Part shown: piece by piece, positions 1-64,000 of the stretch
Layout: each line of letters starts with the position of its first letter
How positions within the stretch are numbered: the first letter of the stretch is position 1
NCBI GenBank assembly: GCA_021790195.1
Contig: JAJYIF010000003.1
Location: forward strand, 1-64,000
DNA from: Nitrospirota bacterium
GTDB taxonomy: Bacteria > Nitrospirota > Thermodesulfovibrionia > Thermodesulfovibrionales > UBA9159
Length of the DNA: 64,000 nt
Reading direction: 5' to 3'
Position numbers and translations under genes: made by a program
Notes under the pieces: generated by a model
The model's database searches: none
What the model was told of the DNA's origin: nothing
The model's input: the letters and a program-made list of their open reading frames with translations, nothing else

Positions 1-194
1 CGCCTTTTGAGGCATACTGGAAACTGCCACGTCCCGGCATCCCGGTAAAACTGGCGGCATGAAGACAGGTGGTTTCCACCTTAATTCAGCCCCAAAACTG
101 TCCAACCATTGGGGTCCACCTCTGAGTTTCAAACGTAATGCTGACATAACCATAATAGAACGAAACATTCCAATAAGAATTTTCAAAGATTGTT
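1..194. other. Window edge, no intact gene
   Basis: No coding region can be supported here. The text around positions 60-125 has the look of a mobile-element terminus (runs such as GGTGGTTTCCACC and CCATTGGGGTCCACC), but no transposase reading frame is visible and the window starts here, so this is only an impression. The stretch is AT-rich, like the island that follows. Confidence 0.3.
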
Positions 195-494
195 TTGGCG
201 GAGCTGCAAGACAAACCATTCACGGTCCCTTTTCAGACGAGCAATTCCAAAAAATTTAAAAAAGCAATTGGTGTTCAATATACGCACCTTTATAGATTTG
301 CAAAACAATCAAGGTTTGCAAATGGGGTTATCGAACTACCAAGGCTAAAGTTTTGGGAGGAGCGGAATAAAGCTGCTATGATTTCACCGTACGGTGATAT
401 TCCCAAGAAGAAATGGACATTATTGAATCAGATGATTGAAAAGGAAGAAAAATGGTTAAAAAGTAACAGGGCGTGGAGGTTAGAAACAAAATGA
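195..494 (+). pseudogene. Truncated paralogue of the downstream lipoprotein (C-terminal part)
   Basis: This 99-codon frame has no signal peptide. Its middle, GVIELPRLKFWEERNK, matches the C-terminal part of the lipoprotein encoded at 1165-1851 (GVVELPKLKTREERIR), and both then continue into a charged Lys/Glu-rich helix. It is therefore best read as the surviving 3' end of a duplicated lipoprotein gene. It stops in an ATGA overlap with the following secreted-protein gene, and the intact copy also directly precedes its partner, so a two-gene unit was duplicated. The 5' part, including the lipobox, is missing, and the start codon is arbitrary. Similarity is seen by eye; function is unknown. Confidence 0.6.
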
Positions 495-1168
495 AGAAGA
501 TACGAGTAGTTCTACTATTGGTTGTTTTTTATCTATTATCTTCATCAATAAGTTTTGCATTAGAAAAACCTACACACGCAGAAATTAATAAATTTATTGC
601 TACGAATAGCATGAACGGTTTTTCATTGGATATATATTTAAGGAATCAATTAGGATTTGTAAATGGGATCAAAAAAGAATTTAAATCAACAGAAACCAAG
701 AAGGTTTGGGAATGGATTCGTGATGGTGGGCAATGCGAAGACGAGCCAGCATACACTCGCTCCCGCAATCATTTTCATGATCCCTTGAAAACGTGGGACC
801 AGGCGGGTCTGAACAGTGGCATTTTCACAGGCATATCCTCAGCGCTCTGGATTCAGGATCAGACAAACAGACGCTCGACCGACCTCGGGGGCGACTGGTC
901 GTGGAGGAAGGCCAGAGAGTTTTATTATGCTGCACTGACCGGCTATTCTTTGCCGTTGGAAGGTTTTGAAGTCGATGAGGATTTGTTCACTCACACAATC
1001 ATTGACGGCAGCACCAATATGAACGAAGCCGATCGGAACAGATTCTTCGCATGGACTTTTAGGGCTGTGGGGCAAACAATGCACCTTGTACAGTCTATTT
1101 TGTTAGAGATGCAGATGGGTTATGGAAAATCCAGCAGTTCTAAAGGTGATGGGAGAATGATAATATGA
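491..1168 (+). pseudogene. Secreted S1/P1-nuclease/phospholipase C-like protein, 3'-truncated copy
   Basis: The protein begins with a clear signal peptide (MKKIRVVLLLVVFYLLSSSI, then SFA|LE). It then parallels the protein at 1857-2831: THAEINKFIATNSMNGFSL against THQAINYYIADSTLNGFSL, then RNHFHDP, a Trp-rich stretch, and RAVGQTMHLVQ against RGLGQVMHLVE. HFHDP and the later HL motif are typical of the zinc-dependent S1/P1 nuclease and phospholipase C fold. Homology stops just after MHLV, where the intact copy continues to its P-E-H metal motif; the last 25 residues are unrelated and low-complexity. A zinc ligand is therefore probably lost and the product is likely inactive. Start chosen at 491 because GGAGG lies 11 bases upstream and the signal peptide begins there. 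Confidence 0.6.
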
Positions 1169-1851
1169 CGCCGATTAGAATCATTATTTTGTCCATGCTG
1201 ATAATTGTTTTTTATGGTTGTTCTTCAGAGGCTGGCTGGCTTATCTACCACAAGCCTGCATTTCAGGGGAAGGTTATCGATGCAGAGACCATGCAACCCA
1301 TAGAAGGGGCGGTTGTGGTTGTAGTTTATGAAAAAGGGAATTGGAATGGTCCCGGCGGCGGATACACATCAGCGGTAAAAGTGAAAGAAACCCTGACCGA
1401 TAAGAATGGTGAATTTAAGTTCCCCTCTTACACCACTCTGATCCTGCCATTTTTTTCAGAAGAATCCTTTGCCGAGTTCATTATTTATAAACCGGGCTAT
1501 GGGAACTTTTCCGCTTCTCGGACATATCCTCCTGGAGATATGCCTTTGGATGTTTTAGAGAAGTTTTTCACAGGAGATGTTGGAAAAGAAGGAGAGCTAC
1601 CGGAAGTTGGTATAGTCGGTGGACAGAGCAAGATAGTGTATACATGGAAGGTTTTTTGGGGCGTCGTCGAACTTCCTAAATTAAAGACAAGAGAGGAGAG
1701 AATAAGGAACATTCCCAGTCTTCCCTCCGAACTTGAGTTTTTAGAAGAACAAAAGAAACTAATTCAACTTATTAATGAGGAAGAAGTAAATTTGGGCTTA
1801 GAAAAATCAGACCCTTATAGAGCTCGTGATTTTATTCTTCATAGGAGATAA
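1165..1851 (+). CDS. Lipoprotein with carboxypeptidase-regulatory-like domain
   Basis: The 228-residue product starts with a short hydrophobic signal ending in a lipobox-like VFYGCSS, so Cys19 is the likely lipidation site. Residues 30-95 (FQGKVIDAETMQPIEGAVV, then TLTDKNGEFKF) match the beta-sandwich carboxypeptidase-regulatory/CarbopepD_reg-like pattern often found in surface lipoproteins. The C-terminus is a charged helical region, and a truncated paralogue of it sits at 195-494. It overlaps the preceding gene by ATGA and lies 5 bases before the next one, suggesting translational coupling with the S1/P1-like protein. The cellular role is unknown; a periplasm-facing accessory to the downstream putative hydrolase is inference. 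Confidence 0.75.
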   Translation: MTPIRIIILSMLIIVFYGCSSEAGWLIYHKPAFQGKVIDAETMQPIEGAVVVVVYEKGNWNGPGGGYTSAVKVKETLTDKNGEFKFPSYTTLILPFFSEESFAEFIIYKPGYGNFSASRTYPPGDMPLDVLEKFFTGDVGKEGELPEVGIVGGQSKIVYTWKVFWGVVELPKLKTREERIRNIPSLPSELEFLEEQKKLIQLINEEEVNLGLEKSDPYRARDFILHRR

Positions 1852-1856
1852 GAATC

Positions 1857-2831
1857 ATGAAAAAAAGAGCATTTTTTATAACCATGATTTTGATAGTAGT
1901 TTCGATTCAAGAAATATCGTTTGCTCTGGAGGTGGAAACGCATCAAGCAATAAATTACTATATTGCAGATTCCACACTGAATGGGTTCTCCCTTGGTGGA
2001 TATTTAAAACAAAATTGTGGTTTTTCGCAAGGAATTGCTGAAAACTTCAATGGCTTAAGAGTAGATGAGTGGCTTAGCATCGGCGGCAAATATGAAGACA
2101 AACCCCCAGGATGGTATAACAAAATACCCTATCTCCGATCTGTTAATCATTTTCATGATCCTATAACCAAGCAAGGATTCAGTGGTTTTTGGGGTACGTC
2201 TCTTTTTGACGGAACATCCTCTGTTCTATGGTCTCAGTGGCCGCTCGGCGCGCAGACCTTGCAAGTGCTCGGGACAGGAAACTACTCATGGTTTGATGCA
2301 AGGGATTATTTCTATAGGGCTCTTACATCACCAGATAAAACGACAAGAGATAAGAATTTTGCAGACACTTTCAGAGGGCTCGGCCAAGTCATGCATTTGG
2401 TAGAAGACGTGTCTGTACCGGAGCATACAAGGAATGATGCACACGGTACATGTCCGCAAGCACATCATTATGAGTGCTGGGCGCTGAAGAACGTTACTAT
2501 AAACAAGCTTCCAAATTATCCACCCATTTATTTTGATTCATCGGCAATCGGAAATTCTAATCCTCTTGCTCCGGTTCCGATCGCAAATCTCTTTGATACA
2601 AACCAATATAACGGAACAAACCCAGCTGTTACATTGCAGAACAATGTTGGGCTTTCAGAATTTGCAAATGCCAATTTCTTCAGTCAGCATACAATATTTA
2701 AGAATTATCTGCATCCCGCAGAGGGAAATACCACTGCAAACTTGGTTGAGCAGTATGCAAGAGATGGGAAGAAGGATCAGGTTTGGTACGTACACAAGAA
2801 GGAACCAATCGGGGTCGGACTTGACTATTGA
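1857..2831 (+). CDS. Secreted S1/P1-nuclease/phospholipase C-like protein with a replaced C-terminus
   Basis: The 324-residue product has a signal peptide (MKKRAFFITMILIVVSI, then SFA|LE). It carries motifs of the zinc-dependent phospholipase C/S1-P1 nuclease fold: an N-terminal THQAIN, VNHFHDP near residue 95, and LGQVMHLVEDVSVPEH near residue 180, where His, Asp and His residues normally bind zinc. The substrate cannot be told from sequence. The last residues (KKEPIGVGLDY plus stop) lie inside a ~125 bp repeat that also forms the tail of the unrelated ORF at 2931-3212, so the original C-terminus was probably cut off by a rearrangement. The ribosome-binding site is GGAGATAAG. A degenerate upstream copy lies at 491-1168. 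Confidence 0.75.
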   Translation: MKKRAFFITMILIVVSIQEISFALEVETHQAINYYIADSTLNGFSLGGYLKQNCGFSQGIAENFNGLRVDEWLSIGGKYEDKPPGWYNKIPYLRSVNHFHDPITKQGFSGFWGTSLFDGTSSVLWSQWPLGAQTLQVLGTGNYSWFDARDYFYRALTSPDKTTRDKNFADTFRGLGQVMHLVEDVSVPEHTRNDAHGTCPQAHHYECWALKNVTINKLPNYPPIYFDSSAIGNSNPLAPVPIANLFDTNQYNGTNPAVTLQNNVGLSEFANANFFSQHTIFKNYLHPAEGNTTANLVEQYARDGKKDQVWYVHKKEPIGVGLDY

Positions 2832-2921
2832 CATTTGAAGAGGAAAATATCAGTGCTACCTCGACATAGTGCGTTGACTCATAACCAAACGCACAAGCGG
2901 TCAAGCCGCTTAACTCGTTGT
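2796..2921 (+). repeat. Direct repeat, copy 1 (~125 bp)
   Basis: From AGAAGGAACCAATCGG to AACTCGTTGT this stretch is repeated nearly exactly about 381 bp downstream (3178-3302). It supplies the last ten codons and stop of the gene at 1857-2831, and ends in an attC-like hairpin region. Confidence 0.9.
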
Positions 2922-2926
2922 CAGCA
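2879..2926 (+). repeat. attC-like recombination site (in repeat copy 1)
   Basis: A 48 bp site running from TCATAAC to GTCAGCA. The inner arms AAGCGG and CCGCTT pair, and CTTAACTC next to the right arm resembles the L' box of integron attC sites. The right box deviates from GTTRRRY (GTCAGCA), and the site is shorter than most attC sites, so the call is tentative. The next ORF starts 5 bases after it. Confidence 0.45.
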
Positions 2927-2930
2927 ATGA

Positions 2931-3212
2931 ATGAAGAAAGATAATTTGTACAGCGCAATTTGGATCTCTGGACTATTACTGATAGGTCTTATAGTCAGTT
3001 GCGCGAGAACAAGTGACCACGATTATCAAAATATTCCTTCCCATGGCATACCGGAGCACGTCAAGGGCAGTTTCAATCAAGACATAGATAGGTACACACG
3101 ACTTATTGAAAGAGACCCGTTGAACGCAGACCTGTTTTTTCAACGGGGAAGTCTCTACATGGCAGAGGGCCTCGATGAGAAGGAACCAATCGGGGTCGGA
3201 CTTGACTATTGA
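2931..3212 (+). CDS. Truncated lipoprotein with a partial TPR repeat
   Basis: The 93-residue product has a signal sequence with a lipobox-like GLIVSC (Cys24). The mature part contains one recognisable TPR-like helix pair, DIDRYTRLIERDPLNADLFF and then QRGSLYMAEG. Immediately after that the frame enters the repeat and ends with KEPIGVGLDY, the same ten residues that end the unrelated protein at 1857-2831. TPR lipoproteins are usually longer, so this is a 5' gene fragment fused to repeat sequence. It lies between the two attC-like sites and so occupies the position of a cassette gene. Expression and function are unknown. Confidence 0.55.
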   Translation: MKKDNLYSAIWISGLLLIGLIVSCARTSDHDYQNIPSHGIPEHVKGSFNQDIDRYTRLIERDPLNADLFFQRGSLYMAEGLDEKEPIGVGLDY

Positions 3213-3302
3213 CATTTGAAGAGGAAAATATCAGTGCTACCTCGACATAGTGCGTTGACTCATAACCAAACGCACAAGCGGTCAAGCCGCTTAACTCGTT
3301 GT
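3178..3302 (+). repeat. Direct repeat, copy 2 (~125 bp)
   Basis: Near-identical to 2796-2921, supplying the last codons of the TPR lipoprotein fragment. Two unrelated genes truncated at the same repeat boundary point to recombination at, or insertion of, this module. Confidence 0.9.
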
Positions 3303-3307
3303 TAGAC
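3260..3307 (+). repeat. attC-like recombination site (in repeat copy 2)
   Basis: Identical core to the site at 2879-2926, but ending in a good right box, GTTAGAC (fits GTTRRRY). TCATAAC forms the left box, and AAGCGG/CCGCTT form the inner stem. An ATG directly follows, but the frame is only a few codons long, so the island ends here before the minus-strand mocA gene. Confidence 0.5.
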
Positions 3308-3374
3308 ATGACCCATAAATAAAGTCTAAGCAGACTCAAGAAATTTAAAGAGGAGTAGACGTAAAGGGTACGGG

Positions 3375-3977
3375 CTACTTCTTAGGGAAGAATCGTACCT
3401 GCTTACTTGCCCTCTCATAGTCCTCCATGGTATCAATATCAATAATAATCCCTTTATCTTCCACATCGACATTTTCTACTATCCCGTCATTGTCCCGAAT
3501 TATATCTCTCAGGGTCTGTCCCTCGAAGATTTTTTTGACAGCAGGCATCGGGAAGAGGGTGGGGTGGCCTCTCCTTCCTCGGTAAACAGGAATAATGATT
3601 TTATCCGAATCGCCCGCGTGCAATTCAATAAGGGTCTTCATAGTCTTACTCGACACCATCGGATGATCCGAAAGGCAGATGAGGCATCCCGATGAAAGCT
3701 CATCCGTTGAGCGAAGGCCGATCCTCACGGATCCGGCCATGTCGCTTTGAGGGTCAGGATTAAAACATCTCTTTATCGGGTAGCCGGTCAGAGCGTCTGT
3801 AATCGCACTTCTTTCTTCGGAAAGCACAACAATAATATTTTTGATTCCGGAGTCGATAATGGTATCGAGGCAATGCCTGATGAGAGGCTTGTTACCCAAA
3901 GGAAGGAGCTGCTTTGATTGTCCCATCCTCCTCGACAAGCCCGCTGCAAGAAGAACGGCCGAGACCTGAGTGTCCAC
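3375..3977 (-). CDS. mocA: MocA/MobA-like molybdenum cofactor nucleotidyltransferase
   Basis: A 200-residue NTP-transferase. The N-terminal signature [20 protein letters not shown] binds the nucleotide, and LSDHPMVS supplies the metal-binding region. Family members transfer CMP (MocA) or GMP to molybdopterin; with a neighbouring xanthine-dehydrogenase-family enzyme, which normally uses the cytosine dinucleotide cofactor, cytidylyltransferase activity is the likely role. It is the last gene of a minus-strand operon behind xdhC and the two hydroxylase subunits. Its start lies 86 bases inside the xdhC frame, an unusually long overlap. The C-terminus ends normally with an acidic helix. The family is secure; CMP over GMP specificity is inferred from context. 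Confidence 0.85.
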   Translation of the reverse strand: MDTQVSAVLLAAGLSRRMGQSKQLLPLGNKPLIRHCLDTIIDSGIKNIIVVLSEERSAITDALTGYPIKRCFNPDPQSDMAGSVRIGLRSTDELSSGCLICLSDHPMVSSKTMKTLIELHAGDSDKIIIPVYRGRRGHPTLFPMPAVKKIFEGQTLRDIIRDNDGIVENVDVEDKGIIIDIDTMEDYERASKQVRFFPKK

Positions 3978-4734
3978 TCTCCCTCCTGTACTGAATGATC
4001 TGGGCGATGATGCTGACGGCTATTTCTTCCGGGGTGACCGAGCCTATGGCAAGGCCGACCGGAGTTATGACCCTGCCTACGTCTTCCTCTGAAAAGCACT
4101 CTGCCTTGAGGGCCTTGAATAGAAGCGCCCTTTTCCGCCTGCTCCCTACAAGACCTATGTAACGCGCCTCTGTTCTCAGCGCCGGCTTCAGCGCGTCGAG
4201 GTCGTGGTTGTGTCCCCGTGTAGCTATGACTATGTAAGTCTTGTCGTTCACATTCAGCCTCTCGAAGACAGTCCCGAAGTCGTTAACAATGATCTCGTCC
4301 GCCTCGGGCAGAAGGTCTCTGTTTGCATGCTCCTCCCTGTCGTCGATCACCGTGACCGTGAAGCCCAAAAAGCGTGCGACCTTGGACAATGCCCTGCCGA
4401 CATGTCCCGCTCCGAAAATGAAGAGCCGGGGATCGGGAAGAATAGGCTCGATATATACAAGCACCTTTCCTCCGCATACGAGCCCTCCATGTCTTTCCGT
4501 CAGCTCAAAAGGAATAGTGCGGAGAACGCCGTCACGGATCGCCATCAAGGCGGCCTGAATGACCTCTGCCTCCAGACATCCTCCTCCGAGTGTCCCCATG
4601 ATCGAGCCGTCTTCCCTCACGAGCATCTTCGCCCCTTCCTTCTGCGGTGACGATCCGACTGCCTGAACGATGGTAGCGAGGGCGGAAGACCTGCCTTCTT
4701 TCTTGAGTTTGATGATCTCCTCGTAAATTTCCAT
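3892..4734 (-). CDS. xdhC: XdhC-family Moco sulfurase/insertion chaperone
   Basis: The 280-residue protein has the N-terminal XdhC/CoxI domain ([32 protein letters not shown]) and a C-terminal Rossmann domain ([20 protein letters not shown] near residue 105; [12 protein letters not shown] near 190). XdhC proteins bind molybdenum cofactor, support its sulfuration and insert it into xanthine-dehydrogenase-family enzymes in the cytoplasm. The gene follows the large hydroxylase subunit without a gap, which fits that client. The last ~28 residues read through the start of mocA in another frame and are unlike the rest of the family, so they may be a non-functional tail. Confidence 0.88.
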
Positions 4735-6906
4735 CTATGCCTTCCCCATCGCCTCTTTCACTCTGTCGGGAAGCATAGGGAGGTTCCTTATCCTTATCCC
4801 GGTCGCATTGAAAACCGCATTGGCCACTGCAGGCGCTATCGGCGGAAGGCCCGGTTCGCCAGCGCCGCTCTGGGCATCCGTGCTCTTTATGATATGGACC
4901 TCTATCTCAGGGACTTCATTCATTCTGATCAAAGGATAGTCGTCGAAGTTGGAAGATTCAACGCCGCCTTTTGAAAAGTTCATCCTCTCCTTCAAGGCAG
5001 CGCTCAGCCCCATAATGATCCCGCCTCTCATCTGCGCGGTCAGGATCGCCGGATTGACAACCGGTCCGCAGTCCACAGCGCAGACTACCCTGTGCACTCT
5101 TATTGAGCCGCTCTTCTTATCGACGGACACCTCCGCCACCTGCGCCACATAGGTTCCGAAAGCGAGAACCCAGGAAATGCCTCTGCCTTCGCCTTTCCTG
5201 ACCGGTTTCGACCATCCTGCCTTCTCAGCCACGGTTTCGAGTACCCGGGACGCCCTTTTGCGCCCCTTGAGAAGCCCGAGACGGAACTCGAGAGGGTCCT
5301 TCTTTGCGAGATGGGCCATTTCGTCCACGAAACTTTCGATAGTGAAGCCGTTATGGGAGGCTCCGACGGACCTCCAGAAGCCCACAGGGACAGGAGTGTC
5401 TATACGCACATATTCGACTTCAAGGTTCGGCACCTCATATTCGAGGTCCGACAGGCAATCCATCGCCGCAGGATCGATATTGTTCTTCATAGCCGCAGGC
5501 ATGGCCCGCGAGAAGATCGATGGACAAACAATTCTATGAAACCAGGCGACGAGGCGTCCTTTCTCATCAAGCCCTCCCGCCGCTTTTGTGGAGGTGCCCG
5601 GTCTGTAGAAACCGTTCTTCACGTCCTCTTCCCTTTTCCATAAGACCTTTACGGGCTTGCCTATGACCTTCGATATCTGGACGGCTTCCTCCACAACGTC
5701 CACCTCCGACCTTCTACCGAAGCCGCCGCCGAGATATGTGGTATGTACGCTTATCTGCTCCGGCTTGAGGCCTGTTTCTTTTTCAGTGAGACCGAGCACC
5801 GCGGTCTGGAACTGGGTCGGTACCCATATCTCGCACCTGTCTTTTCTGACGCTGGCCGTGCAATTCATCGGCTCCATTGTCGCGTGATAGAGATACGGCA
5901 GGTCAAAAATCATCTCATGCCTTGTCGCGGCCTTCTCAAATGCCTTTTGAAAATCGCCCGAGCTCTTACCAATAAGCCCTTTCTTTGCGAGATCGGCAGT
6001 AAAGGCCTTATCAAGGGTCTCGTTGCTCAGGTTCGGATCGACGCCTTTGTCCCACCTTACATTGAGGGCATCCCTGCCTTTCCATGCGGCATCCACCGTG
6101 TCGGCACAAACCGCCACTCCGCGAGGGATTGCTACAACAGAATGCACGCCCCGTATCTTTATGGCAGCGTCCTTGTCGAAGGAAAGGGGCTTGGCCCCAT
6201 AGGAAGGCGGTCTCGATAATACCGCGTAGAGCATATTCGGGACAAAGGTGTCTATTCCGTATTTCGCCCGGCCGTTGGTCTTGTCCGGGATATCGAGGCG
6301 GGCCATCGGCATCCCGATGAACGTAAACATGCTCTCTTTCTTCAGGCTGGGACTCTGCGGGACCGGTAGCCTGGAAGCCCTTGAAACGAGTTTACCGAAA
6401 GAAAGTTGCTTCTTGCCCGCGGCATATTCCACGACGCCTTTACGGACCTCACATCTGTCCTCTGCAACGCTCCAGGCCTCTGCTGCTGCCTTCATTAACA
6501 TCTCGCGGGCGGCCGCGCCTGCGATCCTCAGGGGCTGGCACATATGTTTGATGCTTGTGCTGCCGCCGGTGAGCTGCCTGCCCCAGGCCGGATCGTTATA
6601 CTTCTTGTCCGCCGGCGCGACCTTAAGTCTCACCTGTTTCCAGTCTGCGTCGAGCTCATCCGCCAGGACCATCGGAAGGGATGTGTATACGCCCTGTCCC
6701 ATTTCTGATTTGTTGACCACAATGGTCACCAGGTTGTCGGGCGTTATATGCAGCCACACGCTTGGGCTGAAGGACGGAGGTTCCTTCCTGACTTCTTCGG
6801 CCGAGAGAATTTTGAACCCGGAGGGGGTGGCCATGACCGCTATCGCGAGTCCGGCTCCGGTCATCGACTTTTTCAGGAACTCACGGCGGGTAATCGTCTT
6901 TTTCAT
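4735..6906 (-). CDS. Xanthine-dehydrogenase-family molybdopterin subunit (isoquinoline 1-oxidoreductase beta-like)
   Basis: The 723-residue product begins with a twin-arginine signal (TRREFLKKS, then a hydrophobic stretch), so the folded enzyme is exported or membrane-attached. It resembles the IorB type of Moco hydroxylase large subunit: [20 protein letters not shown] near residue 65, MEPMNCTAS and [11 protein letters not shown] in the cofactor region, and a C-terminal [13 protein letters not shown] with the conserved catalytic glutamate. Such enzymes hydroxylate N-heterocycles or oxidise aldehydes; the substrate is not readable from sequence. Start set at 6906 so that the Tat motif is N-terminal; it lies 2 bases after the 2Fe-2S subunit gene, its obvious partner. 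XdhC and MocA-like genes follow. Confidence 0.88.
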
Positions 6907-6908
6907 GA

Positions 6909-7358
6909 CTATTTCCCTCCCCTGGCCGCAAGCTTGATCGCGCTCTTGATGTACGGATAGGTGCCGCACCGGCAGAGGTTGCCGTTCATGGCGCTTACGA
7001 TCTCTTCATCTGTCGGGTCCGGCTTCTCCGAGATAAAGGCGATAGCCTGCATGATCTGGCCGGGCTGACAATATCCGCATTGCGGGACCTGCTCCTTTAT
7101 CCAGGCCTTCTTTACGGGGTGGTCTTCCGGAATCCCCTCGATGGTGGTGATCTTCTTGCCCTGGGCGTCTCCTGCGGATATCTGGCACGACCTCTGGGCC
7201 TTGCCGTCGATATGGACAGTGCAGGAACCGCACATGCCGATGCCGCAGCCGTACTTGGTCCCGGTGAGTTTCAGGTATTCTCGTATGACCCATAAGAGCG
7301 GTACGTCCGGGGTCACGTCCACTTTATGAGATTTGCCGTTTATTATCAGAGAAATCAT
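6909..7358 (-). CDS. 2Fe-2S subunit of Moco hydroxylase (isoquinoline 1-oxidoreductase alpha-like)
   Basis: This 149-residue protein has the two-cluster layout of small subunits of the xanthine dehydrogenase family. A plant-ferredoxin-type site ([16 protein letters not shown], with a further Cys in RSCQIS) is followed by a helical domain with CGYCQPGQ and NLCRCGTY. It passes electrons from the Moco subunit to an external acceptor. No FAD subunit gene is nearby, as expected for the IorAB type, where cytochromes or the membrane chain accept electrons. It is the first gene of the operon, with AGGAGGC upstream of the ATG. It has no Tat signal and probably travels with its partner. Confidence 0.9.
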
Positions 7359-7477
7359 GACAAGCCTCCTGTCCAGGCGAAAAGGGTTTTTATTTCACAT
7401 TATAGATGCCTGAAAAGGCTTGTCAACGGCGGCAAGCTCTGCTTCTTACAAACGACGAAAAACGCTGCCTGCGGGAG

Positions 7478-7975
7478 CTATCTGTAATTCGTAAACTGGA
7501 TGTGTATCCCGAAGTCCTTTTCCTTCAGTTTGGCGATGATAGCCTGGAGGTCGTCTATCTTCTTTGCCCTTACGCGGACCTGGTCCTTCTGTATCTCGGC
7601 ATTGACCTTGAGTTTCAGGTCTTTAATGAGCTTTACGATCTCCTTCGCCTTTTCCTGCGGGATCCCCTGTTGAAGGGTTATGACCTGACGCACGGTATTC
7701 CCCGCGGCCTGTTCAACTTTGCCGTATGTCAATGCCTTCAGCGCGATCCCGCGCTTGATGAGCTTTGACTGCAATATATCGATGACGCTCTTGAGCTTAT
7801 ACTCGTCATCTGAAATGAGCGTTATAGTGCCCTTGGCCTTGTCGAACTCGATGCTGCTCTTGCTGCCCTTGAAATCAAAGCGCTGGCTTATCTCTTTTGT
7901 CGCCTGGTTCTCGGCGTTCAACACCTCCTGCATGTCCACTTCGCACGTAATATCGAAAGAATGCTCGTCTGCCAT
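7478..7975 (-). CDS. yajQ: YajQ-family nucleotide/cyclic-di-GMP-binding protein
   Basis: 165 residues, full length for YajQ (formerly DUF520). Recognisable segments are [20 protein letters not shown] at the start, [16 protein letters not shown], and the C-terminal [12 protein letters not shown]. Members bind nucleic acid or cyclic-di-GMP and can act as transcription co-regulators; the role here is not known. It is a monocistronic minus-strand gene with a good GGAGGTGG ribosome-binding site. About 120 bases separate it from the hydroxylase operon. Confidence 0.93.
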
Positions 7976-8283
7976 CTGCCACCTCCGGTTTTCTCTGATG
8001 TCAACAAGTCGGAATTAAACGCACATTGATCCCCTCGCCCCGCTTAGCGTATGAGCGGAAAGGGTTCTCCCTTAGGCTAAGGAGGCAAATCCGCTGCGCC
8101 TTAGATTATACGCCGCGAGAAGGTAAAAATCCATAAGATTCGCCCCTCGCCGGCCGTGAAAAAAGCACCGTTTTTCTTGACCATCGCGGTCTCAATACTT
8201 ATACTTGTAAAAGACAAGATGAGTATGACTGCTTATTTCAGGAATGCTGCATCCGGATGGATTTCCGGAGCGGGGAACTCAGA
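7976..8283. other. Intergenic region between divergent yajQ and mscS
   Basis: Divergent promoter region of about 300 bp. A small hairpin (AAGGGttctCCCTT, about 8057-8071) and a run CCGTTTTTCTTG are visible, but no recognisable RNA gene, riboswitch or confident promoter. Confidence 0.4.
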
Positions 8284-9315
8284 ATGAATCCGGATATTAA
8301 ACGGTTCGTTCTGCCCGTTGTCGTAGCCTTGGTGTCTTCGTTTGTCCTCTTTGTCCTGAGAAGCTTCTCCTTCGGCTTGCTTCGAAGGTGGTCGGAGAAG
8401 AGCGAGGAAAAGATAGGGGCCATCGTAATAGATACTTTCAGGACGCCGTCTTTTTACTTATGTATTGCGATCGGCCTTCATAGCGGCCTTTCCACGTCTG
8501 AGCTGCCGGCAAGGTATGTCTTCTACCTGACGAAGGTCATTCATGTGGTAGTGATATTTTCGATCACTTATGCCTGCGCGAATCTGTCGGGCGATATCTT
8601 CAGGAATTACATACAGAAATCAAACCTGCCGATCCCCCCGACCGGCTTGGCCTACGGCATAGTGAAAGGGGCCGTCTTCGCGGTAGGCTTCCTGATCATC
8701 CTTGGCGCGCTCGGCATTGCCATCGCCCCGCTTCTGACAGCACTCGGCGTCGGGGGACTTGCCGTGGCCCTCGCCCTGAAGGATTCACTCGAGAATCTTT
8801 TTGCCGGAATTCATATATTGATGGAGAGGTCCGTGAGGATCGGTGATCTGATCAGGCTTGAGACGGGTCAGGAGGGCCGCGTCGAGGACATTACCTGGAG
8901 GACTACAAGGATAAGGGTGCTTTCGAACAACATGGTGATCATTCCGAACAGCAAACTTGCCCAGAGCATTGTCACAAACTACTATCTTCCCGACAAGACG
9001 ATCTTCATCGGCATTGCCGTTGCGGTCGGTTACGAGTCCGACGTAGAGAAGGCGGAAAAGGCGATTGCCGAGGAGGCGCGGAAGGCGGTGGGAGAGGTCG
9101 CCGGGCTTTTGGGCGAGCCGGAGCCGTCCGTAACGATGACTTCGGGTTACAAAGAGGGCGCCATTGAGTTCACGGTAGGTTGCAATGTGAGCGAATATAC
9201 CGAGCAATACTCCGTACAGGATGAACTCAGGAGAAGGATATTGAAGAGGCTCAGGGACGAGGGGATAGCGGTCCCCCTGCCGGCGAGAGCGGTTTATATA
9301 AAGAAAGATATATAG
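8284..9315 (+). CDS. MscS-family mechanosensitive ion channel
   Basis: About 343 residues. There are roughly three to four N-terminal membrane segments, then the MscS pore helix (ALGVGGLAVALALKDSLENL) and the beta domain (RSVRIGDLIRLETGQEGRVE, TRIRVLSNNMVIIPNSKLAQ), ending in the alpha/beta cytoplasmic cage. Such channels open under membrane tension and release solutes during osmotic downshock. An in-frame ATG also exists at 8257, but 8284 has a GGGGA sequence at usable distance and gives the usual N-terminus. glgC starts 16 bases downstream on the same strand, so the two may be co-transcribed. Confidence 0.9.
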   Translation: MNPDIKRFVLPVVVALVSSFVLFVLRSFSFGLLRRWSEKSEEKIGAIVIDTFRTPSFYLCIAIGLHSGLSTSELPARYVFYLTKVIHVVVIFSITYACANLSGDIFRNYIQKSNLPIPPTGLAYGIVKGAVFAVGFLIILGALGIAIAPLLTALGVGGLAVALALKDSLENLFAGIHILMERSVRIGDLIRLETGQEGRVEDITWRTTRIRVLSNNMVIIPNSKLAQSIVTNYYLPDKTIFIGIAVAVGYESDVEKAEKAIAEEARKAVGEVAGLLGEPEPSVTMTSGYKEGAIEFTVGCNVSEYTEQYSVQDELRRRILKRLRDEGIAVPLPARAVYIKKDI

Positions 9316-9331
9316 CGTCGAGGAGGTAGGC

Positions 9332-10552
9332 ATGCAGCCAAAGATTCTTGCCTTTGTCTTAGCGGGAGGGAAGGGTGAACGGCTTTTTCCGCTCACGGCT
9401 TTCCGTTCCAAACCCTCTGTCCCTTTCGGAGGCAGATACAGGATAGCAGATTTCGTTCTGAGCAATCTCATCAATTCGCAGATCTACTCGATCTATCTGC
9501 TGGTACAGTATAAGTCGCAATCCCTAATCGAGCATGTCAGGCGTAACTGGGTGCTCTCGCCGGTCATAAAGGACCATTTTGTGGCGGTAGTGCCGCCCCA
9601 GATGCGCATGGGACCCGAATGGTTCCAGGGTACTGCGGATGCGGTTTTCCAGAATATGACTATTATTAAGGAGCATAACCCCGGATTGGTGGCCGTCTTC
9701 GGCGCCGACCACATCTACAGAATGGATATCCGCCAGATGGTCAACTTTCACTTGGAGAAAGACGCCCTTGTCACAGTGGCTGCGCGGCCTGTACCGATAG
9801 AACAGGCATCCGCTTTCGGAGTCATCATGAGCGACAGCGAAAACAGGATCGTCGGTTTTCAGGAAAAGCCCAGGAAACCCTTGCCGATGCCGAACGATCC
9901 CGGGCGCGCCTACGTCTCTATGGGGAATTACATCTTCAACCGGGATGTGCTGCTGGACGCCCTTGCGAGGGCGCAGAGGAAGAAGCAGCACGATTTCGGG
10001 GCACATGTCATACCGGACCTTGTAGCGAGCGAGCGCGTCTTCGCATATGATTTCGGGACGAACGTCATCCCCGGGATCAAGTCGTACGAAGAAAAAGGGT
10101 ACTGGAGGGACGTGGGTACCATCTCTGCATTTTTTGAGGCTCAAATGAATATGCTCGGCGATTCGCCCCTCTTCGAACTGGACAACTCCGAATGGCCCAT
10201 ACACCCATCGAATTATGAGGGGCCCTCATCGAAGATCCTGAGGGGCACTATACGAAACTCCATCATTGCCGAGGGCACGGTCATTCACAAGGCAAGGATC
10301 AGCAACTCCGTGATCCGGAGCGGTGTGGTGATCGAGAACGACGTGAGCGTGGAGGATTGCATCATCATGGACCAATCCGTGCTGAAGAAAGGCTGCCGCC
10401 TGCGCAAGGTCATAGTGGACAAGTATAACGTGATAAAGGAGGGCGAGAGCCTCGGCTTCGATCCCGACAAGGACCATTTGTCCTGTCATATTGATCCGTC
10501 GGGGATCGCCATCCTTCCAAGGGGCGGGCGTCCGCAGAAAGGCGCGAGATGA
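9332..10552 (+). CDS. glgC: Glucose-1-phosphate adenylyltransferase
   Basis: 406 residues, normal for bacterial GlgC. The N-terminal AFVLAGGKGERLFPLTAFRS is the nucleotide-binding loop. PEWFQGTADAVFQN and GADHIYRMD are catalytic-domain landmarks, and VGFQEKP contains the Lys that contacts sugar phosphate. A left-handed beta-helix follows (NSIIAEGTVI, NSVIRSGVVI). The enzyme makes ADP-glucose, the donor for glycogen synthesis. A strong GAGGAGGTAGG site precedes the ATG. No other glycogen synthesis gene is in the window; a glucoamylase module lies far downstream at 58.8-63.8 kb. Confidence 0.95.
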   Translation: MQPKILAFVLAGGKGERLFPLTAFRSKPSVPFGGRYRIADFVLSNLINSQIYSIYLLVQYKSQSLIEHVRRNWVLSPVIKDHFVAVVPPQMRMGPEWFQGTADAVFQNMTIIKEHNPGLVAVFGADHIYRMDIRQMVNFHLEKDALVTVAARPVPIEQASAFGVIMSDSENRIVGFQEKPRKPLPMPNDPGRAYVSMGNYIFNRDVLLDALARAQRKKQHDFGAHVIPDLVASERVFAYDFGTNVIPGIKSYEEKGYWRDVGTISAFFEAQMNMLGDSPLFELDNSEWPIHPSNYEGPSSKILRGTIRNSIIAEGTVIHKARISNSVIRSGVVIENDVSVEDCIIMDQSVLKKGCRLRKVIVDKYNVIKEGESLGFDPDKDHLSCHIDPSGIAILPRGGRPQKGAR

Positions 10553-10732
10553 GGCAGCTGTTTTATTAAGAGAATTTAAGAGTATAAATAGTTTACGATG
10601 TTAGCGTTTATATCTTCATGAAGACATTTAAGCAAGACTTAATGTTTAAAGATCTACTTTAGGTTGATGTCTCGCAGCTTAAGTGTGTGAATTGATTGCT
10701 AATGCGGTTGATTTCAGTTAAACTATTTTCTC

Positions 10733-11122
10733 ATGTCGGACTTTAGTATCCAGAAGAAGATCTATTACCACGATACGGACTGCGGAGGCGTTGTCTATTA
10801 CGCTAATTACCTCAAGTATCTCGAAGAGGCCCGCACTGAATTTCTGCTCCTCAGGGGCATTGAACTGCCCAAGCTGGCGGAAAGAGATTTGCTGTTCGTC
10901 GTGGGGAGGGTAGAAATCGATTATAAGGCGCCGGCCCGATATCAGGACAAGATTGCGATTTCAGCGAGGGTTGAGGAGACCAGGTTATCCGCTGTCAGGT
11001 TCTATCAGGAAGTCAGCAGAGACGGCCTGCTGCTTGTGACGGCCAGGACAATTCTCGTCTGCGTGGGCGGCAATTTCAAACCTAAAAAACTTCCGGAAGA
11101 AATCAAGTTAAGATTAGAATAA
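10733..11122 (+). CDS. ybgC: YbgC/4HBT-family acyl-CoA thioesterase
   Basis: 129-residue hot-dog-fold thioesterase. YYHDTDCGGVVYYANYLKYL followed by EEAR is the family signature, with the active-site Asp in DTDCGGVVY. YbgC proteins hydrolyse short acyl-CoA or acyl-ACP thioesters and in Proteobacteria are linked to the Tol-Pal envelope system; no tol genes are present here. The 180 bases upstream are AT-rich and probably hold the promoter, because glgC ends before them. Confidence 0.88.
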   Translation: MSDFSIQKKIYYHDTDCGGVVYYANYLKYLEEARTEFLLLRGIELPKLAERDLLFVVGRVEIDYKAPARYQDKIAISARVEETRLSAVRFYQEVSRDGLLLVTARTILVCVGGNFKPKKLPEEIKLRLE

Positions 11123-11169
11123 GGTTGTAATAACAGCTTGTTATAAGTCTTTATTTTAAGTATTACTTT

Positions 11170-11385
11170 ATGTTAAATCAGCTTCAGTTAAGAATAGACG
11201 GTCTGGACTGTCCGTGCTGTGCAACAGACACCGCAAGCGTACTTCTTCAGCTCGAAGGCATCTTGAATGTGAAAGTGGGTTATTCCAACGAGACGATTGC
11301 GGTCGAGTATAATCCTGAAGTGACGGACACCGGGCAAATTATATCCGCGCTAAAGCGAATAGGCTTCAGAGCAAATATAGTTTGA
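11170..11385 (+). CDS. Small heavy-metal-associated (HMA) domain protein
   Basis: 71 residues forming a single HMA (ferredoxin-like) domain. LRIDGLDCPCCATDTASVL carries the metal-binding CxxC pair, here as CPCC with an extra cysteine inside the motif. Freestanding HMA proteins act as copper or other soft-metal chaperones in the cytoplasm, or as vestigial domains of P1B ATPases. No P1B ATPase gene is adjacent; the CopCD cluster at 50-52 kb is far away. The stop codon overlaps the earliest possible TTG start of the phosphoglycerate kinase frame. Confidence 0.85.
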   Translation: MLNQLQLRIDGLDCPCCATDTASVLLQLEGILNVKVGYSNETIAVEYNPEVTDTGQIISALKRIGFRANIV

Positions 11386-11432
11386 GTTCCCTTGACATAG
11401 CCCGATTCATCCGTGATACTTTCATTAGATCA

Positions 11433-12746
11433 ATGAAAACCGACAGCCTGAGCCAGGAACTTCCCATAATCCAGGATGCCGATCTGAACGGAAAGACCGT
11501 CCTTGTCCGCTTCGATCACAACGTTGTGAAAGACGGCGAGATACGCGACCCGTACAGGATCGACAGGACTATCGGAACGCTCTTCAACATTGTAGAGAGG
11601 GGGGGCAGGCCGGTAATGATGACCCACGTCGGGAGACCAAGGGACAGGAAAACCGGGAAGATCAGTTGCAGGTCAGAAGAATCCGTTGAGCCGATCATCC
11701 AATACCTTGAGCAAAAGCTCCATTCGAAGATACACGTCCCGCGATTTCCCATAGATCCGGATAAAGGGATTACCGGGATCGACACTTCCATCAACCTTGC
11801 GATCCGGGAGCTCAGGGAGCGCAGGATCGGCGGCTTGTATCTGCCCAATACGCGCTGGTTTCTGGGGGAGGAGGACGAGGGTGAGGCGAGGGAAAATTTC
11901 AGTCTGCAGCTCGCGGGACTGGCCGATATCTATATAAATGACGCATTCGGCTCATGGCAGCCCCATGCGTCGACCTACGACATCACGAGGCATCTTCCTT
12001 CTTACGCCGGGTTCCTGATGCAGCAGGAGATCATCAATCTCAGCACCGTACTCAATCCCGACAGGCCCTTTGTTGCGGTCGTGGCCGGAGCAAAGTATGA
12101 CACAAAGATACGGCCTCTTTATGCCATTTACGAAAAGGCCGACCGTCTTATCCTGGGAGGGGTGATCTATAATACCTATCTCTGCGCGAAATACAATGTA
12201 AGGATAAAGGGCGTCGGAGATGAAGACATCGGTCTTGCGAGGGAACTGGTAGAGAAGGACAGGACTCGCGGCAAGATCGTGGAGCTTCCTTATATCGTCG
12301 AGTCGGACGTCATAGAGGGCCGCATCGGGGGCAAATACAGGACCCTGTCCGTGAGAGACCTGAAGCCCGGCAATTCATACGGCTACATTCTCGATATCGA
12401 TGCGAGATCTTTTGAGGACGCCGCGGTTGCTGAGGTCATAGGCAAGGCCAGGACTACCTTTGTCAATGCAGTGATGGGTTTTACTCCTCACTTTACCGAG
12501 GGTTCTGAGGCCCTCGACAATGCCATCGACCGCAACACAGAGGCCACCAAGATGTACGGAGGCGGTGATACGCTCCAGGAGTTCAAAAACCTCTGCCCCG
12601 GCCTGTACCTGTCGGTCATGGACAATGCAAAGTACTATTTCTTCACTGGAGGCGGGACTGTCCTGACCGCGATAGAGCAGGGCAGCCCGTATGGCCTCAA
12701 GCCCGTACAGGCGCTCATGGAGTCGAAGAAGAGGATGGGCAAATAA
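11433..12746 (+). CDS. Divergent phosphoglycerate kinase
   Basis: Phosphoglycerate kinase architecture with changed motifs: KTVLVRFDHNVV (usually VRxDFNVP), MMTHVGRPRD (SHLGRP), NDAFGSWQPHAS, VAGAKYDTKI (GGAKVxDK) and FTGGGTVLTAIE (GGGTVA). The fold and substrate-binding layout are recognisable; true PGK activity or a paralogous role is open, because no other glycolytic gene is adjacent. Length fits when started at the ATG at 11433 (437 residues); a TTG start at 11382 would overlap the HMA gene by four bases and add 17 residues unlike PGK N-termini. Neither start has a convincing ribosome-binding site. Confidence 0.82.
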   Translation: MKTDSLSQELPIIQDADLNGKTVLVRFDHNVVKDGEIRDPYRIDRTIGTLFNIVERGGRPVMMTHVGRPRDRKTGKISCRSEESVEPIIQYLEQKLHSKIHVPRFPIDPDKGITGIDTSINLAIRELRERRIGGLYLPNTRWFLGEEDEGEARENFSLQLAGLADIYINDAFGSWQPHASTYDITRHLPSYAGFLMQQEIINLSTVLNPDRPFVAVVAGAKYDTKIRPLYAIYEKADRLILGGVIYNTYLCAKYNVRIKGVGDEDIGLARELVEKDRTRGKIVELPYIVESDVIEGRIGGKYRTLSVRDLKPGNSYGYILDIDARSFEDAAVAEVIGKARTTFVNAVMGFTPHFTEGSEALDNAIDRNTEATKMYGGGDTLQEFKNLCPGLYLSVMDNAKYYFFTGGGTVLTAIEQGSPYGLKPVQALMESKKRMGK

Positions 12747-12762
12747 CGACGCCCTGACCGTC

Positions 12763-12867
12763 ATGCCTTCTTACAAAGGCTCGACCATAAGAGGCGGCTT
12801 CGGCCATGCCTTCAAGAAAGTCGTTTGCGCCACAAAGCATGGATCGTCTCCGATAAAAGCGAATTGA
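12763..12867 (+). pseudogene. Remnant of a Cas6/RAMP-like CRISPR protein
   Basis: A 34-codon frame encodes MPSYKGSTIRGGFGHAFKKV and then VCATKHG before a stop. The block Y-K-G-S-T-x-R-G-G-F-G-H-A-F-K matches, from memory, the conserved N-terminal segment of Cas6-family CRISPR RNA endonucleases and related RAMP proteins. The remaining ~200 residues of such a protein are absent, and no CRISPR repeats or other cas genes are in the window. It starts 16 bases after the PGK stop and ends inside the brnT promoter. Similarity judged by eye only. Confidence 0.5.
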
Positions 12868-12892
12868 CAATTCCTTATCCTATATTTACAAT
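12864..12892 (+). promoter_or_regulatory. Sigma-70-type promoter of brnTA
   Basis: TTGACA (12864-12869), 17 bp spacer, TACAAT (12887-12892): a near-consensus promoter. Transcription would begin at or within a few bases of the brnT ATG at 12899, implying a leaderless or almost leaderless mRNA. BrnA-type antitoxins usually repress such promoters; no clear operator dyad was noted. Confidence 0.75.
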
Positions 12893-12898
12893 GTAGTT

Positions 12899-13186
12899 AT
12901 GAAGCACCTTCGCTTCGAGTGTGATCCCCGCAAGAGTCTTGAAAACCAGAGGAAACACGACGTTTCATTCGAAGAAGCACAGGCTGTTTTCCTTGACGAG
13001 AATGCCTTGATGATCCATGACCCCGATCATTCTGATGACGAAGACCGTTTTGTTCTTCTTGGATTGAGCGCGAAAATCCGTTTATTGACAGTATGTCACT
13101 GTTATCGAGAGAGCGATGAGGTTATCAGAATAATATCTGCGCGGAAGGCAACCCGCAACGAACAAAAAAGTTATTGGGAAAGGTGA
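12899..13186 (+). CDS. brnT: BrnT-family toxin
   Basis: 95 residues with the BrnT layout: RFECDPRKSLENQRKHDVSF at the start (the W/F-D-P-x-K-x-x-x-N-x-x-K-H-x-x-x-F signature), then DEDRFVLLGLS and a C-terminal RIISARKATRNEQKSYWE (ISARKAT-R-E-Y family motif). BrnT folds like RelE-type ribonucleases and is neutralised by BrnA. It overlaps brnA by one base at an ATGA-type junction. A near-consensus promoter lies directly in front. Confidence 0.93.
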   Translation: MKHLRFECDPRKSLENQRKHDVSFEEAQAVFLDENALMIHDPDHSDDEDRFVLLGLSAKIRLLTVCHCYRESDEVIRIISARKATRNEQKSYWER

Positions 13187-13407
13187 TGAATATGAGAAGA
13201 GAATATGACTTTTCAAAAGCGGTGAAGAATCCCTATGCCGGTCGGCTTAAGCGGCAAGTAACTCTCAGAATGGACGAAGGCACCATCAGCTATTTTAAGG
13301 AACTCGCACAGGAGGCCGGTATCCCTTATCAGACGCTCATCAATCTTTATCTTCGAGATTGCGCCGCGTCGCGCAAGAAACTCGCGCTGCGCTGGAAGGC
13401 CGCATGA
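13186..13407 (+). CDS. brnA: BrnA-family antitoxin
   Basis: About 73 residues from the ATG overlapping the brnT stop; GGGAAAGG upstream serves as ribosome-binding site. The C-terminal half (QVTLRMDEGTISYFKELAQE, GIPYQTLINLYLRDC) is a ribbon-helix-helix DNA-binding domain, as in BrnA/CopG antitoxins. The N-terminal DFSKAVKNPYAGRL is the usual BrnT-contacting region. It should neutralise BrnT and autoregulate the pair. Confidence 0.92.
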   Translation: MNMRREYDFSKAVKNPYAGRLKRQVTLRMDEGTISYFKELAQEAGIPYQTLINLYLRDCAASRKKLALRWKAA

Positions 13408-13511
13408 CGAGGTCTATCGGTGACAGAATAAATTTGAATGACTGAAAAGATGTCGGCGTTCAAATAAGTCCCGCGTTACGATAAAATATCAGAAATCATG
13501 GACGGTGATAT

Positions 13512-13898
13512 ATGTCTTATCTGATCTTGCGTATAATGATCAACGCCCTTTCCATTGTAGTGGCCGTTAAGCTTGTGGACGGTCTGAGCTTCACCGGCGA
13601 GTGGTGGAAGATGATCATCGTAGGGGCCGTCTTCGGGATTGTCAATTCTGTCATAAAGCCTGTAGTAAAGCTTTTTTCGATTCCTTTTATAATACTCACG
13701 CTAGGTCTCTTTACTCTCCTCATCAACACCCTCATGCTCGCCCTGACCGCCTCGCTTTCGGACACGTTTCATCTCGGGTTCCATATAAGTGGATTCTGGG
13801 CCGCGTTCCGTGGCGCAATAATCGTGAGCATAGTGAGCATGCTCCTTTCGTGGATCACAGGCATGAGGCAGATCAGGTTCTACAGAAATAGAGAATAA
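13512..13898 (+). CDS. Phage-holin-4-family (YvlD-like) membrane protein
   Basis: 128 residues with four predicted membrane segments. Family landmarks are ILRIMINALSIVVAVKLVDG, IVNSVIKPVVKLFSIPFIIL and LGLFTLLINTLMLALTASL. Such proteins are common in bacterial chromosomes, outside prophages, as small inner-membrane proteins of unknown or envelope-stress-related function. No phage genes surround it, so a lysis role is unlikely. It appears monocistronic. Confidence 0.85.
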   Translation: MSYLILRIMINALSIVVAVKLVDGLSFTGEWWKMIIVGAVFGIVNSVIKPVVKLFSIPFIILTLGLFTLLINTLMLALTASLSDTFHLGFHISGFWAAFRGAIIVSIVSMLLSWITGMRQIRFYRNRE

Positions 13899-13974
13899 GG
13901 AAAGGCTCAGGCAAGGGCTAATATTAAGTAGATAGTCTCTTCCTATAATCTGAATCCTACGCTTAAACTTCTCA

Positions 13975-14817
13975 ATGGATATCGAAGACAAGATAAAGGC
14001 CGCGCAGACCGCCCCGTCCGAAGAGCTAAGGAGACTGGTCTGGGAGCGCCATCCGGATATCCTCATGAACGCGACTCTCAACGCAAACCTCACCGAGGAC
14101 ATGGCTATACTTATCGCGAGGAATTCGAGCGCTTCTCCCGAGACCCTCGGCTTTCTCGCCGGGGACGTCAGGTTTAAGGACAGTTATAACCTGAAGCTTG
14201 CGATTTGCAGGAACCCCAGGACCCCCCAGCGGGTGACTTTCTCTCTCCTGAAATTTCTCAGGACATTCGACATTTCAGATCTCACGAAAGATCAGCGCAT
14301 TCCGATCAACGTCAGGCAGAAGATCGAGCAGTCTCTCACGGAAAAGATACCTTCCATGCCGGGCGGTGTCAAGACCGCCCTTGCGAGAAGGGCGAATACC
14401 GCCATCGTGGCGGAGCTCATGCAAAAAGGCGACGAGAGAGTGATCAAAGCGTGTCTTGAAGGCCCGGTGCTGACCGAAGGCATCATCTGCGGCATTATCA
14501 ACGCGAAAGCGACAAAACCGGCTGTTATCAGGTTGGTCGCCGAGCATCCAAAATGGTCTTTGCGTTATGCCGTGAAGTTCGCCCTCATAAGAAACTTCAA
14601 TACGCCGCTTGTCCGGGCGGCGCGATTCATAGGGGAGATGAAGACTTCGGACTTGAAGGAGCTCTACGCCGACCCGAAGGTGCCGGCATCCACAAAGCCG
14701 TTCATATTCAGAGAACTCCTCGAAAGAGACGAAACCCCCGAGCAGGCCGGGGAGGAGACATACGAGTTAGGCGAAGACGAATCCCTCGGCTCAGATACAG
14801 GAGACAATACGAAATGA
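13975..14817 (+). CDS. Helical-repeat protein of unknown function
   Basis: 280 residues, no signal peptide or membrane segment. Several ~20-residue helical units with recurring Ala/Leu spacing (LNANLTEDMAILIARNSSAS, SYNLKLAICRNPRTPQRVTF, TKPAVIRLVAEHPKWSLRYA) look like HEAT/leucine-rich-variant repeats. The C-terminal 25 residues are acidic (EEDxGEDES-type) and probably disordered. It ends 11 bases before the UvrD-type helicase gene and is likely co-transcribed with it. The role is unknown; a protein-protein interaction platform is inference. Confidence 0.8.
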   Translation: MDIEDKIKAAQTAPSEELRRLVWERHPDILMNATLNANLTEDMAILIARNSSASPETLGFLAGDVRFKDSYNLKLAICRNPRTPQRVTFSLLKFLRTFDISDLTKDQRIPINVRQKIEQSLTEKIPSMPGGVKTALARRANTAIVAELMQKGDERVIKACLEGPVLTEGIICGIINAKATKPAVIRLVAEHPKWSLRYAVKFALIRNFNTPLVRAARFIGEMKTSDLKELYADPKVPASTKPFIFRELLERDETPEQAGEETYELGEDESLGSDTGDNTK

Positions 14818-14828
14818 TAAAATATTAA

Positions 14829-16886
14829 ATGTTGTCTGAGAGAGTGCCTGATTTCAAGAAGTCGCTGAACCCCTCCCAGTTTGCCGCTGTCATTACGACC
14901 GACGGGCCGGTCCTGGTCATAGCGGGGGCCGGTTCAGGCAAGACGAGGGTGATTGAGTACCGCGTCCTCTATCTCGTCGAAAACAAGGTCAGTCCTGGTT
15001 CGATCCTGCTTCTGACCTTCACGAGAAGCGCGGCCCGCGAGATGATCTCCCGCGCATCAAGACACGATCCGCGCTGCAAAGACGTGGAGGGCGGGACATT
15101 CCACTCTTTTGCGTACAGACAGCTTAAGCGCTATGCGAAACGGATCGGTTTTTCGGAGTCGTTTTCCCTTCTCGATGAGGGCGATGCCGGAGAAGCTGTC
15201 CATCGGTGCTCTGTGAAGCTCGGTTTTTTCGAGAAGGAAAGACGCTTGCCCAAAAAGGAGACGCTGAGGGCCATTATCAGCATGTCTATCAATAAGGGCA
15301 CATCGGTCGGCGAGGTCCTGAAGAAGGACTATCCGCATTTCCTCGAATTCTCAGCGGATCTGGAGAGGCTGCGGAGGGAATATGCCGCGTACAAGATCGC
15401 AAAGAACTATCTCGACTATGACGATCTTCTGGTTTATCTGAGACTTTTGCTCGAAAAGGAGGAGATACGTGACCGTCTGTCTCGGAAGTATAAGTATATA
15501 ATGGTGGATGAATATCAGGACACCAACAGATTGCAGGGAGACATAGCCTATCTTTTGTCTGAAGACCGCAGAAACATAATGGCGGTCGGGGACGACGCCC
15601 AGAGCATATACGGGTTCAGGGGCGCGTCGCATGAGAACATCATGGAGTTCCCGAAGAGATTCGCCGAGTGCGCAATTATAAAGCTTGAGGAGAATTACCG
15701 GAGCACCCAGGCCATTCTCGATGTGGCGAATGCCGTACTCGAGAACATGAAGAACAAGTATTCCAAGTGCCTAGTGTCGGCGAGAAAGCAGGCAGGGGAG
15801 AAACCGGAGCTCCTCTTTTTTAAGGACTCTCATGAAGAGGCTGAGTGGATCGCGCATACGATTAAGACGCAAAGGGATGAGGGTGTGCCGCTCGCCCATC
15901 AGGCCGTGTTGTTCCGCTCGCAGTATCTATCTATCCCCCTTCAGGCCGAGCTGAGCAGAAGAAACATCCCGTTCGAGGTCTTCGGAGGGCTGAAATTCTA
16001 TGAGACGGCTCATGTCAAGGACGTCATGTCTCACCTCAAGATTGTCGCGAACCCGAAGGACGAGCTGGCATGGAACCGCGTGCTGACAATGATTGACGGA
16101 ATAGGGCCGAGGACCGCGGAGCACATTTGCGGGGAGATTCTCGCAAGCGCTTCTTTATCGGAGGTCCTCGATGCGGTCCTGCGAAAGCACACCTCCGGGC
16201 ACAGGTATTCCGGGGGGCTGACGAGACTTTCTTCATTGATTAAAGGCATACACAAGGAAGGCTTTCCTGTGGGAGAGCAGTTCGGCCTGGTGCTCGATTA
16301 CTATATGCCGTTGCTAAAGGACAGATTCGATGACTGGCATTTAAGACTTAACGACCTCGAGACGTTGCGACAGGTGGCGGCGAGATATGCCTCGCTTGAG
16401 GAGCTGCTGGAGGATTTCACGATTGAGCCGCCAGAAAGGGGCGTCTGGCGCGTGGAGCCGTCAACGCCGTACGAGGAAAAGCCCCTCACTCTCTCTACAA
16501 TCCACTCCGCAAAGGGACTTGAGTGGGAATGCGTGTTTCTGATGGGGCTCATGGACGGTGTCCTGCCGGTTGCTTTTTCGCTCGACCACGAGGACGAGAT
16601 GGAAGAGGAGCAGAGGCTCTTTTATGTAGGCGTTACGAGGGCGAAGACGCGTCTTGTCATGTCATTGCACCATGAGGGCTTCAGGGGAGGCATAACCCAG
16701 TTCAATAAGATGTCGCGTTTTGTAGATGTACCAAATGTGCTCTCCAAGCTCTCTGCGAAGGGAATCCCGATGCGTGTGGAAGATCGTCACAAGGAATTCG
16801 AGAGGGGCGCGCCCCTCTATGACAAGGATTCGTTGCTGCAAAGGGTAATAGATTTGATGGAGAAGAAAGACGGCGGCGGGGAATGA
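14829..16886 (+). CDS. UvrD/PcrA-type superfamily 1 DNA helicase
   Basis: 685 residues with the SF1 motifs in order: Q-motif LNPSQFAAV, Walker A GAGSGKTRV, TFTRSAAREM, DEYQDTN, GDDAQSIYGFRGA, EENYRST, STIHSAKGLEWECVF and LFYVGVTRAK. UvrD/Rep/PcrA enzymes translocate 3'-5' on single-stranded DNA and act in repair and replication restart. It ends without the long C-terminal extension of UvrD/PcrA, so it is an UvrD-like paralogue. A strong bidirectional terminator follows. Confidence 0.93.
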   Translation: MLSERVPDFKKSLNPSQFAAVITTDGPVLVIAGAGSGKTRVIEYRVLYLVENKVSPGSILLLTFTRSAAREMISRASRHDPRCKDVEGGTFHSFAYRQLKRYAKRIGFSESFSLLDEGDAGEAVHRCSVKLGFFEKERRLPKKETLRAIISMSINKGTSVGEVLKKDYPHFLEFSADLERLRREYAAYKIAKNYLDYDDLLVYLRLLLEKEEIRDRLSRKYKYIMVDEYQDTNRLQGDIAYLLSEDRRNIMAVGDDAQSIYGFRGASHENIMEFPKRFAECAIIKLEENYRSTQAILDVANAVLENMKNKYSKCLVSARKQAGEKPELLFFKDSHEEAEWIAHTIKTQRDEGVPLAHQAVLFRSQYLSIPLQAELSRRNIPFEVFGGLKFYETAHVKDVMSHLKIVANPKDELAWNRVLTMIDGIGPRTAEHICGEILASASLSEVLDAVLRKHTSGHRYSGGLTRLSSLIKGIHKEGFPVGEQFGLVLDYYMPLLKDRFDDWHLRLNDLETLRQVAARYASLEELLEDFTIEPPERGVWRVEPSTPYEEKPLTLSTIHSAKGLEWECVFLMGLMDGVLPVAFSLDHEDEMEEEQRLFYVGVTRAKTRLVMSLHHEGFRGGITQFNKMSRFVDVPNVLSKLSAKGIPMRVEDRHKEFERGAPLYDKDSLLQRVIDLMEKKDGGGE

Positions 16887-16912
16887 CTGCCGGGCATGAA
16901 GAGACGGTCTTC

Positions 16913-16959
16913 CGAAAGCAGAAGCCCTTACGTTATACGCGTAAGGGCTTCTGCTTTCG
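16913..16959. terminator. Strong bidirectional terminator hairpin
   Basis: Perfect 20 bp inverted repeat (arms 16913-16932 and 16940-16959; core GCAGAAGCCCTTACG) around a 7-base loop, placed between the converging helicase gene and the minus-strand yeeE gene. A U-run is weak, but position and stem strength support termination on both strands. Confidence 0.85.
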
Positions 16960-17018
16960 TTTCGTACGTTATCACTAAACTTCGAGGCTTGAGATCCGTT
17001 TAGCGCTTCCGCCTGTTA

Positions 17019-18116
17019 TCAGTCGTTCATGGGCTTTATGAACTTGAAATAAACCATCGTCCAGTTGCCCAGGATTATCGAGACCGTCGCCACTAAGCTT
17101 GAAAGAGCCATGGTTGACATACCTGTCACCCCGTGACCGAGGTTTCAGCCACCGGCGATAACGGCCCCAATCCCCATCAGTAAGCTCCCGAACAGAACGG
17201 TAAGGAATTCCTTTGCCTGGGGGATCTTCCACTTGAACTCTTTTAAGGAAAGTGCGCTTATCAAAGCGCCGATGGGTACTGCAAAGATAAAGAACACTCC
17301 CCATGTACCGGTAAATATGCCCAGGAAGCTGAATTCCGGAAAAGGCGAGTGAGAACTCCTGTAAAGGACAGCGTTGAAGAACTCCCTTACGGGCGTGGTG
17401 ATAGCAAGGCCCCTCGGGAAGCCGCCGAAATACGAAGAAGCTACCCACGCGGCTATGGTCAGGAGTCCCACCAGAAGTCCGGTCAGGCCCCACGAAAACG
17501 ATTTGGAGCTTTTCCCGAAGGAGGGCTTGCCCTTGAAGACGAAGATCAGAAGCGCGAGGCAGAAGATGCCGATCGTGAGCCATTTTGCCGTCGGACTGCC
17601 GCCGAAGAGGTCCCATATGGCCGGGTTCGTCTTGCCCCCGACCTCGACCTTCAAGCTCTTAAGGTAATCGTATATGGGACTCAGCAAGCCCTGGGTGGTC
17701 ATCACGATGCCCAGGAAAAAGCCGATGATCGCCGTTATGGTCGAGACCTGTCCTTCACCGACCCTGTATATAATGCCGCTGGCGCATCCGCCCGCAAGCA
17801 CTATGCCGACGCCGAAGATGAACCCGCCGATGACATTAGCAAGAGGGACAAAACTCTGCCGCATGAGCTCAACTTTCTCATAATGCCCGGTCGTCTGATC
17901 GAAGGTCATGAGAAGACCGAAGTGCTCTAGAAGGTTAGTCCCTATAATCGCCACAGCCACACATAGCAAATATGCCCTGAAAAAGGTCAGGTCCTTGACG
18001 AAGATAATGTCCCTGAAGGCCGAGTTCAGGCAAAAACGCCCTCTCTGCAGGACGAACCCCAAGCTCAGGCCGAGGATAAGTGCCGATATTACAGAATAGA
18101 TGTTACCTTGAAGCAT
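17019..18116 (-). CDS. YeeE/YedE-family transporter with probable selenocysteine at residue 324
   Basis: Read conventionally, the frame ends at a TGA (17145-17147) after IAGG. If the TGA is decoded, the frame continues 41 codons, NLGHGVTGMSTMALSS and so on to a normal stop at 17019, giving 365 residues. YeeE/YedE (DUF395, PF04143) proteins have about nine to ten membrane helices in two halves, each with a GGC motif; here the first half keeps LAGGCASG and the second has IAGG-TGA-NLGHG, where relatives have Cys. The extra 41 residues complete the last membrane helix and have the family's look. A SECIS-like hairpin follows the TGA. YeeE proteins import thiosulfate or other sulfur species; relatives are linked to selenium. 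It is the last gene of the USP operon. Confidence 0.8.
17112..17138 (-). promoter_or_regulatory. SECIS-like hairpin downstream of the in-frame TGA
   Basis: In the minus-strand RNA, seven to thirty-three bases after the UGA: an upper stem UGACA/UGUCA closed by the tetraloop GGUA, with a lower stem GGU/ACC and an internal bulge on the 5' side. Bacterial SECIS elements have a short stem with G and U in the apical loop, about 16-37 bases after UGA; here the loop begins 22 bases after it. Folding was done by hand. Confidence 0.68.
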
Positions 18117-18312
18117 ATGCCTCCCTTCCCTTACAAAAGTGCTCGTGTTTCCAGCATCCGTTTCCCATGGCTATCAGGACAGCCACTTTGGCCTTCTTCT
18201 CCACATCTTTGGAGACGCATCCCGTGACATATCTCTGTAGACGCGACTTTCCGCTGCAGCCCACAAGGATGAGATCAACGCCTTCCTCGTCGGCAACCAA
18301 TACCTTCTTCAT
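18103..18312 (-). CDS. Minimal USP-like protein with internal deletion
   Basis: 69 residues from an ATG with a strong AAAGGAGG site. It starts MKKVLVA like the full USP upstream (18342-18854), then jumps directly to the last third of a USP: EGVDLILVGCSGKSRLQRYV and TGCVSKDVEKKAKVAVLIA, matching VELIIVGCDRHEGLSRFIFG in that paralogue. About 90 residues, including the ATP-binding Asp region, are missing. It overlaps the yeeE start by 14 bases, so it is translated just ahead of the transporter. It may be a real small protein or a decaying paralogue; the good ribosome-binding site and coupling favour expression. Cys-rich (five Cys). Confidence 0.65.
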   Translation of the reverse strand: MKKVLVADEEGVDLILVGCSGKSRLQRYVTGCVSKDVEKKAKVAVLIAMGNGCWKHEHFCKGREAYASR

Positions 18313-18341
18313 GTCTTTCCTCCTTTCCTTTTTTTCCGAAG

Positions 18342-18854
18342 CTAAGCTGCTGTAATCATCCCCGGCTCCCTCACAGCCGTCTTGTGTTCGGCCGTTTCTT
18401 TGGCCACAATTACGGGGACACCTGAATCCCTCTCCACCTGCTCGCTGACGCAACCGAAGATGAACCTGCTGAGTCCCTCATGCCTGTCGCAGCCGACGAT
18501 TATCAGCTCGACATTTTCCTCCTGTGCGACCTTCGAAATTTCCTCCGAGGGGATTCCCTCTCTTATCATCGTCGTTACTTTGACAAGTCCGCCGTTGTCG
18601 AATTTCTTCTTATAATGGCTGAGTATGCTCTCAGCTTTTCTGTCAAGCGCCTCTTTGTATTCCGTTCCCCTAAGCTGCTCTTTTAACGTCGACAGCTCTG
18701 CCTCTCCGAGCATGTCAATCATCTTCGTCCTTCCCTCAAGCCTTTCCACGTAGAGAAGTATTACCTCTTCGGGGGGCCTGACCAGGTTGTCGAAGACAGA
18801 CACCACGGATTCCGCGGCCCTGGTGTCATCGACTGCAACCAACACTTTTTTCAT
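18342..18854 (-). CDS. Universal stress protein (UspA family)
   Basis: 170 residues with UspA-fold features: MKKVLVAVDDTRAAESVVSV (first strand and Asp), VILLYVERLEG, and ELIIVGCDRHEGLSRFIFGC where the usual GxxGxxGxxxxxxGS loop is degenerate (G-x-D-R-H-E-G-x-x-x-F-I-F-G-C). ATP binding may therefore be weak. UspA proteins help cells survive starvation and oxidative or energy stress. Second gene of a minus-strand operon: USP with membrane anchor, this USP, mini-USP, yeeE. Ribosome-binding site AAGGAGG. Confidence 0.85.
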   Translation of the reverse strand: MKKVLVAVDDTRAAESVVSVFDNLVRPPEEVILLYVERLEGRTKMIDMLGEAELSTLKEQLRGTEYKEALDRKAESILSHYKKKFDNGGLVKVTTMIREGIPSEEISKVAQEENVELIIVGCDRHEGLSRFIFGCVSEQVERDSGVPVIVAKETAEHKTAVREPGMITAA

Positions 18855-18892
18855 TTTGCGCCTCCTTCTTGGCTGATTAGCCGCCGTTACCG

Positions 18893-19486
18893 TTAATGCT
18901 GAAACTTACCTCCCTGAAGAAAGATGCCCAAAATGTAAAGACCGGCTACAAAAATTGCGGTCACCGAAATTGCGGCAACGGCATCTCTCCAGGTATAGGG
19001 CTCCTCGCAAAGGTTTGCCCTCTTGGCCACGAGAACGGGGACCTTTGCCCTCTCCTGCACCTCCTTCGCAAAATTGCCCGAGATGAATCTGTTCAGTCCT
19101 CTTCTTCCGTCGCCCCCCATGATAATAAGTTCTGCATGTTCTTCATCTGCGACCTTAAGGATTTCCTCTGCGGGATGTCCCGCGCGTATTATGGACTTGA
19201 CACTTATTCTGCCGTCCTCAATCTCGCGGCGGAAGCGGTCCAGTGCTATTTCTGCTGTTTCATCGAGCCTGCGCTTATGCTCGCTGTCCTTGAGGGCGTC
19301 CTTCAGGGTGGACATTTCAGCATCGCCGAGCATATCAGTCAGAAGAGACCTGCCCTCGAGCCGCTGGACGTAAAGGAGTATAGCTGTCTGGGGCCTTCTC
19401 ACCAGGTTTTGAAAGGAGGATAAGACCGACCTTGAAGACCTTGTATCGTCCACTACGAGCAGCACACTGTTCACACTGTTTTCCAT
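18893..19486 (-). CDS. Universal stress protein with C-terminal membrane anchor
   Basis: 197 residues: a UspA domain (SVLLVVDDTRSSRSVLSSFQ, AILLYVQRLEG, ELIIMGGDGRRGLNRFISGN, VPVLVAKRA) followed by a C-terminal hydrophobic segment (AAISVTAIFVAGLYILGIFL), which should fix it to the inner membrane. A USP tethered next to a YeeE transporter gene suggests a membrane-proximal sensor or regulator; this is inference. First gene of the operon. A -24/-12 promoter ends so close upstream that the mRNA would have almost no leader if this ATG is used; GTG codons at residues 5 and 8 are alternative starts. Confidence 0.82.
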   Translation of the reverse strand: MENSVNSVLLVVDDTRSSRSVLSSFQNLVRRPQTAILLYVQRLEGRSLLTDMLGDAEMSTLKDALKDSEHKRRLDETAEIALDRFRREIEDGRISVKSIIRAGHPAEEILKVADEEHAELIIMGGDGRRGLNRFISGNFAKEVQERAKVPVLVAKRANLCEEPYTWRDAVAAISVTAIFVAGLYILGIFLQGGKFQH

Positions 19487-19500
19487 CTATCCTCACTCTC

Positions 19501-19515
19501 GCAAGGGTTATGCCA
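19501..19515 (-). promoter_or_regulatory. Sigma-54 (-24/-12) promoter of the USP-yeeE operon
   Basis: On the minus strand, TGGCATAACCCTTGC matches the sigma-54 consensus TGGCAC-N5-TTGC with exact spacing between the GG and GC pairs. It faces the USP operon; expected transcription start is near 19490. A divergent gene for a sigma-54 activator begins 160 bp away, which supports the assignment. Confidence 0.8.
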
Positions 19516-19584
19516 AGTCGTAATATATAGAATTATTCTGAAACTTCAATATGTTATATTTTACAACATTTTCTTGTTGACAGG

Positions 19585-19633
19585 CAAGTGTCAATTTGTT
19601 AAGTTCACATAGTGAACAGTGAATGGACACTTG
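19585..19633. promoter_or_regulatory. Nested dyad, candidate activator binding site (UAS)
   Basis: Two inverted repeats share one centre near 19609: outer arms CAAGTGTC (19585-19592) and GACACTTG (19626-19633), inner arms GTTCAC (19603-19608) and GTGAAC (19612-19617). The centre lies about 120 bp upstream of the expected sigma-54 start and about 70 bp upstream of the activator gene, where an enhancer-binding protein would bind to activate the operon and adjust its own synthesis. Confidence 0.75.
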
Positions 19634-19677
19634 TTAACTTGACTGAAAGCTGTTGAGAAATTCAACGATAATGACAA

Positions 19678-21033
19678 ATGAATCTTGACGCTCTATTAAA
19701 AGACCCTCAGTTCGTGCCTGAAGTGTTCGAGACTATGAGGGACGGCCTCCTTGTGATAGACGCTGAAGGAAATATTAAACTCTTCAATCGGGCGGCGGAG
19801 GAGATTACAGGCTATCGAAGAGAGGAAATAATTGGAAAGAAATGCGCCATGCTGGGATGTGATACCTGCGCGATGCTCACGGAGGCCGGCAGGCAGCGAA
19901 ACGGCAAATCCGTAAGATTCAGTTCTGTTCACGACAAGGAATGCTGCATGTCCGGCGCAGGCGGGCGCCCGGTTTATGTGTTGAAAAACCTCGTGATCCT
20001 TAGGGATGAGAGGGGCGAAATAATAGGCGCGGTCGAATCGATAACCGATATTACTTCTCTTTATTTGAAGGAACAGGAGCTGCAGGGGCTGAGGCAGGAG
20101 ATGCGTCAGGAGTATTGGTTCATGGGGCTTCTGGGCAAGAGTATGCCTATGCAGAGACTGTATGAACACATCCGGAACGCGGCCGTTAGCGAGGCCCCGG
20201 TGCTGATATATGGAGAGAGCGGCTCCGGGAAGAACCTTGCGGCCAATGCGATACACAAGCTGAGCAGGCGGAAGGACGGGCCCTTTATTCAGATGAACTG
20301 CGCCTCCCTTAACGAGCAGCTGCTCGAAAGCGAGCTCTTCGGCCATAAGAAAGGCTCATTTACGGGGGCCGTGAGTGACAGGACCGGGAGGTTTGAGGCT
20401 GCCGACGGGGGAAGTATCTTCCTTGACGAGATAGGCGACATGCCGACGACTATGCAGATCAAGCTTCTGAGGGTCCTCGAGGAGAAGGTGGTGGAGCGTG
20501 TAGGGGATCACGCGCCCATATCCGTCAACATAAGGCTTATATCGGCCACGAACAAAGACCTCAATTCAATGGTCTCTCAGGAGAGGTTCAGGGAGGACCT
20601 GCTTTACAGGATCAATTCCATTGTGATCAAAGTGCCCCCGCTGAGAGAGAGAAGGGAGGACATTCCGCTCATCGCCATTCACTACCTGAAGAAGATCTCC
20701 CATGTGAACAACAAGGAGATAAGAAATATAAGTCCGGCGGCCATGCAGGTGCTTCAGGACTTCCCCTGGCCCGGCAATGTCAGGAGACTTATCAACGCCC
20801 TCGAATACAGTGCGGTCACGTGCAAGAACGATACTATAGACGTCCAGGACCTGCCGGACTATCTCGTCTACGAAAAGAGAGAGGGCGCTGATGAGAACAA
20901 CGCCGAACGCGAGAGACTGCGCTCGACGCTCGCTCTCTATAAGGGCAACAGGACTTTGGCGGCCAGGCATTTAAATATCAGCAGGACTACCTTATGGAAG
21001 AAGGTCAAGGCCTTCGGACTGGATAACAGGTGA
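19678..21033 (+). CDS. PAS-containing sigma-54-dependent transcriptional activator
   Basis: 451 residues. An N-terminal PAS domain (about 12-130: MRDGLLVIDAEGNIKLFNRA) contains an unusual cysteine cluster (KKCAMLGCDTCAM, DKECCM). The central AAA+ domain has Walker A GESGSGKN, ELFGHKKGSFTGA (GAFTGA loop with Ser at position 2), Walker B GGSIFLDEIGD and FREDLLYRIN. A Fis-type HTH is at the C-terminus (GNRTLAARHLNISRTTLWKK). It remodels sigma-54 polymerase at -24/-12 promoters. It overlaps the kinase gene by 4 bases, yet has no receiver domain to accept phosphate. Likely target: the divergent USP-yeeE operon. No clear ribosome-binding site is seen. Confidence 0.9.
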   Translation: MNLDALLKDPQFVPEVFETMRDGLLVIDAEGNIKLFNRAAEEITGYRREEIIGKKCAMLGCDTCAMLTEAGRQRNGKSVRFSSVHDKECCMSGAGGRPVYVLKNLVILRDERGEIIGAVESITDITSLYLKEQELQGLRQEMRQEYWFMGLLGKSMPMQRLYEHIRNAAVSEAPVLIYGESGSGKNLAANAIHKLSRRKDGPFIQMNCASLNEQLLESELFGHKKGSFTGAVSDRTGRFEAADGGSIFLDEIGDMPTTMQIKLLRVLEEKVVERVGDHAPISVNIRLISATNKDLNSMVSQERFREDLLYRINSIVIKVPPLRERREDIPLIAIHYLKKISHVNNKEIRNISPAAMQVLQDFPWPGNVRRLINALEYSAVTCKNDTIDVQDLPDYLVYEKREGADENNAERERLRSTLALYKGNRTLAARHLNISRTTLWKKVKAFGLDNR

Positions 21034-23090
21034 AGCGTATCCCGGAGCATTCAAGAGGTTATCTGATAATCGCGGGTATCTTCGTAATCATTATTGCATG
21101 CGTGGTGGCGCTAAACGTCTCCTTCAGGCGTGCCCTTCAGATGGAGATGGCTGAGCAGTTCAATAAACAGCAGCTGCTGCTGGCGAACGCGGCGTCCACG
21201 GAGATCCAGGACTATGTGGCCGGCATGCAGAGTGAACTGCTGAACAGCGCCGAGCTCGCAGCGACTTTTCAGGTTCGTAACGGCGAGGATTTTGCGAGAC
21301 TCACAAAAGGATTGTTCCGGGACGCGGGGAATGTGAAGAAAGGGATAAGGTTTATAGACCGCGAGGGAGGGCTGCTATACGCTAAAGGGCCTCTTGCCGT
21401 CGAAGGACCGGACAACGTAGACATCATCGCCATGGCCCAGCCTCTTTGTCCGGGCAAGACGCTGGTGACGCAGGACACAAAGAGGCTGTACCTTGTGGCT
21501 CCCGTGTGCGTTTCGGATAAACTCGTCAAGGGCATGGAGCTTTCTATTGACGTACAGGACATCGCAAGGCAATTCCTCGTCCCTATAAAATCGGGCGAGA
21601 GAGGATATGCATGGATGATGAATGACAAAGGGGACCTTCTTCACCATCCGACCCAGCCCGATATGGTGGGCAGGAACCTTTACAAGACCAATTCTTCCTG
21701 CTTTAAATGCCATAAAAGTTTTGATGTCGAGAGGAGAATAATAGAAGGGAAGGGCGACTACTACGGCCGATACGTCGCCCCTTCCGGAGAGGATAAGGTG
21801 CTGGCCTTTTCCACCTCATCCGTCGGGAATTCAAAGTGGATAGTGGCGGTCTCCGCGCCGTATTCAGAGGTGACCATGGCGATTCAGCGGGCGATGAGGT
21901 TCTATTCGTGGCTCATCGTGTCCCTGTTCTTTTTCACTGGCGCAGTGTCCTTCGTTGTTTTTCTTTTCTACAGGAAGAAGATGAAGGCCGAGGAGCTCGA
22001 GAGGAACAAGTCGGTGCTCGAAAGACATGCGAGGGACCTGGAAGCAGAGGTGCAGAGAAGAACCGAGGAGTTGCTCGATGAGAAGGAAAAACTCAATACC
22101 GTTGTGAGCGCCATAGGCAGCGGGATAGTCCTGCTCGACATGCAGGGGAAGATCCAATGGACGAACGAGACGATGAGGAGGATAGCGGGGAAGGATATCA
22201 CCGGAATGTTTTGCGAAGATATATGCGGGGACTGCACTGTCCTCAGCTCCTGCACGCTGGATGAGGTCCAGACGGAGATAATTACCAACCTCTTCGAAAG
22301 GAAAAACAAGTATTATCAGCTGACGACCGCGCCGGTAAAAGGAGCGGACGGCGAGGTCCACGGCCATATCAGGCTGATCCAGGACGTAACCGATATGAAG
22401 AAGATGGAGCAGCAGATGATGCACTCCGAGAAGCTGACGTCTCTAGGCCGGCTTACCTCCGGCATTGCGCATGAGATGGCGAGTTCCCCCACGTCGGTCT
22501 TCTCCTTCGTGAGGATGTTGAAGGAGATGGAGCAGGACGAGTTTAAGAAGGAGAGCCTCGAAACGACCTATTTCCACATGAAACGGATAGCCGACACCCT
22601 GAAGCGTCTTTCCGGATTTTCCTCTATGCCCCCTGAAGAGCCAGGTCCCTGCAAGCTGAACAGCCTCATAGATTGGTCGCTCTCCCTCATTCAGTATGAC
22701 GGCAGGGCGAAGGATATAACTATAGTGAGGGACCTCCGGCCTGACTTGCCGGACATCGTGGCCGACCGGAACCAGTTAGCGCAGGTGATTGTCAATCTCG
22801 TGCTGAACGCGGTCGATGCGATGCCCAACGGAGGCACGCTCAGGATTCAGACGGGGATGCAGAACGGCAATGTTGAGGTCCTTTTCGAGGACACCGGCAT
22901 CGGCATTCCTGCGGAGAACCTCAACAGGATATTCGACCCGTTTTACAGTACGAAAGACAACGGCACGGGACTTGGCCTTGCGGTGAGTCATAGCATAGTA
23001 AGGAAGTTCGAGGGTAACCTTACCGTGAAGAGTGAGGTGAACAGGGGCTCGAAGTTTGTGATGACCTTTCCTGCCCATCGTGCGGCCTGA
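21030..23090 (+). CDS. Membrane histidine kinase with periplasmic haem-c motif
   Basis: 686 residues: a membrane segment near 10-30, a periplasmic sensor (about 35-285), a second membrane segment near 288-312, a coiled linker, a PAS domain (about 350-460), HisKA and HATPase. The sensor holds a single c-type haem motif, Cys224-Phe-Lys-Cys227-His228 (SSCFKCHK), after a Cache-like GERGYAWMMNDKGDLLHHPT. The H-box is LTSGIAHEMASSPTSV with His481; the usual N-N-P-L following HE is replaced. ATP-binding motifs are complete (NLVLNAVDAMPNGG, FEDTGIGIP, GTGLGLAVS). It overlaps the activator gene by 4 bases. It probably senses redox state or a small ligand at the haem; the signal is unknown. Confidence 0.9.
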   Translation: MKRIPEHSRGYLIIAGIFVIIIACVVALNVSFRRALQMEMAEQFNKQQLLLANAASTEIQDYVAGMQSELLNSAELAATFQVRNGEDFARLTKGLFRDAGNVKKGIRFIDREGGLLYAKGPLAVEGPDNVDIIAMAQPLCPGKTLVTQDTKRLYLVAPVCVSDKLVKGMELSIDVQDIARQFLVPIKSGERGYAWMMNDKGDLLHHPTQPDMVGRNLYKTNSSCFKCHKSFDVERRIIEGKGDYYGRYVAPSGEDKVLAFSTSSVGNSKWIVAVSAPYSEVTMAIQRAMRFYSWLIVSLFFFTGAVSFVVFLFYRKKMKAEELERNKSVLERHARDLEAEVQRRTEELLDEKEKLNTVVSAIGSGIVLLDMQGKIQWTNETMRRIAGKDITGMFCEDICGDCTVLSSCTLDEVQTEIITNLFERKNKYYQLTTAPVKGADGEVHGHIRLIQDVTDMKKMEQQMMHSEKLTSLGRLTSGIAHEMASSPTSVFSFVRMLKEMEQDEFKKESLETTYFHMKRIADTLKRLSGFSSMPPEEPGPCKLNSLIDWSLSLIQYDGRAKDITIVRDLRPDLPDIVADRNQLAQVIVNLVLNAVDAMPNGGTLRIQTGMQNGNVEVLFEDTGIGIPAENLNRIFDPFYSTKDNGTGLGLAVSHSIVRKFEGNLTVKSEVNRGSKFVMTFPAHRAA

Positions 23091-23512
23091 GGCGACTCCC
23101 GTCCCGGAAGGGATGTTCGCCTACTATCCGCTTAATCGTCAGAAACAAACTGCCGTTAAGTCTTTTCAGTTTTTTGAAATGTGATAACGAGAACACAGGA
23201 GCAGGGTGAAACCCGAGATCACATCAAGAGAAGCTGCTCCGAAATAGTCGTTGGCCGCGTATCCAAGCAGCGCCCCCCCATCAGTTAGACAACCGAAATG
23301 AAGCAGGCGAGGAGAAAGCCCTTCCGCAGCGTGCATGCTCCTCTATGTCCTGGATCATATCTCTGCACGTCGATGCGCAATCGGATTGAGCGCGAGGTGA
23401 AATAGTGTTAATCTTAATACGGAATATCGGGTTATAGAGAGCATATATGCGCTGGTTAGAGATGCAAGGGACCTGAAAATAACCGGTTGTTAAGGAGATC
23501 AAGACGCTGTTT
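23091..23512. other. Intergenic region with possible gene remnant
   Basis: About 420 bp without a supported gene. On the minus strand around 23170-23300 a short open stretch reads GGALLGYAANDYFGAAS and then a hydrophobic run, which looks like the end of a lost membrane protein; there is no start or full domain. The plus strand should contain the promoter of the P-type ATPase; AAGGAGAT at 23494-23501 may be its ribosome-binding site. Confidence 0.35.
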
Positions 23513-26170
23513 ATGCAATGGCATCAGAAAAATGCAGAAGACTCTTTCAAGCAACTGAACTCCTCGTCAAGAGGTCTTTCTCCTGAAGAAGCGCTGAAGC
23601 GTCTGGGCGAATTCGGACCGAACGAACTGAAAGAAAAAAAGAGTAAGTCTCCTTTCGTGATGTTCCTTGGACAGTTCGCGGACTTCATGATCCTTGTCCT
23701 GATCTCTGCTGCCATTATTTCGGGGGTCATGGGCGAATTGTCGGACACCATAGCGATAATTGTGATCATTGTCTTGAATGCAGTTATCGGATTCATACAG
23801 GAATACAGGGCTGAGAAGGCGATGGCCGCGCTCAAGAAAATGGCTGCACCGTCTGCAACGGTATTACGAAGCGGCCTTCCTCTTACGATTGCGGCAACCG
23901 GTATCGTGCCGGGAGACATAGTAAGCCTTGAAGCCGGCGGAATTGTTCCCGCTGACCTGAGATTGACGGAGGCTGTCCGACTGAGGGTGGAAGAGGCAGC
24001 GCTCACCGGAGAGTCTGTCCCTGCCGAAAAACATACGGGTGTTCTGCATGATGAGCATCTGCCGCTCGGTGACAGGAAGAATATGGCGTACAAAGGGACG
24101 TTCGTCACCTACGGTCGTGGTGTGGGCATTGTCGTCGCGACCGGAATGAATACGGAACTTGGCAAGATTGCCGCGATGCTTCAGGAAGAGGAGGAGGTGA
24201 AGACTCCCCTCCAGAAGAGGCTTTCGGGATTCGGCAGGAGGCTTGCTATAGCGGTACTCGCGATATGCGCAATAGTCTTTGGCATCGGAATTGTTAGAGG
24301 GGAGGAGCCGATGCTTATGCTGCTCACGGCCATTTCCCTTGCCGTTGCGGCCATCCCGGAGGCCCTGCCCGCCGTAATTACGATTTCTCTTGCACTCGGC
24401 GCAAGGAAGCTGGCAAGACAGAACGCGCTGATAAAGAAACTGCCCGCGGTTGAGACTCTCGGCTCGGTGACCTATATATGCTCCGATAAAACAGGCACGC
24501 TGACTCTGAACAAGATGTCTGTTGAAAAAGTTTATGTCAACGAGAAGATAGTGGATGGTCCGAAGTTATCTGTCGGCAGTCGGCAATCTGGAACCATCGG
24601 GGAAAAGTCTTACGACTACCGGCTGTCGACCGTCGAGTATCTTATGATTGCCCTTGCACTGAGCAATGATTCAGAAATCGATGTCTCGGGAAATGTGATA
24701 GGCGACCCGACCGAGGTCGCGCTGCTCAGCGCTGCGCGTGACGCCGGCTTTATCAAGAAGGCGCTTGAAGAGTTTTACCCCCGGATCTCCGAGATACCGT
24801 TTGATTCAGAAAGAAAGTGCATGACCACATTCCACAAGTGGGTCGGCGGAAGATTCATCTCTTTCACAAAGGGCGCAATAGAGATAATGATCGATAGGTC
24901 GGCCCATATTTTGACATCCGAGGGGAAGAAGGGCGTCGATTCGGCCGACATAGGAAGGATTAATGAAGCAATGTCCGCCGAGGGATTGAGGGTCCTTGGA
25001 ATCGGCATGAGAGTGTGGGACGGCATTCCCGGTGATATGTCTTCCGAAAATGTTGAGGACGGACTCACCCTTCTCGGTCTTGCCGGCATGATGGACCCGC
25101 CGAGGGAAGAGGCAAGAGAGGCGGTTCGATTATGCAGAGGCGCCGGGATAAGACCGGTGATGATAACTGGCGACCATCCGCTGACCGCGAAAACGATAGC
25201 AAGACGACTCGGAATTCTTGGGGATGATTCAAAGGCGATAATTACAGGAAGAGAACTTGAAGAATTGCCGCTTGATGAATTTGAAAAGAGGGTGGAACAT
25301 ATCAGCGTTTACGCGAGGGTCGCCCCGGAGCAGAAGCTGAGGATAGTAAAGGCACTTCAGGAAAGGGGGCAGTTTGTTGCGATGACCGGCGACGGAGTAA
25401 ATGACGCGCCCGCGCTGAAGAGGGCGGACATAGGAGTCGCTATGGGCATCACCGGGACCGATGTTTCGAAGGAAGCGGCGCACATGATACTTCTGGACGA
25501 CAATTTTGCGACCATAGTGAAGGCCGTGATGGAAGGGAGAAAGATATACGATAATGTCAGAAAATTCATAAAGTATCTCCTTACTACCAACTCCGGGGAG
25601 ATATGGACCCTCTTTCTTGCCCCGCTGGTTGGACTGCCTATGCCGCTTCTGCCCATCCAGATACTCTGGATAAATCTTGTCACGGATGGACTCCCGGCCC
25701 TTGCCCTTTCTGCAGAGCCGGCCGAAAGTGACGTAATGAAGCGACCTCCCAGACATCCGAAAGAGAGCATATTCGCACATGGCCTCGGCCTTCACGCCAT
25801 ATGGGCAGGACTGCTGATGGGTGGTATCGTGATCGCTGCGCAGGCCTGGTCGGTTAAGACCGGTCATGCACACTGGCAAACAATGGTGTTCACTGTGCTG
25901 TGTCTGACGCAGCTCGGTCACGTTCTTGCAATAAGGTCGGAAAGAGCGTCTCTTTTTACCATGGGTCTGTTGTCAAACAAATACCTTCTGGGAGCAGTAA
26001 TACTGACTTTTGTTTGTCAGATGGCAACGGTCTACGTTCCTTCATTGAATTTCGTATTCAAGACAGAGCCGCTGACTTCGAGTGAGCTCGCGGTGACCCT
26101 CGTCCTTTCGTCCATAGTGTTTTTCGCGGTGGAGACGGAAAAACTCGTCAGAAGGATGACGAACAAATGA
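23513..26170 (+). CDS. P2-type (SERCA/PMR-like) cation-transporting ATPase
   Basis: 885 residues with the full P-ATPase layout: N-terminal cation ATPase domain (RGLSPEEALKRLGEFGPNEL), actuator TGESVPAE, phosphorylation site ICSDKTGTLT (Asp near 325), MTGDGVNDAPALK hinge, and C-terminal helices. Helix M4 AVAAIPEALPAVITISLALG and helix M6 ILWINLVTDGLPALALS match the calcium-pump sites (PEGLPA and N-x-x-T-D), with Gly replaced by Ala in PEALP. Calcium, or possibly Mn or Na, export is likely. The HD-domain gene follows with a 4-base overlap. Confidence 0.92.
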   Translation: MQWHQKNAEDSFKQLNSSSRGLSPEEALKRLGEFGPNELKEKKSKSPFVMFLGQFADFMILVLISAAIISGVMGELSDTIAIIVIIVLNAVIGFIQEYRAEKAMAALKKMAAPSATVLRSGLPLTIAATGIVPGDIVSLEAGGIVPADLRLTEAVRLRVEEAALTGESVPAEKHTGVLHDEHLPLGDRKNMAYKGTFVTYGRGVGIVVATGMNTELGKIAAMLQEEEEVKTPLQKRLSGFGRRLAIAVLAICAIVFGIGIVRGEEPMLMLLTAISLAVAAIPEALPAVITISLALGARKLARQNALIKKLPAVETLGSVTYICSDKTGTLTLNKMSVEKVYVNEKIVDGPKLSVGSRQSGTIGEKSYDYRLSTVEYLMIALALSNDSEIDVSGNVIGDPTEVALLSAARDAGFIKKALEEFYPRISEIPFDSERKCMTTFHKWVGGRFISFTKGAIEIMIDRSAHILTSEGKKGVDSADIGRINEAMSAEGLRVLGIGMRVWDGIPGDMSSENVEDGLTLLGLAGMMDPPREEAREAVRLCRGAGIRPVMITGDHPLTAKTIARRLGILGDDSKAIITGRELEELPLDEFEKRVEHISVYARVAPEQKLRIVKALQERGQFVAMTGDGVNDAPALKRADIGVAMGITGTDVSKEAAHMILLDDNFATIVKAVMEGRKIYDNVRKFIKYLLTTNSGEIWTLFLAPLVGLPMPLLPIQILWINLVTDGLPALALSAEPAESDVMKRPPRHPKESIFAHGLGLHAIWAGLLMGGIVIAAQAWSVKTGHAHWQTMVFTVLCLTQLGHVLAIRSERASLFTMGLLSNKYLLGAVILTFVCQMATVYVPSLNFVFKTEPLTSSELAVTLVLSSIVFFAVETEKLVRRMTNK

Positions 26171-26724
26171 ACCCGCTGGAGGTCATCGCAAAGTATTACG
26201 CACCGGGCTCGATGGCGTATCACTTTCTTGTTCAGCACAGCAGACTGGTGGCTCGCAAGGCGCTGGGGATAGCCGGTAGAATCGAGCGGCTTAAACCCGA
26301 CCTCGGCTTCATATATGAGGCCGCCATGCTCCATGACATAGGAATCCTATTCACAAATGCGTCGAAAATAGGTTGTTACGGCCATAAGGAGTATATCTGC
26401 CACGGCTATTTAGGAAGGGAATTGCTTGAGACTGAAGGCCTGCCGGGACACGGTCTTGTTTGTGAGAGGCATGTGGGCATGGGGATCACGGTCGGAGACA
26501 TAAAAGAAAATGCCCTCCCTTTGCCCGAAAGGGACATGTTGCCTGAATCGATAGAAGAGAAGATCATCTGTTTTGCGGACAAATTCTTCTCGAAGAGCGA
26601 ACATGAACTGCTTCAGGAAAAGCCTTTGGAAAAGGTCAGGAGCATTGTAGTGGCGTACGGCGAAGAAAAGCTCAGGTTGTTTGACGAATGGTCGCGTCTG
26701 TTTCTCGATAAGACGGCTCCCTAA
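26167..26724 (+). CDS. HD-domain metal-dependent phosphohydrolase
   Basis: 185 residues with HD-fold motifs: HSRLVARKALGIA (first His), AAMLHDIGILFTNAS (the HD pair), then CHGYLGRELL and CERHVGMGIT with further His residues, as in YedJ/YfbR-like HDIG proteins. These hydrolyse phosphate esters, often nucleotides; the substrate is unknown. Translation is coupled to the P-type ATPase through an ATGA overlap. Its stop overlaps the stop of the converging membrane-protein gene by four bases. Confidence 0.82.
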   Translation: MNPLEVIAKYYAPGSMAYHFLVQHSRLVARKALGIAGRIERLKPDLGFIYEAAMLHDIGILFTNASKIGCYGHKEYICHGYLGRELLETEGLPGHGLVCERHVGMGITVGDIKENALPLPERDMLPESIEEKIICFADKFFSKSEHELLQEKPLEKVRSIVVAYGEEKLRLFDEWSRLFLDKTAP

Positions 26725-27296
26725 ACCACCGTCTCCATAAACATGAAACCGATGTTCTCCAGGATAAAGAACAGGATGCAGAGGATCCAGAGCACGCGTT
26801 CAACGGTATTGGGCCGAATCTTTGTCGAGTGGAGTACGCCGAAGGTGGCCAGGAATAATGCGATCGAGGCCCATTTCATCCCGAAGGGCGAAATCCAGAG
26901 TATGAGCAGGGAGATGTAGATCCCCAGCACGAGATAAGGTCCCCAAAGATACCACTTGCCTGCCTGTCTCTTCTTCATCCTGCGCGCCCTCAGGGCGCCG
27001 ATCATATGGACCTGCCACCATGATCCAAAGAAGAGGAAGAGCACCCCATATCTGTCGAGTCTCGCCAGCGTAATGTCCTGGAGCGGAAAGGCCCTTGTCT
27101 CCACGGTCCATATCGTGAATATAAAGATGGCAGGGACCAGAGCAGAAGAGATAAAACCCAAGGCGTCCAGCACAAAGTAACCCAGCGGAGTGTCTTCCCT
27201 GCCCGCCTTTTCATCCCTGGCCGAGATGAAGAATTCGAGCCCAAGTAACAAGGGTATAATCAAATACGCTAGCTGCTGATACCTGTAAGCCTGCAT
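26721..27296 (-). CDS. Multi-spanning membrane protein of unknown function
   Basis: 191 residues with five to six hydrophobic segments (YLIIPLLLGLEFFI, FISSALVPAIFIFTIWTV, GVLFLFFGSWWQVHMIGAL, YLVLGIYISLLILWI, ILCILFFILENIGFMFM). Basic loops (RARRMKKRQ) suggest cytoplasmic faces. No family is recognised. It converges on the ATPase-HD pair with overlapping stop codons. A 70-base AT-rich gap separates it from larB, which may carry its promoter. Confidence 0.7.
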   Translation of the reverse strand: MQAYRYQQLAYLIIPLLLGLEFFISARDEKAGREDTPLGYFVLDALGFISSALVPAIFIFTIWTVETRAFPLQDITLARLDRYGVLFLFFGSWWQVHMIGALRARRMKKRQAGKWYLWGPYLVLGIYISLLILWISPFGMKWASIALFLATFGVLHSTKIRPNTVERVLWILCILFFILENIGFMFMETVV

Positions 27297-27367
27297 TACC
27301 TCTACCTCTCCCCGCCCTCAATGAGACGAGTTTTCTTTTTTATCTTAGAAGCGAGACGACCTTTATA

Positions 27368-28105
27368 TTATAACGTATTTATCTTATGCGCCAGACAGCC
27401 GGCGCCGAAACCGTTGTCGATGTTCATGACCGCGATCCCGGGGACACACGAGTTCAGCATAGCAAAAAGAGCAGTCAATCCGCTGAAACTCGTCCCGTAA
27501 CCCGTGGATGTCGGAACGGCGATGACAGGCCTGTCGGTCAATCCGCCTACGACAGAGGGTAGGGCGCCTTCCATTCCCGCGACGACCACGACAACCCTTG
27601 CCTCAGAAAACTTCCTCTTCTTGTCGAGGAGCCTGTGGATCCCGGCGACCCCCACATCGTACTCCGTTTCGACCTCACTTCCGAGAAATGAGGCGGTGAC
27701 CGCGGCCTCTTCCGCCACCGGTATATCGGAAGTGCCGGCAGATGCAATCATTACCAGCCCTTTCCTCTTCACCTTAACGGCGCCGGCAGAGATCACGCCG
27801 GATGCGGGATGATAGACTGCTTCCTCAAGGCGCAGGCAGTCATACACCTCTTTTGTCGCCTTGGTAATCAGGAGCCTTCCCGACCTCCTGTACATGGCCT
27901 TTGCTATGGACCTTATCTCAGCCGCTGATTTTCCCCGGGCGAGTATTACCTCCGGCACGCCCTGAAGGAGATGCCTGTGATGGTCCACCTTAGCAAAAGA
28001 GAGATCTTCGTAGGGGAGGTGGCTGAGTCTGTCCACTGCCCTTTGAACGGACAGAGTTCCCTTCTTTACTGATCTCATAATGGCTGCCACTTCCGACTTA
28101 TGCAT
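27368..28105 (-). CDS. larB: LarB, nickel-pincer cofactor biosynthesis (AIR carboxylase-like)
   Basis: 245 residues. The N-terminal helical part (MRSVKKGTLSVQRAVDRLSH, DHHRHLLQGVPEVILARGKS) and the C-terminal PurE-like half (IASAGTSDIPVAEEAAVTAS, VVVAGMEGALPSVVGGL, VPTSTGYGTSFSGLTAL) are typical of LarB. This enzyme carboxylates and hydrolyses nicotinate adenine dinucleotide as the first step to the nickel-pincer nucleotide used by lactate racemase-like enzymes. The partner genes larC and larE are not in the window. The start overlaps the gpsA stop by 8 bases, so the two are coupled. Confidence 0.9.
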   Translation of the reverse strand: MHKSEVAAIMRSVKKGTLSVQRAVDRLSHLPYEDLSFAKVDHHRHLLQGVPEVILARGKSAAEIRSIAKAMYRRSGRLLITKATKEVYDCLRLEEAVYHPASGVISAGAVKVKRKGLVMIASAGTSDIPVAEEAAVTASFLGSEVETEYDVGVAGIHRLLDKKRKFSEARVVVVVAGMEGALPSVVGGLTDRPVIAVPTSTGYGTSFSGLTALFAMLNSCVPGIAVMNIDNGFGAGCLAHKINTL

Positions 28106-29093
28106 TGAACTCCGTCTTCAATGCCCGGTTCATCAACTCCCTCACTGCGTCGCCGGGGTCCTTGCCCTCGTAAAGCAGCTTGTAGACCTGCTCCACAAAG
28201 GGCATCTGGACATTATATTTTATCGAGAGCTCGTATGCGGATTCGGCAGTTGCGACCCCTTCCACGACGCTCCTGGATTCGGAGAGTATATCGTTCAATT
28301 TCCTGCCCGAGGCGAGTTTGGTCCCGAGAGTATAGTTCCTGGAGAGTCTTGCCGTACACGTAAGGATCAGGTCCCCGAGACCGCTCAATCCCGAAAAAGT
28401 ATATTCTCTGGCGCCCATGGCCACGCCCAGCCTTTTTATCTCCGTGAGACCCCTCGTCAGGAGTGCGGCCCTCGCATTGTGACCGAGCTGAAGGCCGTCG
28501 CAGATGCCCGAGGCGATCGCGAGAACATTCTTCAAGGCACCCCCAAGCTCTACGCCGAGGATGTCGTCGTGCGTATAGACCCTGAAGTACTGGGTGTTGA
28601 AGATCTCCTGGAGCAAAAGGGCGGTAGGGGTATCTTCGCAGGCTATTGTGACGGCCGTTGGCAATTTTCTGGCAACTTCGTCCGCAAAACTCGGGCCGGA
28701 TAGCACGGCGACCTTATGCTCCGAAAACTCCCTTATTATGGACGAGCCGGTAAGGAGTGTCTTCTTCTCGATGCCCTTGGCCGCATTAATGATGACCGAG
28801 TCGCCGGCGATATGCTGCAGGGCGCTCCGGACTATTGAGCGCATGAATTGTGACGGAACAACGTTGAGTATGTATCTGGCGTCGTGAACGCACCTTTCGA
28901 TGTCGCTGGTGAAAGTAACGTTGTCGGGCAGGGCGAAACCGGGGAGATAGACCCTGTTGACCCTTGCCGCCTTCATCTCTTCACAAAGGTCTTTTTCGTA
29001 TACCCACAGAGAGACGTCATATTCCTTCTCAGCAAGAAGCCGGGCTAGGGTTGTCCCCCAGCTCCCGGCGCCTATGACCGCTATGTAACTCAT
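28098..29093 (-). CDS. gpsA: NAD(P)-dependent glycerol-3-phosphate dehydrogenase
   Basis: 331 residues, standard GpsA length. N-terminal Rossmann motif IGAGSWGTTLARLLAEKEYD, then NAAKGIEKKTLL, VLSGPSFADEVARKLPT, the catalytic-Lys region GGALKNVLAIASGICDGLQL and the substrate loop GHNARAALLTRGL. It reduces dihydroxyacetone phosphate to sn-glycerol 3-phosphate for phospholipid synthesis in the cytoplasm. It is upstream of, and translationally coupled to, larB. No obvious oddities. Confidence 0.96.
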   Translation of the reverse strand: MSYIAVIGAGSWGTTLARLLAEKEYDVSLWVYEKDLCEEMKAARVNRVYLPGFALPDNVTFTSDIERCVHDARYILNVVPSQFMRSIVRSALQHIAGDSVIINAAKGIEKKTLLTGSSIIREFSEHKVAVLSGPSFADEVARKLPTAVTIACEDTPTALLLQEIFNTQYFRVYTHDDILGVELGGALKNVLAIASGICDGLQLGHNARAALLTRGLTEIKRLGVAMGAREYTFSGLSGLGDLILTCTARLSRNYTLGTKLASGRKLNDILSESRSVVEGVATAESAYELSIKYNVQMPFVEQVYKLLYEGKDPGDAVRELMNRALKTEFNA

Positions 29094-29231
29094 CGATCTT
29101 TGACTATAACAAAAAATTTACCGCATAGGCAATAACAGCGCCGCTGTTGCACGAGATCATGCCGTCGTGAGGGGCGGGCACAATCCGAGCCGCAATGAGG
29201 CGTCCGATGCGAGAGGAGACCGGCGAAGGGA

Positions 29232-30230
29232 CTATTTCGCAAAGATCTCAGGGATGATTCTCTGGTATTCATCGCCGGGGATTTGCGACTTCCATTTACC
29301 GGCTGCCATACCGAGGCCTATGACTGCATAGAAGATGAGAAGCAGGATGATAGGGTATAAATAGGGTCTGAACGCCCTGCGTTTACGGCCCCTGCCGAAG
29401 GTCATATCGAGCGCATCTCTGGAAGGACAGTAACTCACGCAGGTCATGCATCCGAAACACTCCGGAGAGCTTACTTCCTGCTTCTTCTCCACATCGAGAA
29501 GAGACGGGCAGTTTTCGCTGCAGGCACGGCAATGCACGCATTTCTCATTGTCCCTTCTTATCTTCACGGGACTGAGCCGGCTCAGAAGACCGAGGAGCGC
29601 GCCATATGGACAGAGATAGCGGCACCAAAAGTTCTTGTAAAGCAGAGACAGCGCGCCGAGGGCCGATAGCACGCAGAGCGTGAGCACAGACATCTGGGCA
29701 AAGACATTCATGGTTCTTACGTCGGCCGTCTTGTAATAATCCGATATAAAAAAGAGCGTCATCAGATTGGGGGGCATCACAACTACTATGGCGATCAGGA
29801 AGAGAGCCATAAGGATATATTTCATAGACCTGAGAGAACCATCGATATATTTCTCCATCCTGAAGTTTCTGCCGAACATTCTTTCTCCGGCCATCCAGAA
29901 CAATTGAGAGACCGTTCCTATGGGACATATCCAGCCGCAAAAGCCTTTCTTCATCAAGACCGACACAGCGAGAACCGCTACGAAGATGACCAGCGCAGCC
30001 GGATGAAAAGGTTCTACTATGCCCGTAAAGAGAAAGAATTTCAGGGACATCAGCCCCGAGATGGGGAGGAACGCGTCAACCGACGACGGCCTTTGAACAA
30101 AAGGGTGTCCCTGCTCCCTGAAATGAAGGACAAATTGATAGAAGGAATACCCTATTTGCAGGCTCAGAAGTAGGAATGCTGACTGGAAGGCATATCTGAG
30201 TCTCCTGATATATCCCTTTTCGAATTGCAC
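29232..30230 (-). CDS. Membrane-bound 4Fe-4S polyferredoxin (NapH/CcoG-like)
   Basis: 332 residues with five to six membrane helices and four cysteine groups. CGWICPIGTVSQ and CRYLCPYGALLG are the NapH-type membrane-proximal motifs; CVHCRACSENCP and CFGCMTCVSYCP are two classic 4Fe-4S sites on a cytoplasmic loop. Such proteins move electrons between quinol and periplasmic or cytoplasmic redox partners. No nap, nos or cco genes are adjacent, so the partner is unknown. Ends 138 bases before gpsA. Confidence 0.88.
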   Translation of the reverse strand: MQFEKGYIRRLRYAFQSAFLLLSLQIGYSFYQFVLHFREQGHPFVQRPSSVDAFLPISGLMSLKFFLFTGIVEPFHPAALVIFVAVLAVSVLMKKGFCGWICPIGTVSQLFWMAGERMFGRNFRMEKYIDGSLRSMKYILMALFLIAIVVVMPPNLMTLFFISDYYKTADVRTMNVFAQMSVLTLCVLSALGALSLLYKNFWCRYLCPYGALLGLLSRLSPVKIRRDNEKCVHCRACSENCPSLLDVEKKQEVSSPECFGCMTCVSYCPSRDALDMTFGRGRKRRAFRPYLYPIILLLIFYAVIGLGMAAGKWKSQIPGDEYQRIIPEIFAK

Positions 30231-30328
30231 ATCTTATGATAACGCAAGTCGACTTCGGACGGTATGATATGAATCATGTCTCTCTGGGAAAAAAGCTTAC
30301 CGCGGCTTTCGGGACTCTCGGTCCGGGG

Positions 30329-30808
30329 TCACTCTACAATGCAGATGGCCTTGCCTGTGCCATGATTGATAATCTTTGATGTCACGCTGCCCATTAAGAG
30401 GCGCTTGGCTGGTGAAAGGCCCCATCTTCCGATCACGAGTGTCTGGTAGCCGCCGTCGGCAAGTTCCTCCAGTATACTGTCTGCAACGTCCGTGGAATCG
30501 GAAACGCCTTTTGTTTCTATCTGTTCGTCCCGGATGCCCCTTTTGAGGAGCGCTTCCATTGCCGAACGGAATATGGGCTCAAGTTTCAACTGCTGATTTC
30601 TCAGCCAGATGTCGACGACCTCCCTCCTGACCTGTCTTTCCTCTTTCGTGAGTATATGACCGTCGTCCCAAAAGGAAGTAGGCACATAGGGCAGGACATG
30701 CAAAAGGGTTATGCGCAGGTCCTCGATCCCGGAAAACTGGTGACCTGCATAATCGACCGCTCTCAAAGAGCCCTCCGAGCCGTCAACAGCTATGAGTAGC
30801 TTTCTCAC
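30329..30808 (-). CDS. Universal stress protein (UspA family)
   Basis: 159 residues, one UspA domain: MRKLLIAVDGSEGSLRAVDY with the ATP-contacting Asp, RITLLHVLPYVP, and the C-terminal ATP loop VIGRWGLSPAKRLLMGSVTS (G-x2-G-x9-GS type). Unlike the USPs at 18.3-19.5 kb its ATP loop is intact, so it probably binds ATP. Adjacent to the two-CW-domain gene on the same strand, 45 bases downstream of it. Confidence 0.9.
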   Translation of the reverse strand: MRKLLIAVDGSEGSLRAVDYAGHQFSGIEDLRITLLHVLPYVPTSFWDDGHILTKEERQVRREVVDIWLRNQQLKLEPIFRSAMEALLKRGIRDEQIETKGVSDSTDVADSILEELADGGYQTLVIGRWGLSPAKRLLMGSVTSKIINHGTGKAICIVE

Positions 30809-30853
30809 GATTTCTCCTCTCTTTCACATGTCCGGAAGCTGCCGGCCAAACTG

Positions 30854-31150
30854 TCATCGGATGCAGGACCTCAGCGGTTCGAGCTCGATGATTCCCTCCT
30901 CGGACAGGACTTTCCTGTGGAATTCACAGTCATGACAATAGAACTTCCTGTGAGTGAAGGATCCGGTAATCCTGCCGAAGGAATAAGTCCCGACGATGGC
31001 CCAGCAGATCCTTCCGCCGTTGATGCCTCCGTTCAGCCCGTCTACGGACGAATATATCGCTGCCGGACATACCCCGAGTTCCTTCGCATTCCTACCCCTG
31101 GGTTCTCTGCCGCATTTCATAAATTCCCAGCAATTGCTTTTCTTTGCCAT
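30854..31150 (-). CDS. Two-CW-domain cysteine-rich small protein
   Basis: 98 residues starting MAKKSNCWEFMKCGREPRGR, with a strong GGAGGAAG site in front (earlier in-frame ATGs lack one). Two CW pairs (NCWEF and RICWAI) and additional Cys (MKCG, GVCPAA, YCHDCEF) match the small two-CW-domain family, common in Deltaproteobacteria and Nitrospirota. About seven Cys could bind a metal or an Fe-S cluster. Function is not known; some relatives sit beside stress or signalling genes, as here beside a USP. Confidence 0.82.
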   Translation of the reverse strand: MAKKSNCWEFMKCGREPRGRNAKELGVCPAAIYSSVDGLNGGINGGRICWAIVGTYSFGRITGSFTHRKFYCHDCEFHRKVLSEEGIIELEPLRSCIR

Positions 31151-31288
31151 GACATCTTCCTCCTTCTGTCCGACATCCGGCTTATACTCATACTCTACTT
31201 TTATCATGCAAACCATCGCTCGTCAAATATAAAAAGCAAATCCATCCATAGGGATTCTTTAATGTGCTAGCCTGGGCAAGGCGGCGAA

Positions 31289-31317
31289 TTGACAACGGTG
31301 AGGAAACATGCTCAAAT
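31289..31317 (+). promoter_or_regulatory. Candidate sigma-70-type promoter for the Tyr-rich lipoprotein
   Basis: TTGACA (31289-31294), 17-base spacer, TCAAAT (31312-31317; four of six matches to TATAAT). Located 56 bases before the ATG at 31373. Confidence 0.45.
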
Positions 31318-31372
31318 CTATATAAAGGATGAGCGGGACAAATTCAGCGAGAATTGGAGAGTGGAGGTCAAT

Positions 31373-31660
31373 ATGAAACGTCGGTATGCTGTCTTCCTTA
31401 TTAGTGTCTTCGCCTTAGCGGTCCTTTGCGGCTGTTCCGGTATCGAATACGGAAGTTACTATTATTTCCCGACATATCCTTACGAGTACTCTGATCCCTA
31501 TAATGATTATTATCTTTACAACTATTACTATTATTCTTATCCGTACGTCTATCGTTTCCCGCCGAGGCCTTACTATTTCGACGAGAAGAACCGTGAGTTT
31601 CGCAGCGAGGAGTCCGAAGAGCGCGAAATTCCTCCTCCGGAAAAGGGGAGGGAGAAATAG
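31373..31660 (+). CDS. Tyrosine-rich lipoprotein
   Basis: 95 residues starting MKRRYAVFLISVFALAVLCG, lipobox Leu-Cys-Gly-Cys. The mature chain up to residue 68 is nearly half tyrosine (SYYYFPTYPYEY, NYYYYSYPYVY), followed by a charged Pro/Glu tail. Start set at 31373 because GGAGG is nine bases upstream. Low-complexity Tyr-rich lipoproteins are reported from many anaerobes without known role; envelope adhesion or cross-linking is speculation. A GT9 gene follows after 29 bases. Confidence 0.75.
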   Translation: MKRRYAVFLISVFALAVLCGCSGIEYGSYYYFPTYPYEYSDPYNDYYLYNYYYYSYPYVYRFPPRPYYFDEKNREFRSEESEEREIPPPEKGREK

Positions 31661-31689
31661 CACTTCGGTCTGTGCTTCAATAGTGCATA

Positions 31690-32676
31690 GTGCGAAAGAT
31701 ATTTATTCATCACAATGGCGCGCTCGGGGACGTTCTTCTTTCCCTGCCTGCGATTCAGGCACTGAAAGGGCAGGGTTATCAGATTCATCTGGCGGGACGG
31801 CAGGACATTGTGAACTTTCTGAGAGATTTCGGCTGCATATCTGCCGGATTACGTTCGGACGACCCATTGTTTCTCACGCTCCATACGGAGAAGGCGGATA
31901 GAGACGTAACAGAATACCTGTCCTGCTTCGACAGAATATATGTCTTTACAAGGGAAGAAGATTCGGAGCTTGCTGCAAATATCCGCTTGCTTTTTGCCGG
32001 CGCTCGTAGTATCCGCACGGTTCCGCCGGCCGGTCTTCGGAGACATGTGTCCGCTTACAGATTGGAGCAGGTCCGTCCCGATGCAAAAGTGGCCAACTAT
32101 CCCCTTCTTGCGGTCCCCTCGAATTATCGGGAAATGGCAAGGGCGGCACTGCAAAGTGGCGGATACGGCTTCAAGGACCATCTGATCGCCATACATCCAG
32201 GGAGCGGGAGCCGAAATAAGTGCTGGCCCATGGACCGCTTTATAGAATTGATGAAGAGTATAAAGACGCAGATCAGTTGCTTCTTCGTCCTTTTTTCGGG
32301 CCCCGTGGAAGACGGGAAACTGAGAGAGGAGATCGAAGGGTGCGCTGAGGATCTTGGAAAAGACTGTCTTTATATCTCAGATGCAGGACTCGGCACAGTC
32401 GCTTCCCTGTTGAGTCTCTGCAGTCTCTATATCGGCAACGACTCGGGGGTCACGCACCTTGCCTCTTCCGTAATGAGCAGTAAAGTAATTTCTATCTTCG
32501 GCCCCACGGACCCGGTATTATGGGCGCCCAAATCCGACAGGTGCGTTGTCGTTGCGGCCGGGGATGAATGTTCTCCCTGTGACGGAAGTCTTCGCAACAG
32601 CAAGGAGTGCGGGACGAAGTGCCTTCGCGATCTTCCGGCCGGGAGGGTCCTGAACCTGGTCAGGTTTGCCTTTTGA
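31690..32676 (+). CDS. Glycosyltransferase family 9 (heptosyltransferase-like)
   Basis: 328 residues starting from a GTG. N-terminal HHNGALGDVLLSLPAIQALK is the GT9 donor-side signature (G-x-L-G-D-x-x-x-x-P), IAIHPGSGSRNKCWPMDRFI marks the second Rossmann domain, and YIGNDSGVTHLASS with VISIFGPTDPVLWAP is the family's sugar-nucleotide site. GT9 enzymes add heptose or a related sugar to the lipopolysaccharide core, working at the inner membrane. No other LPS genes are adjacent. The MBL hydrolase gene follows. Confidence 0.87.
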   Translation: MRKIFIHHNGALGDVLLSLPAIQALKGQGYQIHLAGRQDIVNFLRDFGCISAGLRSDDPLFLTLHTEKADRDVTEYLSCFDRIYVFTREEDSELAANIRLLFAGARSIRTVPPAGLRRHVSAYRLEQVRPDAKVANYPLLAVPSNYREMARAALQSGGYGFKDHLIAIHPGSGSRNKCWPMDRFIELMKSIKTQISCFFVLFSGPVEDGKLREEIEGCAEDLGKDCLYISDAGLGTVASLLSLCSLYIGNDSGVTHLASSVMSSKVISIFGPTDPVLWAPKSDRCVVVAAGDECSPCDGSLRNSKECGTKCLRDLPAGRVLNLVRFAF

Positions 32677-32728
32677 TTTTTTTCATTGCGTAAGCCGCGC
32701 TGCTCTGTTACATTATCTGCTATCGGAT

Positions 32729-33493
32729 ATGATCGCGATCTCACTTCAATCGGGCAGCAACGGCAACTGCATTTATGTCGAAACGGAAGATGTGAGGCTG
32801 CTTTTTGATGCAGGCATATGCGGCGTAAGGGCGGAGGAGAGGCTTGCGGCCTTAGGTCACGATATCAGAAGCGTCGATGCCCTTGTGATCTCGCACGATC
32901 ATTCCGACCATATCCGCTATGCGGGCGTATACCAGCGCAAATATGGCCTTCCACTCTATCTGACCCGGGAGACCCTAACGGCTGGCGAGGCGAGGCACAG
33001 CCTGGGCCGTCTGGATGACATCAGATATTTCCGCTCGGGCGATATTGTCAGGATCGGAAATACCATTGTGCAGACCATCCCCACCAAACACGACGGGGCC
33101 GACGGGTCTGCCTTTGCAATATCCTCGAACGGAAGAAGACTTGGAATACTTACGGATCTCGGGCATGTCTTCAGGGAACTCGAAGAGGCAGTGTCTCTGC
33201 TCGATGCGGTATTCATAGAGAGCAACTATGACCCTGAAATGCTCTCGAAAGGTCCATACCCGGCCTTTCTGAAAAAGAGGATCCTCGGTCCCGGGGGGCA
33301 TTTATCGAACGCGGACGCTGCAGAACTGCTCGGCTCCCATGGCGGACGTCTGAAATGGGCTTGCCTTGCACACCTCTCGGAGCATAACAATCGCCCTGAA
33401 ATAGCCCTCAGGACCCACCGTGAAATAGCCAGACCGGCTTATGCCCTGCACGTAGCGAGCCGCTATTCTGCGACAAAGGTACTTGCCGTTTGA
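32729..33493 (+). CDS. WalJ/YycJ-like metallo-beta-lactamase-fold hydrolase
   Basis: 254 residues from the ATG at MIAISLQSGSNGNCIYVETE; a longer frame from 32666 lacks homology. LLFDAGICGVRAEERLAALG, the metal motif VISHDHSDHI, later PTKHDGADGS, ILTDLGHV and AHLSEHNNRPEI give the His/Asp ligands of a two-metal MBL nuclease. WalJ/YycJ proteins are exonucleases tied to DNA repair or cell-wall control. Its stop lies 6 bases from the dxs stop on the opposite strand. Confidence 0.85.
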   Translation: MIAISLQSGSNGNCIYVETEDVRLLFDAGICGVRAEERLAALGHDIRSVDALVISHDHSDHIRYAGVYQRKYGLPLYLTRETLTAGEARHSLGRLDDIRYFRSGDIVRIGNTIVQTIPTKHDGADGSAFAISSNGRRLGILTDLGHVFRELEEAVSLLDAVFIESNYDPEMLSKGPYPAFLKKRILGPGGHLSNADAAELLGSHGGRLKWACLAHLSEHNNRPEIALRTHREIARPAYALHVASRYSATKVLAV

Positions 33494-33499
33494 GGCGGC

Positions 33500-35380
33500 C
33501 TACAGAATATGAAAGGCGGTGAAGTGGGCCTTGCAGATCTGGTAGATCCCTTCTTCGTCGAGGCCGTACTTCTTCCTCAGGATCGCCTGCGAACCATGCT
33601 CTACGAACTCGTCGTCTATACCGATCCTTCTCACTGATACGTCGGTGAGACCTGCCCTGTTAAAGCATTCGAGCACAGCGGAGCCGAAGCCCCCGGCAAG
33701 GACGTTCTCTTCCACAGTCACAACGCGTTTCACTCGCTGGGCAACCGAAATCAAGAGGTCTTCATCCAGGGGCTTAATGAAGCGGGCATTGATCACGCAA
33801 GCTGAGATGCCGTCTTTCTTCAGGGCCTCGGCCGCTTTCTGGGCCGGCGACACGGAATTCCCGATCGCTATGATCGCCATGTCGTCGCCTTCCGCAACCA
33901 TTTCCGCCTTGCCGATCCTGAGATCGGACGGGCCCTGATAATCGAGGCCGTGCTTCACCCTGCCTCTCGGATACCGTATGGCGCACGGGCCGTCATGATG
34001 CAAAGCCAGGCGGAGCATAGCCTTCAGCTCTCCCGCATCCTTCGGCGACATGGAAACCAGGTTCGGTATATGTCTCAGGTATGAGATATCGAACAGGCCC
34101 TGATGGGTAGGGCCGTCTTCGCCCACGATCCCGGCGCGGTCGACGGCAAAGATCACGGGCAGATTCTGCAGGCAGACGTCGTGAACGATCTCGTCATACG
34201 CCCTCTGGAGAAAAGTCGAATATATTGCGACGACCGGTCTGATCCCCTGGCTGGCGAGTCCGGCAGCAAATGTCACGGCATGGGATTCCGCTATTCCCAC
34301 GTCATAAAACCTTTCCGGGTATTTCTCGGTGAAAATGTCGAGACCCGTGCCCTCCCTCATCGCAGCCGAAACAGCCACCACCCTGATGTCCTTCCTGGCA
34401 AGCTCCGTCAGCGAGCGCCCGAAAACCTCGCTGTAGGTCGGAACAGATGTATCAGCCGTAATGGTCCCGGTGTCCATATCAAAAGGGCCGATGCCATGAA
34501 ATACACAGGGGTCCTTCTCGGAGAATTTGTAGCCTCTGCCCTTCTTTGTGATCACATGCAGCAGAACGGGCTCTTTAACGCCCTTTACCCTGGCGAGGGT
34601 CTCGATGAGCAGATCTATGTTATGGCCGTCTATGGGACCTACGTAGTTGTACCCGAGTTCGCTAAACAGCATGCCGGGAGTAAGAAAACCTTTCAATGTG
34701 TCCTCGGCGCGCTGAGCCATCTTGGAGACAGACCCGCCGACACCTGGTATGAGCTCTATAAAGGATTTTGTCTCCTTCTTGAATCTTTGGTATATGTCTC
34801 CGGTGAGTATCCTGCTGAGATAAGCGGAGAGGGCGCCCACGTTCTTGGAAATGGACATCTCGTTGTCATTCAGTATGACGATGATATCTTTCTTGAGCTG
34901 TCCTGCATGATTAAGACCCTCGAAGGCCAGACCGGCCGTCATCGCTCCATCGCCGATCACGGGTATTACCTTGAAAGTCTCGCCCTTCCTGTCCCGCGCC
35001 TCGATAATCCCGACAGCCGAGGATATGGACGTCGAACTATGCCCTGTGCCGAAGGCGTCGTAGGGGCTCTCGTCTATCCTGGGAAAGCCGGAAAGGCCCT
35101 TGTGCTTCCTAAGCGTCGAAAATCTTTCATATCTTCCGGTCAGGAGCTTGTGCGAATAAGACTGATGACCCACGTCCCATATTATCTTGTCTTCCGGGGC
35201 GTCAAAGACGTAATGCAGGGCTATGGTAAGCTCCACAACTCCAAGATTCGAGGCGAGATGTCCGCCGTCGGACGAGACCTGCTCTATGATTATCTCACGA
35301 AGCTCCTCGGCCAGCGACGAAAGCTTGTCTTTTGAAAGTTTCTTTAGGTCATCCGGAGAAGAAATGTCTTTTATCAGCAT
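33500..35380 (-). CDS. dxs: 1-deoxy-D-xylulose-5-phosphate synthase
   Basis: 626 residues. The thiamine diphosphate site is GDGAMTAGLAFEGLNHAG through LNDNEMSIS; other landmarks are DVGHQSYSHKLLTGR near the N-terminus, GPIDGHN, HVITKKGRGYKFSE, and the transketolase pyrimidine-binding segment GIAESHAVTFAAGLASQG. It condenses pyruvate and glyceraldehyde 3-phosphate, the entry of the MEP isoprenoid route. Start taken at 35380 (AGGTGAGG upstream); a GTG at 35389 would add three residues. Downstream of a prenyl synthase gene, 38 bases apart, in one likely operon. Confidence 0.96.
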   Translation of the reverse strand: MLIKDISSPDDLKKLSKDKLSSLAEELREIIIEQVSSDGGHLASNLGVVELTIALHYVFDAPEDKIIWDVGHQSYSHKLLTGRYERFSTLRKHKGLSGFPRIDESPYDAFGTGHSSTSISSAVGIIEARDRKGETFKVIPVIGDGAMTAGLAFEGLNHAGQLKKDIIVILNDNEMSISKNVGALSAYLSRILTGDIYQRFKKETKSFIELIPGVGGSVSKMAQRAEDTLKGFLTPGMLFSELGYNYVGPIDGHNIDLLIETLARVKGVKEPVLLHVITKKGRGYKFSEKDPCVFHGIGPFDMDTGTITADTSVPTYSEVFGRSLTELARKDIRVVAVSAAMREGTGLDIFTEKYPERFYDVGIAESHAVTFAAGLASQGIRPVVAIYSTFLQRAYDEIVHDVCLQNLPVIFAVDRAGIVGEDGPTHQGLFDISYLRHIPNLVSMSPKDAGELKAMLRLALHHDGPCAIRYPRGRVKHGLDYQGPSDLRIGKAEMVAEGDDMAIIAIGNSVSPAQKAAEALKKDGISACVINARFIKPLDEDLLISVAQRVKRVVTVEENVLAGGFGSAVLECFNRAGLTDVSVRRIGIDDEFVEHGSQAILRKKYGLDEEGIYQICKAHFTAFHIL

Positions 35381-35418
35381 CGTCCTCACCTGTAAGATTT
35401 GATTTTACCGACCGCCGG

Positions 35419-36312
35419 TCAGTTCCTTCTTCTGAGAATGTAGAGCGCTATCTGTTTCAAGGGGTCCGCCTTTTCAGAAAAGTCCTCAAGTGCTCCGATG
35501 CCTTCATGGACGAGTCCCTCGGCCTTTCTTGCCGCAGGCCCTATCCCGTAAACCGCCGGAAAGGTCAGTTTCTTCTTCCTCTCGTCCGAACCTGTGGACT
35601 TGCCGAGTTCTGAAGTGTTTCCACTCACATCGAGTATATCATCAATGATCTGAAAGGCAAGGCCTATGTTTTCGCCGTAGCGGGTCAGGGCGCGGAATTC
35701 TTTCCTTCCCGCATTTGCAAGTATGCCGCCCATCCTGACAGAAGCCGTGATAAGGGCGCCGGTCTTGTGGGCGTGAATAAAGGCAAGATCCTCGCCGTTG
35801 GCGGTCTTGTTCTCGCAGAGTATGTCTTCTGCCTGCCCTCCGACCATGCCGTAAGCCCCGGCGGCCATGGCCACGTCACGAATCAGTCTAATGAGCGCGG
35901 GTCTTCCGACGCTGACCCGAGCAAGGGACTGAAGGGACAGGAGATAGAAAGCCTCCGTCAAAAGCGCGTCGCCTGCGAGGACCGCCATCCCTTCTCCGAA
36001 AACTTTGTGGCTGGTGGGTTTGCCCCGGCGGAGGTCGTCGTTGTCCATGGCGGGCAGGTCGTCGTGAATCAGGGAATATGTGTGGATAAGCTCAAGGGCG
36101 GAGGCAAAGGGGACAATGTCCTCTGCCGTTCCTCCGCATGCCTCATAGGAGGCGAGGGCGAGTATCGGCCTGACACGCTTCCCCCCTGCGAGTATCGAAT
36201 AAGACATGGCGCTTTTCAGAACCGAAGGCGAAGCAAGCGAATCGAAATACGGCGTCAGAAAAGTATCGACCAGCTCTCTTTTATCTTTGAGATACTTCTT
36301 TATGTCCATCAT
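35419..36312 (-). CDS. ispA: Short-chain polyprenyl diphosphate synthase (IspA-like)
   Basis: 297 residues with both aspartate-rich motifs: LIHDDLPAMDNDDLRRGKPT (first) and QIIDDILDVSGNTSELGKST (second), plus GGKRVRPIL at the substrate entrance. It elongates DMAPP with IPP to farnesyl or geranylgeranyl diphosphate. Adjacent to dxs, as in many bacteria where dxs, ispA and xseB are neighbours; xseB is not seen. The start is MMDIKK with a second ATG three bases on; either could be used. Confidence 0.93.
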   Translation of the reverse strand: MMDIKKYLKDKRELVDTFLTPYFDSLASPSVLKSAMSYSILAGGKRVRPILALASYEACGGTAEDIVPFASALELIHTYSLIHDDLPAMDNDDLRRGKPTSHKVFGEGMAVLAGDALLTEAFYLLSLQSLARVSVGRPALIRLIRDVAMAAGAYGMVGGQAEDILCENKTANGEDLAFIHAHKTGALITASVRMGGILANAGRKEFRALTRYGENIGLAFQIIDDILDVSGNTSELGKSTGSDERKKKLTFPAVYGIGPAARKAEGLVHEGIGALEDFSEKADPLKQIALYILRRRN

Positions 36313-36325
36313 TTCCCATGCCGGC

Positions 36326-37870
36326 TCACTCCCATTCGATAGTGCCGGGCGGCTTGGACGTGATGTCGTACACGACCCTGTTGACCCCTTTTACCTCATT
36401 TATGATCCTGCTGGAGATCCTTCCTAGGGTATCGCCGGGTATCCTTGCCCAATCTGCCGTCATTCCGTCGAGGCTGGTGACCGCGCGCACCGCAATTACG
36501 TGCTCATACGTTCTCTCGTCTCCCATGACGCCGACGCTCTTTATAGGCAGGAGCACTGCAAAGGCCTGCCAAACTAGTCCGTAAAGTCCGGACCTCTTCA
36601 CTTCTTCGAGAATAATGGCGTCCGCCTTGCGGAGAATCTCGAGTCGTACTCTTGTCACATCGCCGATGCACCTGATGGCAAGACCCGGGCCGGGAAAGGG
36701 ATGACGGTATATTATCTCATCAGGCATTCCAAGCTCTTTTCCGAGCAGGCGGACTTCATCCTTGAAAAGCTCTCTCAGGGGCTCGACAAGCTTCAGCTTC
36801 ATCTTTTTCAGGAGTCCGCCGACGTTATGATGGCTCTTGATCGTGGCCGAGGGACCCTTGAAAGACGTGCTCTCTATAACGTCGGGATAAAGCGTTCCCT
36901 GCGCCAAAAAGGCGACCTGTTTGATCTTCGCAGCCTCTTCTTCAAATACCCTGATGAATTCATTCCCAATAATCTTTCTCTTCCTCTCCGGGTCGGTCAC
37001 GCCTTTCAGCCTGGCGAGGAACCTCGAAGACGCATCGATGCAGCGTATCTTCATATGAAAACAGCTGCGCAGGGTATCTTCCACCTTAGCGGCCTCTCCA
37101 GCCCTCAGCAAGCCGTTGTCGACAAAGATGCAGGTGAGGGCGTCGCCCACCGCCTCGTGGACGAGGACTGCGGTGACCGCGGAATCCACCCCCCCGCTTA
37201 TGCCGCAGACCACGCGTCTGTCTCCGACCATCTCTCGAATGCTCTTTTTCGCGGAATCGATAAAAGACTTCATCGTCCACGTGGGCCGGCAGCCGCAGAT
37301 CCCGAGGACGAAATTTCTGATCATCTTCATGCCGTTATCGGTGTGGGCGACTTCGGGATGAAATTGAATTGCGTAGAACAACCTTTTCTTATCCGCCATG
37401 GCGCCAATGGGAGAGTTGTCCGTATGGGCCATTCTCTCAAAGCCTTTAGGGGCCTTCTCAATCCTGTCCCCGTGGCTCATCCAGACGACATTCCTCCGGG
37501 CGAGACCTCGGAAGAGATCAGAGGCGTCGTCTATGTTGAGCTCCGCCCTGCCGTATTCTCTCTTGGCGGCCTTACCTACCTTTCCTCCCGGAAGCATATG
37601 GGCCATGAGCTGCATCCCGTAACAGATGCCGAGGACGGGCACCCCGAGATCGAATATGACCGGATCGGGGATAGGCGCATCAGGGTCGTAAACACTCGAT
37701 GGTCCGCCGGAAAGCACTATGCCCCGGGGCCCGAAGGCGCGTATCTTTTCTATGGGGACGTTATAGGGTAAGATCTCCGAGTATACCTTGTTCTCCCTTA
37801 TCCGCCTGGCGATAAGCTGGGTATACTGGGAACCGAAATCCAGGACGAGAATCTTATCGTTGATGAGCAT
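36326..37870 (-). CDS. guaA: GMP synthase (glutamine-hydrolysing)
   Basis: 514 residues with the N-terminal class I glutaminase ([19 protein letters not shown]; nucleophile in [20 protein letters not shown]) and the ATP pyrophosphatase ([20 protein letters not shown]) followed by the GMP-synthase dimerisation domain ([15 protein letters not shown]-terminal [10 protein letters not shown]). It aminates XMP to GMP. It lies 89 bases behind guaB on the same strand, so both last steps of GMP synthesis are together. Confidence 0.97.
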
Positions 37871-37959
37871 GGCGGGAATTCAGAAAGCAGAACCCCGGAT
37901 CACGAAAGGCGCAGAAGGTTTTTTACGTCTTCTTCGGAATTCTGAATTAGCCGGCCTTA

Positions 37960-39429
<1,470 letters not shown>

Positions 39430-39621
39430 TCAATCCGGGCGATTTGAGCATTTTACCATTATTATCGGGTCTAACGCAATTGAATTTCGGTTCTTGCTGA
39501 AATCAGACTTGACTTTGACCTTCCAGTATGCAAAATATCTATATTTCCGTCAGGACTGAGAAAAGGGAGGCGTCCGGCTGCTGCCTGAGTTCCGCGGGCG
39601 GAATGCCGCCCGATCGAAATT

Positions 39622-40653
39622 ATGGAAGAAATGACATACAGGAGGGCCGGCGTCGACATTGAGGAAGGCGACCGGTTCGTAAGGATCATTTCGCCTCTTG
39701 TCAGGAAGACCTTCAGAAAAGAGGTGCTGACCGATATAGGTTCCTTCGGTGCGCTATTCAAGTTGGACGTTGTCAGATACAAAGAACCGGTCCTTGTCAG
39801 CGGAACGGACGGAGTGGGCACGAAGCTGAAAGTGGCCTTTATGATGGACAGGCATGACACCGTGGGCATCGACCTTGTGGCCATGTGCGTGAACGATATC
39901 CTCACGAGCGGGGCCGAGCCGCTTTTCTTTCTCGACTATTTCGCCACGGGCGAACTCAGACCCGAAAAGGCCGCAAGTGTAATCGAAGGGATTGTCGCCG
40001 GGTGTAAAGAGGCGGGTTGCGCCCTTATAGGCGGTGAGACGGCGGAGATGCCGGGCTTCTATGAGAAAGGGGAATACGATCTCTCCGGCTTTGCAGTCGG
40101 CGCTGTCGAGAGGTCTGATATTATCGACGGCTCCGGTATAAATGCGGGTGATTGTCTTATCGGTCTTTCGTCCAGCGGTCTTCACAGCAACGGCTTTTCT
40201 CTCGTTCGCAAGGTATTCTTTGAGCAGGAGGGAATGGACCCGCAAGCCCATGTTGCCGAACTTGGAACAACATTGGGAGATGAACTTCTGAAGCCCACGC
40301 GTATTTATGTGAAGGCCTTCGCGGCTCTCAAAGGGAAGGTCCCGGTCAAGGGCATGGCCCACATAACGGGCGGAGGCCTTACCGGCAATCTTCCGAGGAT
40401 TTTTCCGGAGGGCATCGGCGCCGTCGTGCAAAAAGGGTCGTGGCCTGCTCAGCCCGTATTCGGACTTATCGCGCGGAAAGGCCGTGTTCCCGAGGAAGAC
40501 ATGAGACGCACCTTCAATCTGGGCATCGGCTATGTCGTCGTTGTTCCCGAAGAGTCGTCGTCAAATACAATAACTCTTCTCAAGGACGCTGGTTACGATT
40601 CCTTTGAGATCGGGAGAACCGAAAAAGGAAGGAAGGAGATAAGGTATGAGTAG
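39622..40653 (+). CDS. purM: Phosphoribosylformylglycinamidine cyclo-ligase
   Basis: 343 residues. DVVRYKEPVLVSGTDGVGTK and LKVAFMMDRHDTVGIDLVAM near the N-terminus, GLSSSGLHSNGFSLVRKVFF in the middle and MAHITGGGLTGNLPRIFP downstream are AIR synthetase landmarks. It makes aminoimidazole ribotide, step five of purine synthesis. A start at 39631 (MTYRRAG) is possible. The 3' end overlaps the M23 peptidase gene by eight bases, linking it to envelope genes; this is common operon packing rather than pathway logic. Confidence 0.96.
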   Translation: MEEMTYRRAGVDIEEGDRFVRIISPLVRKTFRKEVLTDIGSFGALFKLDVVRYKEPVLVSGTDGVGTKLKVAFMMDRHDTVGIDLVAMCVNDILTSGAEPLFFLDYFATGELRPEKAASVIEGIVAGCKEAGCALIGGETAEMPGFYEKGEYDLSGFAVGAVERSDIIDGSGINAGDCLIGLSSSGLHSNGFSLVRKVFFEQEGMDPQAHVAELGTTLGDELLKPTRIYVKAFAALKGKVPVKGMAHITGGGLTGNLPRIFPEGIGAVVQKGSWPAQPVFGLIARKGRVPEEDMRRTFNLGIGYVVVVPEESSSNTITLLKDAGYDSFEIGRTEKGRKEIRYE

Positions 40654-41482
40654 ATTCAGGCATCTCCTGCGCAGGGCCTTTACTCCCATAACGATAATGC
40701 TCATACCCCATAGCAATACCAGACACCTGAGTTTCAAGATGCCTTCCATCGGGATCATCCTTTCGGTCGCTATCTGGCTCGTGGGCTCGGCGTACATAGT
40801 GTCGATAGCCGTCAATACCTTTGAATACCGCAGGATGAAAGAGAAACTCAATTATTATTCGAGTCAGTTTGCGGAACTAAACGTCACGATAGACGGGCTG
40901 AGGACCGCCGAGACCGAGTTTAGAAAGCTCTTTTCTCTCGGGTCAAAGGAAAAAGTGCTCGAAAACGTCCCTGTGTTTGACAGCGGCTCTATCGACATGA
41001 AGACCTTGAAAGACCAGATAAAGAAGTCCATGGAGAGCGTCAAAGGCATAAAGGAATACCTGAAGGAGCAGAAAGACATCTTCGTTGCAACGCCAAGAGG
41101 GTGGCCGGTAAGGGGACCGATTACATCCGGATACGGAGAAAGGGAGAACCCCGTGCACGGAGGACCTGATTTTCATTCGGGTGTTGACATCTCGGTGGAG
41201 CCGGGCACTCCTGTCAAGGCCACTGCGGACGGTGTCGTGAGCTTTGCCGGATGGAGCGGAGGCAGCGGCAATCTTGTGGCCATAGAACACGGCTTTGGAT
41301 ATACGACCTTTTATGCCCATAACAGCAGGGTCGCCGTCTCGGTGGGCCAGCATGTCAAGAGGGGCGAAATCATTGCCTATTCGGGGTCTACCGGCAGCAG
41401 CACGGGGCCCCACTCGCACTATGAAATCTGGAAAGAAGGTAAGCATGTCAATCCGATGCCTTATCTTCAAGGGAGGTCATAA
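40646..41482 (+). CDS. Membrane-anchored M23 (LytM-type) peptidase
   Basis: 278 residues: an N-terminal basic stretch, one membrane segment (SIGIILSVAIWLVGSAYIVS), a coiled coil (about 65-145), and a C-terminal M23 domain with HSGVDISVEPGTPVKATADG, HGFGYTTFYAHNS and GPHSHYEIWK. The zinc ligands H-x(3)-D and H-x-H are intact, so it may be an active cell-wall endopeptidase rather than an EnvC-like activator. It is followed after two bases by a bactofilin gene, a frequent pairing in cell-shape control. Confidence 0.92.
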   Translation: MSRFRHLLRRAFTPITIMLIPHSNTRHLSFKMPSIGIILSVAIWLVGSAYIVSIAVNTFEYRRMKEKLNYYSSQFAELNVTIDGLRTAETEFRKLFSLGSKEKVLENVPVFDSGSIDMKTLKDQIKKSMESVKGIKEYLKEQKDIFVATPRGWPVRGPITSGYGERENPVHGGPDFHSGVDISVEPGTPVKATADGVVSFAGWSGGSGNLVAIEHGFGYTTFYAHNSRVAVSVGQHVKRGEIIAYSGSTGSSTGPHSHYEIWKEGKHVNPMPYLQGRS

Positions 41483-41484
41483 CC

Positions 41485-41865
41485 ATGTTTTCGAAGAATA
41501 CTGAAAAGCTTGAATCTTTTGTCGGTGTCAGCAGTCATTTCAAGGGAGACATTAAATCAAAGGGGACCCTGAGGATCGACGGGACGGTCGAGGGAGACAT
41601 AGAGGCCGATTGGCTTGTCATGGGGGAAAAGGCGACTCTCAAAGGGAACGTGGCCGCCAGAGGGGTGATACTGGGAGGAAAGACGGAAGGCAATATCGCA
41701 GCCCGCGAGATACTCGAGATAAGATCGAAAGGCCGGGTCCTGGGGGATATTACCACCCCCAAGCTTGTCGTCTCTGAAGGCGGCATATTGGAAGGGCGTT
41801 CTTTCATGCAAAAAAGTGAATCTTCCAATGTGGTCGAGCTCCCTATGAAGGAAAGGGCTAACTAG
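41485..41865 (+). CDS. Bactofilin (polymer-forming cytoskeletal protein)
   Basis: 126 residues, one bactofilin beta-helix: FKGDIKSKGTLRIDGTVEGD, IEADWLVMGEKATLKGNVAA, and repeating Gly-x-Ile/Val steps up to residue 105, then a short polar tail. Bactofilins self-assemble into filaments without nucleotide and guide wall-synthesising or wall-cutting enzymes. GGAGG site six bases upstream. Directly downstream of the M23 peptidase, its likely partner. Confidence 0.95.
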   Translation: MFSKNTEKLESFVGVSSHFKGDIKSKGTLRIDGTVEGDIEADWLVMGEKATLKGNVAARGVILGGKTEGNIAAREILEIRSKGRVLGDITTPKLVVSEGGILEGRSFMQKSESSNVVELPMKERAN

Positions 41866-42180
41866 AAAAGAGCCGTCTCTTGCCTTCGTGCGGCATGACT
41901 TTATAGGTCAGCGTTGTCTTCGACAATCTCACCGTTTACAGGATGGCTGCGCCGGCACTGACAGGAGAATCTCTTCTTCCAGCTTTACACTTCTGCGCTC
42001 TCTCCGCTTAGCCTACGTTCTGACAGGCGAAAAGATACAAGCGATTTTGCGATCCGGAAGAAAGGCAATACCCGCAGCGGATATATTCTTCAGCTTCCCG
42101 ATAGCCATACTCAAGACTCAAACTTCTGAAACCTCAGTTCAAGTCTTGCCACGTGTATATGATTGATGGTATTTTTATGT
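41866..42180. other. Intergenic region before miaB
   Basis: Roughly 315 bp. An open frame of 92 codons exists (41888-42166), but its composition (Arg/Ser-rich, no conserved segment, no ribosome-binding site) looks random. No RNA gene seen. The AT-rich last 60 bases probably carry the miaB promoter. Confidence 0.4.
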
Positions 42181-43470
42181 ATGAATAAGAAGAAGTTTTC
42201 GATAGTGACATTTGGCTGCCAGATGAATGTGCACGATTCCGAAAAAATGGCCGGTGTTCTGCAGGAGCAAGGCTACAGCTTCTCTTGTGACCCAAAGGAT
42301 TCCGACCTCATTATTTTCAATACCTGCAGCATTAGAGAGAAGGCTGAACAGAAATTCTTCAGCGAACTCGGAAGGATCAAGACCCTCAAAAAGAAGCGCC
42401 CCGGTCTGAAGATCGCCGTTGCAGGTTGTATCGCCCAGCAAGGGAGCGATGAGATATTGCGCAGAGCGCCTTATGTGGATTTCGTCTTTGGTCCTCAGAA
42501 CATCGCACTGCTCGGCGATCTTGTTAAGGGCTCAAGGACAATAGCGACTGAGGACAATCCTGAAATCGCCGAGATCGATCTTCCCGTCCGGAGGACAGGC
42601 ACGGGCAGGGCCTGGGTGACAATTATGTACGGCTGCAATAATTTCTGCAGCTATTGCATAGTCCCTTATACGAGGGGACGTGAAAGGAGCAGGCCGTCCT
42701 CGAATATCTTGAGAGAGGTGAGGGGGCTTGCCGAAGAGGGTTTCAGGGAAGTGACTCTTCTTGGCCAGAACGTAAATTCTTACAGGAGCGACCTCGATTT
42801 CGCTGAGCTCTTACGGGCTGTAAATTTGATAAAGGGTATCGAAAGGGTGAGGTTCGTTACGTCCCATCCCAGGGATCTTTCGGACGAACTGATAGAGGCG
42901 ATCCGGGACTCGGAAAAGGTATGCGAGCAGATCCATTTGCCCTTGCAGTCGGGGTCTGACAGGATCCTGGGTCTCATGAATAGGAGATATTCATACGACG
43001 ATTACCGTAGAAAGATAGACAGTCTGAGGAACAATATTGGGGGCATTTCCATAACAACGGACATAATTTCCGGCTTTCCCGGAGAGATGTCCGAGGACCA
43101 TGACCTGACGATAAGTGCCCTGCGCGAAATCTGTTTTGACGGAATCTTTGCGTTCAAGTTTTCCCCCAGACGCGGAACGAGAGCGGCCCTGATGGAAAAT
43201 GGGCTGAGTGATGATGTAGGCAGCCGGAGGCTTTCCGAGGTTCTTGCTGTTCAGGAGGCGATTACCGAGAGGATTAACAAAGGTCTCGAGTCCTCTATCA
43301 TGGAGATATTGGTGGAGGGTGTCAGTGAAACCGATCGCGAGATGCTGTCCGGGCGGACACGGACAAACAAGATCGTAAACTTCAAGGCCGAAGGCCTCTC
43401 GATTGGAGATCTCATTACCGTGAGGATCTTAAAGTCCGGCAAGCACTCTCTTATCGGAGAGGTGGTATGA
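42181..43470 (+). CDS. miaB: tRNA-2-methylthio-N6-dimethylallyladenosine synthase
   Basis: 429 residues from ATG at MNKKKFSIVTFGCQMNVHDS. Three N-terminal Cys (GCQMN, NTCSIR, GCIAQQ) bind the auxiliary 4Fe-4S cluster, and MYGCNNFCSYCIVPYTRGRE has the radical-SAM CxxxCxxC; a TRAM domain ends the protein. It methylthiolates i6A37 of tRNAs. An upstream in-frame ATG (42163) adds six residues not found in relatives. It overlaps mtaB by four bases, so two tRNA methylthiotransferases form a coupled pair. Confidence 0.95.
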   Translation: MNKKKFSIVTFGCQMNVHDSEKMAGVLQEQGYSFSCDPKDSDLIIFNTCSIREKAEQKFFSELGRIKTLKKKRPGLKIAVAGCIAQQGSDEILRRAPYVDFVFGPQNIALLGDLVKGSRTIATEDNPEIAEIDLPVRRTGTGRAWVTIMYGCNNFCSYCIVPYTRGRERSRPSSNILREVRGLAEEGFREVTLLGQNVNSYRSDLDFAELLRAVNLIKGIERVRFVTSHPRDLSDELIEAIRDSEKVCEQIHLPLQSGSDRILGLMNRRYSYDDYRRKIDSLRNNIGGISITTDIISGFPGEMSEDHDLTISALREICFDGIFAFKFSPRRGTRAALMENGLSDDVGSRRLSEVLAVQEAITERINKGLESSIMEILVEGVSETDREMLSGRTRTNKIVNFKAEGLSIGDLITVRILKSGKHSLIGEVV

Positions 43471-44699
43471 AGGTATCACTCCTTAGTCTCGGCTGCAAGG
43501 TAAATCAGGCTGAGTGCTCCCGGATGGAGGCGGCCTTCCGGGAGAGGGGATGGAGTATAGTGGGTCTCGATGAGGGTCCGGATATTTCTATAGTAAATAC
43601 GTGTACTGTTACATCAAAGAGCGATTACCAGTCCAGACAACTCATAAGAAGAGCGTCGGGCTGCGGCTCAAAAGTGGTTGTGACCGGTTGCTATTCTGAG
43701 CTCAATAGCGACTTCGTCAGATCGATGACGGGAGTCGAGATGGTGGTAAGTAATGTCAATAAAGATAGTATTGTCAATATGATAGCGGGGACATCTTCAA
43801 GGACTTTCTTAGACTTTAGCACTCTGAAGAGGAGCAGGTTTCACCTTAAGGTCCAGGACGGCTGCAATAATTCGTGCAGTTACTGTGCAATACCATCGGC
43901 AAGGGGACGTTCAAGAAGCATTGAAATCGAGAAAATCATTCAGCACGTGAGATTGGCCTCTGTGTCTTACAATGAGATCGTGCTCACTGGTATTCATTTA
44001 GGAACATATGGTTATGATCTGGTTGCTAAAGTAAAACTTTCTGATCTGCTCGGGGAAATTCTCAAGAGAACCGATATAGGAAGAATCAGGCTCAGTTCAC
44101 TTGAGATAGGCGAAATCGACGATCAACTATTGGAGATTATGCAGGATCCGAGGATATGTAATCACCTTCACATACCCCTTCAGAGCGGCGACAACAGGAT
44201 ATTGAGAGATATGAATAGAAATTACGATGCTGAGAAATTCTCTTCCGGAGTCCTTCATATTCATAGTAAGGTTCCGAATGTGGCCATGGGCACGGATGTG
44301 ATAGTCGGGTTCCCGGGTGAGAGTGAGGTGGAATTTCAGAATACCCTTGATCTGATCGAAGCGCTGCCCATATCCTATCTGCACGTCTTTCCTTTCTCGC
44401 CTCGGCCCAACACAAAGGCCTTCGGAATGTCACAGCAGGTCCCTTCGCAGGGCAAGAGGGATCGTGCGTCGCTGCTTAGGGCGCTGTCCAAGCGCAAGAA
44501 GGACGCCTATATGCAGGGTCAGATCGGCCAAAGCCTTGAGATGCTTGTTGAGGAGCGCGGGCACAGCAATGAGGTGACCGGCAGAACTGCGAATTATCTG
44601 AGGGTGCGGGCCTTTCATGAGTCAGCGATGCCCAGGAGCCTTGTCAGCGTAAGGATTACAGAAGTCATGGATGATATCCTACTCGCACATGCGATATAA
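43467..44699 (+). CDS. mtaB: tRNA t6A37 methylthiotransferase (MtaB)
   Basis: 410 residues of the methylthiotransferase family. SLGCKVNQAE at the N-terminus (Lys-Val-Asn-Gln typical of MtaB rather than MiaB), NTCTVTS and TGCYSEL complete the auxiliary cluster site; VQDGCNNSCSYCAIPSARGR has the radical-SAM cysteines. It converts t6A37 to ms2t6A37 in tRNAs reading ANN codons. Overlaps miaB by ATGA. The C-terminal TRAM-like part (about 345-410) is present. Confidence 0.93.
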   Translation: MKVSLLSLGCKVNQAECSRMEAAFRERGWSIVGLDEGPDISIVNTCTVTSKSDYQSRQLIRRASGCGSKVVVTGCYSELNSDFVRSMTGVEMVVSNVNKDSIVNMIAGTSSRTFLDFSTLKRSRFHLKVQDGCNNSCSYCAIPSARGRSRSIEIEKIIQHVRLASVSYNEIVLTGIHLGTYGYDLVAKVKLSDLLGEILKRTDIGRIRLSSLEIGEIDDQLLEIMQDPRICNHLHIPLQSGDNRILRDMNRNYDAEKFSSGVLHIHSKVPNVAMGTDVIVGFPGESEVEFQNTLDLIEALPISYLHVFPFSPRPNTKAFGMSQQVPSQGKRDRASLLRALSKRKKDAYMQGQIGQSLEMLVEERGHSNEVTGRTANYLRVRAFHESAMPRSLVSVRITEVMDDILLAHAI

Positions 44700-45456
44700 G
44701 ACGGCTATCTCATCGTATTAAAAGATTTTCCCATATGCCTAAATGCTGGTCAAGGACGCTGGAGCGCTTGAACACGTAAGGCTCAAGTCGAGTGCAAACA
44801 TGATTAGTAACATTTTACTAACAATCCGTGTTTATATGTTATGTCTGATAAGATATATTATGTAAAGTAACATCTGAAGTCATGACGTGATAAGCTATCT
44901 GGTTCCTGGGAAGCGGTTGTTCGCAAGGTGGCTAAACAATGCGGTTTCAAACAGATTACGACTTCAGACTTCCAACTTCTTAAAGATGGCTCTTTCGTTC
45001 TAGCTGCACCGGTCCTACCCTTCGTCAGTGTCTTGAGGCATTTGCGGACCGTTATCAAGGGTCTTCCAAATGGGTTAATGGGTGCCCTCTCATTCTTTTC
45101 GAAGGTGAAGGTCTTCCTTGATGTTTTAATAGCTGCAGGTCAACCGGCTGCAAAAGCTGAAGTCCCACCTTTACTTTTCCGGCCAAAGTTTTTAGACTAA
45201 TCGTGATTCATAGCTCCATTTATGGAACTGGCGCTTGGGAGTGGAATATTAGTCACGTACTGATTAATATTACAGGTTTCATATTGATCACGGGGTGAAT
45301 GCCTTGAAATCAGGCCTTTGCAGCAAATCACGATCATTAATGGAGAGGAATGAGTCGGCATTCTCGGTGTTAGCGGATTAAGGGGTTAATAACTGGTTAT
45401 CGGACGATATAGGGGCAAGTGACATCAAGACGTAGCATGAAAGAGGGCAGCAAATA
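44700..45456. other. AT-rich non-coding stretch at the left end of the cassette cluster
   Basis: About 750 bp without a recognisable gene. A 90-codon open frame at 44928-45200 (FKQITTSDFQLLKDGSFVLA and so on) has no family look, no ribosome-binding site and low codon regularity. Stop-rich sequence follows. No attI-like region or integrase was found; GTTAGCG at 45369 and GTTATCG near 45397 are possible but unsupported right boxes. Likely debris of past insertions. Confidence 0.4.
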
Positions 45457-47028
45457 ATGATAGTGCTACCGAATCTGGACTGGTATCTAAGCATTGGTGC
45501 TCACCAACAGCTAAGTCCGCGCTGCCCTTATGCGTCAGTATATCGCTGTCCCAGATTCTATCAAAGCCTGTCGTTATTAGGCAATGCTGGAAGTACCAAA
45601 ATTGACCCAAAGGAAGACGACAGGCTAAAGGAGTCATGGGAAAGGACCGCTGTCTGGCCTGTAACAGCCGAACAAGCTACCACGATATCTGGCCCTGGTG
45701 AAGAGATCAAGCATTTCTCGCATTTCTGCCCGGAAGTGTCGTACGAGCGCTTCGGTCTCTTTGCGACTGAACTGCATAGATATGCGGATGAAATTGATAT
45801 CGGTGTCGCTCACAGACAACTTTCCGCAGATAAGGTTTCGGTTGATGATTGGCGATGGAATTGGAGCCTTATTGAACCAATGCACTTTGTGGGATGTCCG
45901 CTATACTCTTTGCTTGAAAGCGGAAAAGGTATTAATGGCCTAAAACCATCTCTTACAGACGGCGAACCAATAGAGGCGATAAATACTTCGCAGAGTTCAA
46001 TCGCTCAAATCATAGGCAAGTATCAGGGGCAGCGGATTAAAGCGAATAATGACGCGCAATTAGAACAATTCTTCGTACACAATGGAAAACTTCATTACAT
46101 TGATATTGGTGCTGCTCAGGTCTGTGATAGATATGGGATAGTTCCTCAGCATGTGGATGTGAAGGATGAGTTTATTTTTTCCGAAGAGGATAGCAAAGGC
46201 GGTGGCTATAATGCGGCACAAATGGAAGACATATTAATAAAGTTAGGGGTTGCAGTACGTGAACACGCAGTGAGTTTCTCGGGTGAAAGAACGCCCGATA
46301 ATCCCTTTCAAGTAATTCTTCATTTCTTATGGCCACCTGACACACTTAAAAAGAAAGCCCTTCTGGTTACGACGTTTTTGATCTTAGCTTGTTTTGCGAT
46401 TTGGGGTACTCTCCCAGATAAGACTAAAACGGATATGATCGATTTATTAAGAGACAGAATAGTTAAGACGAATGAAGGAGATAATTCCAAGCCGCAAAAA
46501 GCCATACCATTAGATAACGTCCAGCATGGTAACAGGGGTACTAATATAGCACAAGACGAGCATAACAAACAACAACGAGAGAATAAAACATCAGAACAGC
46601 CGAAGGCTGATTCTGTGAATCATCCATCAATGCAAATTTATGGAGAAAATACGTCAGTTGATTCATCAAAGCGACGTTCTGAAATTGCTTTTAAGTATCA
46701 TGGTATTCTTGAAAATAGCGGGACGGTGCCAATCAGATTCGAAGGCCTTTTCGTTAAATTTGGCACGGAAGGCGGCAACAGTTGGACACTGTCTCTTCAA
46801 AATTCCTTCTATCTCAAACCTAACGAGATATATCCCATTGAATACTCTCTACCTTGGTGGAGAGTTGACGAAATAAGGAAGGGAAGTACTAACGCAAAGT
46901 ACAGGATTTATATAATAGCACGCTTTCAAGATGAACGAGGCAAAACAGTCGAAAGAAACCGTTGGATAGGCTCCTTTGAGAACAGTAGTCCTTCTCCTGT
47001 TATTAATGGTGGAAATATATTGTACTGA
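45457..47028 (+). CDS. Cassette-like protein of unknown function with one membrane segment
   Basis: 523 residues in three parts. The N-terminal ~180 residues (MIVLPNLDWYLSIGAHQQLS, CPYASVYRCPRFYQSLSLLG, HFSHFCPEVSYERFGLFATE) form a His/Cys/Trp-rich domain that I recall from uncharacterised bacterial proteins but cannot name. A middle part follows. Near residue 290 a single membrane helix (KALLVTTFLILACFAIWGTL) leads to a low-complexity Gln/Asn-rich linker (about 320-400) and a C-terminal beta-rich domain (GTVPIRFEGLFVKF; WTLSLQNSFYLKPNEIYPIE) likely outside the cytoplasm. AT-richer than flanking core genes. An attC-like site lies 66 bases after the stop, consistent with a gene cassette. Ribosome-binding site GAGGG. 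Confidence 0.7.
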   Translation: MIVLPNLDWYLSIGAHQQLSPRCPYASVYRCPRFYQSLSLLGNAGSTKIDPKEDDRLKESWERTAVWPVTAEQATTISGPGEEIKHFSHFCPEVSYERFGLFATELHRYADEIDIGVAHRQLSADKVSVDDWRWNWSLIEPMHFVGCPLYSLLESGKGINGLKPSLTDGEPIEAINTSQSSIAQIIGKYQGQRIKANNDAQLEQFFVHNGKLHYIDIGAAQVCDRYGIVPQHVDVKDEFIFSEEDSKGGGYNAAQMEDILIKLGVAVREHAVSFSGERTPDNPFQVILHFLWPPDTLKKKALLVTTFLILACFAIWGTLPDKTKTDMIDLLRDRIVKTNEGDNSKPQKAIPLDNVQHGNRGTNIAQDEHNKQQRENKTSEQPKADSVNHPSMQIYGENTSVDSSKRRSEIAFKYHGILENSGTVPIRFEGLFVKFGTEGGNSWTLSLQNSFYLKPNEIYPIEYSLPWWRVDEIRKGSTNAKYRIYIIARFQDERGKTVERNRWIGSFENSSPSPVINGGNILY

Positions 47029-47094
47029 GGCGGACTCTTGGGAATAGAAGAGCAGATATGAGGGACGGTGGTGAATTAGGTGAAGTATTGTGGT

Positions 47095-47142
47095 TTCCAA
47101 GCAATCGTTCAACCCGCCAGGCGGGTTAACTCATCGTTAGCT
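47095..47142 (+). repeat. attC-like site 1 of the cassette cluster
   Basis: 48 bp from TTCCAAG to GTTAGCT. The inside, AATCGTTCAACCCGCC, then GGCGGGTTAACTCATC, closely follows the layout of short attC sites (left TTCAA, right TTAACTC, palindromic centre AACCCGCC/GGCGGGTT). The right box GTTAGCT opens the next cassette, whose own end carries the nearly complementary AGCCAAC (see 47978). The next ATG is 17 bases downstream. Confidence 0.68.
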
Positions 47143-47158
47143 GTAAGAAAGGATAAAT

Positions 47159-47956
47159 ATGCAGGAAGATCGAGAGTATTCAGTATATCCAAGCGATCTT
47201 GATATTTACGCCTCTTTTAAAGAATTTGCGGACTACTTGAAAAGTAATGGGTACGAGTCCATGGGGCAAAAATCGCGCGATCATTCATTAACAATACATC
47301 TCTCAAAATTCCAGCGGCTCCATGCTGAAAATTTTGACGAGTTTCTGCGTACACTTGAAAAGAATAAGAGTGCTCTCCCCATCGAATTACATTACTATTG
47401 GGAAAAAGCAGATAAAAGCTTTTCATCTATTATCAATGTTCGCAAGTCAGGCCTGGAGGTCTGCGTGCGTTCAGATGATTTAGATGTAGTAAGTTCAATT
47501 CATGATCACATCAGAACCTATTTTAAGGCTAGCAATCCTCTGCAGGACAATACAGATAGGATCTCAAAGTTCGGGTTGAAAAAGTCTATATTTCTTGCTC
47601 ATCGGTTTGACGAGACTGGAAATATAGTCGCTTCAAAAGTTCTTACGTTTTTAAAACGATTGGGGTTTGACGTAAAAGAAGGTAGTGGATACGAAACAAA
47701 GAATATACCCGATAAGGTCACATCAAAGATTAAATCGCAGGATATATTCATTTGCATCTTCACTTCCGGAGACTCATCCTGGATCATCAGTGAAACGTCT
47801 TATGCAAAGGCCTTGGGTAAATACATCATCATCCTTTGTGACGAATCATTGAATATCAACAAAGGCATCATCGGCGGCGATTATGAGCACATCCCGTTTC
47901 CAAGTGAATTTGTCGAGAAGGCGTATTCTGACCTTCTCTATTGCCTTCCATCGTAA
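47159..47956 (+). CDS. TIR-like/nucleoside-deoxyribosyltransferase-like protein in a gene cassette
   Basis: 265 residues. The C-terminal ~120 residues form a flavodoxin-like TIR-type domain: KSIFLAHRFDETGNIVASKV (first strand and helix), FLKRLGFDVKEGSGYETKNI, KSQDIFICIFTSGDSSWIIS, then ETSYAKALGKYIIILCDE, where the Glu after the Trp stretch sits at the position of the catalytic Glu of TIR NADases. The N-terminal ~130 residues show no known family. Related small TIR-like domains act as NAD-consuming effectors in CBASS, Pycsar and Thoeris defence; no partner gene is adjacent, so a defence role is inference. Bounded by two attC-like sites. Ribosome-binding site AAAGGA. Confidence 0.72.
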   Translation: MQEDREYSVYPSDLDIYASFKEFADYLKSNGYESMGQKSRDHSLTIHLSKFQRLHAENFDEFLRTLEKNKSALPIELHYYWEKADKSFSSIINVRKSGLEVCVRSDDLDVVSSIHDHIRTYFKASNPLQDNTDRISKFGLKKSIFLAHRFDETGNIVASKVLTFLKRLGFDVKEGSGYETKNIPDKVTSKIKSQDIFICIFTSGDSSWIISETSYAKALGKYIIILCDESLNINKGIIGGDYEHIPFPSEFVEKAYSDLLYCLPS

Positions 47957-47977
47957 TTTGGAATCCGCTCTAAGGAA

Positions 47978-48037
47978 AGCCAACGTGGCGCTCCACAGCG
48001 ACGCGCCGGAAAGCGGCGCGTGACAGCCGTGTTATAC
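47978..48037 (+). repeat. attC-like site 2 of the cassette cluster
   Basis: 60 bp, the usual size of a short attC. Left box AGCCAAC, right box GTTATAC, central palindrome CGCGCCGGAAAGCGGCGCG. AGCCAAC pairs with the GTTAGCT that opens this cassette (6 of 7, remaining pair G-T), which is the rule for a cassette's own two ends. Confidence 0.78.
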
Positions 48038-48048
48038 CCAAGGCAAAT

Positions 48049-48465
48049 ATGACAGACAACACTTCAAAGATTGAATCTTATCTTGAGGAATTCAAAAAAG
48101 GCGACAGCCAAAACGCACTTTGCTGTCTGACAAACCTACCACACGATATCCTTCCCGACTTAATCGCCGGACTTAAGAAAGAGAGAGACAGCCACGTTCG
48201 TGTTTTTCTAGTTGAGACTATTTGGCAGCATCGCCAGCAGTCAGTTATTCCGTTTCTCGCCGAAGTACTTCACGATCCTGAACCGGACATCTGGAAAGAA
48301 GCCTTGAACGGTTTAGTTACGTTAGCAAGCCCAGAAGCCATTGAAGCCCTTCGTTCGGCTAGAAAACGTCAATTCAAACACGACAAAGATGCGCAGGAGT
48401 TTCGTGAATGGCTTGATGAAGCGATAGGGCAATCCGAGGCAGAAATTAGTAAAAGTGCGAAGTAA
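48049..48465 (+). CDS. HEAT-repeat-like small protein in a gene cassette
   Basis: 138 residues, soluble, helical. Repeated units of ~30 residues (LPDLIAGLKKERDSHVRVFL, VIPFLAEVLHDPEPDIWKEA, LNGLVTLASPEAIEALRSAR) have the HEAT/PBS-lyase pattern D-x-x-V/I-R/W-x-x-A. The tail is charged. HEAT-like proteins of this size serve as scaffolds or immunity-type partners; function here is unknown. It lies between GTTATAC (48031-48037) and the complementary GTATAAC (48470-48476), the signature of an intact cassette. AAGG ribosome-binding site. Confidence 0.75.
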   Translation: MTDNTSKIESYLEEFKKGDSQNALCCLTNLPHDILPDLIAGLKKERDSHVRVFLVETIWQHRQQSVIPFLAEVLHDPEPDIWKEALNGLVTLASPEAIEALRSARKRQFKHDKDAQEFREWLDEAIGQSEAEISKSAK

Positions 48466-48469
48466 TAAG

Positions 48470-48532
48470 GTATAACAAACGGGTTCACAGCGACGCGGGC
48501 GTTCTCCCGGTCGCTTCGCTGGCGGAAGAAGG
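48470..48532 (+). repeat. attC-like site 3, left half only
   Basis: GTATAAC at 48470-48476 is the exact reverse complement of the GTTATAC that opens the HEAT cassette, followed by AAACGGGTTCACAGCGACGC. No matching right half (GTTRRRY) is found downstream, so the site appears truncated or decayed. Confidence 0.55.
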
Positions 48533-48541
48533 AGAGATATA

Positions 48542-48628
48542 ATGCGATACAACAAACGGATATTTTCCCTTTCTATTCTTCTCTTCATATTTGCTTGCGC
48601 TTCGGTATTATATGGTCAGGAGAAGTAG
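48542..48628 (+). pseudogene. Truncated secreted-peptide ORF
   Basis: 28 codons: MRYNKRIFSLSILLFIFACA then SVLYGQEK and a stop. It has a good AAGGAGAG ribosome-binding site and an evident signal peptide, but almost nothing after it, so it is probably the 5' remnant of a cassette gene. Sited directly after the decayed attC-like half site. Confidence 0.5.
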
Positions 48629-48778
48629 GACATCTGTGGTCTTCACAGTAGTTACCTTGATGCCATGCCTTGCGGTTTACTTTCTGAGACGACGGCGCAA
48701 ATAGAATCAAACAATGAGGCAAGGAGCACATAACGTCTCACTCGACCCTCGTGTATAATAAAGACAAAAGGAGGCGCT

Positions 48779-49000
48779 ATGGTACACAAACTTGCGGCAA
48801 TTATAGAGAAGGAGGGCGACGGATACGTAGCTCTATGTCCTGAGCTTGACATAGTAAGCCAGGGCAATACCATCGAGCAGGCGCGGGACAACCTTAAGGA
48901 GGCACTGGAGCTATTTTTTGAGGCTGCCTCTCCGGAAGAAATAAGGAGTAGGCTTCACGGAGACGTTTTCGTAACGCAGGTTGAGGTTGCTGTTGGGTAA
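48779..49000 (+). CDS. hicB: HicB-family antitoxin
   Basis: 73 residues with the partial-RNase-H-like HicB fold: KLAAIIEKEGDGYVALCPEL, VSQGNTIEQARDNLKEALEL and FFEAA. No ribbon-helix-helix domain follows, so it is the short form. It neutralises HicA, whose gene overlaps its end. AGGAGG ribosome-binding site and a TATAAT box at 48754-48759 lie upstream, without a clear -35 element. Confidence 0.9.
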   Translation: MVHKLAAIIEKEGDGYVALCPELDIVSQGNTIEQARDNLKEALELFFEAASPEEIRSRLHGDVFVTQVEVAVG

Positions 49001-49211
49001 ACTCCGTGTATTTTCCGGGAGGGAAGTGTGCTCGCTTCTTGCCCGGCATGGCTTCAGTGAGGTCCGAAGGAGAGGGAGCCACATCGTCATGCAAAAGAAA
49101 TTGTCAAACAGTACGATTACTATTCCAATCCCAGACCACCATGAAATCAGAATTGGCACCCTGCAGTCTATCATACGGCAGTCCGGTATCTCCCGATCTG
49201 AATTTGAATAA
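48993..49211 (+). CDS. hicA: HicA-family toxin (mRNA interferase)
   Basis: About 72 residues: GKLRVFSGREVCSLLARHGF, VRRRGSHIVMQKKLSNST and IPIPDHHEIRIGTLQSIIRQ contain the HicA dsRBD-like fold and the catalytic His in GSH. HicA cleaves mRNA. The start is a TTG at 48993 (a second TTG at 48981 gives four extra residues); either overlaps hicB, so translation is coupled. Antitoxin-first order is usual for one HicBA subtype. Confidence 0.88.
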   Translation: MGKLRVFSGREVCSLLARHGFSEVRRRGSHIVMQKKLSNSTITIPIPDHHEIRIGTLQSIIRQSGISRSEFE

Positions 49212-49223
49212 TGAAATATCGCC

Positions 49224-49301
49224 ACATAACAAATTACTCGTGCCGATTCGTTTCCCGCCTACCGGCAGGCAGGCGCTCTCGGCACAGTTCCGGCGTTATC
49301 T
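49224..49301 (+). repeat. attC-like site 4 of the cassette cluster
   Basis: 78 bp from ACATAAC to GTTATCT, with inner arms GTGCCGA and TCGGCAC pairing and a palindromic centre containing CCTACCGGCAGGCAGG. The left box ACATAAC also occurs at 48728-48734 in front of hicB, followed by a similar ACTCG, suggesting a second, broken site there. The right box deviates slightly (GTTATCT). Confidence 0.55.
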
Positions 49302-49345
49302 TCGTGCGGCTGATGCATGGCATTATTCCTTAAAGGAAAGATCAA

Positions 49346-49411
49346 ATGGATTCAGGCAAACTATCGCCGGGGAAAGTTTACTTCAATTGTGGCTATGAAG
49401 ACCTCTGTTGC
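49346..49411 (+). pseudogene. Possible 5' remnant of a further cassette gene
   Basis: A frame beginning MDSGKLSPGKVYFNCGYEDL follows attC-like site 4 after 44 bases, with AAGGAAAG in front. After about 20 residues it runs into the antisense of the pfpI 3' end, so the rest of the gene is missing. Assigned as a remnant from position and composition only. Confidence 0.35.
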
Positions 49412-49918
49412 CTATTCTCCCATTATCCTTCTGACCATCTCCTTCATCAGGGCCGGCAGGTCCGAGGGCTGGCGCGAGGTGACCAAATTGCCGTCCACAA
49501 CGACCTCTTTATCAATATAGGTTGCGCCCGCTTCCTTCAATTCCGCAGCTACAGACCTATAGCATGTGGCCGCCCTTCCCTTCATGACACCTGCGCTTAT
49601 GAGGACCTGTGGTCCGTGACAAATGGCGAATACAGGTTTACCTTTGTCAATAAAATGCCTGACGATCTCTAAGGCCCTTTCTTCCCTTCTGACGGCTTCC
49701 GGCGCTTTCCCTCCGGGGAGAAACAGTAAGTCGTAACCAGCAGGATCGATCTCCCCCAGCGTACGGTCAATAGCGACTTCATATCCGTGCTTTCCTTTCA
49801 GCTTCCCCAGGCGGGCTGAAGCGACTTCCACGCTAACTCCTTCCTCCTTCAGCCGATAATAAGGAACAAGCAGCTCAGTATCTTCAAAATTGTCCGAGCT
49901 GATAATCAAGGCGTTCAT
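49412..49918 (-). CDS. DJ-1/PfpI-family protein
   Basis: 168 residues: MNALIISSDNFEDTELLVPY, GYDLLFLPGGKAPEAVRREE, and the nucleophile elbow PVFAICHGPQVLISAGVMKG with reactive Cys, followed by a His-lacking but family-typical RAATCYRSV. DJ-1/PfpI members act as glyoxalase III, deglycases or stress chaperones; specific activity is not clear. The 3' end abuts the cassette cluster, which apparently inserted just behind this gene. GGAGGTG ribosome-binding site. Confidence 0.9.
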   Translation of the reverse strand: MNALIISSDNFEDTELLVPYYRLKEEGVSVEVASARLGKLKGKHGYEVAIDRTLGEIDPAGYDLLFLPGGKAPEAVRREERALEIVRHFIDKGKPVFAICHGPQVLISAGVMKGRAATCYRSVAAELKEAGATYIDKEVVVDGNLVTSRQPSDLPALMKEMVRRIMGE

Positions 49919-50024
49919 AAGTTCACACCTCCTTCAGCAGACTTCCTGAATCTATTCTATCACTATGTGACGGACGGAATTATATGGACCTTGGCGGCGT
50001 GCGCGAACTATTTTGAAGTTCCGT

Positions 50025-51074
50025 TCAGTGCGGGCCATGGTCCATCCTGTGGAAAGTGCCGTCTTCAATGATATGGTCCATATGAACCATATGACGCGCA
50101 GGGATTTCGTGACGGAGCAGCGCGGCGCAGAAGAGCACACCGACGATGAGGAGCGCTTCGATTCCGACACGGCGCCGAAACCTTACCAGGACCTCTCGAG
50201 CGTCGGGCTTAGGCCCGGAGGGCGTGAAGACCTTACCCGTAAAGCGTCCGATCACACTCTTTTCTTTGGCTGCGAGACCCGCGCTTTCTGTCAGAAGGGG
50301 AACCATCACATACCGGTTGATCGCGCCAAGACAAATAAGGACAAGAAAAAGGACGGTCTTTACAATGACGGCAAGGCCGTAAGACGTCTTCCAGAGGGCA
50401 TCCACATATCTCACGTAGAACCAGAAGTTATAGATCGCCGACAATGCGACGACTCCGACCGAAATGCCGGCTATTGTCGAAAATCTGACCGCAGTATGCG
50501 AAACAACGGGGAGTGCCGCTGCATCGCTTTTCACAAAATCGGGAAGGACAAAGAGCCAGAGGACCATCAATCCGCCTCCCCAGAAGCAGACCGCGAGCAG
50601 ATGAAGCCAATCCGCTATCTCGGGAAGACTCAGGTCCCCGGAGTCGGAGGCGTGGCCCGATGCGCTCGCAGTCGCCGAAACAACAAGGGCGAGAAGAAGC
50701 ATGAAGAGCAGGAAGGGCCGCTTATCGCGATAGCGCACAACCGTTTTAGAAAGCGCCAGTAGACCGAGCGCAAGCATGCGGACAATCCAGACATGCCCGT
50801 AATGGGTCTTGAAAAGCACGGTCGGGACCGCCGGGAAATAGGACGGAAAAGGTTGTCCGGTAATCTCGGATGTTCTGGTAAGGAACTCAATAATGCTTCC
50901 AGCTGTCAGGACGGCGATGCCGAAGCAGAACAACTTCCACATACCCGAAACAAAACCTTCCCGGTACGAAAAACCGCTCTCAGTCGCAGGTGATAAGACC
51001 CACAGCCGGCAGATGATCGCGCCCGTGCAAAACACAAGCGAGACGAGTTCGAGCCATTCAGGGATTACATGCAT
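50025..51074 (-). CDS. copD: CopD-family copper resistance membrane protein
   Basis: 349 residues with about eight membrane helices. N-terminal WLELVSLVFCTGAIICRLWV, middle IADWLHLLAVCFWGGGLMVL with a conserved His, then FSTIAGISVGVVALSAIYNF and VIVKTVLFLVLICLGAINRY are the CopD/PcoD signature. The extreme C-terminus is His/Met-rich (PARHMVHMDHI, HRMDHGPH), suited to copper binding. CopD with periplasmic CopC handles copper uptake or resistance. Follows copC after 42 bases on the same strand. Confidence 0.88.
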   Translation of the reverse strand: MHVIPEWLELVSLVFCTGAIICRLWVLSPATESGFSYREGFVSGMWKLFCFGIAVLTAGSIIEFLTRTSEITGQPFPSYFPAVPTVLFKTHYGHVWIVRMLALGLLALSKTVVRYRDKRPFLLFMLLLALVVSATASASGHASDSGDLSLPEIADWLHLLAVCFWGGGLMVLWLFVLPDFVKSDAAALPVVSHTAVRFSTIAGISVGVVALSAIYNFWFYVRYVDALWKTSYGLAVIVKTVLFLVLICLGAINRYVMVPLLTESAGLAAKEKSVIGRFTGKVFTPSGPKPDAREVLVRFRRRVGIEALLIVGVLFCAALLRHEIPARHMVHMDHIIEDGTFHRMDHGPH

Positions 51075-51116
51075 TCAACGCCTCTTCGCACAGAAGTTAT
51101 CCATAAGGGTCGATCG

Positions 51117-51479
51117 TCATTTGACCGTGAACGTGAATTGTCCCTGCGTTCTGTGAGTGTCCCTTGCCACAACATTCCAGATCACCAAGTACGTTCCGGG
51201 CGCTAGGGGCGGAACGCTCACCTCCAGGAGTCTCGGGTTAGACGGGTCTACACGACTGTCCCCCTTGTCCACCATCCTGCCGTCCATGCTATGGACCATG
51301 AGGCTTGAAAAAGCCGGCTCCAGATCGCTGTCAAACCAGATCCTGACAATTGATGGGGAGGCTGTTACTGTCGAGCCTACCCTGGGGTCGGAATGGTCTG
51401 GAAAGGCATGGCCCCGGCATATGCCTCCGGATATGAAAAAAAAGGCGACGAACAGAAAGATGATCGAAGCTCTCATCAA
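51117..51479 (-). CDS. copC: CopC-family periplasmic copper-binding protein
   Basis: 120 residues: signal peptide (ASIIFLFVAFFFISGGICRG) then the mature N-terminus HAFPDHSDP, whose first His is the Cu(II) ligand in CopC. Later motifs are IVRIWFDSDLEPAFSSLMV, PLAPGTYLVIWNVVARDTHR and TQGQFTFTVK; the D-T-H near the C-terminus supplies another Cu(II) ligand, and there is no Met-rich Cu(I) loop. The start overlaps the outer-membrane protein stop by four bases; a second ATG lies three bases on. Confidence 0.92.
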   Translation of the reverse strand: MMRASIIFLFVAFFFISGGICRGHAFPDHSDPRVGSTVTASPSIVRIWFDSDLEPAFSSLMVHSMDGRMVDKGDSRVDPSNPRLLEVSVPPLAPGTYLVIWNVVARDTHRTQGQFTFTVK

Positions 51480-52453
51480 TGGAAGATGGGTCTGCCGACG
51501 CTTCGGGGAAAAAGGTCGTCAACGTATAAATGAAACAGACCGAGAACGCCGACGCTATGACCCGACCGCGAGTTTACAGGGATTTGCGCCGCCATGCCGA
51601 ACTCCATATATTTCCCGCACCAGACAATGCCCGGATTCACAGTGCCGGTCGTCTGTCCCTTACAGTCCGCGTTCATGCAGGTCTGCATGGGAAACTCCGT
51701 CACCAATATCATGCGCCTGAACGGGTCCCCGAGCCCGATATCTTTCACAAAGGATTGAAAGTACATGAGACTATATTGTACTGAAAATGCCCAGGTAATG
51801 TCAGTCGGATTCCGCTCTACGTTGAGTGTTCCGTCAGGGCCCGCCGTCACGTTCTTGCTCCGTGTCGGGAAACTGGGAGCGAACACTCCGGTGATCGCGA
51901 AGGGTCTCAGAAAGTTCACTGAGTAGGGAAGATCGCCGAATCCCTTGCCGAAAAAGAAACCGGGCGAAATGGTCGAAAAAGAATCCGCTACCCGATGGGC
52001 CCCCGTCCCTCCGATATCGATATCTGTTCCCACCGACATGATCAGCTCGTGCGGCTCATTCGTGAGAAACTGCCATTTTGCTCCCACCCCGAGGTTATCC
52101 CAGCCGTTTGCCGAGCCGTCTCCGTTTGACCCGAGGTGGATGTGGGCCTCGTGGAACTCCAGTCCAAAATTGGGTATGATGCGCTTCGAATAGTCGATAT
52201 CGACCTCTGTCAGCTTGTTCGGCTCTTCTCCGGGCTGTTTTGCGCGGTTGACAAGGATCGAAAACTCATCCGAAATAAAGGGGTCATCCACCTGAAAGGT
52301 CGTAGGGAAAAACCTCTGCCCGGCGAAACCGTGAGCCCAGGCCGAAACAGGGACGAGAATGGCAAATACCCCTGTAAACACCACTGCCCTGAATAATCGT
52401 TGAATTGCACCATCACCCCTTGCCCGGCTGCGCATGCTTCCCTTAGCTGTCAT
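51476..52453 (-). CDS. Outer-membrane beta-barrel-like protein of the CopCD cluster
   Basis: 325 residues from MTAKGSMRSRARGDG with a signal segment (AVVFTGVFAILVPVSAWAHG). The mature chain alternates polar and aromatic residues (FGLEFHEAHIHLG, KWQFLTNEPHELIMSVGTDI, WAFSVQYSLMYFQ) and ends in HLYVDDLFPRSVGRPIFH; the final Phe-His resembles, imperfectly, an outer-membrane-targeting aromatic end. Several His lie near the mature N-terminus. A longer start at 52507 is possible but lacks signal logic. First gene ahead of copC and copD, so a copper- or metal-related porin role is inferred. Confidence 0.7.
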   Translation of the reverse strand: MTAKGSMRSRARGDGAIQRLFRAVVFTGVFAILVPVSAWAHGFAGQRFFPTTFQVDDPFISDEFSILVNRAKQPGEEPNKLTEVDIDYSKRIIPNFGLEFHEAHIHLGSNGDGSANGWDNLGVGAKWQFLTNEPHELIMSVGTDIDIGGTGAHRVADSFSTISPGFFFGKGFGDLPYSVNFLRPFAITGVFAPSFPTRSKNVTAGPDGTLNVERNPTDITWAFSVQYSLMYFQSFVKDIGLGDPFRRMILVTEFPMQTCMNADCKGQTTGTVNPGIVWCGKYMEFGMAAQIPVNSRSGHSVGVLGLFHLYVDDLFPRSVGRPIFH

Positions 52454-52582
52454 ATATCCTCCCCGAATCGGAGTCTGTGCGACACGTCTCTCAATGCCTC
52501 GTGTCATTCTATCAGCGAATCACTATAGCGTCAAATCATCCAGGGCTTTCCTTGCGCGAAAGCATAATGCGCCTCCAGCGGT

Positions 52583-52867
52583 CTAAGGAGGCACTCCTGT
52601 GATATCAGGGCGTTTCGCTTTGACCGTCTCCTGCAATATCCTCATGCGCCTTGCTAGGTCCCTCAGTGCGTCCGCAAGGCTGAGACCATCCTCCATCTTT
52701 TCCCTGATAAACTGCGCCTTGGCAAGCTCACAAATCATCCTTTCGGTAGAATCATTTCTGACGCAAATGTTCCTGCCTGTTTCTAGCTGCTGACCTATGC
52801 AATTCTCGATCTGCTCCGGAGTGTATCTGCGCGCGAGCTCCCTTATCTGTTTCACTTCAAGACTCAT
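52583..52867 (-). CDS. Small helical protein coupled to a phosphoribosyltransferase
   Basis: 94 residues, soluble, mostly helical: VKQIRELARRYTPEQIENCI, GQQLETGRNICV, MICELAKAQFIREKMEDGL. No catalytic motif. Its start overlaps the stop of the phosphoribosyltransferase gene by four bases, so it is translated with it. I recognise a recurring hypothetical family but cannot name a function. Confidence 0.7.
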   Translation of the reverse strand: MSLEVKQIRELARRYTPEQIENCIGQQLETGRNICVRNDSTERMICELAKAQFIREKMEDGLSLADALRDLARRMRILQETVKAKRPDITGVPP

Positions 52868-53502
52868 ACCTGCTCCGCTTTGAGCAGAAAGACGACCTCC
52901 TCATCGCTCACCTGCCTGAAATCCTGATAATAATTGCCGACCGCCATAAAGTCAAAAGGGGCGCTGAGACACACAAGATCATCTACCATGTTCCTGATCT
53001 CCTCCCTCGCTTCAACGGAAGCTACCGGAAAGGCCGCGACGAGGCGTGCAACTCTTTCATTCCTCAGCGTCGATATTGTCGCCTTCATTGTAGCTCCGGT
53101 GGCAACGCCGTCGTCTACTAAAATAACCGCCTTCCCTGCGAGGGATGTCATGGCCCTGCCCTCCCGGTAAACAGACGCCCTTCTTCGCGTCTCCTCCATC
53201 TGCCTCGAAATCTCTCCCTGTATGTATTCTTCGGAAATTCCGTAGGCGTCTATGATGTCCTTATTCAGCCAGACAAGGCCGGTTTCGGAGACCGCCCCGA
53301 CCGCCAATTCAGTCCGGCCCGGAAACCCCAATTTTCTGACGATAAGGACATCGAGGGGACAATTCAAGATACGGGCCACTGCATGGCCTGTTACAACCCC
53401 TCCCCTCGGCAGAGCGAGCACAAGAGCGTCTTTACGTTCTCTATATCTAGCCAGTCTCGAAGCGAGTCTTTCGCCGGCATCTCTTCTATCTCTAAACAGC
53501 AT
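52864..53502 (-). CDS. Type I phosphoribosyltransferase
   Basis: 212 residues from MLFRDRRDAGERLASRLARY; a longer start at 53544 adds 14 residues without homology. DALVLALPRGGVVTGHAVAR, LDVLIVRKLGFPGRTELAVG and the PRPP loop VILVDDGVATGATMKA define the family (the Rv0571c/ComF-like group of long PRTases). Acceptor substrate unknown. The small helical gene downstream is coupled. Confidence 0.85.
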   Translation of the reverse strand: MLFRDRRDAGERLASRLARYRERKDALVLALPRGGVVTGHAVARILNCPLDVLIVRKLGFPGRTELAVGAVSETGLVWLNKDIIDAYGISEEYIQGEISRQMEETRRRASVYREGRAMTSLAGKAVILVDDGVATGATMKATISTLRNERVARLVAAFPVASVEAREEIRNMVDDLVCLSAPFDFMAVGNYYQDFRQVSDEEVVFLLKAEQV

Positions 53503-53568
53503 ATCGACTCCGGAACGGCGGCATGCCTTGAGCGACAAGCCCACCCTCCTGGCCCAAAGGAGCCGGGA

Positions 53569-54147
53569 CTACCTGATCCTCGTCTCGACCGCTTTCCAGT
53601 CGATGTTCTTAAAAAATGACTCTATGTAATCGCCCCTTTTTAGTCCGTAATCGATCATGAAGGCGTGTTCGAAGACATCCATGATGAGCAGGGGGTTGCA
53701 CCCGGCAGGATGCGAAACATCATGTTCATTGATCCAGAAATTGACGAGCTTCCCGCTCGCCGGGTCCTGATAGAGGGCGCACCAGCCGATGCCCCTCATC
53801 GAGCCCGTGCCCTTGAAGTCTTTTTCCCAGGCCTCGTAGTTTCCAAAGTCCTCGGAGAATTTATTTGCAAGCTTTCCGCTCTTGTTGAACTCGCCTTTTC
53901 CGCCGAGGTTCTCGAAATATAATTCATGGAGCCTCATGCCGTTGAACTCCCACCCCAATCTTCTCTTAAGTTCTGCAAACTCCGGAGCGGCGGTCTTCCC
54001 CTCCTTCAACATCTGACCCAGAATGTCCATTACCTTATTTGTATTGGTCACATAGCCCTGGTAGAGGGTAAAATGGTTCCTTAAAAGGGTCTCGCTGAAT
54101 CCCTGCATCCCGATCAGTTTTGCGTAGTCTTTAGCAGTGTACGACAT
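53569..54147 (-). CDS. sodB: Iron/manganese superoxide dismutase
   Basis: 192 residues. Metal ligands: His25 in NHFTLYQGY, His near 73 in GMRLHELYF, and Asp/His in MDVFEHAFMIDYG; GWCALYQDPASGKLVNFWIN lies before them. The pattern differs from the E. coli enzymes (second ligand in RLHELYF), resembling the SODs of anaerobes. It dismutates superoxide in the cytoplasm. No signal peptide. GGAGG site. The 170 bp upstream hold a small hairpin (CATCTT/AAGATG). Confidence 0.9.
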   Translation of the reverse strand: MSYTAKDYAKLIGMQGFSETLLRNHFTLYQGYVTNTNKVMDILGQMLKEGKTAAPEFAELKRRLGWEFNGMRLHELYFENLGGKGEFNKSGKLANKFSEDFGNYEAWEKDFKGTGSMRGIGWCALYQDPASGKLVNFWINEHDVSHPAGCNPLLIMDVFEHAFMIDYGLKRGDYIESFFKNIDWKAVETRIR

Positions 54148-54313
54148 ATTGTTCCTCCTTTTAGTTCTCTAATCTGAAGGTCTGATTCGGAATCAAATAC
54201 TACCTGATCCTATAGATTAAAGCTTACCCCAAACGTCCGGAATGTCAATAAGCAGCGCATCTTGCGAAAGATGTATTGCGCGAAGGAATATTTCGAGCCC
54301 CGATTGGCTTTTT

Positions 54314-54895
54314 CTATCCGCCGTGTCTTATCCTCGGAAATAATCTCGGCACATCTTCTTTATAGCGTCTGTATTCTTCACCGAAGCGGGCCAGGAGCTC
54401 CTTTTCTTCGAGAGGGATAACCAGCAGATTGACCGCGACAAGGTCGATGAGGGTGCTTATCCCCACGGCTATGATTCCCGTCATCAGAAAGACGCCTAGG
54501 AACATCATGGAATGCGACAGATAAGTCGGGTGCCTTACGACGCCGAAGGCCCCTTCGGCAACAAACCTGCCCTTATTCTCCCGGGACACCTCGGGCACCC
54601 CGATAAGACCCGACAAATGCAGGAGCCTCGCCGTCCACAACTGAAGAAGGGCTCCGGCGGCAAAGACGGCAATCCCCGCCAGAGTCACAAATAGCGGAAA
54701 TATGATCCTGTAGCGGAGCAGGAAAGCCCTGTGAGAATAAATCAGATATGCAACAGGCATCCACGTAATCAGCGGGAGTATATAAGTTAAGAGGCCGAGC
54801 CGCTTAAACAACCCTGGAAGTCCGTGAACCGGGACCCAGAAAAGGGGCACCGCAGGCCACAGCATCATAGTTATGAGTGCTATTGAGTCGGTCAC
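54314..54895 (-). CDS. Isoprenylcysteine carboxyl methyltransferase-like membrane protein
   Basis: 193 residues, five membrane segments. The C-terminal half (FGVVRHPTYLSHSMMFLGVF; then LEEKELLARFGEEYRRYKED, VPRLFPRI) is the PEMT/ICMT signature, with the SAM-contacting R-H-P and E-E-x-x-L. Bacterial homologues methylate unknown substrates; a prenyl or phospholipid target is inference. The start overlaps the stop of the upstream yyaL-type gene by four bases. Confidence 0.85.
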   Translation of the reverse strand: MTDSIALITMMLWPAVPLFWVPVHGLPGLFKRLGLLTYILPLITWMPVAYLIYSHRAFLLRYRIIFPLFVTLAGIAVFAAGALLQLWTARLLHLSGLIGVPEVSRENKGRFVAEGAFGVVRHPTYLSHSMMFLGVFLMTGIIAVGISTLIDLVAVNLLVIPLEEKELLARFGEEYRRYKEDVPRLFPRIRHGG

Positions 54896-56892
54896 GATGT
54901 TCCGGGGTGCCTCCTCAAGAACTCCCGGAGGGCTTCCGCGCTGTCGAGCGGCTCATAACATGGGCCTTTTCTGCAGGGAGTGACGAGCCCCTTGTCCTGG
55001 CCGTACGCCAGCACTGTATAAGGATTGAAGGTAAGACGCGCCGACTCGGCGAGACCGCCGCCCGGATCGACTTCCAGATTGAGCTTCAGCATATTGAAAT
55101 ACCGGTCCATGGCGCAATAATAGTATGCCGAGTGAATTCCGAGATCGGAGGACCGCGAAGAAAACGACTTCAGCGCGGTCTCAGCACGTCGCCAGTATGA
55201 GTCATCGTCCCTTATGTAAGAGAGTTTGATCAGGCAGGTGACAGCGATGGCGTTGGCCGAAGGGTGCGGAATATCTTCGATGACCTTAAGTCTGACCCCT
55301 GCTACAGCATCTGCAGAATCAAAAAAGCCCCCTGCCGCCTCGTCCCATAAACCTGAAACGCACTTCTCCATCAACTCATCCGCCCGTTGAAGGAAAAAGG
55401 GTTCGCCGGTGACTTCATACGCAGAGATATTTGCGTCAATCATATGCACGAAGTCCTCAAGCAGCGCCTCAACGCCCTCGGCATGGAAAAGCCCGGCGTT
55501 AACGTAACGCAGCTCCATTATTCTTTCAAGGCTCTTGAGGGCGAATTCCTTCAGTCTAACGTCCCCGAAGCCCCTGTAGGCCTTCAGATATGCAGAGATA
55601 AACATGCCGTTGAGAGATGTATACAACGTCCTGTCCACAAGAGGGGACTCCCTCTTCAGTCTCTCCCTCAACAGCTTTTCTTTGCCGCGCGCGATTGTCT
55701 CAGATACGACATTCGCCTCTATTCCCATCTCCGAGGATATATCTTCGACCTCCGCAGCGACGAACAATACCTTCTTTGATTTATTGTGGTGTGTAGAGCC
55801 ACTCTCATGAAACAGGTGTGAAGACAGGATCTTGAATTCCTGTTCAGTGAGGGTTCTCCTTAAGTCCTCCTCAGTCCATGTGAAGTAACCGCCTTCGTCT
55901 TCAGGGTTGACGTCGGCGTCCTGGCTTGCGAAGAAACCGCCTTCCGGGTCTGAGAGAGTGTCCTGGACAAACCTGATTATTCCGTACGAGACCTCTTTGA
56001 AATAACGGTCTCCAAAAAGACAATACGCGTCAACATAATTCCTGAGAAGCCAGGCGTTGTCATCAGCCATCTTCTCGAAATGAGGAACAATCCACGACTC
56101 ATCAACGGAATAGCGGTGGAAACCGCCTCCCAAATGGTCATGGAAACCCCCCTTCGACATCGCATCGAGGGTTTTTTTTATCGCAAAACCTTTGCTGTCA
56201 TGGGGCGGCCGTGCCGGTGCCCCCGCGTTTTTCTCTCCCGACTCCAGGTAGTATCGATTCATAAGAAACTCCAGGGCGCCGGAGGCGGGAAATTTCGGCG
56301 CCCTGCCGAAGCCCCCGTTCTGCGGGTCGAATTCCTCCAATATCGCGGAAACTGCGTCGCTCAGCATTGATCTCTTGATGACCGCCTCGGGCGTCTCTTT
56401 CGGCTGAACATAATCCATTAGCTTCTCCGAGTACTCGGCAACTTCCCCCCTCCTCGACCTGTAGAAATCAACTACGCTCCTGATCACTTTCTTGAACCCC
56501 GGTCTTCCGTGGCCGTCCTCAAGAGGGAAATACGTGCCCCCGAAGAAGGGTCTCTTGTCAGGAGTCAGAAACACGGACAGGGGCCAGCCGCCCCCTGATT
56601 CCATGGCCGCCACTGCCTGCTGGTATATCCTGTCTATCTCCGGCCTCTCGTCACGGTCGATTTTGATGTTGATGCAATTCTCATTGAGCAGGCGGACCAC
56701 CTCGTCGTCCTTGAAGCACTCCTCGGCCATAATGTGGCACCAGTGGCACCATATCGCACCCGAACTTAGAAAGACCGGCTTGTCTTCAAGCCTTGCCCTT
56801 TCAAAGGGCTCCTCGCCCCAGGGGTACCAGTCGATCTTCTGGGAGGCCGAATGTTTCAGGTACGCTGCCCTTTCTGTCGAGAGCCGGTTCAC
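54892..56892 (-). CDS. YyaL/SSP411-family thioredoxin-domain protein
   Basis: 666 residues. The N-terminal thioredoxin-like domain (LKHSASQKIDWYPWGEEPFE; SSGAIWCHWCHIMAEECF with Cys-His-Trp-Cys) is followed by a six-hairpin (alpha/alpha)6 region (GGFHDHLGGGFHRYSVDESW, ADDNAWLLRNYVDAY) like glycosidase or epimerase folds. Family members have been called spermatogenesis-associated protein 20 or YyaL; function is unresolved. Full length. Coupled to the ICMT-like gene. Confidence 0.92.
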   Translation of the reverse strand: MNRLSTERAAYLKHSASQKIDWYPWGEEPFERARLEDKPVFLSSGAIWCHWCHIMAEECFKDDEVVRLLNENCINIKIDRDERPEIDRIYQQAVAAMESGGGWPLSVFLTPDKRPFFGGTYFPLEDGHGRPGFKKVIRSVVDFYRSRRGEVAEYSEKLMDYVQPKETPEAVIKRSMLSDAVSAILEEFDPQNGGFGRAPKFPASGALEFLMNRYYLESGEKNAGAPARPPHDSKGFAIKKTLDAMSKGGFHDHLGGGFHRYSVDESWIVPHFEKMADDNAWLLRNYVDAYCLFGDRYFKEVSYGIIRFVQDTLSDPEGGFFASQDADVNPEDEGGYFTWTEEDLRRTLTEQEFKILSSHLFHESGSTHHNKSKKVLFVAAEVEDISSEMGIEANVVSETIARGKEKLLRERLKRESPLVDRTLYTSLNGMFISAYLKAYRGFGDVRLKEFALKSLERIMELRYVNAGLFHAEGVEALLEDFVHMIDANISAYEVTGEPFFLQRADELMEKCVSGLWDEAAGGFFDSADAVAGVRLKVIEDIPHPSANAIAVTCLIKLSYIRDDDSYWRRAETALKSFSSRSSDLGIHSAYYYCAMDRYFNMLKLNLEVDPGGGLAESARLTFNPYTVLAYGQDKGLVTPCRKGPCYEPLDSAEALREFLRRHPGTS

Positions 56893-56920
56893 CGGATGGA
56901 CCTAGAGGGATGCGATATAT

Positions 56921-58825
56921 TCATCGCGCAGTCTCACGGAAGGACATCTTCAGTTCGTATAAGCCCGCATCGAGTCTCTTCTCGATGACAAAGCCTGCAC
57001 GTTCAAAGAGACGGAGCATGCCCCTGTTTTCCATCAGCACCTCCGCGGTAAATCCGTGAAGTCCCTTCTTTCGTGCTATATAGGCGAGGTAGGAAAGCAT
57101 CTCTTTTCCTATGCCCTTATTCTGATAGTCGTCTTTGACTACGAAAGCGACCTCCGCCACGTTTGTTTCAGAGTCAATAAGGTACTGGGCCAGACCGACC
57201 ACGTGCTCTTTGCCTTCGTCCTCGACCGTTGCGAGTATCACCATCTCCTTCGTATAGTCGATCGCGACGAACTTCTGCAGACGCTCGTGTGGCATGTCCC
57301 TTCGCGTCGAGATAAACCTGTGGTACATGGACTCGTCACTCAGCGAGTAAAAGAAGTCCTTCATGAGGTGCTCGTCACTCAGCCTGACCGGTCTTAAGAG
57401 GATGTCGAGGGCCACGTCGGTCCTCCGCGCCGTCTCAAGGTCCTCAGGGTATTCCCCACCTTCCCCGGGAACGAAGGACTGGTCCTTATATATTAGGTTC
57501 AGCTGCTTTGCTCCCTCTATCAACCGGCTACGGAATTTCGGATGGGCTATAGAGATCAGATCCATGGCCCTCTCCCGAACATTTTTCCCGTGGAGGTACG
57601 CAATGCCGTATTCGGTCACGACGTAATGTATGTCGCCTCTCGTCAATGTGACCCCGGCGCCGTCCTTGAGCGAGGTCACTATTCTCGAAAACTCGCCCTC
57701 CTCGGCGGTCGACTGAAGGGCCAGAATGGTCTTCCCGCCCTGCGAGAGTACCGCGCCCCGCATGAAATCAGCCTGTCCGCCTATTCCGCTGTAAAAATAA
57801 TTTCCGATCGACTCGGCCGTTGCCTGGCCGGTCAGGTCTATCTCCAATGCGCTGTTGATGGCGGTCATATTCCTGTGGCGGGCTATGACAAGTGGGTTAT
57901 TCGTGTAGTTGACCGGCCTGAACTCTATCGAGGGGTTGTCGTGAAGGAATTCATAAGTCTCCTTCTTCCCCATACAAAAGGCCGCGACTGTCTTGCCCCT
58001 GTTCAATTCCTTCCTTGAATTGTCTATCACCCCTGCCTTCATGAGATCTATGACGCCGTCCGTCAAGAGCTCTGTGTGGACCCCAAGATGTCTCTTGTTC
58101 CGGAGGTGGGACAGTATAGCGTTCGGAATCGTGCCGTATCCGACCTGGATCACATCTCCGTCCTGGACGAGGCGGCCCACGTTCCGGCCTATCCGCTCGG
58201 TGACCTCGTCCGGTATAAAGGCCTCGTACTCGAGCAGGGGTTCGTCATGAGCGACCATGAAGTCCACGTCTCTGACATGAAGGAAACTCTCCCCGTGGAC
58301 CCGAGGCATCCGCGAATTCACCTGTGCGACCACGAGGGAAGCGTTATCAACCGCAGCTTTCACTATGTCTACGCTTATGCCGAGACTCATGTATCCGTGA
58401 TCGTCCGGAAGCGAGGTCTGTATCAGCGCGACGTCGATCTTTACAAAGCCCCGGCTGAAAAGGTTTGGGACTGCAGATAGAAATACCGGAGTATAGTCCG
58501 AGAGGCCTTTATTGACCGATTCTCTTGTGTTGTTCCCGATGAAAAAGGAGTTGAGCCTGAAATTGTCCTTAAACTTCTCGTCTGCATAGGGAGCTACGCC
58601 GAGGGTCCAAACGTGGAAGACCTCCGCGTCGAGCAGGGCCTTCGGATGGGATTGCACGTATTCCACAAGAGAGCGCACAAGGTATTGCGGCTCCCCGCAG
58701 GCCGTTCCGATGAATATCCTGTTGCCGGGACGTATGCGGCCGAAAATAGCTTGCTCATGCGCAAACTTCTCCGGATATTCTCTCTTTATCCTGTCAAATC
58801 TCTGAAAGGCCTCTTCCGCAATCAT
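56921..58825 (-). CDS. Acetyl-CoA hydrolase/transferase fused to a GNAT acetyltransferase
   Basis: 634 residues from MIAEEAFQRFDRIKREYPEK, with GGAAAGGTGG upstream; an earlier start at 58897 would run into the neighbour and lacks homology. Residues 1-430 resemble CoA transferases/hydrolases (IRPGNRIFIGTACGEPQYLV, IQVGYGTIPNAILSHL, FYSGIGGQADFMRGAVLSQG). Residues ~470-634 are a GNAT domain (FVVKDDYQNKGIGKEMLSYL with the Q-N-x-G-I-G CoA loop). Such fusions occur in Deltaproteobacteria and relatives and may acetylate proteins or shuttle CoA; substrate not known. Confidence 0.9.
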   Translation of the reverse strand: MIAEEAFQRFDRIKREYPEKFAHEQAIFGRIRPGNRIFIGTACGEPQYLVRSLVEYVQSHPKALLDAEVFHVWTLGVAPYADEKFKDNFRLNSFFIGNNTRESVNKGLSDYTPVFLSAVPNLFSRGFVKIDVALIQTSLPDDHGYMSLGISVDIVKAAVDNASLVVAQVNSRMPRVHGESFLHVRDVDFMVAHDEPLLEYEAFIPDEVTERIGRNVGRLVQDGDVIQVGYGTIPNAILSHLRNKRHLGVHTELLTDGVIDLMKAGVIDNSRKELNRGKTVAAFCMGKKETYEFLHDNPSIEFRPVNYTNNPLVIARHRNMTAINSALEIDLTGQATAESIGNYFYSGIGGQADFMRGAVLSQGGKTILALQSTAEEGEFSRIVTSLKDGAGVTLTRGDIHYVVTEYGIAYLHGKNVRERAMDLISIAHPKFRSRLIEGAKQLNLIYKDQSFVPGEGGEYPEDLETARRTDVALDILLRPVRLSDEHLMKDFFYSLSDESMYHRFISTRRDMPHERLQKFVAIDYTKEMVILATVEDEGKEHVVGLAQYLIDSETNVAEVAFVVKDDYQNKGIGKEMLSYLAYIARKKGLHGFTAEVLMENRGMLRLFERAGFVIEKRLDAGLYELKMSFRETAR

Positions 58826-58842
58826 ATTGCTCCACCTTTCCC

Positions 58843-61245
58843 TTAGGCAATCCTGACTTCGAAATTGCTTCCTTCCCACCGCTGCTCGTTGATCCAAAAA
58901 ATAGTAAAAGAGATCGCTGTATCCGAGGATAGTCCTTGCGTCTGAATATCGGCAACGTGCATACCTATCCCGCCCTCACGGCTCTTGTTGTCATATGCGT
59001 TCTTCCAGCCGTCAATGCTCCAGCGCACCATGACGGGAGACAAGGTTTCTATACGCAGCATCTTTCCCTTACGGATATTCCTGCACTTATGATTGAAACG
59101 CCAGATGTCGTATGGGGAACCAATGCGCCCGACCAAATAGCGTTCTGCTGTCTGTAAAGGCATATCGAAGACGCGGCCATCGCGCAGGGAGCGGCATAAT
59201 TTAAGGTATTCCGAATGCGCCCACACGAGCGGCATGGCAGAGCCGGATGGGCGTCCAAAGAAGAGCTCCATCTCCGGAATGTCCGCCGAGTCCCACACCT
59301 GTTCGGATATCATTCCTCCTTCGTTCGCAAAGGCTTCGAGGGTCTCAAGCAACTCCTGCGCTTTGTCCCTTCTTCCGGCCGCAAGCTCATAGTGGGCCCG
59401 CTCGCCCGTCAGGAGGGGCCAGAGACGGCCCATTCCGGTTCCGTCGAAAGGAGAGCCGTCCTCGTGTTCACCGTATCCGTCGTCATTGTAGCGGTGCCAG
59501 GCAGGACCAAACGGAGTATCCACCTTCAGGAGAGAATCTATAACCTTGACCGTGTTTACAATGCGAGGATCATCGGCAGCCCGCAGTCCGAAGCGTACGA
59601 GCGCGAGGGCGTCGGGACTGACTATATGCGCAGCCGGCCTCTCGCTTGAAGCGGGCGGCCGGTTCTTGATCGGCACGAAGCCTCCAACCGGGGAGGAAGC
59701 GTCTGCGAGCTCAGGCGGCGCAATGCGCACATAATAACCCTCCACTCCTATTTCACGGGCCAGGTCCGTGCCGCTCACATAAGTCCATCTATCTATGCCC
59801 GCGTTCCAGGCATCCGCGGTTTCCCGCAGATATACGCCTATTCCAGTCTCTCCGCAAATATCGGCGAGATCGGCTGCGCAAAGAAGAGCGGCCACCTCCA
59901 CCGCAAGGCTGAAAGGAGAGTAGCCTGCGTCTTCCTCCCAGCGGTCTTGCTGCGTCACCGGTCCGTTTTTCACTATGAAAGCGGCGGCGCGCCGGACCAT
60001 GGGCCACAAACTCTTAGCTGCCTCTTCGTCCAGGACCTTCTCGCGCAGCGCGAGATCAACAAGAAGGATGGGAAAGGCGGTCTCGTCCATCTGGATCCCG
60101 CTCCAATAAGGCGTTCCGTCAAGCCACATGTTCTGAGGCCAGTGCCCGTCCTCTTCCTGAGTAGACACCAGGTACCGTCCGACGCGGCGCACGTCCTCCG
60201 CCGCTCCTGCGGCCAGCAGTCCGCCGGCAGACTCAACAAGGTCCCTCGGCCACACAAGATGATAACCCCCGAGGTCGTCGTCCCCCTTTATGAAACCCCA
60301 GGGTATGGAAAGGCCGGCTATCAAGCCGCCCGGGAAGTTGTCGGCCTCATGGGTCAGCAGCACCGCGCCGCTCGTACGGTAAAGCCTGTATTTACCAGGC
60401 TTCTCTTCATCGATGGGCAAAAGCGTCCCCTGCCACTTCCGCCATTCCTCTATATACTCCGCGCGCACTGAATCGAATCCGTCTATAAGTCCCGAGCGCG
60501 CCCTGTTCCCGGCCTCCGCAGGATTTCTTCCAAATCCCAGGGCCAGAAGGAAAGCCCCGTCGGCACCGGACAGGTCCACCTCTGCGCAGAGCGCCACATT
60601 TCCGTTTTCGGCGCGATTGTATTCCCACGTCATTATCTTATGGCCCATCAGGTCCTGCCAGCCATCCGAGACCCCGACGAAACCGACAGATCTTTTCAGG
60701 AAAGGGGTTGAGCAGGCAAGGGCCAGTGCGTTCCCGTCGCGCTCGGCAAAAAGCATCGGCACGCCCTTGTAATCGCCGGTCCATGCAGTGTTACCGGAGC
60801 CCCTGTTGCCTATGTGGGGGGACAAGAGCACATAAAGATGAAAGTCCTCCGGACCATCCTGCAACGGCACAAAGCGCGTCCACTGCAGAAGAGCGTCGCG
60901 CCGGGGATCCGAGACGATCTCTTTCTCTATACGATAGCGGCCCTCCCTGCATGTGTTGATCAGCCGGTAAAGGGGGACACCTTTCACCGGATACTCCACC
61001 TTCGATACCGCGTGGCGCTTCTCCTCTGAGAAGAAGTTGCGGCCGTCCGTGACTATCAGGCCGAGGTCCCGCGTGCACGCCTGGTCCACACGGGGAAAAT
61101 AGATCTCGTTCAGTATCCCGTGGCTGATGCTGAACCAGACCCGGTTCGCATGACTCAGCGAAGTGCCGACCCCGCTCTTGGCGCTCGATGTCCATCGGGC
61201 CGATATGCCGGGCCAGCCCGGCGCATAAGAATCTGATATTGTCAT
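58843..61245 (-). CDS. GH15 glucoamylase (glucan 1,4-alpha-glucosidase)
   Basis: 800 residues from MTISDSYAPGWPGISARWTS, with AGGAGG in front; an earlier start lacks homology. N-terminal beta-sandwich (about 1-270) then the (alpha/alpha)6 barrel: PWGFIKGDDDLGGYHLVWPR, YWSGIQMDETAFPILL with the acid Glu, and ISEQVWDSADIPEMELFFGR with the base Glu. No signal peptide, so it acts on intracellular maltodextrins or glycogen, releasing glucose. Sugar porter and dehydrogenase genes lie upstream on the same strand, giving a glucose-handling operon. Confidence 0.93.
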   Translation of the reverse strand: MTISDSYAPGWPGISARWTSSAKSGVGTSLSHANRVWFSISHGILNEIYFPRVDQACTRDLGLIVTDGRNFFSEEKRHAVSKVEYPVKGVPLYRLINTCREGRYRIEKEIVSDPRRDALLQWTRFVPLQDGPEDFHLYVLLSPHIGNRGSGNTAWTGDYKGVPMLFAERDGNALALACSTPFLKRSVGFVGVSDGWQDLMGHKIMTWEYNRAENGNVALCAEVDLSGADGAFLLALGFGRNPAEAGNRARSGLIDGFDSVRAEYIEEWRKWQGTLLPIDEEKPGKYRLYRTSGAVLLTHEADNFPGGLIAGLSIPWGFIKGDDDLGGYHLVWPRDLVESAGGLLAAGAAEDVRRVGRYLVSTQEEDGHWPQNMWLDGTPYWSGIQMDETAFPILLVDLALREKVLDEEAAKSLWPMVRRAAAFIVKNGPVTQQDRWEEDAGYSPFSLAVEVAALLCAADLADICGETGIGVYLRETADAWNAGIDRWTYVSGTDLAREIGVEGYYVRIAPPELADASSPVGGFVPIKNRPPASSERPAAHIVSPDALALVRFGLRAADDPRIVNTVKVIDSLLKVDTPFGPAWHRYNDDGYGEHEDGSPFDGTGMGRLWPLLTGERAHYELAAGRRDKAQELLETLEAFANEGGMISEQVWDSADIPEMELFFGRPSGSAMPLVWAHSEYLKLCRSLRDGRVFDMPLQTAERYLVGRIGSPYDIWRFNHKCRNIRKGKMLRIETLSPVMVRWSIDGWKNAYDNKSREGGIGMHVADIQTQGLSSDTAISFTIFWINEQRWEGSNFEVRIA

Positions 61246-61274
61246 GAATGCCTCCTGTTTTTTTTCACAACCTG

Positions 61275-62678
61275 CTATGCCATTTCTCTCGGATGTCTTC
61301 CCGCACGCCAGTGCGCCTCTATTTCTTCCAGGCTTCGTCCCTTCGTCTCCGGGACAAGATAATAAGCAAAGATCCAAGCCCCCACGGCAATGAGGCCGTA
61401 TATCCAGAACGACCACGCCTTGCCCGCCGCCTGCACGAGCGTGAGGAAGGTCACAGCCACTATCAGATTCGCAATCCAGTTCGACGCAGTAGCTATGCTC
61501 ATCGCAAGGCCGCGTATCTTCAACGGATAGATCTCTGAGATAAGCAGCCAGAAAACAGGGCCGAGGCCCAAGGCGAAGGAGCCGACATATAGCGCAAGGC
61601 TTGCTACAGCGACCCAGCCGAGGGTCCCTGAAAACCCCCGCAGTGAAAACGCGATGCCCAGCGCCGCAAGACCCAGGGTCATGCCGGCAAGACTTGTCAG
61701 CAACAGGGGCCTCCTGCCGAAACTGTCAAGGAGCTGGCGGGAAGCGACCGTCATCAGCACATTCACGAGCCCTACCCCGGCAGTGGCAAGTATTGCTGAG
61801 GAAGCCGACTTGAAACCCGCAAACTGGAAGATGGTCGGCGCATAGTAGATTACTGTATTGATGCCAGTCATCTGCTGAAAGACCGCCAGGCCGACGCCTG
61901 TGAGGAGAGCAGGCCTTACCGACGGTTCTTTCAGTTCCAGCCATCTTCCCCGCTGCCGGCCCAGGCCGGCCTGTATTAACCTAACCTCCGCCTCCACATC
62001 GGCAGTCCCGCGGATTCGTTTTAGGACGTCGAGGGCGTCCCCGGAAAGACCTCGGCTTACAAGCCACCTCGGACTCTCCGGCATGAAGAGCATGCCGATA
62101 CCCAGGGCAGAGGCAGGAAGAACCGCCATTGCAAACATCCACCTCCAACCCCCAACAGCAGAGAACGAGTAGTCAACGATATACGAGAGGACAATCCCTG
62201 TGGTAAGCGCAATCTGATTGAGGGCCACCATCCTCCCCCGAGCATTGGAGGGCGACACCTCCGATATATAGAGCGGGGCGGCAAATGAGGCCGACCCAAT
62301 CGCGATACCCACTACAATTTGTGCGGCAATGAGTGTCCCCACGGCCGATGCAAAAGCCGAACCTACGGCGCCTGAGGCGAAGAGCAGAGCGGTCGCGATA
62401 ATGATCCTGCGCCGTCCGAAGCGGTCGGCGAGAACGCCTCCCGCAGCCGCTCCGAACAATGCGCCCAGAGCGGTCGAACTTATTACGATCTCTTCGATGG
62501 TCGCCGAGAGCAGGAAGTCCTGCTTGATGAAGAGAATGGCGCCGGAGATGACGCCCGTGTTGTAGCCAAAGAGCAGGCCGCCAAGGGCCGAGACACCGGC
62601 CGCAATCGAAACAAAACGTCCGCTCTTTGCCTCAGGGGCTGGGTTATGTCTCTGCGGAAGGTCCTGTCTTGGGTCCAT
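61275..62678 (-). CDS. MFS sugar porter (sugar:H+ symporter-like)
   Basis: 467 residues, twelve membrane helices. Sugar-porter motifs: FGYNTGVISGAILFIKQDF near helix 1, LADRFGRRRIIIA between helices 2 and 3, PESPRWLVSRG before the central loop, and VPETKGRSLEEIEAHW at the C-terminus. QQMTGINTVIYYAPTIFQFA contains the QQxxGxNxxxYY sugar-binding motif. Likely imports glucose or xylose-type sugars. Between the glucoamylase and the glucose-type dehydrogenase, in one direction. Confidence 0.93.
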   Translation of the reverse strand: MDPRQDLPQRHNPAPEAKSGRFVSIAAGVSALGGLLFGYNTGVISGAILFIKQDFLLSATIEEIVISSTALGALFGAAAGGVLADRFGRRRIIIATALLFASGAVGSAFASAVGTLIAAQIVVGIAIGSASFAAPLYISEVSPSNARGRMVALNQIALTTGIVLSYIVDYSFSAVGGWRWMFAMAVLPASALGIGMLFMPESPRWLVSRGLSGDALDVLKRIRGTADVEAEVRLIQAGLGRQRGRWLELKEPSVRPALLTGVGLAVFQQMTGINTVIYYAPTIFQFAGFKSASSAILATAGVGLVNVLMTVASRQLLDSFGRRPLLLTSLAGMTLGLAALGIAFSLRGFSGTLGWVAVASLALYVGSFALGLGPVFWLLISEIYPLKIRGLAMSIATASNWIANLIVAVTFLTLVQAAGKAWSFWIYGLIAVGAWIFAYYLVPETKGRSLEEIEAHWRAGRHPREMA

Positions 62679-62694
62679 GAAGAGGGTCAGGCAA

Positions 62695-63801
62695 TCACGA
62701 TGCCCATTCGATTACGACTTTGATATCGTCCGCGCCGTGATGTTTGAAGGCCTCCTCGAAATCCGGATAATGAAAGCGCTGCGTGATCAGCTTCTGAACA
62801 TGGTCTCCCCACCGTTGCGTCGCTTCCCGGAGATCGTTTACCGCCGCCTGAAAATGGTCGCGCGAGGCATTGACGCTTCCCGTCATTACCTGATTGCCGA
62901 GCACAAGTCTGCGAATCAGCTCCGCGCCCTGGATCTGCAGAGGCCGGTCCCCGCCCGGTATTCCCGTGAGCACATAGACGCCGTTAAGCGCAAGGGCGTC
63001 AAGAAGGTTGAATTCAAGGGACGCAACGCCGGTTGCCTCGAAGATCAGGTCCGCGGGACCCAACTCATTCCGCACGAGGTCCGGCGTCACAGCCCTGCCG
63101 TCCACGTACTTCCCTCCTATGAACTCGAGCCACCTGGGCCTGTCCGTCGCCCTGTCCACGATGTCGGTTCCGTAAACTTCTGCGCCCCGCAACCGCAGGG
63201 CCATCGCGGCGAGCATGCCGACCGGTCCGAGTCCGGCAACGAGACAACGCTTTCCTTGGAGCCAATGAGGGCCGTCAGAAGCACCGGGCAGGCGTGAGAG
63301 CTGGATTCTCAGCGCCTCATCGATCGCCTTCTCCGCAACTGAAAGGGGCTCTGTCAGGACGCCGACGCCTTCGAGCTCCCCAGGCACCGGCACGGCATGG
63401 ATTTCGCTGTCTACGACAAATTCGGTCTCGTATCCGTCCAGCCCCTTGATGCCACGTTCCATGTAGTCCCCGGTCTCGCACATGTCCGACCGCTCCATCA
63501 AACAGGCCCGGCATTTGCCGCATCCCCGCCTCACTGTTAAGACACAGCAGTCTCTCTCCTTAACGCGTGTGACCGCGTTTCCGGTTTCGACGACCTGCCC
63601 CAACATCTCGTGGCCGATCACTAATTCACTACTGCCTTTCGGGGACGCGGCACGTCCGCCAGAGGCCTCCTCGCGGTCCGTGCCGCAGATACCTACGCGT
63701 AACACCTTGACCTTCACGTCATGCGGATGTGTAATATGAGGTTCCGCCCTATCGACCAACCTCAGCCCTGAAGTTCCCGGAACGACTGCAATAGCCTTCA
63801 T
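62695..63801 (-). CDS. Zinc-dependent glucose 1-dehydrogenase-like MDR protein
   Basis: 368 residues. Catalytic zinc region LRVGICGTDREEASGG and VIGHEMLGQV; structural zinc loop GCGKCRACLMERSDMCETGD; Rossmann GLGPVGMLAAMALRLRGAEV. The order and C-terminal part follow the Glu_dehyd (archaeal-type glucose dehydrogenase) family, which oxidises glucose to gluconolactone with NAD(P). First gene of the glucoamylase module, so glucose released from glucan or imported would be oxidised. Other sugars or alcohols are possible. Confidence 0.87.
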   Translation of the reverse strand: MKAIAVVPGTSGLRLVDRAEPHITHPHDVKVKVLRVGICGTDREEASGGRAASPKGSSELVIGHEMLGQVVETGNAVTRVKERDCCVLTVRRGCGKCRACLMERSDMCETGDYMERGIKGLDGYETEFVVDSEIHAVPVPGELEGVGVLTEPLSVAEKAIDEALRIQLSRLPGASDGPHWLQGKRCLVAGLGPVGMLAAMALRLRGAEVYGTDIVDRATDRPRWLEFIGGKYVDGRAVTPDLVRNELGPADLIFEATGVASLEFNLLDALALNGVYVLTGIPGGDRPLQIQGAELIRRLVLGNQVMTGSVNASRDHFQAAVNDLREATQRWGDHVQKLITQRFHYPDFEEAFKHHGADDIKVVIEWAS

Positions 63802-63934
63802 AACACCATCTCCCTTTTCCAGTTCGGAACAATACTCTAACCCGCATCATTCATAAAATATGGGCAAGTGCGGCGCAAAACCTAATACCATCATAGCAGC
63901 AGTTCGACTAACGTCAATATTAGTCTTCTGTCCC

Positions 63935-64000
63935 TTGGTAGTCATTCCGGGCTTGACGCGCCGTGCCTGTCGGCAGGCAGGGAATCCAGTGACTGTTTCC
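63935..64000. repeat. Palindromic intergenic repeat at the window edge
   Basis: The text GTCATTCCGGGCTTGACG, then CCTGTCGGCAGGCAGGGAAT, is of the dispersed intergenic type common in bacterial genomes. It contains the inverted repeat GCCTG-TCGG-CAGGC (63965-63978), and a close relative (GCCTACCGGCAGGC) forms the centre of attC-like site 4 near 49258. The repeat may continue past the window end. Confidence 0.5.

Follow-up and report, generated by a model that had tools for sequence, protein, structure and literature searches.

The closest described relatives of the gene studied here belong to the YeeE/YedE family of transporters. In StYeeE/TsuA (PDB 6LEO and 8K1R), the cysteines C293, C91 and C22 form a proposed thiosulfate relay (PMC11073785), and Cys91 and Cys293 are indispensable (PMC11582611). 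A selenoprotein of the family is also on record: WP_012471001.1 is listed as a YeeE/YedE selenoprotein in two reviews (PMC13188914, PMC9312934), the later of which gives the motif GUxSG with a single selenocysteine (Sec) and assigns proteins that differ in Sec position to separate subfamilies. More distant are the selenium YedE (TIGR04112) and YedE/FdhT (NF033796) proteins, while the report on yeeE-tusA-dsrEFH type II/YTD clusters (PMC13293266) has no occurrence of 'selen'.

We analyzed a 64,000-nucleotide stretch of a Nitrospirota genome (contig JAJYIF010000003.1, positions 1 to 64,000; hereafter, the window), which carries a yedE/yeeE-family gene at 17019–18116 on the minus strand. Its frame opens with ATG at 18116, runs to 17019, and encodes 365 amino acids when codon 324, an in-frame TGA (17145–17147, minus strand), is read as Sec. 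This codon directly follows the residues ...GAVIAGG and is succeeded by 41 sense codons, NLGHGVTGMSTMALSSLVATVSIILGNWTMVYFKFIKPMND, and a final stop. The initial annotation of this DNA had the coordinates and the length of the extended protein right, the gene itself lying on the minus strand. It had also described a normal stop at the end of the extension: the frame does end there, but the stop codon is itself a TGA (17019–17021, minus strand), followed by an in-frame TAA (17018–17016).

With residue 324 read as Cys, the protein matches the Pfam family Sulf_transp (PF04143) over residues 25–353 (E-value 4.5e-70), with 237.1 bits against a gathering threshold of 27 and coverage of profile positions 1–310 of 310. 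It aligns end to end with StYeeE, the C-terminal part matching residue for residue, and its C29, C111 and U324 align with StYeeE C22, C91 and C293, the third, second and first relay cysteines, respectively. Because residue 324 falls on StYeeE C293, the TGA occupies the first relay position. It also sits at the matching Cys of the internal repeat (LAGGC111/IAGGU324), as had been recognized from the sequence at the outset. The predicted model (mean pLDDT 84.9) has 6LEO and 8K1R as its nearest structures (TM 0.71–0.88), with TM 0.79–0.88 for 6LEO. Fold, full-length alignment and the placement of the three relay residues unite the window protein with StYeeE/TsuA, although its first relay residue is UGA-encoded and accompanied by a SECIS-like hairpin, and no adjoining TsuB/YeeD gene was seen: no TusA/TsuB/YeeD partner is apparent among the ORFs neighboring yedE, some of which were profile-searched. 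Its score to the NCBIfam TsuA equivalog (NF052577) is 221 bits, below the cut-off of 400.

With WP_012471001.1, the window protein shares the PF04143 family and one Sec in place of a relay cysteine. The positions differ, however. Judged by the published motif, the Sec of WP_012471001.1 replaces the second relay cysteine, within the GGxxSG of the first half, where the window protein reads GGCASG with C111; its own Sec would lie in the second half, at the first relay cysteine (GGUNLGHG). Because the Sec position differs and subfamilies are split by position, Sec at the first site is set apart from the listed GUxSG member. The initial annotation, which knew of no described Sec-containing member and suggested that this one may be new, needs correcting here: a member is already listed, with its Sec at another relay cysteine. 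Neither first-site Sec nor the double Sec described below appears for YeeE/YedE in the published selenoprotein inventory, taken here as the sources outside subscription papers and protein databases. Furthermore, YeeE/YedE is absent from the main text of the 2025 deep-Sep paper, and plasmid records yielded only distant YeeE proteins, the GUxSG example not being recovered among them. Within the literature searched, a YeeE/YedE selenoprotein is therefore already known, and first-relay-site Sec and double Sec are new positions.

The product is probably a YeeE/TsuA-type importer of a reduced sulfur compound, most likely thiosulfate or sulfane sulfur. A cargo of selenium rather than sulfur, as for the selenium YedE, would be compatible with Sec insertion; YedE is a predicted selenium transporter in some organisms (PMC5322559), and relatives of the window gene from a different subclade occur in LysR_Se-yedE-yedF clusters. 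We nevertheless consider a selenium cargo doubtful, in that homology to TIGR04112 and NF033796 is distant, strongest over the N-terminal half, and far below both cut-offs (43.9 bits for TIGR04112 against a curated cut-off of 200). Moreover, the window gene does not lie beside selD or yedF, its neighbors are UspA genes and a regulator with no selenium genes among them, and a Sec residue does not by itself define the cargo.

The TGA at codon 324 recurs well beyond this gene. A second yedE copy on another contig of the same genome, 85% identical, has the same TGA, and the 39 codons that follow it comprise 27 identical, 7 synonymous and 5 nonsynonymous positions between the two copies. When 84,980 species genomes were scanned with an exact pattern for a UGA within the second-half motif of yedE, 30 further loci emerged, and every one of them is a true YedE gene (Nitrospirota, 29; Synergistales, 1); the pattern was not found in viral contigs. 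Homologues carry either Cys or TGA at the codon aligned with window codon 324, the comparison by which the initial annotation had proposed to judge its reading, and the C-terminal part of the window protein matches such relatives residue for residue. Across 118 YedE copies (duplicates included), in-frame TGA occurs only at the Cys22 and Cys293 sites in the region from the first relay motif to the last helix. A general use of UGA as a sense codon is ruled out, YedE genes often ending in UGA and having none elsewhere.

On the YedE tree, the window gene and its paralog are nested as a pair in a 23-row clade whose remaining 21 members have Cys, and adjoin the nearest relative, G006, which has TGC. 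Because the other members of this clade have Cys, a transporter of this type can do without Sec. A single Sec at the Cys293 site occurs in several clades, its 14 rows corresponding to 6 label changes, at least 4 of which are forced by well-supported branches. For the window clade, the arrangement points to a recent Cys-to-Sec switch that would have preceded the duplication, with repeated loss as the alternative.

Downstream of the TGA lies a SECIS-like hairpin (17112–17131, minus strand; stem region GUGACAGGUAUGUCA), with a GGGUGAC/GUCAACC stem containing one G.A mismatch and a 6-nt loop, AGGUAU; it starts ~13 nt, and its loop ~21 nt, after the UGA. As SECIS criterion we used a hairpin just 3′ of the UGA with a G early in the apical loop, and across the family the loop opens with A or C and then GG. 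When the Cys293-type UGA genes are aligned from the TGA, they share a hairpin at columns 17–23/30–36 with a loop beginning (A/C)GG ~21 nt after the UGA. Pairing holds in 90.6% of cells in 32 distinct UGA sequences versus 31.0% in 24 Cys sequences. Within the UGA set, both sides are changed in 20 cells; none of 500 shuffles scored as high, and slid versions of the stem reach 25–46%. RNAalifold recovers the same stem unprompted in the Cys293-type UGA genes; for the 24 Cys homologues, no consensus structure was found.

The nine hairpin codons are identical in both paralogs, while synonymous differences affect 34 of the 100 codons that precede the UGA, and compared with the Cys sister G006, five of the nine hairpin codons differ synonymously. 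Because the apparent Cys-to-Sec switch came with synonymous, hairpin-making changes, the window clade illustrates how a SECIS can originate inside a coding region. By itself the window hairpin is only modestly stable (z −1.2 to −1.4). Under codon-preserving shuffles with single-sequence folding, the mean z at the Cys293 site is −1.2 for the UGA set and 0 for the Cys set (p = 0.0002 for the contrast), and the corresponding difference at the Cys22 site is not significant (p = 0.07). Since single-sequence z values are only modest, the argument for the hairpin rests on the family alignment and its covariation. An Rfam search of the window gave no match, and no tRNA was found in the window. As a separate observation, the YedE of Synergistales assembly 54_24 (L058:801-832) is more TsuA-like and has its UGA at the second-half site with a different, strong hairpin.

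The genome also encodes the machinery for Sec insertion. SelB is present above cut-off (G000:C45, 377 bits), with selA nearby on the same contig (614 bits), and a tRNA-Sec with a UCA anticodon is found. The selD gene (G000:C40:63237-64154; L165) has an in-frame TGA in MSSCAGU-ASKFSP, and because of this TGA the genome's SelD is itself a probable selenoprotein. All four of selA, selB, selC and selD, which the initial annotation had named as the genes to look for, are thus in place. Its central proposal, that Sec replaces Cys at codon 324, gains support from the conserved TGA, the covarying hairpin and the Sec genes, and we regard SelB-dependent reading of UGA324 as Sec, with a full-length product, as highly probable on these genomic grounds. 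A ribosome reaching UGA324 would there encounter SelB with Sec-tRNA-Sec bound to the downstream hairpin, and Sec insertion would compete with termination. In the resulting transporter, the incoming substrate would make its first contact with a chalcogen at the selenol in the StYeeE Cys293 position and would then pass to C111 (the Cys91 site), C29 (the Cys22 site) and a cytoplasmic acceptor. The benefit from Sec, as we infer it, may be one of rate or affinity, through a more nucleophilic first contact at the membrane entry.

Because a selC*-type tRNA-Cys is encoded in the genome as well, UGA324 might be read as Sec or as Cys. This tRNA (G000:C36:66663-66757; L085:5664-5758) has a GCA anticodon, U73, an encoded CCA, tRNA-Sec-like stems and an acceptor end of ...CCCCCU-CCA; it matches RF01852 and is called tRNA-Cys(gca) by ARAGORN, features that place it in the selC*/tRNA-ReC class. 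Most genomes of the order have such a tRNA, and the class has been reported from Nitrospirae (PMC7609411). Going by its title, as given in PMC8124441, the study by Vargas-Rodriguez et al. (2018, RNA Biol.) concerns Cys recoding of UGA with such a tRNA and SelB. UGA324 could then be read mainly or partly as Cys, by a selC* tRNA that would be charged by CysRS and delivered by SelB, giving a Cys transporter at low selenium. We therefore treat Cys insertion, alone or as a low-selenium fallback, and not termination, as the serious rival and a live alternative. On balance we think it unlikely, as the genome has, alongside it, the tRNA-Sec (UCA), whose anticodon is fully complementary to UGA, whereas a GCA anticodon mispairs; in addition, a plain Cys codon serves in many relatives, so that keeping UGA for Cys alone would be pointless.

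The selC* tRNAs also have a recurrent genomic setting. Of 17 genomes selected solely for having the tRNA, 7 show a selC* tRNA linked to LysR_Se, yedE or yedF. In these it lies upstream of yedF at a distance of no more than a few kb, in several cases with LysR_Se flanking it on the opposite side, and the strand is always the same. In the genome of the window (G000), the selC* tRNA is followed by yedF, with genes for a 2-hydroxyacyl-CoA dehydratase-like protein and its activase, so named from their sequences, in between. Several Cys-type yedE genes of families f11 and f12 sit in LysR_Se-yedE-yedF clusters (LysR_Sec_metab, 307.8 bits with a cut-off of 250; YedF, 203.8 bits with a cut-off of 110), with a selC* tRNA just upstream of yedE. 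Same-strand associations of selC* tRNAs with LysR_Se, yedE, yedF and dehydratase/activase genes are seen at L037, L041, L042, L043, L138, L167, L170, L171, L175, L181 and L182. The idea that the tRNA-Sec-like element upstream of Cys-type yedE is a tRNA-Sec reading Cys codons as Sec was rejected; its U73 and GCA features and the class described in PMC7609411 indicate a selC* tRNA-Cys. We did not find the link between selC* and LysR_Se/yedE/yedF described in the literature searched, which covered sources other than the primary papers on these tRNAs. The selC* tRNAs at L037:3994-4116 and its equivalents in L041–L043 are ~123 nt long because their variable arm is very long, and ARAGORN misses them.

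Termination at UGA324 would yield a 323-residue product lacking the entry cysteine and the last helix, through truncation, decay or pseudogene formation. The standard code favors it, the frame formally ending at this codon. We judge it very unlikely, given that the 39 downstream codons are conserved relative to the paralog, the TGA lies at exactly the corresponding codon across many lineages, the hairpin covaries, and yedE has no other disruptions. A sequencing or assembly error for TGC or TGT, which the probable draft status of the source assembly (54 contigs) and the TGC of nearest relative G006 might suggest and which the initial annotation had itself raised, has a negligible chance and is excluded as an explanation because the TGA recurs, together with a matching hairpin, in the diverged paralog, which lies on a separate contig, and in 30 other genomes.

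With Sec as the preferred reading, a sister clade of 15 genes (support 100/98) extends the pattern to two positions: TGA occupies the Cys22 site (GRYUMNSAFRD) as well as the Cys293 site (GGUTVGH), and the Cys91 site is Cys wherever scored. In such double-UGA genes the first and third relay positions are both UGA-encoded, each UGA being followed by its own type of hairpin; YedE genes of this kind lie at L038–L040, L044, L045, L055, L059, L060, L063, L065, L066, L070, L072, L073, L078, L079 and L081. The Cys22-type hairpin (columns 14–23/29–40, loop CGUGA) is 96.9% paired with two pairs doubly changed, weaker evidence because its set is small and closely related. Upstream of yedE, this clade has small ORFs that are DsrE/DsrH-like by eye and recall the yeeE-tusA-dsrEFH type II/YTD clusters (PMC13293266), in which respect the window gene, adjoining UspA genes, is different. 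A reading of these small ORFs as UGA-containing TusA was rejected in favor of the DsrE/DsrH-like one, with no UGA, and a Pfam search of two of them returned no match.

Characterized selenoproteins are mostly redox enzymes. The YedE variants would place Sec in the substrate relay of a transporter, with natural variants at relay site 1, at sites 1 and 3, or, in the literature, at site 2. Cys and Sec versions have been swapped several times on one tree, providing a ready test of what selenium contributes to the transport of sulfur compounds. The association of selC* tRNAs with clusters of a selenium regulator and transporter also suggests a concrete role for this puzzling class of Cys-inserting, UGA-recoding tRNAs; if a selC* tRNA did serve as a low-selenium fallback, a transporter switching between Cys and Sec would follow. 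Tentatively, and as a possibility that we do not favor, YedE could be a selenium-tunable sulfur gate, taking Sec at high selenium and Cys through selC* when selenium is scarce; the selC* tRNAs in LysR_Se-yedE-yedF operons could then form a selenium-sparing switch, with relay cysteines converted to Sec by lineage (one, two, or the one of the literature's GUxSG).

The surroundings of the window gene are conserved in part. Members of its clade have one to three UspA-family genes upstream of yedE on the same strand, represented here by genes at 18342–18854 and 18893–19486 (both minus strand). Between them and yedE, a short UspA-like ORF of ~70 amino acids (18103–18312, minus strand) overlaps the start of yedE by 14 bp; it begins with MKKVLVA, retains only the C-terminal portion of the domain beyond that start, matches Usp profile positions 95–139 only, and seems to have arisen by in-frame loss of the interior of a UspA gene that is full-length in relatives L051–L053. 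A divergent gene at 19678–21033 (plus strand), named from its sequence, encodes a PAS/sigma-54-type activator, and genes for sigma-54/PAS-type regulators or kinases lie near yedE in several relatives. Elsewhere in the window, a small ORF at 12899–13186 (plus strand) is BrnT-type toxin-like by eye.

Follow-up and report, generated by a model that had tools for sequence, protein, structure and literature searches.

Genes and features at the locus

The window, that is the whole 64,000-nucleotide stretch analysed here, carries on its minus strand a yeeE/tsuA-type gene downstream of two universal stress protein (Usp) genes. The features considered are the following.

17019..18116, minus strand: yeeE/tsuA-type gene, internal TGA read through; 366 codons including the stop; Pfam PF04143 (Sulf_transp)
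17145..17147, minus strand: in-frame TGA, predicted Sec codon 324, at the place of an invariant Cys; chain position 293 of S. thermophila YeeE (6leo)
17112..17131, minus strand: predicted SECIS hairpin; UGACA/UGUCA (17128-17124 with 17119-17115), loop GGUA (17123-17120), GG/CC (17131-17130 with 17113-17112) with a G-A mismatch between the two helices
18030..18032, minus strand: TGC, Cys29; chain position 22 of 6leo; in the UCU clade, a second predicted Sec (TGA) at residue 29
17784..17786, minus strand: TGC, Cys111; chain position 91 of 6leo; motif GGCASG
18342..18854, minus strand: Usp gene, upstream of yeeE
18893..19486, minus strand: second Usp gene, upstream of yeeE

The yeeE frame starts at 18116 on the minus strand, runs for 323 codons to the TGA at 17147-17145 and goes on for 41 codons to TGA-TAA (17021-17016). 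The terminal TGA (17021-17019) lies directly before the TAA, and the C-termini of homologues stop there too. The read-through product covers profile positions 1-310 of the 310 of PF04143 (E 4.5e-70) and is similar over its full length to the solved S. thermophila YeeE 6leo (E 8.2e-37). Counted on the printed alignment, residues 29, 111 and 324 correspond to 6leo chain positions 22, 91 and 293. Hence, the whole-length family match comes with the three in-line Cys positions, one of which is a predicted Sec. As expected of a selenoprotein gene, the UGA is aligned to a conserved Cys and homology goes on past it.

In YeeE, three cysteines are lined up through the membrane, numbered first (C293), second (C91) and third (C22), and thiosulfate is thought to meet each in turn (PMC11073785). 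C91 and C293 are indispensable, and in SoxT1B a Cys-to-Ser change at each of the three abolished thiosulfate oxidation (PMC11582611). The TGA thus falls on a functional cysteine. ARAGORN found no tRNA in the window. No Rfam family, whether or not Rfam includes bacterial SECIS families, matched at gathering score over the whole window.

The hairpin in the window sequence

On the minus strand, the UGA (17147-17145) is followed by AACCUCGGUCACGGG-G-UGACA-GGUA-UGUCA-A-CC. A previous reading of this DNA, made from the sequence only, had proposed a SECIS-like hairpin at 17112-17138. Its upper stem UGACA/UGUCA and its loop GGUA are read directly from the sequence, and the loop does begin 22 bases after the UGA, with 21 nt between the two. 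The proposed lower stem GGU/ACC is in error, one U having been counted twice: what can pair is GG with CC across a G-A mismatch, a register backed by the relatives. The hairpin occupies 17112-17131, and the stretch 17138-17132 lies outside it.

The fold of the single sequence is unremarkable and ambiguous. With RNAfold on 17147-17095, the optimum reaches -15.2 kcal/mol (z -1.48), a value that 19 of 200 shuffles equal or better. It contains four base pairs of the upper stem, GACA/UGUC, along with a competitor closer to the UGA, the proximal hairpin ACCUCG/CGGGGU. On 17147-17085, the four inner pairs of the upper stem have probabilities of 0.45-0.49 and the outermost U-A pair 0.11. In a 52-nt stretch, the least probable of the four core pairs goes from 0.21 to 0.67-0.68 when the first 9 or 12 nt after the UGA are dropped, a rough stand-in for the ribosome footprint at the UGA. 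The sequence-only reading had also argued that overlap with coding sequence makes a chance hairpin unlikely. This argument fails by itself, the protein motif L/V-T-G-M/V-S permitting the hairpin fairly easily: of the synonymous shuffles of this sequence, with the protein and the family codon usage fixed, 8.6% contain the 4-bp core and 4.3% the 5-bp stem. Taken alone, the window sequence is weak evidence for a SECIS.

The published model for bacterial SECIS elements sets a loop of 3-9 nt, a stem of 4-16 bp, a G in the first two loop positions, a spacing of 16-37 nt and a minimum free energy of at most -7.5 kcal/mol (PMC13188914, Fig 2 legend). The window hairpin, with a loop of 4 nt, 5 bp, GG, 21 nt and -7.9 kcal/mol (nt 13-34 after the UGA), lies within each of these bounds. 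No feature of it falls outside that bSECISearch model as the legend gives it, and its energy is at the weak end of the range. On 17112-17138 and 17112-17130, stretches that both cut flanking bases, the energies are -6.5 and -6.1 kcal/mol.

Conservation and covariation of the stem among relatives

For comparison of the stem, loci identical over the surrounding 180 nt were removed, leaving 34 Sec-type and 38 Cys-type genes; the Cys set covers the nearest Cys-type matches plus a selection of others. The core UGAC/GUCR is present in all 34 distinct TGA genes versus one of the 38 Cys genes (Fisher 9e-20, relatedness ignored). With pair 14-31 added (numbered from 0 after the UGA), the counts are 33/34 versus 0/38, and with pair 15-30 as well, 28/34 versus 0/38. 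A G15-A30 mismatch is found in five Sec genes, including both copies of the window's genome, so that the lower stem is imperfect here. In 300 rounds of synonymous shuffling of the 34 Sec genes, the core was present in 2.0 genes on average and in six at most. Across relatives, the hairpin is not due to chance.

Covariation of the stem had been set as a test of the proposal. Pairing is kept in register while its bases change: G-C and C-G stand at one pair in 28 and 5 of the 34 genes, C-G and U-A at another in 15 and 14, and U-A and U-G at a third in 20 and 14. In the 34 Sec genes, 88.2% of the alignment cells are paired, a value that drops to 29.8-44.5% when the partner is slid by 1-3 columns. 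Cells with both sides changed number 22, versus 7.7 in shuffles, and the covariation score is 0.242 versus 0.122 (sd 0.013). Two other measures, the pairs with a both-side change and the further pair types, are no higher than in shuffles, 197 and 483 of 500 being as high. The 38 Cys genes give no covariation excess on any measure. Hence, compensatory change accompanies Sec and free variation accompanies Cys, as expected of a SECIS. Synonymous codon choice gives a concrete case: Leu UUG goes with a downstream codon whose first base is A (ACC for Thr or AGC for Ser; 14 genes), and Leu CUG with one whose first base is G (Ala or Gly; 15 genes).

Folding of the relatives agrees with this comparison. 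From a 63-nt alignment of the 34 Sec genes, RNAalifold returned six pairs that are exactly the claimed helix. A preference for a different structure, named beforehand as evidence against the hairpin, is thus partly seen for the single sequence and disappears on the alignment. The three inner pairs reach a probability of at least 0.5 in 33/34 Sec and 0/38 Cys genes when the first 9 nt after the UGA are dropped, and in 27/34 and 0/38 when they are kept. On nt 13-34 after the UGA, the energies of the Sec genes range from -7.6 to -12.3 kcal/mol; the limit of -7.5 is reached by 34/34 Sec versus 0/38 Cys genes. The loop, also expected to be kept, is so in part. Its GG never varies, but these bases code for Gly and are equally constant in Cys genes; the following U is found in 28/34 Sec versus 13/38 Cys genes.

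Sec machinery and a second gene copy

The window's genome (3.3 Mb, 54 contigs, 96% complete) holds the complete set SelA, SelB, SelD and tRNA-Sec. Two tRNA-Sec matches score above cut-off (72.9 and 64.3 bits), at G000:C10:1221-1314 and C36:66663-66753; several related genomes also have two or three matches. SelB (377 bits) and SelA (614 bits) both lie on contig C45. SelD (349 bits; G000:C40:63237-64154) has one in-frame TGA and may itself contain Sec, as judged from its reading frame. A weak SelD-profile match inside the window (39889-40407, plus strand, 22.9 bits) is probably a fold relative and not SelD.

SelB is above cut-off in 63 of 63 related genomes. As all 63 carry it, it fails to tell Sec-type genomes from Cys-type ones, a use that we had considered. 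The split between the two types is therefore not tied to presence of the machinery, Cys-type genomes having it too. At the strict setting, tRNA-Sec was not found in 10 of the 63 genomes, six of the 30 Sec-type ones among them.

A second yeeE on contig C47 of the same genome is 85% identical and has its TGA at the same codon. Between the two copies, the 40 codons 325-364 show 8 synonymous and 5 amino-acid changes, and the remaining 323 codons 127 and 48. Synonymous differences amount to 1/13 just after the TGA versus 134/282 elsewhere. As an argument for a SECIS this last comparison is not clean, an equally conserved window being present from codon 300. That stretch, upstream of the TGA and devoid of synonymous differences between the two copies (L014, L118), may reflect gene conversion or another constraint.

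Distribution and history of the Sec/Cys exchange

Within the phylum, 123 of 395 genomes have a yeeE match (E <= 1e-30). Among the matches listed in this search, in-frame TGAs at residues 324/29 occur in at least 30 genomes, the window's own included. All of the listed TGA genomes were analysed, as were the nearest Cys-type matches and a selection of others. We also scanned 84,980 species with the pattern GG-UGA-[N/T/K]xG[H/Q].., which hit 30 contigs, 29 of them with a yeeE match. The titles of 28 of these 29 read Nitrospirota/Nitrospirae/Nitrospiraceae, Thermodesulfovibrio or Thermodesulfovibrionales; the other, 'Bacterium BMS3Bbin05', has no phylum in its title. The pattern count is a lower bound, since variants such as L101 (Ala after Sec) are missed and genomes closely related to the window's own may be absent. 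The genes on many of these contigs are the ones already met at loci of the phylum search. The sole non-Nitrospirota hit (L068, Granulosicoccaceae) has no YeeE match and overlaps an unrelated frame on the other strand; it was set aside as a chance match. The same kind of scan gave no match in viral contigs.

Counting every matched locus, duplicates too, in-frame TGAs total 97. Residue 324 accounts for 68 of them and residue 29 for 27; the remaining two, one at 362 (L090) and one without an aligned position (L046), are in Cys-type genes and look like terminal stops. Residues 29/111/324 are of the types CCC, CCU and UCU. Residue 111 is never U, being Cys in every analysed relative that covers it.

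In a protein tree of 71 rows (33 Sec rows; the partial L117 left out), the Sec/Cys state at 324 needs four changes, all forced by well supported branches, versus a shuffled mean of 23.9. As far as this tree can tell, related bacteria appear to have switched between Sec and Cys at 324 several times. The tree gives no direction of gain or loss. The pair from the window's genome is nested among Cys-type genes, beside a Cys-type sister (L015, 81% identity), and this nesting makes a gain of Sec in that lineage likely. Three genomes (G020, G115, G190) hold both a Cys-type and a UCU-type gene, so that the two forms are not simple substitutes there.

A second predicted Sec site at residue 29

UCU-type genes (for example L018, L067, L070, L099 and L102-L112) carry another in-frame TGA, which replaces the invariant Cys of QRGRYC-MNSAFRD. 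A hairpin with loop CGUGA, 20 nt after that UGA, and stem AGAGA/UCUUU is present with five pairs in 14/14 distinct UCU genes versus 4/56 Cys-29 genes. This stem is nearly invariant in Sec genes, only pair 14-30 varying (C-G in 12, U-A in 2), so that its support comes from conservation and not from covariation. The UCU type therefore appears to be a transporter with two predicted Sec residues.

Interpretation of the hairpin and weighing of alternatives

The open frame, the exchange of Cys and Sec at a single codon, the presence of the machinery, and the conservation (34/34 Sec versus 1/38 Cys genes) and covariation of the stem all come from comparison of sequences, and together they support the SECIS interpretation. 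We consider it highly probable that the hairpin 17131-17112 is a bacterial SECIS, that UGA 17147-17145 is read as Sec and that the product is a full-length YeeE/TsuA-type transporter. With the ribosome at this UGA, SelB carrying Sec-tRNA(Sec) would bind the hairpin just downstream; Sec would be inserted at 324 and translation would go on for 41 residues to TGA-TAA. In the predicted product, the first cysteine (C293 in S. thermophila YeeE) would be replaced by Sec, and residues 29 and 111 would remain Cys.

A true nonsense codon, in a pseudogene or created by a sequencing or assembly error and followed by a coincidental hairpin, is very improbable. The hairpin does arise by chance in 4-9% of the synonymous versions of this single sequence, but the TGA stands at the same codon in the second copy and in about 30 genomes, in lineages needing four changes on the tree, and the codons after it are under protein constraint, with 8 synonymous versus 5 amino-acid changes, like the remainder of the gene. 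We give just as little credence to a TGA that is translated without a SECIS as Trp or Cys, whether through codon reassignment or natural suppression: the frame is open however the TGA is read, yet the gene itself appears to end in TGA (then TAA), where homologous C-termini end, the genome has SelB and tRNA-Sec, and it is precisely the TGA genes that the stem marks. It is hardly more probable that Sec is inserted by means of the proximal hairpin, which starts one base after the UGA. This hairpin is the optimum in four relatives (L072, L091, L093, L117) and part of the optimum in the window gene; 0/500 shuffles reach its covariation score, and its 71.9% of paired cells and 11 both-side cells are above shuffles. 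However, four of its 11 pairs fail to form in half the Sec genes or more (17, 22, 19 and 29 of 34), whereas the distal core is present in 34/34. Its loop is nearer the UGA than the 16-37 nt of the model given in PMC13188914, and its 5' arm would lie inside the ribosome. Its covariation signal cannot be fully explained away.

The product scores below cut-off with the NCBI TsuA models NF052577 (221 of 400 bits) and NF041049 (138.5 of 645 bits) and with the YedE model TIGR04112 (43.9 of 200 bits). As the TsuA cut-offs are unmet, it is filed as a relative of the family and not as TsuA, and its substrate can only be proposed. Most likely, a selenolate would make the entry site more reactive to a thiosulfate- or sulfane-sulfur-like anion bound for cytoplasmic sulfur carriers. 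That it instead transports selenium like YedE, or is a sulfur-sensing unit like SoxT1B, is the less likely course but one to be taken seriously. Gene context links YedE to selenium use (PMC5322559), SoxT1B functions in signalling (PMC11582611), and two regulator genes lie upstream in divergent orientation. On the other hand, the TsuA model gives 221 bits versus 44 for TIGR04112, and DsrE/DsrH and rhodanese (sulfur-carrier) genes lie near yeeE in 2 of 10 loci.

Relation to known YeeE/YedE proteins

A selenoprotein YeeE is not new as such. PMC13188914 counts the family among predicted selenoproteins, giving it the motif GUxSG and a single Sec, and PMC9312934 lists it too. The protein listed in PMC13188914 belongs to the same Pfam family and likewise has Sec in place of one conserved cysteine. 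Going by its description, the motif GUxSG matches the second cysteine, which is residue 111 (GGCASG) in the window gene. Unlike that form, the window gene has its predicted Sec at 324 (GGUN.GH); relatives have a further one at 29 (QRGRYU), giving two predicted Sec per protein. The terms 'YeeE', 'YedE' and 'sulfur transport' are absent from the main texts of the two papers cited for GUxSG in that review (PMC2398784, PMC5029168). In the literature searched, which covered few subscription papers and no bioRxiv preprints, we found no mention of Sec at GGUN.GH or QRGRYU; a groundwater-genome study mentioned in PMC13188914 may include such genes. What is new here are the two further predicted Sec sites, the predicted double-Sec form and the evidence for SECIS elements.

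S. thermophila TsuA/YeeE (6leo, 6lep, 8k1r, 8j4c) is similar over its full length and its three functional cysteine positions align; it differs in that its first cysteine is a predicted Sec here. No TsuB/YeeD-like gene was seen by eye immediately adjoining the window yeeE. YedE (TIGR04112) is a distant relative within the same superfamily, and both proteins are selenium-linked; it differs in that its model gives only 44 of 200 bits and in that the account of YedE in PMC5322559 does not describe it as Sec-containing.

Selenols have a low pKa and are mostly selenolates at neutral pH, poor hydrogen-bond donors and good nucleophiles. An S-H-S hydrogen-bond relay has been proposed for YeeE/TsuA, and direct transfer between the cysteines has been called questionable on distance grounds (PMC11582611). 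A selenolate would be a poor donor for such a relay but a good nucleophile, which may point to covalent chemistry. Sec at the first and, in double-Sec forms, also the third cysteine bears on the choice between a relay and cysteine chemistry in YeeE-type proteins. More speculatively, and with low probability, Nitrospirota may have repeatedly turned the entry Cys of a YeeE-type channel, and in one clade also the exit Cys, into Sec because its substrate (sulfane sulfur, persulfide or a selenium species) is handed on by reversible covalent selenolate chemistry and not by an S-H-S relay. It would then be a chalcogen-exchange transporter whose row of residues spanning the membrane reads Sec-Cys-Sec. 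The repeated Cys/Sec exchange at one codon, with the same hairpin each time, also makes these genes a case for the origin of a SECIS within coding sequence. For annotation, taking the TGA as a stop truncates such genes, which lose their last conserved motif and a key transporter residue.

Genomic context

Usp genes lie upstream of yeeE both at the window locus and at the second copy. Elsewhere, a DsrE/DsrH-like gene (L101), a rhodanese gene (L119) and a Usp gene (L112) are found within about 2 kb of yeeE, in a sample of ten listed loci; of the ten proteins scanned there, eight have a Pfam match and two have none. The sulfur-carrier genes near 2/10 loci weakly fit a sulfur transporter. Directly before the window yeeE, a short Usp-like reading frame (18103-18310, minus strand) looks like a truncated copy; the corresponding place at the second yeeE locus holds a full Usp gene (L118:6519-7043). 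On the other side, between the convergent yeeE and UvrD-like genes, a perfect inverted repeat at window 16914-16958 (GAAAGCAGAAGCCCTTAC ... GTAAGGGCTTCTGCTTTC, found by eye) is possibly a shared terminator.
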